Source of the DNA: Tepidiphilus sp. J10
GTDB lineage: Bacteria > Pseudomonadota > Gammaproteobacteria > Burkholderiales > Thiobacillaceae
Direction: 5' to 3'
DNA: 32,990 nucleotides
NCBI GenBank assembly: GCA_945897955.1
Contig: CAMDGQ010000041.1
Location: 1-32,990, forward strand
Shown here: positions 1 to 32,990 of the stretch, piece by piece
How positions within the stretch are numbered: the first letter of the stretch is position 1
Layout: every line of letters starts with the position of its first letter
Translations under genes and position numbers: made by a program
Notes under the pieces: model-generated
What the model was told of the DNA's origin: nothing
What the model saw: only the letters and a program-made list of their open reading frames with translations
Databases searched by the model: none

Positions 1-136
1 GCTAGGTTTCGATGGCTGGGATTGATCGTCTGGCAGTCGGTTTTATAGGGAAAAACCTCAAGTTATGTCATTTGTATCCGTTACAGGCCACGTCCCTGTT
101 GGGATGTGTGTTTCCGACATATTCGAGGAGAAACAA

Positions 137-700
137 ATGACGCGAGCCCTTGATTCAAAACCTTTCATGCTGACTGCGGCCCTGTTTTTGGTTGCGCTGG
201 CTTTTCAATCTTCTTTGGCTCTGGCTGGTTTGCCGGCAGACATCGAGGCGAAAGCCGAGGTTTATAAAAAGAAGCTGGTTGATTGGGCGGCAAATCCCGT
301 CATCGTCAAGGCAGTCAAGGAGGCCAACGCCGCTGGTGGCGCAATTCCAGGCATGACGAACGGTAAATGGGATGAACTGGCGGAAACCGATCCTCTGGTC
401 AACGGTATGTTGGCAACCCCAGCCAGCAAACTGATCAAGCAGTGGGAGGCCGACAAGGCCATCAACAAACTGTTTGTCCGTGATGCCAAGGGCAATCTGG
501 TTGCCGGAAGTGGTAAGTCACTGATTTATAACGCATCTGCTCGGCCTCCCGTGAAAGAAGCCATGAAGGGCAAGCCGTGGAATGCGGATGAAATCAAGCC
601 GGATACAACAACCCAGATCAAGAGCGTACATGTGTCAGCACCGATTCTGGATGGCGGCAAGGTTATCGGTGTCATTCACACCGCATTAACCGCCGAATAG
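137..700 (+). CDS. Exported single-Cache (PDC-like) sensory domain protein
   Basis: This gene encodes 187 residues. The start at 137 is preferred over an in-frame ATG at 65 because GAGGAG lies just upstream and the protein then begins with a signal peptide (hydrophobic residues about 11-30, ending ALA). The mature part is one small domain with the pattern [15 protein letters not shown], then a region rich in small residues, then [15 protein letters not shown] near the C-terminus. That pattern is typical of single-Cache/PDC ligand-binding domains of bacterial receptors. There is no second membrane segment or signalling domain, so it should be a free periplasmic protein. A chemoreceptor gene begins 53 bp downstream on the same strand, so it may present a ligand to that receptor; this is inference. 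The fold assignment rests on motif resemblance only. Confidence 0.7.
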
Positions 701-753
701 TTGAATCCCGCGCGCCGCGCGAATTACACAAGAACACAAACGAGGAGACTGGC

Positions 754-2385
754 ATGAACAGCCTTGCCCGATTACGTGTTGGACCACGCCTTCAATTAGG
801 TTTTGGCATAGTTCTGGCACTCATGTTGTTCATGTTGCTCGTCGGATTGAGTCGTATGGCCATTATTCAGGCCAATCTGGAAGAAATTGTGCAGAACGAT
901 TACGCCCAGATAACTCAGCTCAACAAGATGCGGGATGCTGTTCGGTTTCGCGGCATCGCCCTTCGGGATGTGGTCTTGCAGGAGGATTTCTCATTCAAGC
1001 GCGAAGAGTCAAAACGCATGCGCGTGGCGCGCGAGGCTTATCAGAAGGCGGATGCCGCCTTGGCCAAATTAGTGGTGGATGCCGACAATCTGTCCATCCT
1101 GACCTCGATTCGCCAGAGCGAGGCAAAGTCTGCCGAACAGATCACTTTGGTCATGGATGCTTCGCTGTCCGAAGATAACGTCACCGCTCAGGCGTTGATC
1201 CGGGATCAGGTGCGCAACCAGCAGCAGGAACTGATCGACAAGCTGGATGCCATGCTGCTCAAGCTGGAAAAACACAGCCTGAGCATGTCAGAACAGGCAA
1301 GGTCAAGCTACGAGTCTGCACGGATATTGATGCTGATTCTGGGTTTGCTCGCTTTGGTTGCCGGCGTGCTTGTGGCCCTGATGCTTACACGCAGCCTGAC
1401 TGGCAGGCTTGATGGTGCGGTTCAGCTCGCCCATCGCATCACCAATGGCGACCTTAGCGGCCACGTTACCGACAACGGCGCCGATGAGGTCGCTCAGCTT
1501 CTGCGTTCATTGGATCAGATGAATCAGGCTTTATCCGGCATCATCGGCCAGGCCTCACAGGCTGCGCACCAGGTAACGGATTCCGCCGGGGAACAGTCTC
1601 GAACCATCCAGGAGGTCACCCGACTCACCGACAGCCAGACCGAACAAGTCATTCAGGTCAGTGCGGCCATGGAACAGATGGGGGTCTCAATTGCCGAAGT
1701 GGCGGCCGATTCGACGGAGGTTGCCAAGGCTGCGAATCAGGCGCGTGATGTGGCCCTGGAGGGCAACCAGAACATGCAGAAGAGCGTGGCCGCTACCGAA
1801 CGGATCGTGGAAAGTGTGGCCAAATCAAGCACTGCAATTGCCGAATTGAGTCAGCAGATCGAACGAATCTCCCAGGTTACCCAGGTAATCCGTGATATCG
1901 CCGATCAAACGAATCTGCTTGCGCTGAATGCGGCGATCGAGGCTGCTCGCGCAGGCGAACAGGGTCGCGGCTTTGCCGTAGTGGCTGACGAGGTTCGTAA
2001 ACTAGCCGAACGTACGGCTTCGAGTACCTTGTCGATTTCCGAGACGGTAGGCAGTGTCAGTAGCAAGACCAAGCAGGTGGTGGATGCCATGTCCAAGGTG
2101 AGTGCAGACGTCAACGACAACGCCGAGATCAGCATCATCACCCGCAAGTTGCTGGCGGATATTGTTTCCGCAGCCAGCGATGTAAACCGCTTGATTCTGC
2201 ACATTGCGGATGCAACCAAGGAACAAACCAACGCCAGCCACAGCACGGCGGTGGCAATGGAGAAAATCAGTCAAATCAGCGAAAGCAACGGCGCGCGAAT
2301 GCATCAGATTGGTTCCGCTGCAGCCAATCTGAGCAATATCGCAAATAGTCTGAGATCTTTGGTTGACCGCTTCCAGCTTCGTTAG
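754..2385 (+). CDS. Methyl-accepting chemotaxis protein with 4-helix-bundle-type periplasmic domain
   Basis: This 543-residue transmembrane chemoreceptor signals to CheA/CheW. TM1 spans about 13-33, a helical periplasmic domain about 35-188, TM2 about 190-212 and a HAMP domain about 213-265. The cytoplasmic coiled-coil domain has the highly conserved hairpin tip at about 380-420 ([19 protein letters not shown], then [18 protein letters not shown]). The periplasmic part resembles the 4HB_MCP type rather than a Cache domain. The C-terminus (DRFQLR) lacks the NWETF-like pentapeptide that tethers CheR/CheB. The start is supported by GAGGAG upstream. It is probably co-transcribed with the preceding exported Cache protein, which could supply ligand sensing. 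The ligand is unknown. Confidence 0.95.
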
Positions 2386-2434
2386 CTGCGCTCCGGCTCG
2401 CGGAAGCGGGTTGTTCTTGGGGGCTATTGAGCGG

Positions 2435-2472
2435 TTTGCTGAGGCCTTTATAAATGGCATTGATTCAGCAAA
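2435..2472. repeat. Small inverted repeat between convergent genes
   Basis: Eight-base arms TTTGCTGA (2435-2442) and TCAGCAAA (2465-2472) flank a 22-base loop in the gap between two convergent genes. No U-tract follows on either strand, so an intrinsic terminator is not supported. It may be a weak bidirectional stop or chance. Confidence 0.25.
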
Positions 2473-2480
2473 GTTGCAGA

Positions 2481-3353
2481 TTAATGGCCCCCGCCAGCTA
2501 CTTGGGTCAAAGTGTCATGAATGATGCCGGGTGCTTCAACAATGCGCATGAAACTGCCCATGCCGACGTTGGGCCAACCCAACGCGATACGGAAGCGTGC
2601 AAAAAGATGTCCCGCCTTGTTGTTCACCACATAGATTTCATAGGGTAGCGCTGCTATGTTTTCGGCTCCCGCTGTTTTGACCCACCAACCTTCGCCTTCC
2701 TTCGGGTCATTCATCGCAACACCGAACACGGCGATTTTCTTGTCCGGCATGATGATTTCGTAAACTTTGCTGGTCTTGCCCAAACCTCGCGCCAGATTGT
2801 CCTGAATGGCTTTGACGGCATCTTCAAACGCCAGATGTTCCATCAAAATATTCTTATCCGATTCGAAGCCCTCCATGCCAAACATGTATTGATAGTCAGC
2901 CAGATCCTTGCGATCCACCTCGCCGCCGAACGGATTGCCTGCGCCGAGCGCCTTGTTCAACTTGGCTTGTGTTGCCTTGACGCTTTTCTCAGCCAGTGGA
3001 AATTGCTTGCGGAAGTAGGCACGCAACCAGTACTCCAGGTTCATGTAGGAAACGGAGCCATCCGATTTGACACCGATACGGATTGGCGCTCCAACGATGC
3101 TGGCCCCGCCAAGTTTGCGCACTGTTTCAAGCAGGCCCTTATCGGTCACCACCAGAACACCATAGCCGTTCAAACCGGATGGCATGTACTTGCCTACGAC
3201 ACTAAAGCCGGCTTTGGTGAGCTTGGATTCAACCTGAGACAGGGCCGTTTGAACCTCGCCAGCAGCAACCTTGCTGCCCTGGAAATACGGGGACAGCGCC
3301 CATGACATCTGTGCAAATCCGCACAGGAAAAGGGCGAAAAGAAATTTCCGCAT
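2481..3353 (-). CDS. Exported hypothetical protein with two similar DUF302-like halves
   Basis: This gene encodes 290 residues. The second ATG (3353) is chosen over 3365 because GGAG lies six bases upstream of it and the protein then starts directly with a signal peptide (cleavage near SWA-LSP, about residue 20). I do not recognise a named family with certainty. The two halves look related: each has an amphipathic helix, a strand ending in a Met-Pro (KYMP / EIIMP), a region rich in V, G and K, an AP-I or LPYEI strand and then an aromatic segment (EYWLRAYF / HLFARFRIALG). This resembles a duplicated DUF302-type fold. No catalytic motif, TM segment or lipobox is visible. It lies downstream of an OmpP1/FadL porin gene on the same strand, separated by a hairpin terminator. 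A periplasmic or secreted location is inferred. Confidence 0.6.
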   Translation of the reverse strand: MRKFLFALFLCGFAQMSWALSPYFQGSKVAAGEVQTALSQVESKLTKAGFSVVGKYMPSGLNGYGVLVVTDKGLLETVRKLGGASIVGAPIRIGVKSDGSVSYMNLEYWLRAYFRKQFPLAEKSVKATQAKLNKALGAGNPFGGEVDRKDLADYQYMFGMEGFESDKNILMEHLAFEDAVKAIQDNLARGLGKTSKVYEIIMPDKKIAVFGVAMNDPKEGEGWWVKTAGAENIAALPYEIYVVNNKAGHLFARFRIALGWPNVGMGSFMRIVEAPGIIHDTLTQVAGGGH

Positions 3354-3377
3354 TTTGCGCTCCATTGAAACATCAAT

Positions 3378-3409
3378 AAAAAAGGGCCGGAGATTTTAAT
3401 CTCCAGCCC
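3378..3409 (-). terminator. Intrinsic terminator after the FadL-family gene
   Basis: On the minus strand a stem GGGC-(mismatch)-GGAGATT pairs with its complement around a tiny loop and is followed by six T. It lies 21 bp past the stop of the porin gene. It also ends only about 24 bases before the ATG of the next same-strand gene, so partial read-through may feed that gene. Confidence 0.8.
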
Positions 3410-3430
3410 GAGCATTTTAAGCTTTTCGAC

Positions 3431-4810
3431 TTAGAAGCGCTTGCTGTACATCAATTGCCAGCTGGTTTGGCTGTGGTCAACCGCTACAGCCGCTGTTGGC
3501 GGTACCGCTGCACCTGGGTTGGTCTGCGAAACATTGCTGGCGTAGGAAAGCGCAAAGTTCAAATCAGATGCGTCACTCAAGGCGTAACCCAAGCCGACTG
3601 TATAGTGCGCTTCTTCAATGGCTGGGAAGAGTGCATTAAGCGTAGAGCTGGGGATGGGGTTATCAGAAATGTTAACGCCCAGTCGGACTGTCAACGGGCT
3701 ATTCAGCTTGTATGACAACCCCAAGGAAAATACCGTCTGGTCATCCCAATTCTGGGGCATCGCGAAATCGACTGTTCCACTACACACGGTAGCGGGACCG
3801 CACATTCCTGCTGGGCCAGAACCAGCACTTGTATATGACATTTTGAAGCTCTGCATAACATCTGCCCAGCCAATATGCTTGACATCTGCAGCAATCATCA
3901 AGCTTGGTGTCGCCTGCACAGAAATGCCCAAGCCATAGGTTTCAGGCCATTGGAAATCGCGCACGGTGATCATGCCGCTATCCGAAAAACCGCCGAATGC
4001 GGTCATGGAAGAGCCAGAAGAACTGGTTTCCATGTCATTCAAGCTTGTTTTGCTATGGTAAGTGCCGCCGATTGTGACTGAAGGGTTGATTTTATAAGTA
4101 AAGCCAAGTTTCCCGGCCAGGCCGGTGGCTTTTGCTTTTCCTGTGTAATCGCTTCTGTCGGAGAAATCAATTCGAGCCCAAGGGGCTGCCGCCAATCCTG
4201 GCAAAGCGGCAAAAAGTGTGCCGGACCCAGCGGTTACCATGCTGCCCAACTGAGCGCCTGATGCTGCCATCTTCAAATCCATCATGGCCCATACATAATC
4301 AATCGAACCGCCAATGCTCAAGTTCGGGCTTACATCATATGCAAGAGGAAAAATCAGTCGCCCAACACCTAGTTCGGAGCGTACAGGCGAGCCAGAGCCA
4401 GCTGCAAGAAATGTGGTTTCATCGTAGTCTGTACCCATGCCTCCCTGCGCCAACATGGCAACTCCGTAAGTCAGCGGGCCGTTCTTTCTGGTCCAGCCAA
4501 TAGCAGGCATGTAATAAGCATCACCCGAAGACGCTGCCGTCGCACCAGTACATGGTGCACTAGCGCAAGTAGAAGTTACATCCGGCCCCAACATGCCGAT
4601 GGCAATATCCAGACGGTTACCTTGTTTCATCAATCCTAAAGTAGCGGGGTTATTCATGGTAGCCGCATTGCCATTGTCATAGGCCATTGAAGCACCACCC
4701 ATACCGGTAGCAATCGGACCGTAACCTTCCAGGTTCATGCCATTGGTGGCATATACGGAACTTGCAAAGCCGATGGCTGTAAGAGCGAGCAGTAATTGGG
4801 TCTTGCGCAT
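3431..4810 (-). CDS. OmpP1/FadL/TodX-family outer-membrane transporter
   Basis: This gene encodes 459 residues. It has a cleavable signal peptide (cleavage near YA-TNG, about 22), then the N-terminal family signature: an Asn/Gly-rich start (TNGMNLEGYGPIATGMGG) and AATMNNPATLGLM. These correspond to the FadL N-terminal hatch and first strands. The rest alternates Gly/Ser/aromatic strands expected of a 14-stranded barrel, and the chain ends in Phe (YSKRF), the usual outer-membrane insertion signal. FadL-type proteins pass long-chain fatty acids or other hydrophobic compounds across the outer membrane; the substrate here cannot be named. GAGGGGAAACAC before the ATG supports the start. It ends at an intrinsic terminator and is separated from the upstream sulfur-transfer operon by another, so it is probably its own transcription unit. 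Confidence 0.9.
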   Translation of the reverse strand: MRKTQLLLALTAIGFASSVYATNGMNLEGYGPIATGMGGASMAYDNGNAATMNNPATLGLMKQGNRLDIAIGMLGPDVTSTCASAPCTGATAASSGDAYYMPAIGWTRKNGPLTYGVAMLAQGGMGTDYDETTFLAAGSGSPVRSELGVGRLIFPLAYDVSPNLSIGGSIDYVWAMMDLKMAASGAQLGSMVTAGSGTLFAALPGLAAAPWARIDFSDRSDYTGKAKATGLAGKLGFTYKINPSVTIGGTYHSKTSLNDMETSSSGSSMTAFGGFSDSGMITVRDFQWPETYGLGISVQATPSLMIAADVKHIGWADVMQSFKMSYTSAGSGPAGMCGPATVCSGTVDFAMPQNWDDQTVFSLGLSYKLNSPLTVRLGVNISDNPIPSSTLNALFPAIEEAHYTVGLGYALSDASDLNFALSYASNVSQTNPGAAVPPTAAVAVDHSQTSWQLMYSKRF

Positions 4811-4957
4811 GTGTTTCCCCTCGAAAACGGTGTGATTGGTGTGGCAACGTGTTAACAGCGGTCAGGATGGTAATCAGGCCCATCCTCCATCGCAAGGAAT
4901 AACCTGCGTGGCAAGCCTCGATACATAAAAAAAGTAACTTGTTTTGCGCTTGATCAT

Positions 4958-4982
4958 AAAAAAAGCCACCCTGAGGTGGCTT
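4958..4982 (-). terminator. Intrinsic terminator of the rhodanese–tusA–dsrE operon
   Basis: On the minus strand AAGCCACC pairs perfectly with GGTGGCTT around a four-base loop and runs straight into a tract of seven T. It is 23 bp past the DsrE-family stop codon. Confidence 0.88.
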
Positions 4983-5005
4983 AATCAAGGTGTATACCCC
5001 CTGAC

Positions 5006-5518
5006 CTATATATACAAGCAGATGTCCGTTTCGCCGGCAAACTCGAAGAACGTGGCAGCGCCACCATACTCGACGCCATCAATGAATTCGCTGTGATCAA
5101 AACCAAACAACTCGACAGTCATCTGACAGGCAATGAACTTGACTTCTGCTTCCTGGCACAGTTCGCGCAGTTCAGGAATGCTGGCCACCCCATTATTTTT
5201 GATGGTCTGCTTCATCAAGACAGTGGCCAGAGATTCATATCCGGGTACCAATGACTGGATCGCATTCGGCATGTTCCATGTAATTCCACGGAACCACTTC
5301 GGGCCAAACGGCATTTTCATTGGCATGCCAGGGTTGCCCAAGGGGCTAACCTTGAGGCCGGAAAGATCCTTGCGCAGCATCTGCAGGCCGTAGAAGGTAA
5401 AGAAAATCTGGGTTTCATAACCCAAGGCGGCAGCTGTAGAAGCCAATATGAACGGGGGATATGCCCAGTCCAGCGTGCCTTTGGTTGCGATGATCGCCAT
5501 CTTTTTTTGATCGTCCAT
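5006..5518 (-). CDS. dsrE2: DsrE/DsrF/DrsH-like sulfur-transfer protein (DsrE2-type)
   Basis: This gene encodes 170 residues. It opens with KKMAIIATKGTLDWAYPPFILASTAAALG, the Rossmann-like first strand and helix of the DsrE superfamily. It has the family Cys near the end of a strand (Cys131 in FIACQMTVELFG) with further Cys at 121 and 167. A long apolar insert (about 55-100) is typical of DsrE2 proteins, which are peripheral or membrane associated. These proteins carry sulfur as a persulfide on the conserved Cys and exchange it with TusA. The genes directly upstream on the same strand are tusA and a rhodanese, an arrangement known from sulfur oxidisers. GAGAGGTGG upstream supports the start, and a terminator follows. 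The subtype assignment rests on length and context. Confidence 0.88.
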   Translation of the reverse strand: MDDQKKMAIIATKGTLDWAYPPFILASTAAALGYETQIFFTFYGLQMLRKDLSGLKVSPLGNPGMPMKMPFGPKWFRGITWNMPNAIQSLVPGYESLATVLMKQTIKNNGVASIPELRELCQEAEVKFIACQMTVELFGFDHSEFIDGVEYGGAATFFEFAGETDICLYI

Positions 5519-5582
5519 CAGACCACCTCTCGAATCTTGCGGTTTATGACAACACCTGATGCGAATTCACGTTGTGAGGAGC

Positions 5583-5810
5583 TTATTTCTTCTTGATGAA
5601 GAAGGTGTATTCGCTGCCTGCTTCGGCGGAAGCCAGAAGTTCGTTGCCGGTTTGCTTGGCGAAAGCGGCAAAGTCTTTCACTGAACCCGGGTCGGTCGAG
5701 ACCACTTTCAGGACTTGACCGCTGGTGCAGTCGTTCAACGCCTTCTTGCAGCGCAGGATGGGCAACGGGCAATTCAGTCCGCGTGCGTCGAGTTCTTTAT
5801 CAAAATCCAT
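5583..5810 (-). CDS. tusA: TusA-family sulfur carrier protein
   Basis: This small protein (75 residues) has the TusA signature LDARGLNCPLPILRCKKAL: the CPxP motif with the sulfur-accepting Cys14 at the start of helix 1. A short beta-alpha-beta-alpha-beta domain ends in FFIKKK. TusA carries persulfide sulfur between rhodaneses and DsrE-type or Hdr-type partners in the cytoplasm. AAGGAG sits seven bases before the ATG. It lies between a rhodanese gene and a DsrE2-type gene in one minus-strand operon, which fits dissimilatory sulfur trafficking better than tRNA thiolation alone. The role choice is inference. Confidence 0.95.
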   Translation of the reverse strand: MDFDKELDARGLNCPLPILRCKKALNDCTSGQVLKVVSTDPGSVKDFAAFAKQTGNELLASAEAGSEYTFFIKKK

Positions 5811-5918
5811 AATTGCTCCTTCACAAAATCAGCAAATGCTAAAAAAGACGGCGTAATTTACCTGTGTTGCAGTGGGATTGCAACGACATGAGAAGCCGTG
5901 AAAGTGGTCTGGCGATAT

Positions 5919-6245
5919 TCAGGACAAGGCGGATAGAGGCTTGCCTGACCGTGCCCAAGCCATGATGCCGCCCGAGAGGTTGTGCATGTTTTCGAAGCCC
6001 TTGGCTGCCATGAATGCACATGCCTGAGCAGAACGAGCGCCTGAGTTGCAATATATGACGACGGGTTTGTTTTGCGGAATATCGGCTGCGCGAAGTGGCA
6101 GCAAGTGCAAAGGGATGTGAATGGCACCATCGATTACGCCACGAGATACTTCTCCTTCCGTACGCACATCGATTAGGTGAATCTGGCTCTTGCCAGCTTC
6201 CAGTGCGTCTACATCCAGTTCCTTGATGTTGTACATGCCAAACAT
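5919..6245 (-). CDS. Single-domain rhodanese-like sulfurtransferase
   Basis: This gene encodes 108 residues in a single rhodanese fold without signal peptide. The CH2A-like motif IHLIDVRTEGE is at about 22-32. The active-site loop CNSGARS (66-72) follows the strand KPVVIY, and GGIMAWARSGKPLS closes the domain. The catalytic Cys66 should form a persulfide that is passed to TusA, encoded 108 bp downstream. AGGAG upstream of the first ATG supports the start. It is the first gene of a three-gene operon (rhodanese, tusA, dsrE2) with a plausible sigma-70 promoter about 40 bp upstream. Confidence 0.92.
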   Translation of the reverse strand: MFGMYNIKELDVDALEAGKSQIHLIDVRTEGEVSRGVIDGAIHIPLHLLPLRAADIPQNKPVVIYCNSGARSAQACAFMAAKGFENMHNLSGGIMAWARSGKPLSALS

Positions 6246-6281
6246 GGAGAGTCTCCTGAGAATTCAATATTAGACATGGCT

Positions 6282-6310
6282 AATTTACGCTTTTTTCCCT
6301 TTTTTATCAA
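6282..6310 (-). promoter_or_regulatory. Candidate sigma-70 promoter of the sulfur-transfer operon
   Basis: On the minus strand TTGATA (-35, five of six consensus bases) is followed after exactly 17 bases by TAAATT (-10, four of six). Transcription would start near 6275, about 30 bases before the rhodanese ATG. This is a motif call only. Confidence 0.45.
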
Positions 6311-6460
6311 GCACCTTGCTACACAAGCTAAGGTTGTTGTGTTATCCCTGACTCGGTCGCCGGGCACCTTCCTCGTCTGTGAAAAGCAATCGGGATCCCG
6401 GCGTACCGTTTGTTACGAATACGGTTAGCTGCTGAAGCATTGCCACGCAATCGGGTCGAT

Positions 6461-7789
6461 TCAATGCTCCGCTGGCGCACTGATCCTTGGGGGGGCGGGG
6501 TTATTCTTGTGCGGCGTGTGAGGGTGCCAGCCAACTACCGCCAGCATGACCATGAAGCCGATGATGTAGGCAAAAGCGACATGCCAGCCATGGCGCAGCC
6601 ATGCGCCGACCGAGCGCGCTTCGGGGAACAGGTTGGACAATGCGACACCGGCCGATGAGCCGAACCAGATCATCGATCCGCCAAATCCGACGGCATAAGC
6701 CAGCATGCCCCAGTCGTAGCCACCCTGGGTCAGCGCCAGCGCAGTCAGCGGTATATTGTCGAACACGGCGGAGATGAAGCCGAGGCCGAAGGCGGTTTGC
6801 CAGGAGGCGGCGGGAAGCTGTTCCACCGGCATCATCGAGGCGCACAGCACCAGCGAGAGCAGAAAGATGCTGCCCTTCAGGGCGTCAGGCAACAGGCTCC
6901 ACTCCGGCTTGCGCAGCGGTGTTGCCGCGAACAGAGCGATCCAGACTGCGGCGCCGATGAACGGGAAGGCATCCGCCATTTCAGGAAAGCCGGTGTTGAT
7001 AACGATGTTGGTGGCGATGGCTGCGACAAGAATGAAGGCAACCACGCCGATGCGCGGCCAGTCGACACGGGCATTCGGAGAGGCATCCTTCTGAATCGGA
7101 GCGTAAGCCGCCTGCTGCCTGGCGGCGATGATGCCGAAAGCGAACAGCGCCACGATGGCTGCGACATAAGCATGCACTACGTCGAGCGGGCTGACGCCAT
7201 CGATCCACATCATCGTGGTGGTGGTATCACCGACCACCGAGCCGGAGCCGCCTGCGTTGGATGCCGCGACGATGGCTGCCAGGTAGCCGATATGCACACG
7301 ACGCTTGAATACGCTGGCGGCGACCGTGCCGCCAATCAGCGCGGCAGCAATGTTGTCGAGGAAGGACGACAGAACGAACACCATCACCAGCAGCACGAAA
7401 CCGCCCTTCCAGTCGTCCGGGAGAAAGCGCGGCAGCACCTCGGGCACATGACTGTCTTCGAAGTGCCTGGCCAGTATCGCGAAACCGAGCAGCAGGCCGA
7501 GCAGATTTGCGATGATCACCCATTCATGCGCCAGGTGGCTGCCCAAACCGGTCAGTCCGGCGACGCCGTGAAACCCGGTGAACCCCAGTTTGTAGAGCAC
7601 GATGGCGCCAAGCCCGGTCAATGCGACCTGGAGCGTGTAGTGGTGAAACAGCGCCACGCCCAACAGGGTGGCGGCGAACAGAATGAATTCGACCGGGATG
7701 CCGAACACTTCGATGCCGGCGGCGGCGGCGTAAGCGGGCAGGGAGATGAACAAACCGGAAATAGCCCAGAGCAGAGGGAATAATTTCAT
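6461..7789 (-). CDS. NhaD/ArsB-like ion transporter superfamily membrane protein (putative Na+/H+ antiporter)
   Basis: This 442-residue integral membrane protein has about 11-12 hydrophobic segments and an N-terminal signal-like helix. It has two inverted-repeat signature segments of the ion-transporter superfamily: SSFLDNIAAALIGG (first half), followed by SNAGGSGSVVGDTTTTMMW, and AVFDNIPLTALAL (second half), followed by GFGGSMIWFGSSAGVALSN. The paired DN and small-residue/Thr-rich hairpins resemble NhaD and related citrate/arsenite carriers. An Na+/H+ antiport role is the more likely reading, but the substrate is not proven by sequence. It is last in the minus-strand run rnfABCDGEH–usp–this gene, only 14 bp after the stress-protein gene. 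It could therefore belong to the nif-linked Rnf transcription unit and recycle Na+ for it. Confidence 0.8.
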   Translation of the reverse strand: MKLFPLLWAISGLFISLPAYAAAAGIEVFGIPVEFILFAATLLGVALFHHYTLQVALTGLGAIVLYKLGFTGFHGVAGLTGLGSHLAHEWVIIANLLGLLLGFAILARHFEDSHVPEVLPRFLPDDWKGGFVLLVMVFVLSSFLDNIAAALIGGTVAASVFKRRVHIGYLAAIVAASNAGGSGSVVGDTTTTMMWIDGVSPLDVVHAYVAAIVALFAFGIIAARQQAAYAPIQKDASPNARVDWPRIGVVAFILVAAIATNIVINTGFPEMADAFPFIGAAVWIALFAATPLRKPEWSLLPDALKGSIFLLSLVLCASMMPVEQLPAASWQTAFGLGFISAVFDNIPLTALALTQGGYDWGMLAYAVGFGGSMIWFGSSAGVALSNLFPEARSVGAWLRHGWHVAFAYIIGFMVMLAVVGWHPHTPHKNNPAPPRISAPAEH

Positions 7790-7803
7790 GGGGAGCGGTT
7801 GAG

Positions 7804-8232
7804 TTATTTGACCAGCGTGACGGGAAGCCGGGTCAGGTGCAGCACCTTGTGGGCGATCGAACCCATAAGCAGATCGCCGATCGAGCTGAGACCGCGACTG
7901 CCCATGACAATCTGGACGCAGCCGAGTTGCTCGGCGAGGCGCACCAAAGTTGGCGCAATATCACCCTGCAGGGAGTGGGTTTCGAAACCGATTCCGGCTT
8001 GCCGGAGGATATCGCAGGCCGGGGCAAGTGCGGCCTGTGCCCATTCCTGCTCCATTCTGGCCAGCTCGTCGGGCTTGATCATGCGACGCACCATCCAGTC
8101 GTCGCCGGGAGGTTGCACGTTGACCAGATGCACCTCCTTGTTCTCGATCTGGCCAACAAGATGGGCGACATGGCGAGCAGCGCGGGCCGAACACTCCGAG
8201 CCATCGACGGGGAGCAGGATTTTGCAGGTCAT
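7804..8232 (-). CDS. UspA-family universal stress protein
   Basis: From the ATG at 8232 this encodes 142 residues starting MTCKILLPVDGSECS, the usual UspA first strand. An in-frame ATG at 8265 would add 11 residues with no homology support, and neither start has a clear Shine-Dalgarno. The C-terminal half has GSRGLSSIGDLLMGSIAHKV, which fits the ATP-binding G-2X-G-9X-G(S/T) motif, and ends with the typical LPVTLVK strand. UspA proteins are small cytoplasmic nucleotide-binding dimers induced under stress; the target is unknown. It lies between rnfH and the NhaD-like transporter on one strand with short gaps, so co-expression with the Rnf complex is likely. Confidence 0.9.
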   Translation of the reverse strand: MTCKILLPVDGSECSARAARHVAHLVGQIENKEVHLVNVQPPGDDWMVRRMIKPDELARMEQEWAQAALAPACDILRQAGIGFETHSLQGDIAPTLVRLAEQLGCVQIVMGSRGLSSIGDLLMGSIAHKVLHLTRLPVTLVK

Positions 8233-8298
8233 GGATTTGATCTGGTTGGACGCGATGGGCGGCATGATAAGCGGGCCCGGCGGAGGACGGACATGGAT

Positions 8299-8580
8299 TC
8301 AGTCGTCGTCCTCGTCATCCGCCATTTGTCGGCGCGGCACGGTTGCGGGGTCGGCGGTGATCGGGCGATAGATTTCGACGCGGTCGCCGGGTTTCAGCGG
8401 GGCATCGAGCTTGGCCAGCTTGCCGAAGATGCCGACCGGGCGTTCGGTCAGGTCGATCTCGGGAAACTGGCGCAACAGGCCGGATTTGATGATCGCCTGC
8501 TCCAGCGTGGCATCTTCCGGCACTTCGATGCGCAGCCAGACTTGCTGCGCGAGATCGGCATAGGCGACGGCGACTTGCAT
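8299..8580 (-). CDS. rnfH: RnfH family protein
   Basis: This gene encodes 93 residues of beta-grasp (ubiquitin-like) type. Typical RnfH features are the start MQVAVAYADLAQQVWLRIEV, the segment LLRQFPEIDL, VGIFGKLAKLDAPLKPGDRVEIYRPI and a charged tail, here very acidic (MADDEDDD). RnfH is encoded with rnf operons but is not a membrane subunit; its biochemical role is not settled. It follows rnfE by 20 bp, with AAGGGG before the ATG. Its presence at the end of the cluster matches the nif-associated rnf1 operon of Azotobacter. Confidence 0.93.
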   Translation of the reverse strand: MQVAVAYADLAQQVWLRIEVPEDATLEQAIIKSGLLRQFPEIDLTERPVGIFGKLAKLDAPLKPGDRVEIYRPITADPATVPRRQMADDEDDD

Positions 8581-8600
8581 GGCTTGTACCCCTTATGCGT

Positions 8601-9272
8601 TCAGGCCGAAACAGGCGCCGCGTTGATCGCCGCCGTGCGCTCGGCCAGACGCCTGTCAAGCACGCGTTTGCCGGCGAGCAGGAAGCCCAGGGCAAGGAAG
8701 CCGCCGGGAGGCAGAATCATCAGCAGATAACCCTTGTAGTTCGGGATCAGCGTGGTTTCCAGGAAGGCAAACGACTCGCCCAGCAGCAGATGCGCCTGAG
8801 CAAACAAGGTGCCGCTGCCGAGTATTTCGCGGACGCTGCCCAGCAACACCAGCGCGAAGGTGAAACCGAGGCCCATCATCAGGCCATCGATGGCCGACGA
8901 CAGCACGGCGTTCTTCGATGCGAACGCCTCGGCGCGGCCCAGAATGGCGCAGTTGACCACGATCAGCGCGATGAACAGGCCGAGCACCTTGTAAAGATCA
9001 TGCGCCCAGGCGTTGAGGCTCATATCCACCAGCGTCACCAGCGTGGCGATGAACACGATATAAACCGGGATACGCACCTCGGCACTGATGAAGTGGCGCA
9101 GCGCCGAAATCAGCATGTTCGAGCCGATCAGCACGGCAGTGGTAGCCAGTCCCATGCCGAGGCCGTTGGTGGCGCTGCCGGTCACCGCCAGCAGCGGACA
9201 CAGTGCGAGCATCTGCGCGAATACGACGTTGTTGTCCCAGAGGCCGTCCCTGGTGATGCGGGTATAGGTCAT
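8601..9272 (-). CDS. rnfE: Rnf electron transport complex subunit E
   Basis: This 223-residue integral membrane subunit is homologous to NqrD. It begins with [20 protein letters not shown], containing the conserved half-channel Cys in [10 protein letters not shown], and repeats this pattern in the second half ([21 protein letters not shown]). These Cys residues coordinate the intramembrane iron centre shared with RnfA. About six TM helices are visible, and the cytoplasmic tail is short and charged ([12 protein letters not shown]). GAGGGGAC lies ahead of the ATG. Only one base separates it from the rnfG stop codon, so the two are probably translationally coupled. Confidence 0.97.
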
Positions 9273-9273
9273 T

Positions 9274-9912
9274 TCAGTCCCCTCTTATCGCCATTGTTGA
9301 AGCGGCCGCCTCATCGAGCAGGCGCGCCTTTTCGTGGCTGAAGAACTCCAGCCCGCCCTTCACCGCCTTGACCACCGCACGCGGCGTGATGGTGGCGCCG
9401 GCGAACTGGTCGAACACGCCGCCATCCTTCTTAACGGCGAATTTCTCCGCCGGCGGATCGCCCAGGAATTTGCCTTCGAAGGCATGAATCCAGTCCGCCT
9501 TGGCGGGTTCGATCTTGTCGCCCAGGCCGGGGGTCTCGGCATGCTTGATGACGCGCACACCGAGCACATGGCCGTCCTTGTCGACGCCCATCATGCAGAC
9601 GATGCGGCCGGCATAGCCCTTGCCGACCACTTGGAACACCACGGCTTCCACCTTGCCGGCGCGACGCGCGCGGTACACCGTGACTTCGCCGTCCGGGCCG
9701 GGCAGGAGCACGGTGTCCTTGAGCAGATCGTTGTCGAAGCTGCCGGGCAGCACCTGGCTTAGCGACTGTTGCAGGTCGTGCGCTTCCGCTGCGGCAATGG
9801 CGGGTCCGGTGGCCCGCGAGGCGACTGCGAGGGCGGCTGTGGTGATCAAGGCGGCAACCGCCAGCAAAGCGCCCTGATAGCCGAGTTTGTCGCGCAGGGA
9901 TTCGAGGTTCAT
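9274..9912 (-). CDS. rnfG: Rnf electron transport complex subunit G (covalent FMN protein)
   Basis: This gene encodes 212 residues: one N-terminal TM helix ([20 protein letters not shown]) followed by an FMN-binding domain with the motif [13 protein letters not shown]. Thr174 is the expected covalent FMN attachment site. The segment [20 protein letters not shown] with ETPGLGDKI is also typical. The start at 9912 overlaps the rnfD stop by four bases (ATGA). The same frame stays open far upstream into rnfD, but that extension is antisense-like Arg/Gly-rich sequence and is not coding. RnfG passes electrons between the flavin and haem/Fe centres on the periplasmic face. Confidence 0.96.
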
Positions 9913-10985
9913 TTCGTGCTTTCCTTCGCCGGTATCAGCGCAACGCCCTTGCGGTCGCGACCATAGATGCGCGGTTTGAAGTAGCGGTCGATGACCGGCG
10001 TCGCCGCGTTCAACAGCAGTACCGCGAAAGCAACGCCCTCCGGGTAGCCGCCCCAGGTGCGGATGATCCAGGTCAGGACGCCGCAGGCAAAGCCGAACAC
10101 AAGTTGCCCGCTGACCGAGTTGGGGCTTGAGACGGGATCGGTGGCAATGAAGAACGCGCCCAGCATGAGGCCGCCGGACAACATGTGGTAAGCCAGCCCG
10201 GGGTAGTGGCCGGGCGCAATCAGATGCGCCAGCAGCGCCGGCAATGCGACGCCGGCCAGCATGGCCAGCGGGATATGCCAGGTGATGACGCGGCGCGCGA
10301 TCAGAATCAGGCCGCCGATCAGCAACAGTACAGCCGAGGTTTCGCCCAGACTGCCGGCGCGCTGGCCGAGGGCGAAAGCGGCGGGGTCGTAGATGCCGGC
10401 AAGCACCTGATCCAGCCCGAGGCCGCGCCCGAGATCGGTCTTCACCTGTCCGAGCAGGGTGGCGCTGGAGATGCCGTCGGCGGGAGCGACGCCGGCGAAG
10501 GTGATGCCGAGCGCCTCGAAAAATCCGGGTGCGGCGCCCGAGGTGATTGGCATCGGCACGGTCCAGGCAGTCATTTCCAGCGGGAACGAGATCAGCAGCA
10601 TGACCCGCGCCGCCATCGCAGGATTGAACAGGTTCTGGCCGAGTCCGCCGAAGATTTGCTTGCCGATGACGATGGCGAACAGTGCGCCCACCGCCGCCAG
10701 CCACCACGGCGCCCAGGGCGGCAGCGACAAGGTCAGCAGCCAGGCGGTGAGCAGGCCGGAGCCGTCGAGCAGACCGGCGCGCAGCGGGCGACCCATAATC
10801 TTCAAGGCGGCGGCTTCAGAGACCAGCGCAACGCTCAGCGCGACGACCCACAAATTGATAGCCGGCCAGCCGTACAGCCAGAAACCGAACAGGGTTGCCG
10901 GGGTCAGCGCCAGCATCACCGTCACCATGATCCGGCTGACACTGGTTGGCGCGTGGGCGTGCGGGGAATGGGCGATGGGGGTCAT
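9909..10985 (-). CDS. rnfD: Rnf electron transport complex subunit D (covalent FMN membrane protein)
   Basis: This 358-residue membrane subunit is homologous to NqrB. It has about nine to ten TM helices, the conserved KQIFGGLGQNLFNPAM loop, and the flavinylation motif DGISSATLLG with Thr176 as the likely covalent FMN site. A further family signature is YHMLSGGLMLGAFFIATDPV. The last four bases overlap rnfG. The 130-bp gap between rnfC and rnfD is unusual for this tight operon and is largely filled by a long imperfect inverted repeat. RnfD takes part in ion translocation coupled to electron flow between NADH and ferredoxin. Confidence 0.97.
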   Translation of the reverse strand: MTPIAHSPHAHAPTSVSRIMVTVMLALTPATLFGFWLYGWPAINLWVVALSVALVSEAAALKIMGRPLRAGLLDGSGLLTAWLLTLSLPPWAPWWLAAVGALFAIVIGKQIFGGLGQNLFNPAMAARVMLLISFPLEMTAWTVPMPITSGAAPGFFEALGITFAGVAPADGISSATLLGQVKTDLGRGLGLDQVLAGIYDPAAFALGQRAGSLGETSAVLLLIGGLILIARRVITWHIPLAMLAGVALPALLAHLIAPGHYPGLAYHMLSGGLMLGAFFIATDPVSSPNSVSGQLVFGFACGVLTWIIRTWGGYPEGVAFAVLLLNAATPVIDRYFKPRIYGRDRKGVALIPAKESTK

Positions 10986-11015
10986 GCCGCAAACGCCACC
11001 TTAACGTGATACCTC

Positions 11016-11098
11016 GTAGGGCGGAAAAGACGAAGGCGCCTTCCGCCGCAAGTTGGATGGCTCATCCGGCGGAAGGCGCTATCGCTTTTCCGCCCTAC
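11016..11098. repeat. Long imperfect inverted repeat (REP/MITE-like) between rnfC and rnfD
   Basis: Left arm 11016-11048 begins GTAGGGCGGAAAAG and right arm 11067-11098 ends CTTTTCCGCCCTAC. The arms of 32-33 bases are complementary apart from a few mismatches and one indel, around an 18-base loop. Dispersed elements of this GTAGGGCGGA type recur in many proteobacterial genomes. It lies inside the operon and would form a stable hairpin in the transcript. Confidence 0.75.
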
Positions 11099-11115
11099 TT
11101 TGGTGGCGGGCGTGC

Positions 11116-12639
11116 TCATGCTGTCACCTCTTCCAGTTTCTGCTTCGCGGCGGCAGCGGCTGCTTCCGCCGTCGCTTTCTTGGCCGCATCCGCTGCCGCC
11201 TTCCTGGCCGCCCGCAGACGCGCCGCTTCCTCGCGTTCACGCACGATGCGCGCCATGCGCTCGCTGCGTTCGTCGGCCAGTTTCTTGGTGGCTTCGTTCT
11301 TCATTTTCAGGCGTTCACGCGCGGCGAGATCGCCCTTGGCATGGTTGAACCAATGCACCAGCGGAATGTGCGACGGACAGACATAGGAACAGGAACCGCA
11401 CGCGATGCAGTCCTTCAGCCCCCAATCAACCGATCCGGCCGGGTCGCCGGCGCGGATGCGGGCGGCCATTTCCAGTGGCAGCAGGCCCATCGGGCAGGCG
11501 CGCACGCAACTCGAACAGCGAATGCACGGACCAGGGCTGCTGGCCTCGACTTCCTTGCCGGTCAGCGCCAGCACGCCGCCGCTACCCTTCACCAGCGGCA
11601 CCTCCAGGCTGGACAATTGCGTGCCCATCATCGGCCCGCCCAGCACCAGGCGTGCTGCTTCCGCGCGCAGACCGCCGCAGGCCCGCACCACATCGGCAGC
11701 CAGCGTGCCGACCAGCACTTCCAGATTGCCCGGCGCGGTGATCGCGCCGCCGCTGACCGTGACGATGCGCGAAATCAGCGGCCGGCCCAGGCGCAGGGCC
11801 TGCTGCACGGCGTAGGCAGTGCCGACGTTATGGACCAGCACGCCGATATCCGCCGCGCGCCCGCCGGCCGGCACTTCCAGACCGGTGAGCACCTGGATCA
11901 TCTGTTTTTCCGAACCCATCGGATACATCGCCGGCACTGCAATTACCTTGACCGCGCCGCCGGCCGCTGCCGCAGTCGTGCTGGCCGTGATCATCGCGGC
12001 AAGCGCCTCCGGTTTGTTGTCCTCGATGCCGACCAGAATTTCGCGTGCACCGGTGGCATGTGCGATCAGGCGGATGCCTTCGACGATCTGCGGCGCGCGC
12101 TCCTGCATCAAACGGTCGTCGCAGGTCAGATAGGGCTCGCACTCACCGCCGTTCATGATCAACGTATGCACTTCGCTGTTGCGCGAAAGGTTCAGCTTTA
12201 CCGCCGCCGGAAATGCCGCGCCGCCGAGTCCGACGATGCCGGCGGCGGCGACGCGCGCGGCGACCTCGGCCGGTGTCAGTGCGAACGGATCGGCGGGCGC
12301 CTGCAGGTCATCCCATACATCTTCGCCATCGGTTTCGATGGTCAGGGTCGGCATCGGCAGGCCGGACGGATGCGGTCCGGGAAAGTCGCCGATCGCCACC
12401 ACGCGGCCGGAAGTGGGCGCATGCACCGGCGCCGATACCGCGCCCTGGCCGGCAGCAAGCAGTTGCCCCTTTTTCACCTTTTCGCCGACTGTGACCAGAT
12501 GCCGGGCCGGCGCGCCGATATGCTGCTGCAAAGGTACATACAACCGTTGCGGCAAAGGCAGGACACGAATCGGCGGCTCCGCCGACAAGTCCTTGCGGCC
12601 TTCCGGATGCACGCCGCCGCGCAGCTTGAACAGTTTCAT
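11116..12639 (-). CDS. rnfC: Rnf electron transport complex subunit C (Fe-S, NADH-side subunit)
   Basis: This gene encodes 507 residues from MKLFKLRGGVHP, with GGGAGGT ahead of the ATG at 12639. The frame is open further upstream but crosses rnfB and is not coding. A barrel-sandwich domain comes first (LVTVGEKVKKGQLLAAG). The NADH/FMN-binding region follows, with GLGGAAFPAAVKL and NGGECEPYLTCDDRLM, then two [4Fe-4S] motifs CIRCSSCVRACP (about 370) and CIACGSCSYVCP (about 410). The C-terminal tail is long, charged and Ala/Lys/Arg rich (about 440-507), a feature of proteobacterial RnfC that varies in length. RnfC is the cytoplasmic subunit that exchanges electrons with NADH; for nitrogenase the complex is thought to drive NADH to ferredoxin/flavodoxin reduction. 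Confidence 0.97.
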   Translation of the reverse strand: MKLFKLRGGVHPEGRKDLSAEPPIRVLPLPQRLYVPLQQHIGAPARHLVTVGEKVKKGQLLAAGQGAVSAPVHAPTSGRVVAIGDFPGPHPSGLPMPTLTIETDGEDVWDDLQAPADPFALTPAEVAARVAAAGIVGLGGAAFPAAVKLNLSRNSEVHTLIMNGGECEPYLTCDDRLMQERAPQIVEGIRLIAHATGAREILVGIEDNKPEALAAMITASTTAAAAGGAVKVIAVPAMYPMGSEKQMIQVLTGLEVPAGGRAADIGVLVHNVGTAYAVQQALRLGRPLISRIVTVSGGAITAPGNLEVLVGTLAADVVRACGGLRAEAARLVLGGPMMGTQLSSLEVPLVKGSGGVLALTGKEVEASSPGPCIRCSSCVRACPMGLLPLEMAARIRAGDPAGSVDWGLKDCIACGSCSYVCPSHIPLVHWFNHAKGDLAARERLKMKNEATKKLADERSERMARIVREREEAARLRAARKAAADAAKKATAEAAAAAAKQKLEEVTA

Positions 12640-12655
12640 GCCGACCTCCCGCCGG

Positions 12656-12690
12656 GCAGCCCCAAGGGGGTCGGCAGCCCCCTCGGGGGG
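12656..12690. repeat. GC-rich palindromic element between rnfB and rnfC
   Basis: Two adjacent short hairpins, one with arms of CCCC/GGGG around AA and one of CCCCC/GGGGG around T, occupy the 79-bp gap before rnfC. The look is of a dispersed betaproteobacterial REP-type element, but family membership cannot be shown from one copy. Confidence 0.4.
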
Positions 12691-12718
12691 CAACGAACGA
12701 ACGTGAGTTGGGGGTTGT

Positions 12719-13249
12719 TCATATGACCACCTCCGGCCGCGCCCAGTACCAGGTTTGCAACGTCGCCGGCAGCGCAACCATGCGTGTGGCCTCGGTGGGA
12801 CACACGTCAACGCACTTGCCGCAGGCGGTACAGGCCTCCCTGAACACCGCGTGAATCTGTTTCGCCGCACCCAGGATCGCATCGGTGGGGCAGACCTTGT
12901 AGCACTTGGTGCAGCCGATGCAGAGGTCTTCCAGCACCTCCGCGACTTGCGGTCCGCTGTCCGCCATGCCGGTGAGATCGGCTTCGACGCCGAGTTTGGC
13001 AGCCAGCGCCTCGACCAGCGGGCGACCGCCGGGCGGGCACAGCGTCACCGGCGCAGCGCCATCGGCCAGCGCCTGCGCGGCGCCCTTGCAACCGGGGTAA
13101 CCGCACTGGCCGCACTGCGAACCGGGCAACATCGCTTCGAGTTCATCGACCAGCGGATTGCCTTCCACTTTCAGGCGAATGGCGGCATAGCCGAGGCCGA
13201 GGCCGAGGGCCAGGCCTAGCAGGGTGAGACTGAGCAGGGCGGCGATCAT
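12719..13249 (-). CDS. rnfB: Rnf electron transport complex subunit B (ferredoxin-like)
   Basis: This gene encodes 176 residues. An N-terminal hydrophobic anchor (about 3-25) is followed by the RnfB-specific four-Cys motif CGQCGYPGCKG and, downstream, TLCPPGG. Two classical ferredoxin motifs come next, CIGCTKCYKVCP and CTACGKCVDVCP. The protein relays electrons between RnfC and the membrane subunits or the soluble ferredoxin partner. It follows rnfA by nine bases. The C-terminus is short after the second cluster, as in nif-linked RnfB proteins. Confidence 0.97.
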   Translation of the reverse strand: MIAALLSLTLLGLALGLGLGYAAIRLKVEGNPLVDELEAMLPGSQCGQCGYPGCKGAAQALADGAAPVTLCPPGGRPLVEALAAKLGVEADLTGMADSGPQVAEVLEDLCIGCTKCYKVCPTDAILGAAKQIHAVFREACTACGKCVDVCPTEATRMVALPATLQTWYWARPEVVI

Positions 13250-13258
13250 CGATTTCTC

Positions 13259-13834
13259 CTAGACCAGTCCGGCAAAGCCCATGAAGGCGAGCGACAACAG
13301 CCCCGCCACCACGAAGCCGATCGGCGCGCCGGCAAAGGCGGCCGGCGTTTGCGCCAGCGCCAGGCGTTCGCGCAGGCCGGCGAACAGCAGCAGCACCAGT
13401 GTGAAGCCGAGCGCGGAACCGAAGCCGTAGAGCAGGCTTTGCGCGAATCCGTGCTTTTCCTGCACATTGAGCAGCGCCACGCCAAGCACGGCGCAATTCG
13501 TGGTGATCAAAGGCAGGTAGATGCCAAGCACCTGATAGAGGCCGGGGCTGGTCTTACGGATGACCATTTCGGTGAACTGTACGGTTGCGGCAATCACCAG
13601 AATGAACGCGAGAATGCGCAGATAGGAGATTCCCAGCGGCAGCAGCAGCCAGTGCTCAAGCATCCACGACGCGGCGGTAGCCAGCGTCAGTACGAACGTG
13701 GTGGCCATGCCCATGCCCAGCGCGCTGTCCATTTTCTTCGACACGCCCATGAACGGGCACAAGCCGAGGAATTTCACCAGGACCACGTTGTTGACCAGGG
13801 CGGTGCCGAGTAGCAGTAACAGGTATTCGCTCAT
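13259..13834 (-). CDS. rnfA: Rnf electron transport complex subunit A
   Basis: This 191-residue membrane subunit is homologous to NqrE, with six TM helices. The two pseudo-symmetric signatures are [20 protein letters not shown] and [18 protein letters not shown]; the Cys in each coordinates the intramembrane iron centre together with RnfE. AGGAGAA (13842-13848 complement) precedes the ATG by seven bases. It is the first gene of rnfABCDGEH. A sigma-54 promoter ends 28 bp before the ATG, giving a very short leader that still keeps the ribosome site. Confidence 0.97.
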
Positions 13835-13861
13835 GGATAGGTTCTCCTGGCTGGATGATCC

Positions 13862-13877
13862 GCAAGGCTTGTGCCAA
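13862..13877 (-). promoter_or_regulatory. Sigma-54 (-24/-12) promoter of the rnf operon
   Basis: Reading the minus strand: TTGGCACAAGCCTTGC. This has the invariant GG and GC in the correct GG-N10-GC spacing and matches the TGGCAC…TTGC consensus. Transcription would start near 13851, about 17 bases before the rnfA ATG. A NifA site lies about 110 bp upstream and an IHF consensus lies between them. Confidence 0.82.
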
Positions 13878-13905
13878 GCCGGGAATCGCCGCGCGATGCA
13901 CGCAA

Positions 13906-13918
13906 AATCAAGGTATTG
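13906..13918 (+). promoter_or_regulatory. IHF consensus site between NifA site and rnf promoter
   Basis: AATCAAGGTATTG fits WATCARNNNNTTR at every defined position. It is about 30 bp upstream of the rnf -24 element and about 65 bp from the NifA site, the usual place for the DNA bend that brings NifA to sigma-54 RNA polymerase. Confidence 0.65.
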
Positions 13919-13981
13919 CGGGCTTTCGCACCACTATGGAGCGAATTTGTCTTGTCGGAGTTGAAGCCGATGCCTGTTTTG

Positions 13982-13997
13982 TGTGAGGAATCCGACA
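13982..13997. promoter_or_regulatory. NifA upstream activator sequence (TGT-N10-ACA)
   Basis: The bases are TGT GAGGAATCCG ACA. The centre is about 139 bp upstream of the predicted rnf start and about 124 bp upstream of the predicted nifL start, within the normal range for NifA sites in both directions. It is the only such match I see in the 294-bp intergenic region. Its right half overlaps one arm of a 9-bp perfect inverted repeat (13951-13959 / 13991-13999, CTTGTCGGA / TCCGACAAG). Confidence 0.78.
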
Positions 13998-14011
13998 AGC
14001 CGAAGGAGACG

Positions 14012-14057
14012 CGCTTGCGGGCCGGTGGCGCTGGCGAAGCGGTTCGGCCCGCAAGCG
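14012..14057. repeat. Perfect 13-bp inverted repeat between the NifA site and the nifL promoter
   Basis: CGCTTGCGGGCCG (14012-14024) and CGGCCCGCAAGCG (14045-14057) are perfect complements around a 20-base loop. Weaker pairing extends outwards through AAGGAG and CTCCT. No T-tract follows. It may be a REP-like hairpin or a spacer that separates the two divergent promoters. Confidence 0.7.
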
Positions 14058-14086
14058 GACCTCCTGCGCAGCGGTAAACCGGCTTG

Positions 14087-14103
14087 CCGGCATGGATATT
14101 GCA
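14087..14103 (+). promoter_or_regulatory. Sigma-54 (-24/-12) promoter of nifLA
   Basis: CCGGCATGGATATTGCA contains GG-N10-GC with the TTGCA -12 element and a near-consensus -24 element (GGCA-G). Transcription would start near 14113, about 16-25 bases before the nifL start. The -24 region overlaps a small CCGGC/GCCGG dyad. Confidence 0.65.
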
Positions 14104-14128
14104 AAGACAGACATGCATCCACGCTTGA

Positions 14129-15664
14129 ATGATCACAATGTCCGCACCCAGCAACCTTCCGCCGCAAGTTTTCCGCCAGGCTGTCGAACAGGCCGCGCTG
14201 GCCATTTCGATTACCGATGAGCAGGCCAACATCCTGTATGCCAACCCGGCTTTCGAACGGGTAACCGGCTACCGCGCAGAGGAAGTGGTGGGGCGCAACC
14301 AGTCGCTGCTGTCCTACAAGGTCACGCCCGATCTGGTCTACGAAACCCTGTGGGCGCAACTGCGTCGGCAGCGCGCCTGGAACGGCATGCTGGTGAATCG
14401 GCGCAGCGACGGCGGCCGTTATCTGGCCGATCTGACCATCACCCCGGTGGTCGATGCCGCCGGCAAGACCAGCCATTACCTCGGCATGCACCGCGATGTC
14501 ACCGAAGTGCATCACCTGGAACGCCAGGTGCAGAACCAGAAGGCGATGATCGAATCGGTGGTCGATGCCGCCCAGGTCGCGATCTGTCTGCTCGATGAGC
14601 GCGACCATGTCGTACTCGACAATCAGGAATACAAGAAGCTGATCGGCGATCTTGGCCGCGAGCCGGTTGCCCTGTTGCTGACCCGGTTGCGCGAACAGAT
14701 GGGCGCCGAGTTCGACGCCGCGCGCGCCAGTCGCCGCGCCATCCGTCAGCGCGCGGTCAAGGTCGAGCGGCATGGCCAGCCGGCGCGCTGGTTTGCCTGC
14801 GCCGTGTCCTGGTTCGACGAGCAGGATGCCAGCGCCGATGCCTTCTACGAACCGACCAAACGCCATTACCTGCTGCTCACCGCGCAGGACATCAGCGAAC
14901 TCAAGCGCCAGCAGGAAGCGATTCGCCTGAACAGCCTGTCGGCATTGCTGGCTGAACAGGAACGCATCCAGAGTCTGCGCGAGACGCTGGCCGGAGCCGT
15001 GTTTCAGCTGGAAGGACCGCTCAATACGCTGACCGCCGCCGTGCGCCTGCTGGAACGGCGGCGCGAGGGCAACGGCGAGGAAGCCTTCGATGTCGCCATC
15101 GAAACCGCGTTGCGTGACAGTCGCGCTGCGCTCGATACATTGAGCGCCTGCATACCCGACCAGCGCGCCGAAGCCATCCAGCCGCTCAACCTGAATGAAG
15201 TGCTGCGCGATGTGCTGAAAATGAGTACCGCCGCGCTGCTCGCCGCCGGCGTCGTCGTCGAATGGCGTCCGGCGCAGGAATTGCCGGCGGTTCACGGTGG
15301 CGCAACGCAACTCGCGGCGATGTTCCGGCAACTGCTGGCCAACGCTATCGAGGCGATGAACGAACGCCGCGCCGGCGATCAGGGCCATGAACGTGTCGTG
15401 CGCCTGATCACGCTGCCGCACGCCGACCATGTCGAAGTCATCCTGGAGGATACCGGCCCCGGCATCCCCACCGAATGGCGCTACAAGGTGTTCGAACCCT
15501 TCTTCACGACCAAGGGCGCCGAGCGCGGTCATCTCGGCCTGGGTCTCTCGATGGCGCAGGACACGGTCGCGCGCCACGGCGGTCTGATCGATCTCGACTC
15601 GGATTATCGCGAGGGCTGCCGGGTGCGTGTGCAACTGCCGTTGGCTGCGGGAGGGGTGAAATGA
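14129..15664 (+). CDS. nifL: NifL, redox/nitrogen-responsive inhibitor of NifA
   Basis: This gene encodes 511 residues, close to Azotobacter NifL. PAS1 (about 14-130) is the expected FAD-binding redox sensor; its pattern [25 protein letters not shown] is typical. PAS2 spans about 140-260. A coiled helical linker leads to a histidine-kinase-like ATPase domain with the N-box ([11 protein letters not shown]), G1 (EDTGPGIP) and G2 ([19 protein letters not shown]). Where kinases have the H-box the sequence is [12 protein letters not shown], so no phosphate-accepting His is visible; NifL acts by protein contact with NifA, not by phosphorylation. The start is either 14129 or 14138 (MITM), and neither has a clear ribosome site. 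nifA starts inside the stop codon (ATGA), as expected for coupled stoichiometric synthesis. Confidence 0.95.
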
Positions 15665-17199
15665 ACGTCGATCGCGAACTTGAGCATGAACTGCTGCGCA
15701 GCGAACTGGAGACGCTGTATCAGGTCAGCCAGGTTCTGTCGCGCTCGCTTGATCTGAAGGAAACGCTGACCGCCGTGCTGCGCGTGCTGCATGACGGCGT
15801 CGGTCTGGAACGCGGCATGGTCAGCCTGGTGGAACCGGAAACCGGCGAACTCCAGGTCTCCGTCGCGCATGGCCTGGCCGACATCTTCATCGAAGAAATC
15901 CGTTACCGGCCGGGCGAAGGCGTCGTTGGCCTGATCCTGGAGGAAGGCGAGCCGATTGTTGTCGAGCGTATCGCCGACGAGCCGCGCTTTCTCGGCAAAC
16001 TCGGCCTCTATGACCCGGAACGCGGCTTTGTCGGCGTGCCGATTCGGCTCGGCCGGCAAGTGGTCGGCGTGCTCGCCGCGCAGACCGCCGAGGGCGCCGA
16101 AATCCTGCTCGAAGAATTCACTCAGTTCATGGAAATGGTCGCCAACCTGATCGGCCAGACCGTGCGCCTGACCGCCGATGTGCAGAAGGAACGCCAGGCG
16201 CTGACCGAGGAACGCGACACGCTGCGCCGCACCGTGCGCGGCCAGTACGGCTTCGACAACATCATCGGCCACACCCAGCCCATGCGGCGCGTGTTCGAAC
16301 AGGCGCGCCTGGTCGCGAAATGGAACACCACCGTGCTGATTCGCGGCGAAACCGGCACCGGCAAGGAACTCATCGCCAACGCCATCCACTACAACTCGCC
16401 GCGCGCGCGGGCGCCGTTTGTCAAACTCAACTGCGCCGCGCTGCCGGAAAACCTGCTCGAAAGCGAACTCTTCGGCCATGAAAAGGGCGCCTTTACCGGC
16501 GCCATGGTGCAACGCAAGGGCCGCTTCGAACAGGCCGACGGCGGCACCCTGTTTCTGGATGAAGTCGGCGAAGTCTCCGCCGCATTCCAGTCCAAATTGC
16601 TGCGCGTGTTGCAGGAAGGCGAACTGGAACGGGTCGGCGGCAACCGCACGATCAAGATCGACGTGCGCGTCATCGCTGCAACGCACCGCGATCTGGAGAA
16701 CGAAGTCGAGTCCGGCCGTTTCCGCGAAGACCTGTATTACCGCCTGAATGTGATGCCGATCTATCTGCCGGCGCTGCGTGAGCGCATGGAAGACATTCCC
16801 GACATCGCCCGTTTCCTGGTTGAAAAGATCGCCGGCCAGCAGTCGCGCCCGCTCAGCCTCACCGACGCCGCGCTGCGCGTACTGATGCACCACGCCTGGC
16901 CGGGCAACGTGCGCGAACTGGAAAACTGCCTGCAACGCGCCGCCGTGCTGACCGAAGCCGAAGTCATCGACCGCGACGCCATCCTGCTCACCGGCATCGA
17001 GGAACAGGTCAGCCTGAGTCGCGGCAGCATGCAGGCGGTCGATCTCGACGACCCCAACCTGGACGACCGCGAACGCGTCATCGCCGCGCTGGAACAAGCC
17101 GGCTGGGTGCAGGCGAAAGCGGCCAGGCTGCTGGACATGACGCCCAGGCAGATCGCGTACCGGATACAGACGCTGAACATCAAGGTGAAACAGATTTAG
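15661..17199 (+). CDS. nifA: NifA, sigma-54-dependent activator of nitrogen-fixation genes
   Basis: This gene encodes 512 residues from the ATG at 15661, which overlaps the nifL stop by four bases and has GGGAGGGG upstream; an upstream open extension lies inside nifL and is not coding. The N-terminal GAF domain spans about 20-180. The AAA+ domain has Walker A GETGTGKE (229-236), the sigma-54 contact loop GAFTGA (276-281), Walker [12 protein letters not shown] and the R-finger region. The C-terminal Fis-type helix-turn-helix ([20 protein letters not shown]) binds TGT-N10-ACA sites, several of which occur nearby. The linker before the HTH has no Cys motif, so this is the NifL-controlled, not the oxygen-sensing, class. 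Likely autoregulated through the sigma-54 promoter ahead of nifL. Confidence 0.96.
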
Positions 17200-17201
17200 C
17201 C

Positions 17202-17429
17202 ATGCCTGCCTTCAAACCCTGCCAGGGCCAGACCGCCTGCCGCGACGATGGCGAAACCTGCCTCACCTGCGGCCGCAGCCTGGCCGAGATCGCACAGTCG
17301 CGGAGCCTGATCGACACACTGGCCGATCTGGTGGTGAAACAAGGCTATGACAACGTCGAGGAATTTGCCGGTTATGTGGCCGCCAAGGTAGTCAAGAAGG
17401 TCCGGCATCGACAGGCAAAACCGGACTGA
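17202..17429 (+). CDS. Small Cys-motif protein (DUF1289-like), downstream of nifA
   Basis: This gene encodes 75 residues starting two bases after the nifA stop. The N-terminus has four Cys (7, 13, 20, 23) in the pattern C-x5-C-x6-C-x2-C followed by GRSLAEIAQ. This resembles the C…C…CxGCGRT-EEI signature of DUF1289 proteins and could bind zinc or Fe-S. The C-terminal part is helical and basic (AAKVVKKVRHRQ). The tight spacing places it in the nifLA operon. Its last 38 bases overlap the 3' end of the convergent Rieske gene. The function is unknown; a role in nitrogen fixation is inferred from position only. Confidence 0.65.
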   Translation: MPAFKPCQGQTACRDDGETCLTCGRSLAEIAQSRSLIDTLADLVVKQGYDNVEEFAGYVAAKVVKKVRHRQAKPD

Positions 17430-17790
17430 TCGCGCTGACCCGCCAATCGGCAATGCCGATTTCACCGTTCTCTTCGTAGATGGAAACCGGGCGCAGTTTC
17501 TCGCCTTCGCACATCGTGCTGACCGATGTGCCGGTTTCCGGCGTGTAGACGATGCCGTGCATCGAGCAGCGCAAGTACCGGCCGCTGTGGTCGAACACCA
17601 GATCCTTCTCGCAGTCCAGCGGGCGCGGCATGTGGACGCAGCGGTTGATGTAGGCGTAGCAAATGCCGCCGAAGCGTATCAGCAGGCATTCCTCTTCGCG
17701 CCCCTCGAAAGTCATTTTCAGCTTGCGATGGCAGCCTTCCGCAAGCGCTTCGCTTGCGCAGAACGGAAACCTTGGCGCGTCTGTACTCAT
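17392..17790 (-). CDS. Rieske-type [2Fe-2S] ferredoxin-like protein
   Basis: This small soluble protein (132 residues) has a complete Rieske motif: C51-V-H53 in NRCVHMPRPLD, and C75-S-M-H78 in LRCSMHGIVYTPETG. There is no signal peptide or TM helix and no oxygenase domain, so it is a stand-alone cytoplasmic electron carrier or a regulatory Rieske protein. The ATG overlaps the stop of the preceding 122-aa gene (ATGA), so translation is coupled. It is the last gene of a three-gene unit whose upstream promoter has sigma-54 and NifA elements. It might supply electrons to or protect nitrogenase; that is inference. The 3' end overlaps the small Cys gene after nifA. Confidence 0.88.
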   Translation of the reverse strand: MSTDAPRFPFCASEALAEGCHRKLKMTFEGREEECLLIRFGGICYAYINRCVHMPRPLDCEKDLVFDHSGRYLRCSMHGIVYTPETGTSVSTMCEGEKLRPVSIYEENGEIGIADWRVSAISPVLPVDAGPS

Positions 17791-18155
17791 GGCATTCCGC
17801 CGAGTCCGGGCGAGAGCTTGAACAACTCCGGATAAACGCGGGTGTAGTCGATCAGGCTTTGTACGGTGCGCGGCGTCAGTTCCTTGATCGCGACCCAGAT
17901 GCGGAAGGCATGTTCGTTCGGACGGGCGAGCGCGGCCGGCAAGGCGGCCCAGGCCGTCCAGTCGATCCCGTTCAGGTGCGTTTTGACATCCGCCGGCAGG
18001 TTGTGCGCGGTTTGCGACAGCGTGCCGAGCAGTTGGAAAGTCTGCAAACGGGTCAACCGGCTGGCGAAAAACTCCCGCTCATCGAGCTCGTCGGCCAGCA
18101 CCAGGATGTCCTGCCCGGTCTGCTCGATCAACTTCAACATGGCTGCGGTCAACAT
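17787..18155 (-). CDS. HepT/DUF86-like helical protein without the usual RNase motif
   Basis: This gene encodes 122 residues, all helical. The segment LTRLQTFQLLGTLSQTAHNLPADVKTHLNGIDWTAW reads like the DUF86/HepT core in which 'NLEIIGEA…LP…hP.IPW' is conserved. In HepT toxins the next stretch holds an R-x4-6-H-x-Y catalytic motif; here it reads ALARPNEHAFRIWVA and the motif is not intact. No MntA-type nucleotidyltransferase antitoxin gene is adjacent. It is therefore more likely a repurposed protein than a toxin. It sits between the unrecognised 186-aa gene and the Rieske gene with a four-base overlap to the latter. The start may be 18155 or 18140. The family link is a by-eye similarity. Confidence 0.6.
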   Translation of the reverse strand: MLTAAMLKLIEQTGQDILVLADELDEREFFASRLTRLQTFQLLGTLSQTAHNLPADVKTHLNGIDWTAWAALPAALARPNEHAFRIWVAIKELTPRTVQSLIDYTRVYPELFKLSPGLGGMP

Positions 18156-18197
18156 GGGTCGTCAACCCCGCTCCTGCGCAAGCGCCAACATGCGCAC

Positions 18198-18758
18198 CTA
18201 CACTGCCCCGTGGAAGCCACGTTTGGCATTCGTGGTAAGGGTCAACGCGACTTCCAGCGCTACCTGCTCGTAGGCCGGCCGATAACCCAGTGCGGCCTGG
18301 TAAAGCGTGTTGACCTTCTCGGCGCTGCTCTGGCCCTTGAAATCGCTTTTTTCCAGATTCAATTCGTCGACCAGTTCATTCCAGACCAGACCATCCGACA
18401 GCGGCAGCAGCGTGAAACCGATGCCCGCAACCTCAACCCGCATCGGTTTCGCAATGTTGACGACATAAAGAATCACCACCAGGCCTGGCGCGAAGAACGG
18501 TTGATACTTCTCGACGAAGGCCTTCAGGTGGTCAAGTTCATCGAGCGAGCCCGCGACAAACAACAACTGCGTCGAGTCAGCCAGCAGTGCCGAGCCGATC
18601 ATCGTTGCCAGCGGCGGCTTGCGACGGCCCATCGCATCGGCGACTTCACCCTCGATCAGGACCAGGTCGCCGCGATAGGCTTGCAAGCCGTGACCGGCGC
18701 TGTCCTTGAAGTTGCTGTTGTAGAGCAAGCCCTGGGTTTCAAAGGTATCGAGCAGCAT
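18198..18758 (-). CDS. Unrecognised protein, first gene of a predicted NifA-regulated unit
   Basis: This gene encodes 186 residues starting MLLDTFETQGLLYNSNFKDS. An open extension up to 18938 exists, but it crosses a sigma-54 promoter (18793-18808) and a NifA site (18886-18901), so the start at 18758, 25 bases after the predicted transcription start, is preferred. I do not recognise the family. There is no signal peptide; one strongly hydrophobic strand-like stretch (PGLVVILYVVNIAKP) and a GSALLADSTQLLFVAG segment suggest an alpha/beta soluble fold. There are no Cys and no obvious metal or nucleotide motif. It is followed by the HepT-like and Rieske genes on the same strand. Its control points to a nitrogen-fixation role, but the activity is unknown. 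Confidence 0.72.
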   Translation of the reverse strand: MLLDTFETQGLLYNSNFKDSAGHGLQAYRGDLVLIEGEVADAMGRRKPPLATMIGSALLADSTQLLFVAGSLDELDHLKAFVEKYQPFFAPGLVVILYVVNIAKPMRVEVAGIGFTLLPLSDGLVWNELVDELNLEKSDFKGQSSAEKVNTLYQAALGYRPAYEQVALEVALTLTTNAKRGFHGAV

Positions 18759-18792
18759 GAAAGTGTTCCCGGATTGGCAAATAACCGGATAC

Positions 18793-18808
18793 AGCAATTT
18801 GCGGGCCA
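18793..18808 (-). promoter_or_regulatory. Sigma-54 (-24/-12) promoter upstream of the 186-aa gene
   Basis: Reading the minus strand: TGGCCCGCAAATTGCT. It has the GG-N10-GC spacing and departs from the 16-base consensus at only two positions. Transcription would start near 18783, 25 bases before the ATG at 18758. Confidence 0.75.
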
Positions 18809-18885
18809 GCCACCGCTCAGATGCAACAACGTCGGAAATATGCGGCTTTATCGGCTGACGAAGCACTGACAACGACTTGCTGCTC

Positions 18886-18901
18886 TGTCGCAAAAACGAC
18901 A
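18886..18901. promoter_or_regulatory. NifA upstream activator sequence (TGT-N10-ACA)
   Basis: TGT CGCAAAAACG ACA is centred about 110 bp upstream of the predicted start from the sigma-54 promoter at 18793-18808. It is the second TGT-N10-ACA site in this nif region that is correctly placed relative to a -24/-12 element. Confidence 0.75.
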
Positions 18902-18994
18902 ACTTCCATTCGGGCGTGAAGGTTTCTGACGAAAGCATCGGCAGGAGTACGACCGCTGCGACGGATATTCTCTACTGGAGGAACACGGATGGGA

Positions 18995-20032
18995 CTAGCG
19001 CCGGCCAACTCGTTGCGTGTCCATCGGAATCGGTTGCCACGCCCGAATCTGCTGGTCGGCAGCCTTGCGCTGCGCCGGCTTCAGGCGTTCGCAGCCGGCT
19101 TCGGCCAGTTCCCCTGCTTCAGGAAGCTGGTGTGCGGCCAGACTCCACCAGACGCAGGCCTGCACCGGATCTTGTTGCACGCCAAGGCCGTCGTCGTAGA
19201 GAAAACCCAGATCAGCCTGCGCCCGCGCAAGCCCGCGCTCGGCCGCAGCCAGCATCCAGCGCGCCGCTGCGTCAGCGTTCTTCGGTACGCCCTTTCCGCT
19301 CAAGAAGTGATGTGCCAGTGCGAATTGCGCTCTTGGATCGGCCGCTGCGGCGGCACGCTGCAACCAGTCGATCGCAGCTGCCTCGTCGCGATCCACCCCC
19401 TCGCCATTGGCATACATCAGCGCGACGTTGTATTGCGCGATGGCGTCGCCGGCTTTGGCTGCCTGCTCGTACCACTTGAATGCCTCGACCACGTCCTTCG
19501 CGACGCCGCGGCCTGTGGCATAAAACGCACCCAGATTGGTTTTCGCGCCTCCATGCCCCAGCTCTGCCGCCTTGCGCAGCCAGATCACCGCCTGCGCGTC
19601 ATCTCTGGTCAAGCCAGGCCCTTCGGCATACAGCATGCCCAGATTGAAGGCTGCACTGACGTGATCCTGGCTCGCCGCCAAGCGGTACCAGTCGGCTGCG
19701 ATCGCTGCATCCTGCTCGACGGCGCGGCCTGCCGCGTACATCACGCCGAGGTTGTATTGCCCTTCCGGGTGGCCCTGCTCGGCCGATTTGCGATACCAGA
19801 CCACAGCCAGCGCATCATCGCGTGGCACGCCAAGCAGTCCATAGGAATAGAGACTGCCAAGACCGGCCTGCGCTTCGGCATCGCCCTGCTCCGCCACAGT
19901 GCGCAGGATTTTTACCGCAGCACTGCGGTCGCCGCGCGCGAGCGCCTGTTCTAGCGCTTGCATCGAGCCCGCAAAAAGCGAGCCTGATGACATGAGCAAA
20001 ATCCAGCCGGCCAGGAAAATTCGACGCATCAC
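18995..20032 (-). CDS. Exported Sel1-like (SLR/TPR) repeat protein
   Basis: This gene encodes 345 residues. The signal peptide MMRRIFLAGWILLMSSGSLFAG is followed by about seven Sel1-type repeats of about 36 residues, each with the pattern A-x2-LG-x-(L/M)Y-x-G-x-G-(V)-x-(R/K)D-x2-A-x2-W(Y/L)-x-(K)AA. Examples are NLGVMYAAGRAVEQD and NLGAFYATGRGVAKD. Such solenoids are protein-binding adaptors in the periplasm or at the cell surface; the partner is unknown. GGGGAC upstream supports the start (either of the two first Met codons). It lies upstream of the predicted NifA-controlled unit on the same strand but 236 bp away, with its own control likely. Confidence 0.88.
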   Translation of the reverse strand: MMRRIFLAGWILLMSSGSLFAGSMQALEQALARGDRSAAVKILRTVAEQGDAEAQAGLGSLYSYGLLGVPRDDALAVVWYRKSAEQGHPEGQYNLGVMYAAGRAVEQDAAIAADWYRLAASQDHVSAAFNLGMLYAEGPGLTRDDAQAVIWLRKAAELGHGGAKTNLGAFYATGRGVAKDVVEAFKWYEQAAKAGDAIAQYNVALMYANGEGVDRDEAAAIDWLQRAAAAADPRAQFALAHHFLSGKGVPKNADAAARWMLAAAERGLARAQADLGFLYDDGLGVQQDPVQACVWWSLAAHQLPEAGELAEAGCERLKPAQRKAADQQIRAWQPIPMDTQRVGRR

Positions 20033-20187
20033 AGTCCCCTTGATTTTGGTCTCTTTCCATTCAGCTTAGTCGATGGCCTGACCACGGCCTGACTTGGGCC
20101 AAATCCAAATTCAGTCTGGTTACTGCAGGATTCCTGCGCTAGAACACAATAAGAAGAGAAAAACATCCTTTTTCAAGGGGGCTCAAA

Positions 20188-20982
20188 ATGAAATCGATGC
20201 TCAAGCGTTATTCCATAGTGCTTGCCGTATTGCTGGCAGGCTGTGAAACGATTCCCATGCTGCAAAACTTCGCAACCTCCAGCCCGCGTTCCGAACGCCT
20301 CATGCAGGCCTGCGTTGAAGCGGAGACGCCGAAGGCGCTGAAACAGATCGGGCCGCGTTTCAAGGATCGCGAAGAGGCCGGGATGTTCGTCCATATGATC
20401 TGTCAGGTGCAGACGCGCATCTGCGCCGAAAAGCCGGACGGCGACGATTGCCAGAATACTTTGGTCAGCTATGGAATGGGCGATCCGAACTATGTGCCGT
20501 CGCCGGATGCGGCCCTGTTCAGCGCCTCGGCACAAGGCGCCACCGCCGCCGTGCGCGACTTGCTGGCCGGCGGTGCAAATCCGAACAGCCAGAACGCGGG
20601 TGGCTGGACGTCGCTGATGATCGCCGCCGCGGAGCGGCATCCGGACACTGTCATCGTGTTGCTCGACGCCAAGGCAAACCCGAATCTTCGCAACCGCCTC
20701 GGCCGCACCGCGTTGATGTTCGCCGCGTCCTACGGCCAGGATGTCATTGTCGAGCGGCTGCTTGCAGCCGGTGCCGATCCGAACATTGTGGACAGTACGA
20801 CCGGCTCGACGGCGCTGATCGCGGCAGCCTCGGCCGGCCATGCCGGCGTTGTGGAAGCATTGTTGCGCGGCGGCGCCAACCCGACGATCAAGTCGAGGCA
20901 GGGCGAATTCGCAATCGACATCGCGCGGAAAAAAGACCATGCCGAAGTCATCCGGCTTTTGCAGAAGTATGGAAACCAATGA
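20188..20982 (+). CDS. Ankyrin-repeat lipoprotein
   Basis: This gene encodes 264 residues. It has a lipoprotein signal with lipobox LAG-C19. Residues about 35-95 form a short domain with four Cys (AC, IC, IC, DDC) before the ankyrin part. From about 108 there are four ankyrin repeats with typical GGANPNSQNAGGWTSLMIAA, AKANPNLRNRLGRTALMFAA, GADPNIVDSTTGSTALIAAA and GGANPTIKS. It should be a membrane-anchored periplasmic protein-interaction module. GGGGGCT precedes the ATG. The next gene encodes a small lipoprotein that resembles its Cys domain, so the pair may work together. The binding partner is unknown. Confidence 0.9.
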   Translation: MKSMLKRYSIVLAVLLAGCETIPMLQNFATSSPRSERLMQACVEAETPKALKQIGPRFKDREEAGMFVHMICQVQTRICAEKPDGDDCQNTLVSYGMGDPNYVPSPDAALFSASAQGATAAVRDLLAGGANPNSQNAGGWTSLMIAAAERHPDTVIVLLDAKANPNLRNRLGRTALMFAASYGQDVIVERLLAAGADPNIVDSTTGSTALIAAASAGHAGVVEALLRGGANPTIKSRQGEFAIDIARKKDHAEVIRLLQKYGNQ

Positions 20983-21030
20983 GGATGCCCGGGCCGACCG
21001 GAATTTTTCATCAACCAACAGGAGAGAAAA

Positions 21031-21306
21031 ATGAAAACGGTGTTCATGGCCTTGCTGGTCATCGGTTTATTGGGTTGTGAAACTTTGCCGACAAATACCG
21101 CGAGTTCGAGTGCGGGTGTGCATGCGGGCAATATCTACGACGTGTGCCTGCAGATCGAGACCAAGGCATCCAAGGAACGCAAGCAAGAGAACCCGGAAAT
21201 TGTCGCGCATTACGTCTGCAGTTTTTACAAGGGCACATGCAAGGACGAACCGAATGGAGAAAGCTGCCAGAGGGGTATTCGTAAGTATTCCGCGAAGATG
21301 AAGTAA
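21031..21306 (+). CDS. Small lipoprotein related to the Cys domain of the ankyrin lipoprotein
   Basis: This gene encodes 91 residues. The lipobox LLG-C16 is followed by ETLPTN, closely like CETIPM in the preceding gene. The body VCLQIETKASKERK…VAHYVCSFYKGTCKDEPNGESCQRGIRKYS aligns with ACVEAETPKALKQ…FVHMICQVQTRICAEKPDGDDCQNTLVSYG of the ankyrin lipoprotein, including four Cys in the same order. It therefore looks like a duplicated stand-alone version of that domain; disulfides are likely in the periplasm. AGGAGAG lies before the ATG and the gap to the upstream gene is 48 bp. No family name is known to me. Confidence 0.75.
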   Translation: MKTVFMALLVIGLLGCETLPTNTASSSAGVHAGNIYDVCLQIETKASKERKQENPEIVAHYVCSFYKGTCKDEPNGESCQRGIRKYSAKMK

Positions 21307-21415
21307 ACGGGCGTCGCGGTGGCTATCCGTAGTGCCGCCGCTGCGCTGGAGCGCGAAAAGATTCAGTGATGAATGTTGGGCGAAGGCGCTTGCCGCTCGC
21401 TCTTAAAACCCCCGA

Positions 21416-21722
21416 CTATCCGGCAATCATCCTCAGCCTGTTCTCCGGGCGATCGTCGCTGAGTATCTTCTGGTTGTCCCAAGCCAACAGAACTCGCCCT
21501 TCATTTCCGCCTTCGAGGCGATGAAGTCGTAGCCGTCGGTCGGCAGGAAGACGACCACATGAGCGCAGTGCGAGTGATGAATTCGGACAGTATCCCGAGT
21601 GCATCGACGAAGCGCTCGGCGCACTTCTCCTGGAGTTTTAAGGCTGATTTAACTTGCTGCTTGCAGTCTGAGCAGACCGAGGCTCTGGAATTGAAACTCC
21701 GATATGCGCGACAACCATTCAT
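21416..21722 (-). pseudogene. Decayed gene with two apparent frameshifts
   Basis: The 397-bp gap after the small lipoprotein holds no intact gene. On the minus strand three overlapping frames join into one protein-like sequence: KLQEKCAERFVDALG…, then HVVVFLPTDGYDFIASKAEM, then LLAWDNQKILSDDRPENRLR. The joins lie near 21550-21565 and 21475-21495. Each piece looks coding and ends where the next begins, which suggests an old gene broken by two indels. The family is not recognised. Its 5' end overlaps the start of the cytochrome gene on the other strand. Confidence 0.42.
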
Positions 21723-22345
21723 CCCGCTGTGATTCCCTTCGCCTTGACAGGCCAGGCAGGCGCTGGCTGATTATCCTGCTCACTGTTTGGTTCGGTGCCA
21801 TGCTTGCCGGAGCAAGCCGTGCAGCGGACTCCGGCGACGCGGCCAGCGCGAAACGCTGTTTCAAATGCCATGCCGAGGATGGCCTAGAGTCCGGCGATGG
21901 GGAGCCGATCATCGCGGCACAGCCATTCGCGTATATCGTCGCAGCGCTGGATGCTTTCCAGACAGGCGCGCGGGTCGATAAATCAATGAACAAAGTAACC
22001 AAGAGCATGACTCGCGAGGAGATAGAAGCCTCGGCTCGCTACTACGCAAGTCTGCCGAACAAATCACCTCGTCAACCGTTCGACACGAAATTTGCGGGCA
22101 AGGGGGCCGGCATTCATGCCCGCCTGTGCGAGAAATGCCATGTTGACGGAGGGCGCGGGTTCAGTATGGAGAAAACGCCGGGGCCGATACTGGCCGGGCA
22201 GACGGAAAAATATCTGCGAGCGCAGTTTGCCCAGTTCATGTCACTGGACCGGGAAATGCCCAGCGGCATGGGTATCGCCATGCTTGAACTCCTGCCTGGT
22301 GACGCCAATGCCTTGCTGCATTACTACATCTCGCGCAGTCCGTAG
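21704..22345 (+). CDS. Dihaem class I cytochrome c (c4/c553-like)
   Basis: This gene encodes 213 residues. A hydrophobic export segment lies at about 21-40 after an unusually long, basic N-region, with likely cleavage near SRA-ADS. There are two CxxCH haem sites, CFKCH (52-56) and CEKCH (142-146), each opening a domain of about 80 residues. Candidate axial Met residues follow (KSMTREE; REMPSGM). This is the layout of cytochrome c4-type periplasmic electron carriers and of the cytochrome subunit of flavocytochrome c sulfide dehydrogenase. No flavoprotein or oxidase gene is adjacent. It may serve respiration or sulfur oxidation; partners cannot be named. Confidence 0.88.
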   Translation: MRDNHSSRCDSLRLDRPGRRWLIILLTVWFGAMLAGASRAADSGDAASAKRCFKCHAEDGLESGDGEPIIAAQPFAYIVAALDAFQTGARVDKSMNKVTKSMTREEIEASARYYASLPNKSPRQPFDTKFAGKGAGIHARLCEKCHVDGGRGFSMEKTPGPILAGQTEKYLRAQFAQFMSLDREMPSGMGIAMLELLPGDANALLHYYISRSP

Positions 22346-22432
22346 CATGAGTTCCATGCCGACCAGGATGACCGCTGCTTGCGGGTAACTTGGGTGTTCT
22401 ATTGATCCGACACGAATTAACCTTGAATCCCG

Positions 22433-22494
22433 TTCGCCCTGAACCCGTCGAAAGGCTTAGCTTCGGCCCTTCGACAAGCTTCAGGGTGAGCGAA
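22433..22494. repeat. REP-like inverted repeat
   Basis: Left arm 22433-22456 (starts TTCGCCCTGAAC) and right arm 22465-22494 (ends AGGGTGAGCGAA) are complementary with a few mismatches. The core CCCTGA-x-GTCGA resembles the dispersed CCCTGAGCTTGTCGAAGGG-type elements seen in many proteobacteria. Confidence 0.6.
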
Positions 22495-22499
22495 AGTCA

Positions 22500-23011
22500 G
22501 CACGAACCGAGTTGCGGATAAACCTGGCCGGATCATTAGCGATTGACGGGCGATTACGGAAAATCCGAAATGCGGGGGGTATCGGCGGTCAGATTCCGTA
22601 GAAATCTGGCGTTGAGCGCCTGACGGAAGCCGCATGGCACCGAGAGTCGGCTCTGGGTCGCTTTTCCATGTGGCTATTCAATCGGCGCCACTGATTTCGT
22701 CGTCCTGAGCTTTGGCTATGCAGCGGGAGCTGTCATTGGCGAGGCTCTGAGCGGCGGCTTACGGAGTCGTTCAGCCTACGAACCGACTACCCAATGCCGG
22801 TACGTCGGCCGGTAAAGCCGCTCGTCCCGATCTGGTTCCAGCCGTTCACGTATGACCGCTTTCTTCGGAAGCGAAGGAGCCACCGTCCCGTTTCTGACAC
22901 TGTCGCCTACGGTCAGCCAATGACTGCAATTTGGTCTTGACCTGACTGAACTGGATTCGAGTGAAAAGGCTGCTGCCATGTAGTATCTCAACCATTCTTC
23001 CAGGGGGACGC
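22500..23011. other. Long intergenic stretch upstream of cas3 without a recognisable gene
   Basis: No open frame here looks coding on either strand; the short frames lack ribosome sites and family motifs. It must hold the cas promoter, but I see no convincing -35/-10 pair; the best -35-like word is TTGACC at 22937. The composition is less GC rich than the cas genes. It may be decayed sequence at the edge of the CRISPR locus. Confidence 0.4.
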
Positions 23012-25597
23012 ATGCAAGCGTGGGGAAAGTTACAGACCGAGAAAGAGAACGGTGCCGTTCTGGATCGCTTGTCTCTGGCTGACCACTGCGTTGACGTGGC
23101 CAGTGTGTTCCGGGAATTGTGTGACCTCCCCGCCATTCGGCGAAATCTGGACAGGGAGTCGGGTTTTTCGCTTACCGAAACCCAGTTGGACCGACTGGCC
23201 GTGTTCGCCCTGCTGCATGACCTGGGCAAATGCAACTGGGGTTTTCAGGCCAAATCCGACCCCAAAGCGAAGCACGTTGCCAGCCATATCCGCGAAGTCT
23301 CTCCGCTCTGTTTCCTCGAAGAGTTGCGCGAGCGCGCCGTTCAAGCCCTTGGCCTGGAAGAGGTGGCGGGCTGGTTCCATGAGCCCGAAATTGATTTGTT
23401 CCGCCTGCTTCTGGCTGCGGTCTCCCATCACGGCGAACCCGCTTTCAATTTCGAATTGGATGGTTCCATCGATGTCGACCGCTGGGCCGGTTATTGGCGG
23501 GAACATGACGGCTATGACCCTTTCGCGACCTTGGCTGAACTGGGCCAGGTAGCGAGAGCCGCTTTTCCCGCTGCGTTTCAGGGGCACACCGAGCTGCTGA
23601 TCCTCACCGCTGCCCTGGAACACCGTTTCGCCGGTCTGCTCATGTTGGCCGACTGGCTGGGCTCGCATCGGGAGGCGTTCTTCCCCTTTCATCAGGAAGG
23701 CAGTCGCATACCCTGGGCGCGGGCGCAGGCCCGCAAGGCACTGGCCGCCGTAGGACTGGACGTGCAGCAAGCCCGGCGCCACCTTGCGGCCGGTCTGCCA
23801 GCCTTTGGTCAGGTGTTCAACCTCCAGGCCGACCCCAAGCCGCTCCAGACGGAACTGGCCCGGGCCGACCTGCCGGCGCTGCTCATTGCCGAATCCGACA
23901 CCGGTTCCGGCAAGACCGAGGCGGCCCTCATGCATTTCCTGGCGCTGTTCGCCTCCGGGGAAGTCGATGGCCTTTATTTCGCCCTGCCGACGCGGGTCGC
24001 GGCACGGGAGCTCTACGGCCGGGTCCGGGCGGCCATGCGGCGAGTTTTCGGGGACGATTGCCCACCAGTTCTGCTTGCGGTTCCGGGCTATGCCCAGATA
24101 GACGGCGAACCAACCACCTGCCTGCCGGCGTCCACAGTGCTTTGGCACGAAACCGACCAGATCAAACGGGAAAGAGCCTGGTCGGCGGAACGACCCAAAC
24201 GCTTTCTCGCCGCGCCGGTGGCCGTGGGCACCATCGACCAGGCGCTGTTTTCCAGCATCCAGGTGCCCCATGCCCATTTGCGCGCCGCCTGTCTGGACCG
24301 TTCTCTCCTGGTGGTGGACGAGGTTCATAGCTCCGACGTGTACATGCGCTACCTGTGCCGGCGTCTCCTCGCCCGCCATCTGGCGGCCGGCGGCCGGGCG
24401 CTGCTGCTCTCCGCCACCCTCGGCAGCGCAGCCAGGGCGGAATACCTTTCGCCGGGCAGCCGACAGTCTGGCCCAGAGAACTACGATCTCGCCGCCAACC
24501 AGCCCTATCCCGCGCTGTGCGCGCCTGGCACGGCGCTACGCCACCTGCCCGACCCGGCGGCGCGGTCCAAACGGGTGAGCATTCAGCCTCTGGCCATCCT
24601 GGAAACGCCGGAAACCCTGTTGCCGGAATTACGTGCGGCCGTGGCGGCCGGTCGTCGGGTGATGCTGGTGCTCAACACCGTGGCCCGTGCCCTCTCATTG
24701 GCCCGACTGGCGGACGCGGACCCGGTGCTGGCGCCGGCCCTGTTTTCAGTGCAAGGCCAGGCCTGTCCCCACCACGGCCGCTATGCCCGCCCCGACCGGG
24801 AGTTACTGGACGCGGAAGTCAGTAAGCGCATGGGCAAGGACTCGGCTGGTGGCGCCCTCCTGCTCATCGGCACCCAGACTCTGGAACAAAGCCTGGACAT
24901 CGACGCCGACTGGCTCATCACCGATCTCTGCCCGATGGATGTGCTCCTGCAACGCATCGGCCGTCTGCACCGCCACGACCGGGGCGAGCGGCCGGCGGCG
25001 GTGTGCAGCGTCCTGCTGCCCGAGGAAACGGATTTCTCCATCTTCCTCAAGAAGAACGGGGAGATGGGACGCAGTGGTCTGGCCGGCTTCGGCTTCGTCT
25101 ATGAAGACCTGCGCATCCTGCAACTCACTCGGAACTGGGCCGCAGGCCAGCCGGAAATCGAAATCCCGCGGGACAACCGGCGCCTGGTGGAATCCGCCAC
25201 TCACCCGGAGCGGTTGGCTACTTTGGCCGGGGCGAAATGGGCGGCCCATGCCGGACGGTTGGAGGGCGGTGGCATGGCGAAGAACAAGGCTGCCCACGAC
25301 GCCCTGATCCCCGAAAAACACTTCGGCGACTTCCTGTTTCCCCGTGACCTTGAAGCCAATCTGACCACCCGTCTGGGCCTGAACGATCGAACCATTTCCC
25401 TGGGCGGCAGCTACCTCAGCCCCTTCGGAAAAGCCATCGAAGAGCTCAATTTACCCGGCCATCTCGCCAGGGGCCTGGCAGTCGATCAGGCTCATCTGGT
25501 GAGACTTGATGAGCGTAACCTGCTCATCCATGTCGGCACCCTGGTATTTCGCTATTCCCGTTTTGGACTGGAGAAACTCGATGAATCTGCTGCTTGA
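23012..25597 (+). CDS. cas3: Type I-E CRISPR-associated nuclease-helicase Cas3
   Basis: This gene encodes 861 residues. The start at 23012 has AGGGGGAC upstream; an in-frame ATG at 22961 lacks support. The N-terminal HD nuclease domain has His25, His69-Asp70 (LLHDLGKCNWGFQ) and HH near 145 (AVSHHGEP). The superfamily 2 helicase follows: motif I SDTGSGKTEAA (about 294), motif II VVDEVHSS (about 435), motif III LLLSATLG, and motif VI QRIGRLHRH (about 648). Cas3 is recruited by Cascade after target recognition and degrades the displaced DNA strand. HD-then-helicase order and the I-E gene set downstream fix the subtype. All key residues I can locate are present. It overlaps cas8e by 17 bases. Confidence 0.97.
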   Translation: MQAWGKLQTEKENGAVLDRLSLADHCVDVASVFRELCDLPAIRRNLDRESGFSLTETQLDRLAVFALLHDLGKCNWGFQAKSDPKAKHVASHIREVSPLCFLEELRERAVQALGLEEVAGWFHEPEIDLFRLLLAAVSHHGEPAFNFELDGSIDVDRWAGYWREHDGYDPFATLAELGQVARAAFPAAFQGHTELLILTAALEHRFAGLLMLADWLGSHREAFFPFHQEGSRIPWARAQARKALAAVGLDVQQARRHLAAGLPAFGQVFNLQADPKPLQTELARADLPALLIAESDTGSGKTEAALMHFLALFASGEVDGLYFALPTRVAARELYGRVRAAMRRVFGDDCPPVLLAVPGYAQIDGEPTTCLPASTVLWHETDQIKRERAWSAERPKRFLAAPVAVGTIDQALFSSIQVPHAHLRAACLDRSLLVVDEVHSSDVYMRYLCRRLLARHLAAGGRALLLSATLGSAARAEYLSPGSRQSGPENYDLAANQPYPALCAPGTALRHLPDPAARSKRVSIQPLAILETPETLLPELRAAVAAGRRVMLVLNTVARALSLARLADADPVLAPALFSVQGQACPHHGRYARPDRELLDAEVSKRMGKDSAGGALLLIGTQTLEQSLDIDADWLITDLCPMDVLLQRIGRLHRHDRGERPAAVCSVLLPEETDFSIFLKKNGEMGRSGLAGFGFVYEDLRILQLTRNWAAGQPEIEIPRDNRRLVESATHPERLATLAGAKWAAHAGRLEGGGMAKNKAAHDALIPEKHFGDFLFPRDLEANLTTRLGLNDRTISLGGSYLSPFGKAIEELNLPGHLARGLAVDQAHLVRLDERNLLIHVGTLVFRYSRFGLEKLDESAA

Positions 25598-27164
25598 TCC
25601 GCTGTTTCGCGTTCGCCTGCCGGAGCAGACGACCCGCGCCAGCCTGCCGGAACTTCTGGCCCTGCTGGGCGAGGACCGGGTGGACAGCCTGCCCGGCCTG
25701 CAACGCCATCAGGAGGACGCCTTCCACATCTTTCTCTGCTACCTGGCCGGCGCGGTGCTGGATCGCCAGGGCCGCGCCGAGCCGAGGCAATCCGCCGTGT
25801 TCTGGCTGGAGGGCATCCGCGCCCTCACTAATGCCGAAGGCTGCGACAACGACGACGCCTGGACCCTGGTGGTGGATGACCCGACCCGGCCCGCCTTCCT
25901 GCAAGCGCCGGCGCCTAGCCGGGAGGTATACATGCGGGAGTACGTGTTTGAGAGAAAAACCAACAAACCACGGAAAGCCAAAGCTACAACTCCTGCTGCT
26001 CTGGACGTACTACAGACAGCCAGGAACCACGATATAAAGGCCGCAAGGGGGTGGAGCGATGAACCGGAGGCCTGGTGTTATGCCTTGCTGACAATGCAGA
26101 CGATGACTGGCTATTCCGGACGAGGCAATCAAAGCATTTCAAGGATGAATGGCGGATATGGCAGCCGTCCTTGCGTGGGTTGGCAGGAGCATAGGCGCGC
26201 GGGTACCCGTTTTCTGAGAGACACAGCGGTTCTCCTTTCCCATCGCTCAACCTGGCTTGAGCAGCCTTACCCGTACCGGAACGTTGGCAAAGTGTTGCTC
26301 TGGCTTCAGGCTTGGGATGGGGAAGTTCCTTTGCCTCTTTCAACCCTTGATCCCTTCTATCTGGAAATTGCCAGACGAATCCGGCTGATTTCTACCCAAG
26401 ATGGTTATCGAGCCCTGGCGGCAACAGCTTCTTCGCCCAGAATTGCTGCAAAGGATCAGAAGGGAAATTTGGGCGACCCCTGGATCCCCATCAACATAGA
26501 GAAAGGTAGCGCTTTAACTGTCCAAGGTACTGGTTTGACCCCCAAACTACTGCGCGAATTGCTGTTTCCTGATGGGGTATACAACCCTGCTGTAATGCAG
26601 GATGTTTCAGCAGGGCAGGGCGCTGGCTGGTTGTCTGCTTCGGTGCTGGTGGGTGGGGATTGCACCACGGACGGCTTTCACGAAGCCGCCATCCGGATAC
26701 CGGAAAAAATCCGGCCGGTGGTGTTCGGCAAGAGCCCTGCACGGGATCGTTTGGCCGGATTGTCAAAACAGGGCCTGGAGACCGCTGCGAGGATTCAATA
26801 CAAGGCGCTCCGCCCAGCATTGTTTGCCCTGATGGAAGGCGGCCCCGATTCCATCCACCCAGACAAGACCGAAATCAGTCATTGGGTGGATAAGGCCGCC
26901 GGCGCCTACAGCCGGCACTGGAACCCCCTCTACTTCGACTGGCTCTGGTCAACCCTGGACCAGCCCGACGATGCCGCCGCGCTGAAACCCTGGTTCGAGC
27001 AACTGCGGAAACTGGCGGAAACCACCCTGGAGCAAGCCTTCGACCGGGTGCCGCTGCGCAGCGGGCGCAATTACCGGGGGAAAACCCGTGCGCGCGGCAT
27101 GTTCTACGGTTCCCTGCACAAACATTTCAAGGACTACATGGAGGCAAATCATGAACCCGTCTGA
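25581..27164 (+). CDS. cas8e: Cascade large subunit Cas8e (Cse1/CasA)
   Basis: This gene encodes 527 residues starting MNLLLDPLFRVRLPE, the usual Cse1 opening, with GGAG seven bases before the ATG. Family landmarks include RHQEDAFHIFLCYL, the region MTGYSGRGNQSISRMNGGYGSRP (part of the L1/PAM-facing region in Cse1) and the C-terminal four-helix bundle ending GSLHKHFKDYM. Cse1 reads the PAM and recruits Cas3. The segment from about 25920 to 26690 is visibly less GC rich than the ends of the gene and than the other cas genes (one 60-base line counted about 48% against 75% in cas11), so the middle may have been exchanged. The frame is intact. It overlaps cas11 by 14 bases. Confidence 0.93.
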   Translation: MNLLLDPLFRVRLPEQTTRASLPELLALLGEDRVDSLPGLQRHQEDAFHIFLCYLAGAVLDRQGRAEPRQSAVFWLEGIRALTNAEGCDNDDAWTLVVDDPTRPAFLQAPAPSREVYMREYVFERKTNKPRKAKATTPAALDVLQTARNHDIKAARGWSDEPEAWCYALLTMQTMTGYSGRGNQSISRMNGGYGSRPCVGWQEHRRAGTRFLRDTAVLLSHRSTWLEQPYPYRNVGKVLLWLQAWDGEVPLPLSTLDPFYLEIARRIRLISTQDGYRALAATASSPRIAAKDQKGNLGDPWIPINIEKGSALTVQGTGLTPKLLRELLFPDGVYNPAVMQDVSAGQGAGWLSASVLVGGDCTTDGFHEAAIRIPEKIRPVVFGKSPARDRLAGLSKQGLETAARIQYKALRPALFALMEGGPDSIHPDKTEISHWVDKAAGAYSRHWNPLYFDWLWSTLDQPDDAAALKPWFEQLRKLAETTLEQAFDRVPLRSGRNYRGKTRARGMFYGSLHKHFKDYMEANHEPV

Positions 27165-27651
27165 ACCCCGTGGGCCGGCGGCCCAGGTGCCCGCTTTGGC
27201 GCGAGCCCTGGCCGATCCGCACTTTTCCAACGGCGAGCGCGCAGCGCTCAAGCGCATGGGACTGGACGGCCCCGCGCCCTTGGCCCTGCACCGCTTCATC
27301 CTGCGCCAGGTGGACGAAGGCTGGCAGGGCGAACACTGGACGCCGCGCTGGCGCGCCCTCGTCTGCGCCCTGGCCATCCAGCGGGACGGCGGCTTCGACC
27401 CTTCCCGGCCCTGGGGACAGGCCCTGGCCGAGGCGCGCTTCGCCGAAAGCCGGCTGGAACGGCTGCTGGCCGCACAAGGCGACACCTTGTATACCCTTGC
27501 CCTGCGCGCCGCTCGCCAACTGGCGGCCAAAGGCCTGGCCTGTGATTGGCGGCAAATGGCCGATCTGGTTTTTGCCTCCGACCCGGAAATCCGCGAACGC
27601 ATCAACACCCGTATCGCCCGCGACTATTACCGCAACCTCAAGAAGGATTGA
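27151..27651 (+). CDS. cas11: Cascade small subunit Cas11 (Cse2/CasB)
   Basis: This all-helical protein (166 residues) starts at 27151, inside the end of cas8e, with GGAGG six bases upstream. Family-like features are the N-terminal helix with LKRMG, the RW-x-LVCALAIQ segment, the LAEARFAESRLERLLAA helix and the C-terminal RDYYRN. Two copies normally line the belly of Cascade and stabilise the crRNA-DNA hybrid. Position between cas8e and cas7 fits the I-E order. The gene is very GC rich. Confidence 0.92.
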   Translation: MNPSEPRGPAAQVPALARALADPHFSNGERAALKRMGLDGPAPLALHRFILRQVDEGWQGEHWTPRWRALVCALAIQRDGGFDPSRPWGQALAEARFAESRLERLLAAQGDTLYTLALRAARQLAAKGLACDWRQMADLVFASDPEIRERINTRIARDYYRNLKKD

Positions 27652-27655
27652 CGCC

Positions 27656-28810
27656 ATGTTCCTGCAAATTCACACCCTGACTTCCTTTGCCGCCGCCCTG
27701 CTCAACCGCGACGACGCCGGCCTCGCCAAACGCATCCCCTTCGGCAACGCCGAGCGTATGCGGGTGTCTTCGCAGTGCCTGAAAAAACATTGGCGGGATG
27801 ATTTCCATCGCAACCTCGATTTGCCCGGCGGCATCCGCTCACGCATGTTTTTCGAGCGGGAAATCCTGGCCCGGGTGCTGGAGGCCGGCGTTACGGAGGA
27901 AACCGCCCGCAAGCTGACCGAAGCCCTGCTCAAACGCCTGGTCCAGGGCGGGCAGGACAAGGACAACCCCCTGCGCTTGAAGCAACCGGTACTGTTCGGC
28001 AAGCCCGAAGCGGATTACCTAGTACGACTCATCAGCGAATGCGCCGCCAGCGATGCCGATCCGGTGAAGTTGCTCGACGAGCGGCTGAAAGCCGAAAAGG
28101 GCAATTTGCAGGCCATGTGGAAAGCGGCCGGTGTCGATCTGGTATCCGGCGTGGAGGGCGCCATGTTTGGCCGCTTCGTCACCTCCGACATCCTGGCCCG
28201 CACCGATGCCGCCGTGCATGTCGCCCATGCCTTCACCGTCCACCCGCTATCCACAGAAGTGGATTACTTCACTGTGGTGGATGACCTAAAAGAGGCGGAC
28301 GAGGATGCCGGCGCCGCCCACGCCGGTGACATGGAACTCGGCGCCGGGCTGTTCTACGGCTATGTGGTGGTCGATGTGCCTTTGCTGGTCTCCAACCTGT
28401 GTGGCTGCGACCCGGCGAAATGGCAAGCACAACCGAAGGAAGCCCTGAGCGATGCCCGCGATGTGCTGGAACGCCTGGTGCAAGCCATCGCCACAGTCAG
28501 CCCCGGCGCAAAGCTGGGCGCTACCGCCCCCTATGCTCGCGCCGAACTGGTGCTGCTGGAAACCGGCACCGCCCAGCCCCGCACCCTGGCCAATGCCTAT
28601 CTTCAAGCGTTGAAGCCCAAGGGCAATCCGCTGCAACAGGCGGTGGATGCACTGGGCCAGCATCTCGGCGCCCTGGACCAGATGTACGGCCGCGATGAAC
28701 AGCGCTTCGTCGCCTCCACCCAGGACACCGCCAGCCTCGCGGACATCCCCCGCGCGCCGGTGAAGGACAGTGTCAAAGCCGCTCTGGACGGATTGTTCGG
28801 AGACGCCTGA
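27656..28810 (+). CDS. cas7e: Cascade backbone subunit Cas7e (Cse4/CasC)
   Basis: This gene encodes 384 residues from the ATG at 27656, four bases after the cas11 stop, with AAGGA upstream. The opening IHTLTSFAAALLNRDDAGLAKRI and the next FGNAERMRVSSQCLKKHWR are the Cas7e signature (LNRDD…G…RxRVSSQ-K). Six copies form the crRNA-binding backbone of Cascade in the family. An open frame extends far upstream but overlaps cas11 and is not coding. The stop overlaps the cas5 start by one base (TGATG). Confidence 0.95.
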   Translation: MFLQIHTLTSFAAALLNRDDAGLAKRIPFGNAERMRVSSQCLKKHWRDDFHRNLDLPGGIRSRMFFEREILARVLEAGVTEETARKLTEALLKRLVQGGQDKDNPLRLKQPVLFGKPEADYLVRLISECAASDADPVKLLDERLKAEKGNLQAMWKAAGVDLVSGVEGAMFGRFVTSDILARTDAAVHVAHAFTVHPLSTEVDYFTVVDDLKEADEDAGAAHAGDMELGAGLFYGYVVVDVPLLVSNLCGCDPAKWQAQPKEALSDARDVLERLVQAIATVSPGAKLGATAPYARAELVLLETGTAQPRTLANAYLQALKPKGNPLQQAVDALGQHLGALDQMYGRDEQRFVASTQDTASLADIPRAPVKDSVKAALDGLFGDA

Positions 28811-29544
28811 TGGACGCCCTGATCCTGCGCTTCGACGCGCCGCTGATGAGCTTCGGCGGCGTCATGGTGGACCAACACAACGTCACCGACCGCTTCCCCG
28901 GTCTTTCCCTGTTCGCCGGCCTGCTGGCCAATGCCCTGGGTTGGCGCCACCAGGACTTTGAACGCATCGGCCGCCTGCAAGATCGCCTCCTCGTCGCCTG
29001 CCGTTGGGACATCCTGGGGGAGGCCATCGAGGACTACCACACGGTGGACCTGGGCCAGCCCAAGATGCGCGAAAAGGGCTGGACCACACGGGGAGAACCG
29101 GAACACCGCGACGGCGGCCCTGATGCCAAATTCGGCACCCATCAGCGCTATCGCCACTACTGGGCCAACGGCGTGCTGACTTCCGCTCTGGCGGTGGGCG
29201 ACGCCGACGAAACCCCGACCCTGGCGGAACTGGGAGCCGCCCTGCGCCGACCCGCTCGACCGCTGTTTCTCGGGCGCAAGACCTGCCTGCCCAGCGCCCC
29301 CGTTCTGATTGGCCGCCAGGCCGGCGCCGACGTGTTGGCCATCCTGCAAGCCGTGCCCCGCGCCATCTGCCCGCAGCGCCCGGCGACAGCCTCGATGCCG
29401 GCGCGCTGGCCCGCCGACCTAGGCCAGGCACAGGAGGCGCAAATCCACCCCGTCTATGACCAGCGCGACTGGAAGAACCAATGGCACGCCGGCAGCCGCC
29501 AGGTCGCCGAAGGGCCGCTTGTGGAGATGCCGCCATGTTCATGA
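28810..29544 (+). CDS. cas5e: Cascade subunit Cas5e (CasD)
   Basis: This gene encodes 244 residues. The start MDALILRFDAPLMSFGG is the RAMP-type first strand of Cas5e, followed by RFPGLSLFAGLLANALGW (glycine/hydrophobic helix) and a central segment KFGTHQRYRHYWANG. The C-terminus RQVAEGPLVEMPPC is typical. Cas5e caps the 5' handle of the crRNA in Cascade. It starts in the cas7e stop codon and ends ten bases inside cas6e, so translation is coupled on both sides. Confidence 0.94.
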   Translation: MDALILRFDAPLMSFGGVMVDQHNVTDRFPGLSLFAGLLANALGWRHQDFERIGRLQDRLLVACRWDILGEAIEDYHTVDLGQPKMREKGWTTRGEPEHRDGGPDAKFGTHQRYRHYWANGVLTSALAVGDADETPTLAELGAALRRPARPLFLGRKTCLPSAPVLIGRQAGADVLAILQAVPRAICPQRPATASMPARWPADLGQAQEAQIHPVYDQRDWKNQWHAGSRQVAEGPLVEMPPCS

Positions 29545-30272
29545 TCGACCTGCCCCTGGATGCCGCCGCCCTGACCCGCTTCGCCTGGCGCCAGGGCCAT
29601 GCCGGCGGCCGCAACCCGAGCGACGAGGATTTCGGCTACGCCGCCCACGCCTGGCTCGCCGCCACGCTGGGAGAACAGGCGCCACGACCGTTCCGCCTCA
29701 TGGAAACCCGCGCCGGCCTGCGCCTGCTGGGTTATGCCGAAACCGACATGGCTGCACTGGCGCAACGGGCACAGGATTTCGCCTTGCCGGACGCCCTTGC
29801 GGTCTGCGACTGGTCCGCCGCCGCCGGCAAGGCCATGCCCGCCACCTGGACCGCTGGGCGGCGTCTGGGCTTCGAGGTACGGGCTTGCCCCATCCTTCGC
29901 GGCGAACGGGAACGGGATGCCTTCCTGGTGGAAGTGGATCAGGCCAAGGCCGCTGGCCGGGAGCCCGCCAGCCGCACTCAGGTCTATGTCCACTGGCTCC
30001 AAAGTCAGCTTGAACGGGACGGCGCCGCTCAGGCTGTCGCCGAAACCCTGAACGTCATCGGCTTTCGCCGCGTGCTGGCGCTACGCCAATCCCGCTCCGG
30101 CCAGGGCCAGCGGCGCCAGGGTGTGGAGCGACCGGATGCCCTGATGTCCGGCGAACTGCTGGTGGGCAACCCGGATGCCTTCGCCCGACTGCTGGCGCGC
30201 GGCATCGGCCGGCATCGTGCCTTCGGCTTCGGCATGTTGCTGCTACGCCCGCCAGGCAGAGGAGCGGCCTGA
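29535..30272 (+). CDS. cas6e: CRISPR RNA endonuclease Cas6e (CasE)
   Basis: This gene encodes 245 residues from the ATG at 29535, with GGAG upstream. It has two RAMP domains; His22 in FAWRQGHAGG is at the position of the catalytic His of Cas6e, and the C-terminal glycine-rich loop GIGRHRAFGFGMLLL is the family signature. Cas6e cuts the repeat RNA at the base of its hairpin and stays bound to the 3' end. The repeats of the adjacent array have a strong GC stem suited to this enzyme. It overlaps cas5e by ten bases and precedes cas1 by one base. Confidence 0.94.
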   Translation: MFMIDLPLDAAALTRFAWRQGHAGGRNPSDEDFGYAAHAWLAATLGEQAPRPFRLMETRAGLRLLGYAETDMAALAQRAQDFALPDALAVCDWSAAAGKAMPATWTAGRRLGFEVRACPILRGERERDAFLVEVDQAKAAGREPASRTQVYVHWLQSQLERDGAAQAVAETLNVIGFRRVLALRQSRSGQGQRRQGVERPDALMSGELLVGNPDAFARLLARGIGRHRAFGFGMLLLRPPGRGAA

Positions 30273-30273
30273 C

Positions 30274-31173
30274 ATGGCCGGCCTGCTCGTCGGCCGCCTG
30301 GGCCTGGCCGATGCGCGCATTCCCCATGTGGATCGCCACGGCCTCATCTGGCTTTCCCGTGGCCGCTTGTTTGTCGAGGATGGCACCCTGCGTTTCATCT
30401 GCACCGAATCGGCCGAACTGGAACCCGGCGATTACGCCATTCCTTACCAGAATGTGTCCCTGATCCTGCTCGGTCCCGGCTCCACCGTCAGCCACGACGC
30501 CCTGCGCATCCTGGCCAGGCATGGCACCCTGCTTGCCGCCGTGGGTGAGGGCGGCACCAAGTTCTATACCGCGCCGCCGATGGGCCAGGGGCATAGCGAA
30601 GTAGCCCGCGCTCAGGCTCGTCTGTGGGCAGATGAGAAAGTCCGGCTGGACACCGCGCGCAGGATGTATGCCTTTCGCTTCGGCAAAATCCTGCCGCACC
30701 GCGACATCTCCGTGCTGCGTGGCATCGAAGGTGCCCGCATGAAGGAAACCTACCGCATCCAGGCCGACCGCTACCACCTGCCCTGGGAAGGCCGCCGCTA
30801 CGACAGAAGCCAGCCGGAAGGCGCGGACATTCCCAACCAGGCCATCAACCACGCAGCCACTTTCGTCGAATGCGCCGCCGATGTAGCCGTCGCCGCCGTC
30901 GGCGCTCTGCCGCCTCTGGGGTTCATCCATGAAGACTCCAGCAACGCCTTCACCCTCGACATCGCCGACCTCTACCGGGCCGAAGTCACCATCCCGCTCG
31001 CTTTCCGGGTGGCGCGCCAGGCCCTGGACAATGCGGGTTTGAACCTGGAGCGGACACTGCGCAAGGAAGCGGCCGTAGAGTTCCGGCGCGGCAAGCTCAT
31101 CCCGAAGATGATCGACCGAATCAAGGAGCTGCTCGGTGTCCATGACGCTGGTGGTGACCCGCAACGTAAGTAA
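30274..31173 (+). CDS. cas1: CRISPR integrase Cas1 (type I-E)
   Basis: This gene encodes 299 residues from the ATG at 30274, with GAGGAG upstream. The N-terminal beta domain is followed by the helical catalytic domain. Metal ligands Glu152 (RGIEGARMK), His219 (GFIHEDS) and Asp232 (LDIADLYR) are all present. Their spacing (67 and 13 residues) is exactly that of E141/H208/D221 in the E. coli protein. Cas1 with Cas2 captures and integrates new spacers. The last 38 bases overlap cas2. All visible features suggest an active adaptation module. Confidence 0.97.
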   Translation: MAGLLVGRLGLADARIPHVDRHGLIWLSRGRLFVEDGTLRFICTESAELEPGDYAIPYQNVSLILLGPGSTVSHDALRILARHGTLLAAVGEGGTKFYTAPPMGQGHSEVARAQARLWADEKVRLDTARRMYAFRFGKILPHRDISVLRGIEGARMKETYRIQADRYHLPWEGRRYDRSQPEGADIPNQAINHAATFVECAADVAVAAVGALPPLGFIHEDSSNAFTLDIADLYRAEVTIPLAFRVARQALDNAGLNLERTLRKEAAVEFRRGKLIPKMIDRIKELLGVHDAGGDPQRK

Positions 31174-31438
31174 CCGAGTGCGGGGCTTTCTCTCCTCGTC
31201 CCTGCTTGAACTGGCGCCAGGCGTCTACAGTGCGCCGCACATTTCCCCGGCGGTTCGGGAACGGATCTGGGCTGTATTGGCGGACTGGTTCTTCCAGGAA
31301 AAGGAAGCGTCAGTCGTAATGGTGTGGGCTGACAACACTGTGCCGTGTGGGCAATCTGTGCGCACCTTAGGTGTTCCGCCTGTCGATGTCGTTTCGGTGG
31401 ATGGTCTCCTAGCCACCTTTAGATCAAGTGCTCCTTAA
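31136..31438 (+). CDS. cas2: Type I-E Cas2 (Cas2e)
   Basis: This gene encodes 100 residues using a GTG start at 31136. GTG is preferred because AAGGAG lies seven bases upstream and the product then begins MSMTLVVTRNV, matching the MSMLVVVTENV start of the E. coli protein; an ATG at 31142 is the alternative. The core LLELAPGVYSAPHISPAVRERIW and VVMVWADNT are typical of Cas2e. It is the structural partner of Cas1 in the integrase. It ends only 34 bp before the first repeat. Confidence 0.95.
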   Translation: MSMTLVVTRNVSNRVRGFLSSSLLELAPGVYSAPHISPAVRERIWAVLADWFFQEKEASVVMVWADNTVPCGQSVRTLGVPPVDVVSVDGLLATFRSSAP

Positions 31439-31472
31439 TAATTCGATATAGTTCAATCAGTTATGAACTAGA
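31439..31472 (+). promoter_or_regulatory. Very short CRISPR leader
   Basis: This AT-rich stretch lies between the cas2 stop and the first repeat. It contains a 7-bp dyad, TAGTTCA (31449-31455) and TGAACTA (31464-31470). Its repeat-proximal end GTTATGAACTAGA resembles GTTATGTTTAGA at the same place in the E. coli I-E leader. A half-match to IHF (AATCAG) is present, but no full site. Functional leader sequence may extend into cas2. Confidence 0.6.
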
Positions 31473-32842
31473 GCTTCCCCCGCCCACGCGGGGATCGACC
31501 CGCACCAGCAATAGCCATCTTCTCTCCGACGCTGCTTCCCCCGCCCACGCGGGGATCGACCTTTGACGTATCCATCTTTGCTGGCGTCCTTGAGGCTTCC
31601 CCCGCCCACGCGGGGATCGACCCGTGGCGAAGGTGAACATGCTTTTGCGTAAAGAGCTTCCCCCGCCCACGCGGGGATCGACCCTTGAACCAGCCATCCA
31701 GCATTTGCGCCTGGCCGCTTCCCCCGCCCACGCGGGGATCGACCCCGCCCGCCGAACCCGATGAGGATGCCGACGACGCTTCCCCCGCCCACGCGGGGAT
31801 CGACCCCTATACCGCCACCACGACGCCCGCACGGATCGGCTTCCCCCGCCCACGCGGGGATCGACCTCTGGTTTGATCCACTAGATGATTGCGGTCCTAG
31901 CTTCCCCCGCCCACGCGGGGATCGACCTTCTTTCCGGCATCCCCAGCGCGCCCTCCAGCGGCTTCCCCCGCCCACGCGGGGATCGACCTGCACCCTGTGG
32001 CATAAAGAACTTGTAAGTACAGCTTCCCCCGCCCACGCGGGGATCGACCCCGGGCAGGCGAAGCCGTCGCAGAGCAGGAAGTGCTTCCCCCGCCCACGCG
32101 GGGATCGACCCGGTTAGCGCTTGTTATTTAATACCGTCGATGGGCTTCCCCCGCCCACGCGGGGATCGACCTGCTGGAAAGCGTTGGCAATCTGCTCAAT
32201 TCAGGCTTCCCCCGCCCACGCGGGGATCGACCATAAGAAGGTTCCTGCTGAGTTGAAACCTAAACGCTTCCCCCGCCCACGCGGGGATCGACCCGTGCCG
32301 TCTTTCCTCGTGTGCGCCGGGATCCAGCTTCCCCCGCCCACGCGGGGATCGACCCTGGACGCCATGCACCTTGCCGTCGGTATCCATGCTTCCCCCGCCC
32401 ACGCGGGGATCGACCCTGTGTGAGCGACAGCGTGTGATTGGCTACGGTGCTTCCCCCGCCCACGCGGGGATCGACCCCTCATTCATCTTGGTCATGACTG
32501 GCAGCATGCGCTTCCCCCGCCCACGCGGGGATCGACCTCCATTTGACGCAAAATTACATAACCGGCAGTCGCTTCCCCCGCCCACGCGGGGATCGACCCC
32601 AGGCGGAGGATGAAGATCGGCTTGACCAGGAGCTTCCCCCGCCCACGCGGGGATCGACCTGCGCTGAAAAGGTGTCGGCCGAAGTCATGCCGGCTTCCCC
32701 CGCCCACGCGGGGATCGACCTGTCAGGCGATTGATCGGACGCCATTTGCACGTGCTTCCCCCGCCCACGCGGGGATCGACCCGCTATCCGGTACAACCTG
32801 CATCCAACCTGATAGCTTCCCCCGCCCACGCGGGGATCGACC
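31473..32842 (+). CRISPR. Type I-E CRISPR array, 23 repeats and 22 spacers
   Basis: A 28-base repeat starting GCTTCCCCCGCCC and ending GCGGGGATCGACC occurs 23 times at a strict 61-base period (first at 31473, last at 32815). The spacers are 33 bases, or 29/32 under the usual I-E convention. All copies I read are identical, including the last one. The stem CCCCCG…CGGGG and the 3' handle GATCGACC parallel the E. coli repeat, so the array is transcribed on the plus strand with the leader at the cas2 side. Apart from one A, every spacer-proximal base is C or T. The numerous Pro/Arg/Gly-rich open frames over this stretch are translations of the repeats and not genes. Confidence 0.99.
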
Positions 32843-32906
32843 TAACCTATCTTTAACACCCCGCCCAACACACCCTTAAAAAACATAAAGTTACAACAAG
32901 CATTTC

Positions 32907-32939
32907 CCCCGAGTGTCACTACAGGTGACTATTTCGGGG
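32907..32939. repeat. Nested palindrome beyond the CRISPR array
   Basis: CCCCGA (32907-32912) pairs with TCGGGG (32934-32939), and inside it GTCAC (32915-32919) pairs with GTGAC (32925-32929). It lies 65 bp past the last repeat, in otherwise AT-rich sequence. It could be the end of an insertion sequence entering the window, but no transposase is visible. Nothing else is recognised from 32843 to the window end. Confidence 0.5.
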
Positions 32940-32990
32940 CGGGGTGATGACTCAAGCGACCATTTTTTTCGTCCCCCCCGGCAAGGGATT

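Follow-up and report, generated by a model that had tools for sequence, protein, structure and literature searches.

An unnamed nitrogenase-associated protein family and its putative NifA-controlled operon beside nifLA in Tepidiphilus sp. J10

PnfA from Pseudomonas stutzeri A1501 (PST1325) is a protein of unknown function that depends on NifA and sigma-54 and whose gene carries a -24/-12 promoter and a TGT-N10-ACA element. It is reported from diazotrophs only, its gene is divergent from nifHDK and a pnfA mutant retained 23% of the wild-type nitrogenase activity (PMC2820453, Table 2). In the nif cluster of Dechloromonas aromatica RCB, the genes near draT and nifH include one for a nitroreductase of 558 aa and one for a 'ferredoxin, subunit of nitrite reductase' of 122 aa (PMC2907700, Table 4), and the accessible part of the report gives no function for the cluster's genes of this kind. 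In our own reading, this ferredoxin may be a Rieske protein. In nifA-mutant nodules of Paraburkholderia phymatum STM815, two genes annotated as encoding hypothetical proteins, Bphy_7752 and Bphy_7807, showed log2 fold changes of -11.54 and -11.11, the lowest finite values among the 142 listed symbiotic-plasmid genes (PMC8305402, Table 1).

In this study, the genes adjoining nifLA in Tepidiphilus sp. J10 were analyzed using a window of 32,990 nucleotides, which is the whole stretch of DNA considered here. A sequence-only reading of this window had proposed an undescribed nif accessory module of three genes, encoding a 186-aa protein (X186 in the following), a 'HepT-like' protein and a Rieske protein.

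The locus and its described counterparts

The following features of the window are referred to below.

14129-15664, plus strand: nifL (TIGR02938, 635 bits, cut-off 242)
15661-17199, plus strand: nifA, convergent with the operon (TIGR01817, 683 bits, cut-off 529)
17202-17429: 75-aa open reading frame 3' of nifA
17392-17790, minus strand: 132-aa Rieske [2Fe-2S] domain protein (PF00355 and motif)
17787-18155, minus strand: 122-aa all-helical protein with weak resemblance to the HEPN/HepT fold
18198-18758, minus strand: X186, 186-aa member of an apparently unnamed, nif-restricted family
18759-18938, minus strand: open frame 5' of the X186 start that holds the promoter and the NifA site, probably non-coding
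18793-18808, minus strand: sigma-54 -24/-12 promoter TGGCCCGCAAATTGCT, a conserved block with 11 of 12 consensus positions
18886-18901 (unstranded): NifA upstream activator site, TGT-N10-ACA, TGTCGCAAAAACGACA

The coordinates of the open reading frames bear out an arrangement of three genes on a single strand, in which X186 and the 122-aa gene are separated by 42 nt, the 122-aa and Rieske genes share a 4-nt ATGA overlap and the end of the last gene (17392) overlaps the 3' end of the 75-aa frame. The expected convergence on the adjoining nifLA pair also holds, since the identities of nifL and nifA are backed by TIGR02938 and TIGR01817.

X186 resembles PnfA in its regulatory elements, and several members of its family are likewise divergent from nifHDK. 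However, PnfA is described as a 31.7 kDa protein similar to UspA or ETF alpha (PMC2820453), whereas X186 has 186 residues and lacks any Pfam match to Usp or ETF; identity with PnfA, which was taken from its description only, was rejected on size and domain content. Nitroreductases and ferredoxins of the Dechloromonas types recur beside X186, and no X186-like gene is named in the accessible part of that report (PMC2907700). Bphy_7752 and Bphy_7807, which are 99% identical to each other and strongly NifA-dependent in nodules, score at E about 1e-70 with the A1 profile of the X186 family, which makes them members, and are divergent from nifH. Unlike the X186 of the window, to which they are about 28% identical, they belong to the second of the two subfamilies that make up the family, and Bphy_7752 is followed on its 3' side by an ankyrin gene and a zinc-ribbon gene instead of the 122-aa and Rieske genes.

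Start codon and regulatory elements of X186

The start of X186 at 18758 is supported because its two closest relatives (L039 and L040; 75 and 76% identity) are without an in-frame start codon 5' of this Met; three further relatives (L041-L043; 68-71% identity) keep in-frame start codons upstream of it, as does the window. Within the open frame that precedes this start, the minus strand from 18808 to 18793 reads TGGCCCGCAAATTGCT, with a single mismatch to TGGCACGNNNNTTGCW and the correct GG-N10-GC spacing, and the distance from this promoter to the NifA site is 77 bp. From these positions, the X186 transcript is predicted to start near 18783.

When the window was scanned on both strands, a single -24/-12 site, that of X186, scored 11 of 12, and TGT-N10-ACA was found three times (3310, 13982 and 18886). 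First-order Markov shuffling of the window (100 replicates) gave means of 0.5 sites scoring at least 11 and 3.46 TGT-N10-ACA sites, and no replicate held a site scoring at least 11 that was preceded by a NifA site at a distance of 50-150 bp. Either element by itself is common in such DNA, and the decisive evidence is conservation, which the sequence-only reading had set as a test. Within 250 nt of the X186 start, a -24/-12 site (score of at least 9 of 12) is present at 67 of 85 loci, compared with a background of 8.2%, and a NifA site at 31 of 85, compared with 4.7%. The TGT and ACA of the NifA site are invariant in an alignment of the window with four of its five closest relatives (L042 being left out). 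All three conditions by which the sequence-only reading could have been refuted thus turned out in favour of that reading, the one on transcription for homologues. As to the proposed control by NifA and sigma-54, it gains from both the conserved elements and the NifA-dependent homologues in P. phymatum, and the part that concerns transcription stands for these homologues, not for the window gene.

The X186 family and its genomic neighbours

X186 had been noted as an unrecognised gene, and the window's protein matched no Pfam or NCBIfam family at E 1. The Pfam comparison covered 28 members of the family and the NCBIfam comparison the X186 of the window; the 28 members gave scattered weak matches to Pfam, at most two of the 28 per family, with a best E of 0.00049 to a beta-propeller repeat. 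The AlphaFold2 model of X186 has a pLDDT of 94.5. No match better than E 0.18 was found in the PDB by sequence, and a Foldseek search with the model against the PDB and viral models returned nothing at E 0.001; the top PDB match, an McrBC chain, is not credible as a structural relative (E 0.0022, TM 0.27). In a 28-row alignment, a single column held Cys or His in over 30% of its rows (His, 46%), and a 46-row alignment had no such column. X186 is thus unlikely to be an electron carrier with an Fe-S cluster or haem, as no Cys or His column is conserved family-wide. The charged residues R29, E128, K141 and K148 are invariant, as is N127.

Co-occurrence with nitrogenase was also proposed beforehand as a test, and every genome with X186 had nifD in two overlapping genome samples (at least G000, G024 and G264 are common to both). 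In an order sample of 300 genomes, 47 had nifD and 36 of these 47, but no other genome, had X186; in a phylum sample of 388 genomes, 41 had nifD and X186 was confined to 13 of these 41. The second subfamily accounts for 27 of the 36. The window's subfamily is carried by culturable diazotrophs such as Parazoarcus communis SWub3 and Methylobacter tundripaludum SV96. In the order sample, 11 of the 47 nifD genomes are without X186, and a genome from the genus of the window (G129) contains nifD and a long-chain flavodoxin and no X186. Among plasmid records, 239 carry nifD and ten X186, which is absent from those of Rhizobium and Sinorhizobium. A literature search found no description tied to the family by name, and no biochemistry or mutant of any member; subscription journals were largely outside this search and an older description is possible. 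X186 probably represents an undescribed, apparently unnamed family, and its confinement to nitrogenase bacteria in the sampled genomes is strongly supported.

Genes for nifH, flavodoxin, Rnf, NifM or truncated haemoglobin adjoin relatives of X186, and recurrent neighbours within the family are Rieske, SagB-type nitroreductase and truncated haemoglobin genes. Neighbours were counted in two separate sets of 80 and 42 loci, and representatives were used to confirm the family names. The commonest neighbour on the same strand is a flavodoxin gene within 300 bp 3' of X186 (35 of 80 loci), a count that is inflated because at least 25 of the 80 loci are from Gallionellaceae. A long-chain flavodoxin over cut-off occurs in 8/9 genomes with the window's subfamily and in 3/38 other nifD genomes, uncorrected for relatedness, as well as in 1/27 genomes with the second subfamily; the flavodoxin of the genome that holds the window lies on a different contig (C82). 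In eight of the 80 loci, X186 comes after rnfE-rnfH within one run, and in Azoarcus-type loci it follows nifM. X186 is nevertheless not part of the Rnf route, because five genomes that contain it (G030, G058, G217, G264 and G277) are without rnfC over cut-off, and its assignment as an Rnf component was rejected.

Homologues of the 122-aa protein occur in 18 of the 300 order-sample genomes, 17 of which are nifD-positive. Its description as 'HepT-like' is weak or unsupported: it has no Pfam HepT match, and in a Foldseek search with its model (pLDDT 90.7, built from four sequences) the HEPN structures 7ae9, 7ae8 and 6m6u rank high by probability (0.89-0.97) at a weak E of 0.39-0.55, those with a probability of 0.96-0.97 having an E of 0.39-0.45 and a TM of about 0.5; the best match by E-value is an unrelated cyclophilin. 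The HEPN catalytic motif is R-x4-6-H, which is absent from all nine aligned sequences of the 122-aa family, and no MNT nucleotidyltransferase gene is adjacent, the direct neighbours being X186 and the Rieske gene. The likeness to the HepT of MntA-HepT lies in the HEPN structures among the top Foldseek matches, whereas an E of at least 0.39, the missing motif and the missing nucleotidyltransferase neighbour set the two apart. A toxin-antitoxin reading was rejected on the lack of motif and partner gene; at most, the modelled protein may keep a weak fold resemblance to HEPN/HepT.

The 132-aa protein, which had been labelled Rieske, is an ordinary Rieske-domain protein, with 29.1 bits to PF00355 (cut-off 20.3) and CxH...CxxH at residues 51-78. 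It was rejected as a nif-specific family, since the matches in 13 of the 47 nifD genomes are, besides the window's gene, scattered and 24-42% identical. Among the 84 loci L035-L118 (tblastn, E 0.01), the 122-aa protein has relatives in three, L039, L049 and L093, whereas those of the Rieske protein are confined to L039; L040, which is as close to the window as L039, has neither. The downstream pair is seldom beside X186 elsewhere, and a fixed unit of three genes is unsupported.

Possible role of X186

It is highly probable that in the window the three genes form a NifA-controlled nif accessory operon. The opposing view, that both elements arose by coincidence and X186 is unrelated to nifLA and lies near it by chance, is hardly credible: each element is indeed common when taken by itself and G129 has nifD without X186, but both elements are conserved, X186 occurs only in nifD genomes in the samples and its homologues are NifA-dependent. 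Where X186 acts is a matter of less certainty. Action at the electron-donor/Fe-protein step is a tentative suggestion, in which X186 would be a cofactor-free partner protein, not a carrier, that binds a low-potential donor or NifH itself. The donor would be a NifF-type flavodoxin for the subfamily of the window and probably another carrier for the second subfamily. X186 would keep electrons going to nitrogenase and not to oxygen in microaerobic free-living nitrogen fixation. Within the operon, the Rieske protein could serve as a redox sink or auxiliary carrier, and the 122-aa protein, being helical, could be an adaptor. In favour of this suggestion are the flavodoxin and rnfE-rnfH neighbours, the long-chain flavodoxin found with the window's subfamily, the recurring Rieske, nitroreductase and truncated haemoglobin genes and the place of X186 after nifM. 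Against it stand the X186 genomes without rnfC, the rarity of a long-chain flavodoxin with the second subfamily, the nifD genomes and nifD plasmids without X186, the separate contig of the flavodoxin in the window's genome and the rarity of the downstream pair beside X186 elsewhere.

Other roles have to be weighed against this suggestion. A NifA-induced module of X186 with truncated haemoglobin, Rieske and nitroreductase proteins could protect against oxygen or nitric oxide, for example by binding oxidised nitrogenase or aiding scavenging. Methylococcus sp. EFPC2 and Paraburkholderia sprentiae each have a gene for a group II truncated haemoglobin next to X186, and in the 42-locus set such a gene lies within about 1.5 kb of X186 in seven loci (six distinct genomes), with Rieske and nitroreductase genes near X186 in four and six of the 42; pnfA, another NifA-dependent gene by nifH, is reported to alter nitrogenase activity microaerobically and not plain anaerobically (PMC2820453). 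However, flavodoxin and not haemoglobin leads the same-strand neighbours, X186 has no conserved metal-binding residue, and we consider this role rather unlikely. It is unlikely, too, that X186 is a maturation factor like NifM, NifW or NifZ that matures or stabilises the Fe protein or MoFe protein. X186 closes a run with nifU, nifS and nifM in L048 and L051 (Azoarcus and Parazoarcus; models over cut-off on representatives), and of the 24 genomes having X186 and nifD on one contig, 16 have the two no more than 5 kb apart, whereas its direct neighbour is more often a flavodoxin gene and many nitrogenase genomes, which still need maturation, are without it. A protein that senses redox or nitrogen state and tunes nitrogenase activity or nif expression is quite improbable: the second gene upstream of X186 in Methylococcus sp. 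EFPC2 encodes a response regulator, such a gene is near X186 in four of the 42 loci, and the invariant charged residues could bind a ligand, but X186 contains no known sensor or DNA-binding domain and its model has no structural match at E 0.001.

The electron-donor reading, taken as a whole with the NifA/sigma-54 operon and X186 as a new nitrogenase accessory family, is plausible, although we hold it with some reserve. A more far-reaching form, which is possible and somewhat doubtful, is that X186 founds a nitrogenase-restricted family with two subfamilies and no detected structural relative, that it would be required for full nitrogenase activity outside a plant host, as the missing donor-matched part of Fe-protein electron delivery, and that Rhizobium and Sinorhizobium could do without it, since suitable conditions would be provided by the nodule. 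Moving nitrogenase into crops depends on knowing the accessory genes that sustain its activity in cells. The X186 family is a direct candidate for an overlooked factor of this kind, in electron supply, maturation or oxygen protection, because it is confined to nitrogenase bacteria in the samples, its homologues in a legume symbiont rank with the most NifA-dependent genes and it matches no curated family, and its role is open to testing in culturable diazotrophs.

Promoter region of the operon

Three minus-strand genes that converge on nifL and nifA very probably constitute a NifA-controlled accessory operon. The contig that carries them (C41) is one of 128 in a draft genome with a completeness of 92% and a contamination of 4.9%.

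18886-18901: TGT-N10-ACA site upstream of the gene for the 186-residue protein (X186)
18808-18793, minus strand: -24/-12 site TGGCCCGCAAATTGCT upstream of X186
18198-18758, minus strand: X186 gene (186 residues)
17787-18155, minus strand: gene for a 122-residue protein
17392-17790, minus strand: Rieske gene (132 residues)
Plus strand, converging with these three: nifL (TIGR02938) and nifA (TIGR01817)

The -24/-12 site matches the consensus at 11 of 12 positions, the only site in the window to do so. Taken singly, each element is expected by chance in 33 kb; both in the same arrangement were found in none of 100 shuffles. Like elements precede nifH in the same genome (a 10/12 -24/-12 site and two TGT-N10-ACA sites). 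Two close relatives (L039 and L040) lack any start codon that precedes the Met at 18758 in frame; three others (L041-L043) have one.

Relatives were collected by a scan of a genome collection, using a 28-row alignment and a single degenerate peptide pattern, which gave 204 confirmed loci; the best 80 of these, four plasmid loci and the window made up 85 loci, and 8500 random 250 nt windows from the same loci served as background. In the 250 nt preceding the start, a -24/-12 site scoring at least 9 occurs in 67 of the 85 loci (background 8.2%), one scoring at least 10 in 53 (2.3%) and TGT-N10-ACA in 31 (4.7%), these counts not being independent owing to the common descent of related loci. The best 80 of 204 alone give 63, 49 and 29, respectively, with both elements in 27. 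The distance to the start codon is 50-60 nt for 56 of the 67 sites scoring at least 9. When the window is aligned with L039, L040, L041 and L043, four of the five relatives closest to it (68-76% identity), the activator-site core, -24 and -12 stand out as invariant blocks amid drifting DNA. The fifth relative, L042 (70%), was left out of the alignment and has a weaker promoter (9/12 at -50) and a more distant NifA site (-188). Between activator site and promoter, the aligned sequences also have a third invariant block, CCGCAT (minus strand, 18840-18845; alignment columns 131-136), possibly the site of a DNA-bending protein.

Elsewhere in the window, the divergent genes rnfA (minus strand, TIGR01943 over cut-off) and nifL (plus strand) flank, in the region 13834-14129, a single TGT-N10-ACA at 13982. 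Since this site lies between two score-10 -24/-12 sites (13876, minus; 14088, plus), both genes may be NifA-controlled from it. A 75-residue ORF (17202-17429; weak DUF1289 match, below cut-off) begins two bases past the nifA stop, and its end overlaps that of the Rieske gene. Cas3 (22961-25597), which exceeds the cut-offs of both TIGR01587 and TIGR01596, forms a CRISPR-Cas locus together with a direct-repeat array downstream of it (31456-32843; 61 nt period, 21 registered copies).

NifA dependence of relatives and restriction to nitrogenase genomes

Paraburkholderia phymatum STM815 has two X186 copies of the second subfamily, Bphy_7752 and Bphy_7807, which are 99% identical, are each divergent from one nifH copy and match the family profile A1 at E ~1e-70 (six sequences searched). 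In the available part of PMC8305402 (Table 1), their log2 fold changes in nifA-mutant versus wild-type nodules are -11.54 and -11.11, the two lowest finite values among 142 listed symbiotic-plasmid genes, with nifD at -10.05 and nifH (Bphy_7753) at -7.40; 11 genes of the list are NA because the mutant gave no reads. The exact values for the two copies are uncertain, as these are near-identical and mutant counts are very low. The accessible portion of PMC5748707 reports the nif cluster Bphy_7728 to Bphy_7755 as upregulated in nodules, and the main text of the rpoN study PMC5979394, as far as available, does not name Bphy_7752.

The sequence-only reading proposed checking co-occurrence of the 186-residue protein with nitrogenase, and the association held: all X186 genomes in an order sample (36/36) and a phylum sample (13/13) have nifD. 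The order sample (300 genomes; X186 at E 0.001, nifD at E 1e-100) contains nifD in 47 genomes (46 over cut-off), and none of the 253 nifD-free genomes has X186; by genus, 20 of 134 have X186 and 25 have nifD. In the phylum sample (388 genomes; X186 profile at E 1e-5), 41 have nifD. The samples overlap by at least three genomes (G000, G024 and G264). With relatedness ignored, the hypergeometric probabilities are ~10^-36 (order) and ~10^-14 (phylum), or 10^-19 and 10^-11 by genus. X186 was not found in 11 of the 47 order-sample genomes with nifD, among them G129, which belongs to the same genus as the window. X186 and nifD share a contig in 24 of the 36 genomes, at most 5 kb apart in 16 of those.

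Among plasmid records (E limits 1e-5 for X186 and 1e-100 for nifD), nifD occurs in 239 (Rhizobium 125, Sinorhizobium 76, others) and X186 in only ten (Paraburkholderia five, Cupriavidus two, Bradyrhizobium two, Methylococcus one). A need for X186 confined to free-living fixation would fit its absence from the Rhizobium and Sinorhizobium plasmid records.

The three proteins and the neighbours of X186

X186 has no match in Pfam or NCBIfam and nothing credible by sequence in the PDB (best E 0.18). Its AlphaFold2 model is confident (pLDDT 94.5, pTM 0.89; 46 sequences) and found no Foldseek match at E 0.001 among PDB and viral models, which does not in itself prove a new fold. M1, R29, G30, P49, N127, E128, K141 and K148 are invariant across both subfamilies; the family has no invariant Cys or His. 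The 122-residue protein is modelled as all-helical (pLDDT 90.7, from only four sequences); its earlier description as HepT-like survives as a weak HEPN resemblance of the model, and the HEPN motif is absent. The 132-residue product is indeed a Rieske protein. Of 300 genomes, 18 have a relative of the 122-residue protein, and 17 of these also have both nifD and X186. The exception, G135, is the only nifD-less genome of the 18; there too the gene (L130, G135:C12:26327-26680) precedes an ATPase.

Neighbouring ORFs were picked with a simple rule based on conservation; some loci end near X186, and at least 25 of the best 80 of 204 loci are Gallionellaceae by title. In 35 of these 80, a flavodoxin gene lies 3' of X186 in the same orientation, no more than 300 bp away; in eight, X186 comes after rnfE-rnfH within one run. 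Runs with nifU, nifS and nifM end in X186 in two loci of Azoarcus and Parazoarcus (L048, L051); the RnfE, RnfH, NifU, NifS, NifM and flavodoxin names were confirmed on one representative each. In L039, X186 is followed on the same strand by a SagB-type nitroreductase, a 151-residue protein, the 122-residue gene and, ~4 kb on, the Rieske gene. Besides L039, the 84 loci (best 80 of 204 plus plasmid) contain 122-residue relatives in only two more (L049 and L093) and no relative of the window's Rieske gene. The 122-residue gene is immediately downstream of X186 in L033 and close by in L006.

An AAA+ ATPase or rhodanese gene follows X186 in Methylobacter-type loci. The ATPase (~570 residues; PF00004 on L117) is downstream in L101, L103 and L117, and one with a start sequence similar by eye follows 122-residue homologues in L124, L126 and L130, which suggests a wider common set of nif-linked genes of unknown function. 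Genes next to second-subfamily X186 members encode truncated haemoglobin, Rieske, nitroreductase or ankyrin proteins. A group II truncated haemoglobin gene lies directly upstream of X186, divergent from nifH, in Paraburkholderia sprentiae (L154 4491-5555) and Methylococcus sp. EFPC2 (L036 9542-10564).

Possible role and known systems

Counted over the 47 genomes with nifD, a long-chain flavodoxin scoring above cut-off accompanies the window's subfamily in 8/9, the second subfamily in 1/27 and X186-less genomes in 2/11 (8/9 versus 3/38, Fisher p 4e-6, relatedness ignored). Donors and redox proteins as frequent neighbours, the lack of redox ligands in X186 and the pairing of the window's subfamily with one donor type point, tentatively, to X186 acting at the electron-donor/Fe-protein step. 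Two other roles are close rivals: protection, a less probable one, and maturation, which appears somewhat less probable again.

PnfA of P. stutzeri (PMC2820453) is the nearest precedent, alike in regulation and in reported diazotroph restriction, but it is a different protein. For Azoarcus BH72, the portion of PMC3916325 at hand records hypothetical genes behind RpoN or NifA sites, none of which could be tied to X186 from it; Dechloromonas (PMC2907700, in part) was also compared. A NifA-regulated accessory gene is of a known kind, and the X186 family itself appears to be undescribed in the literature searched.
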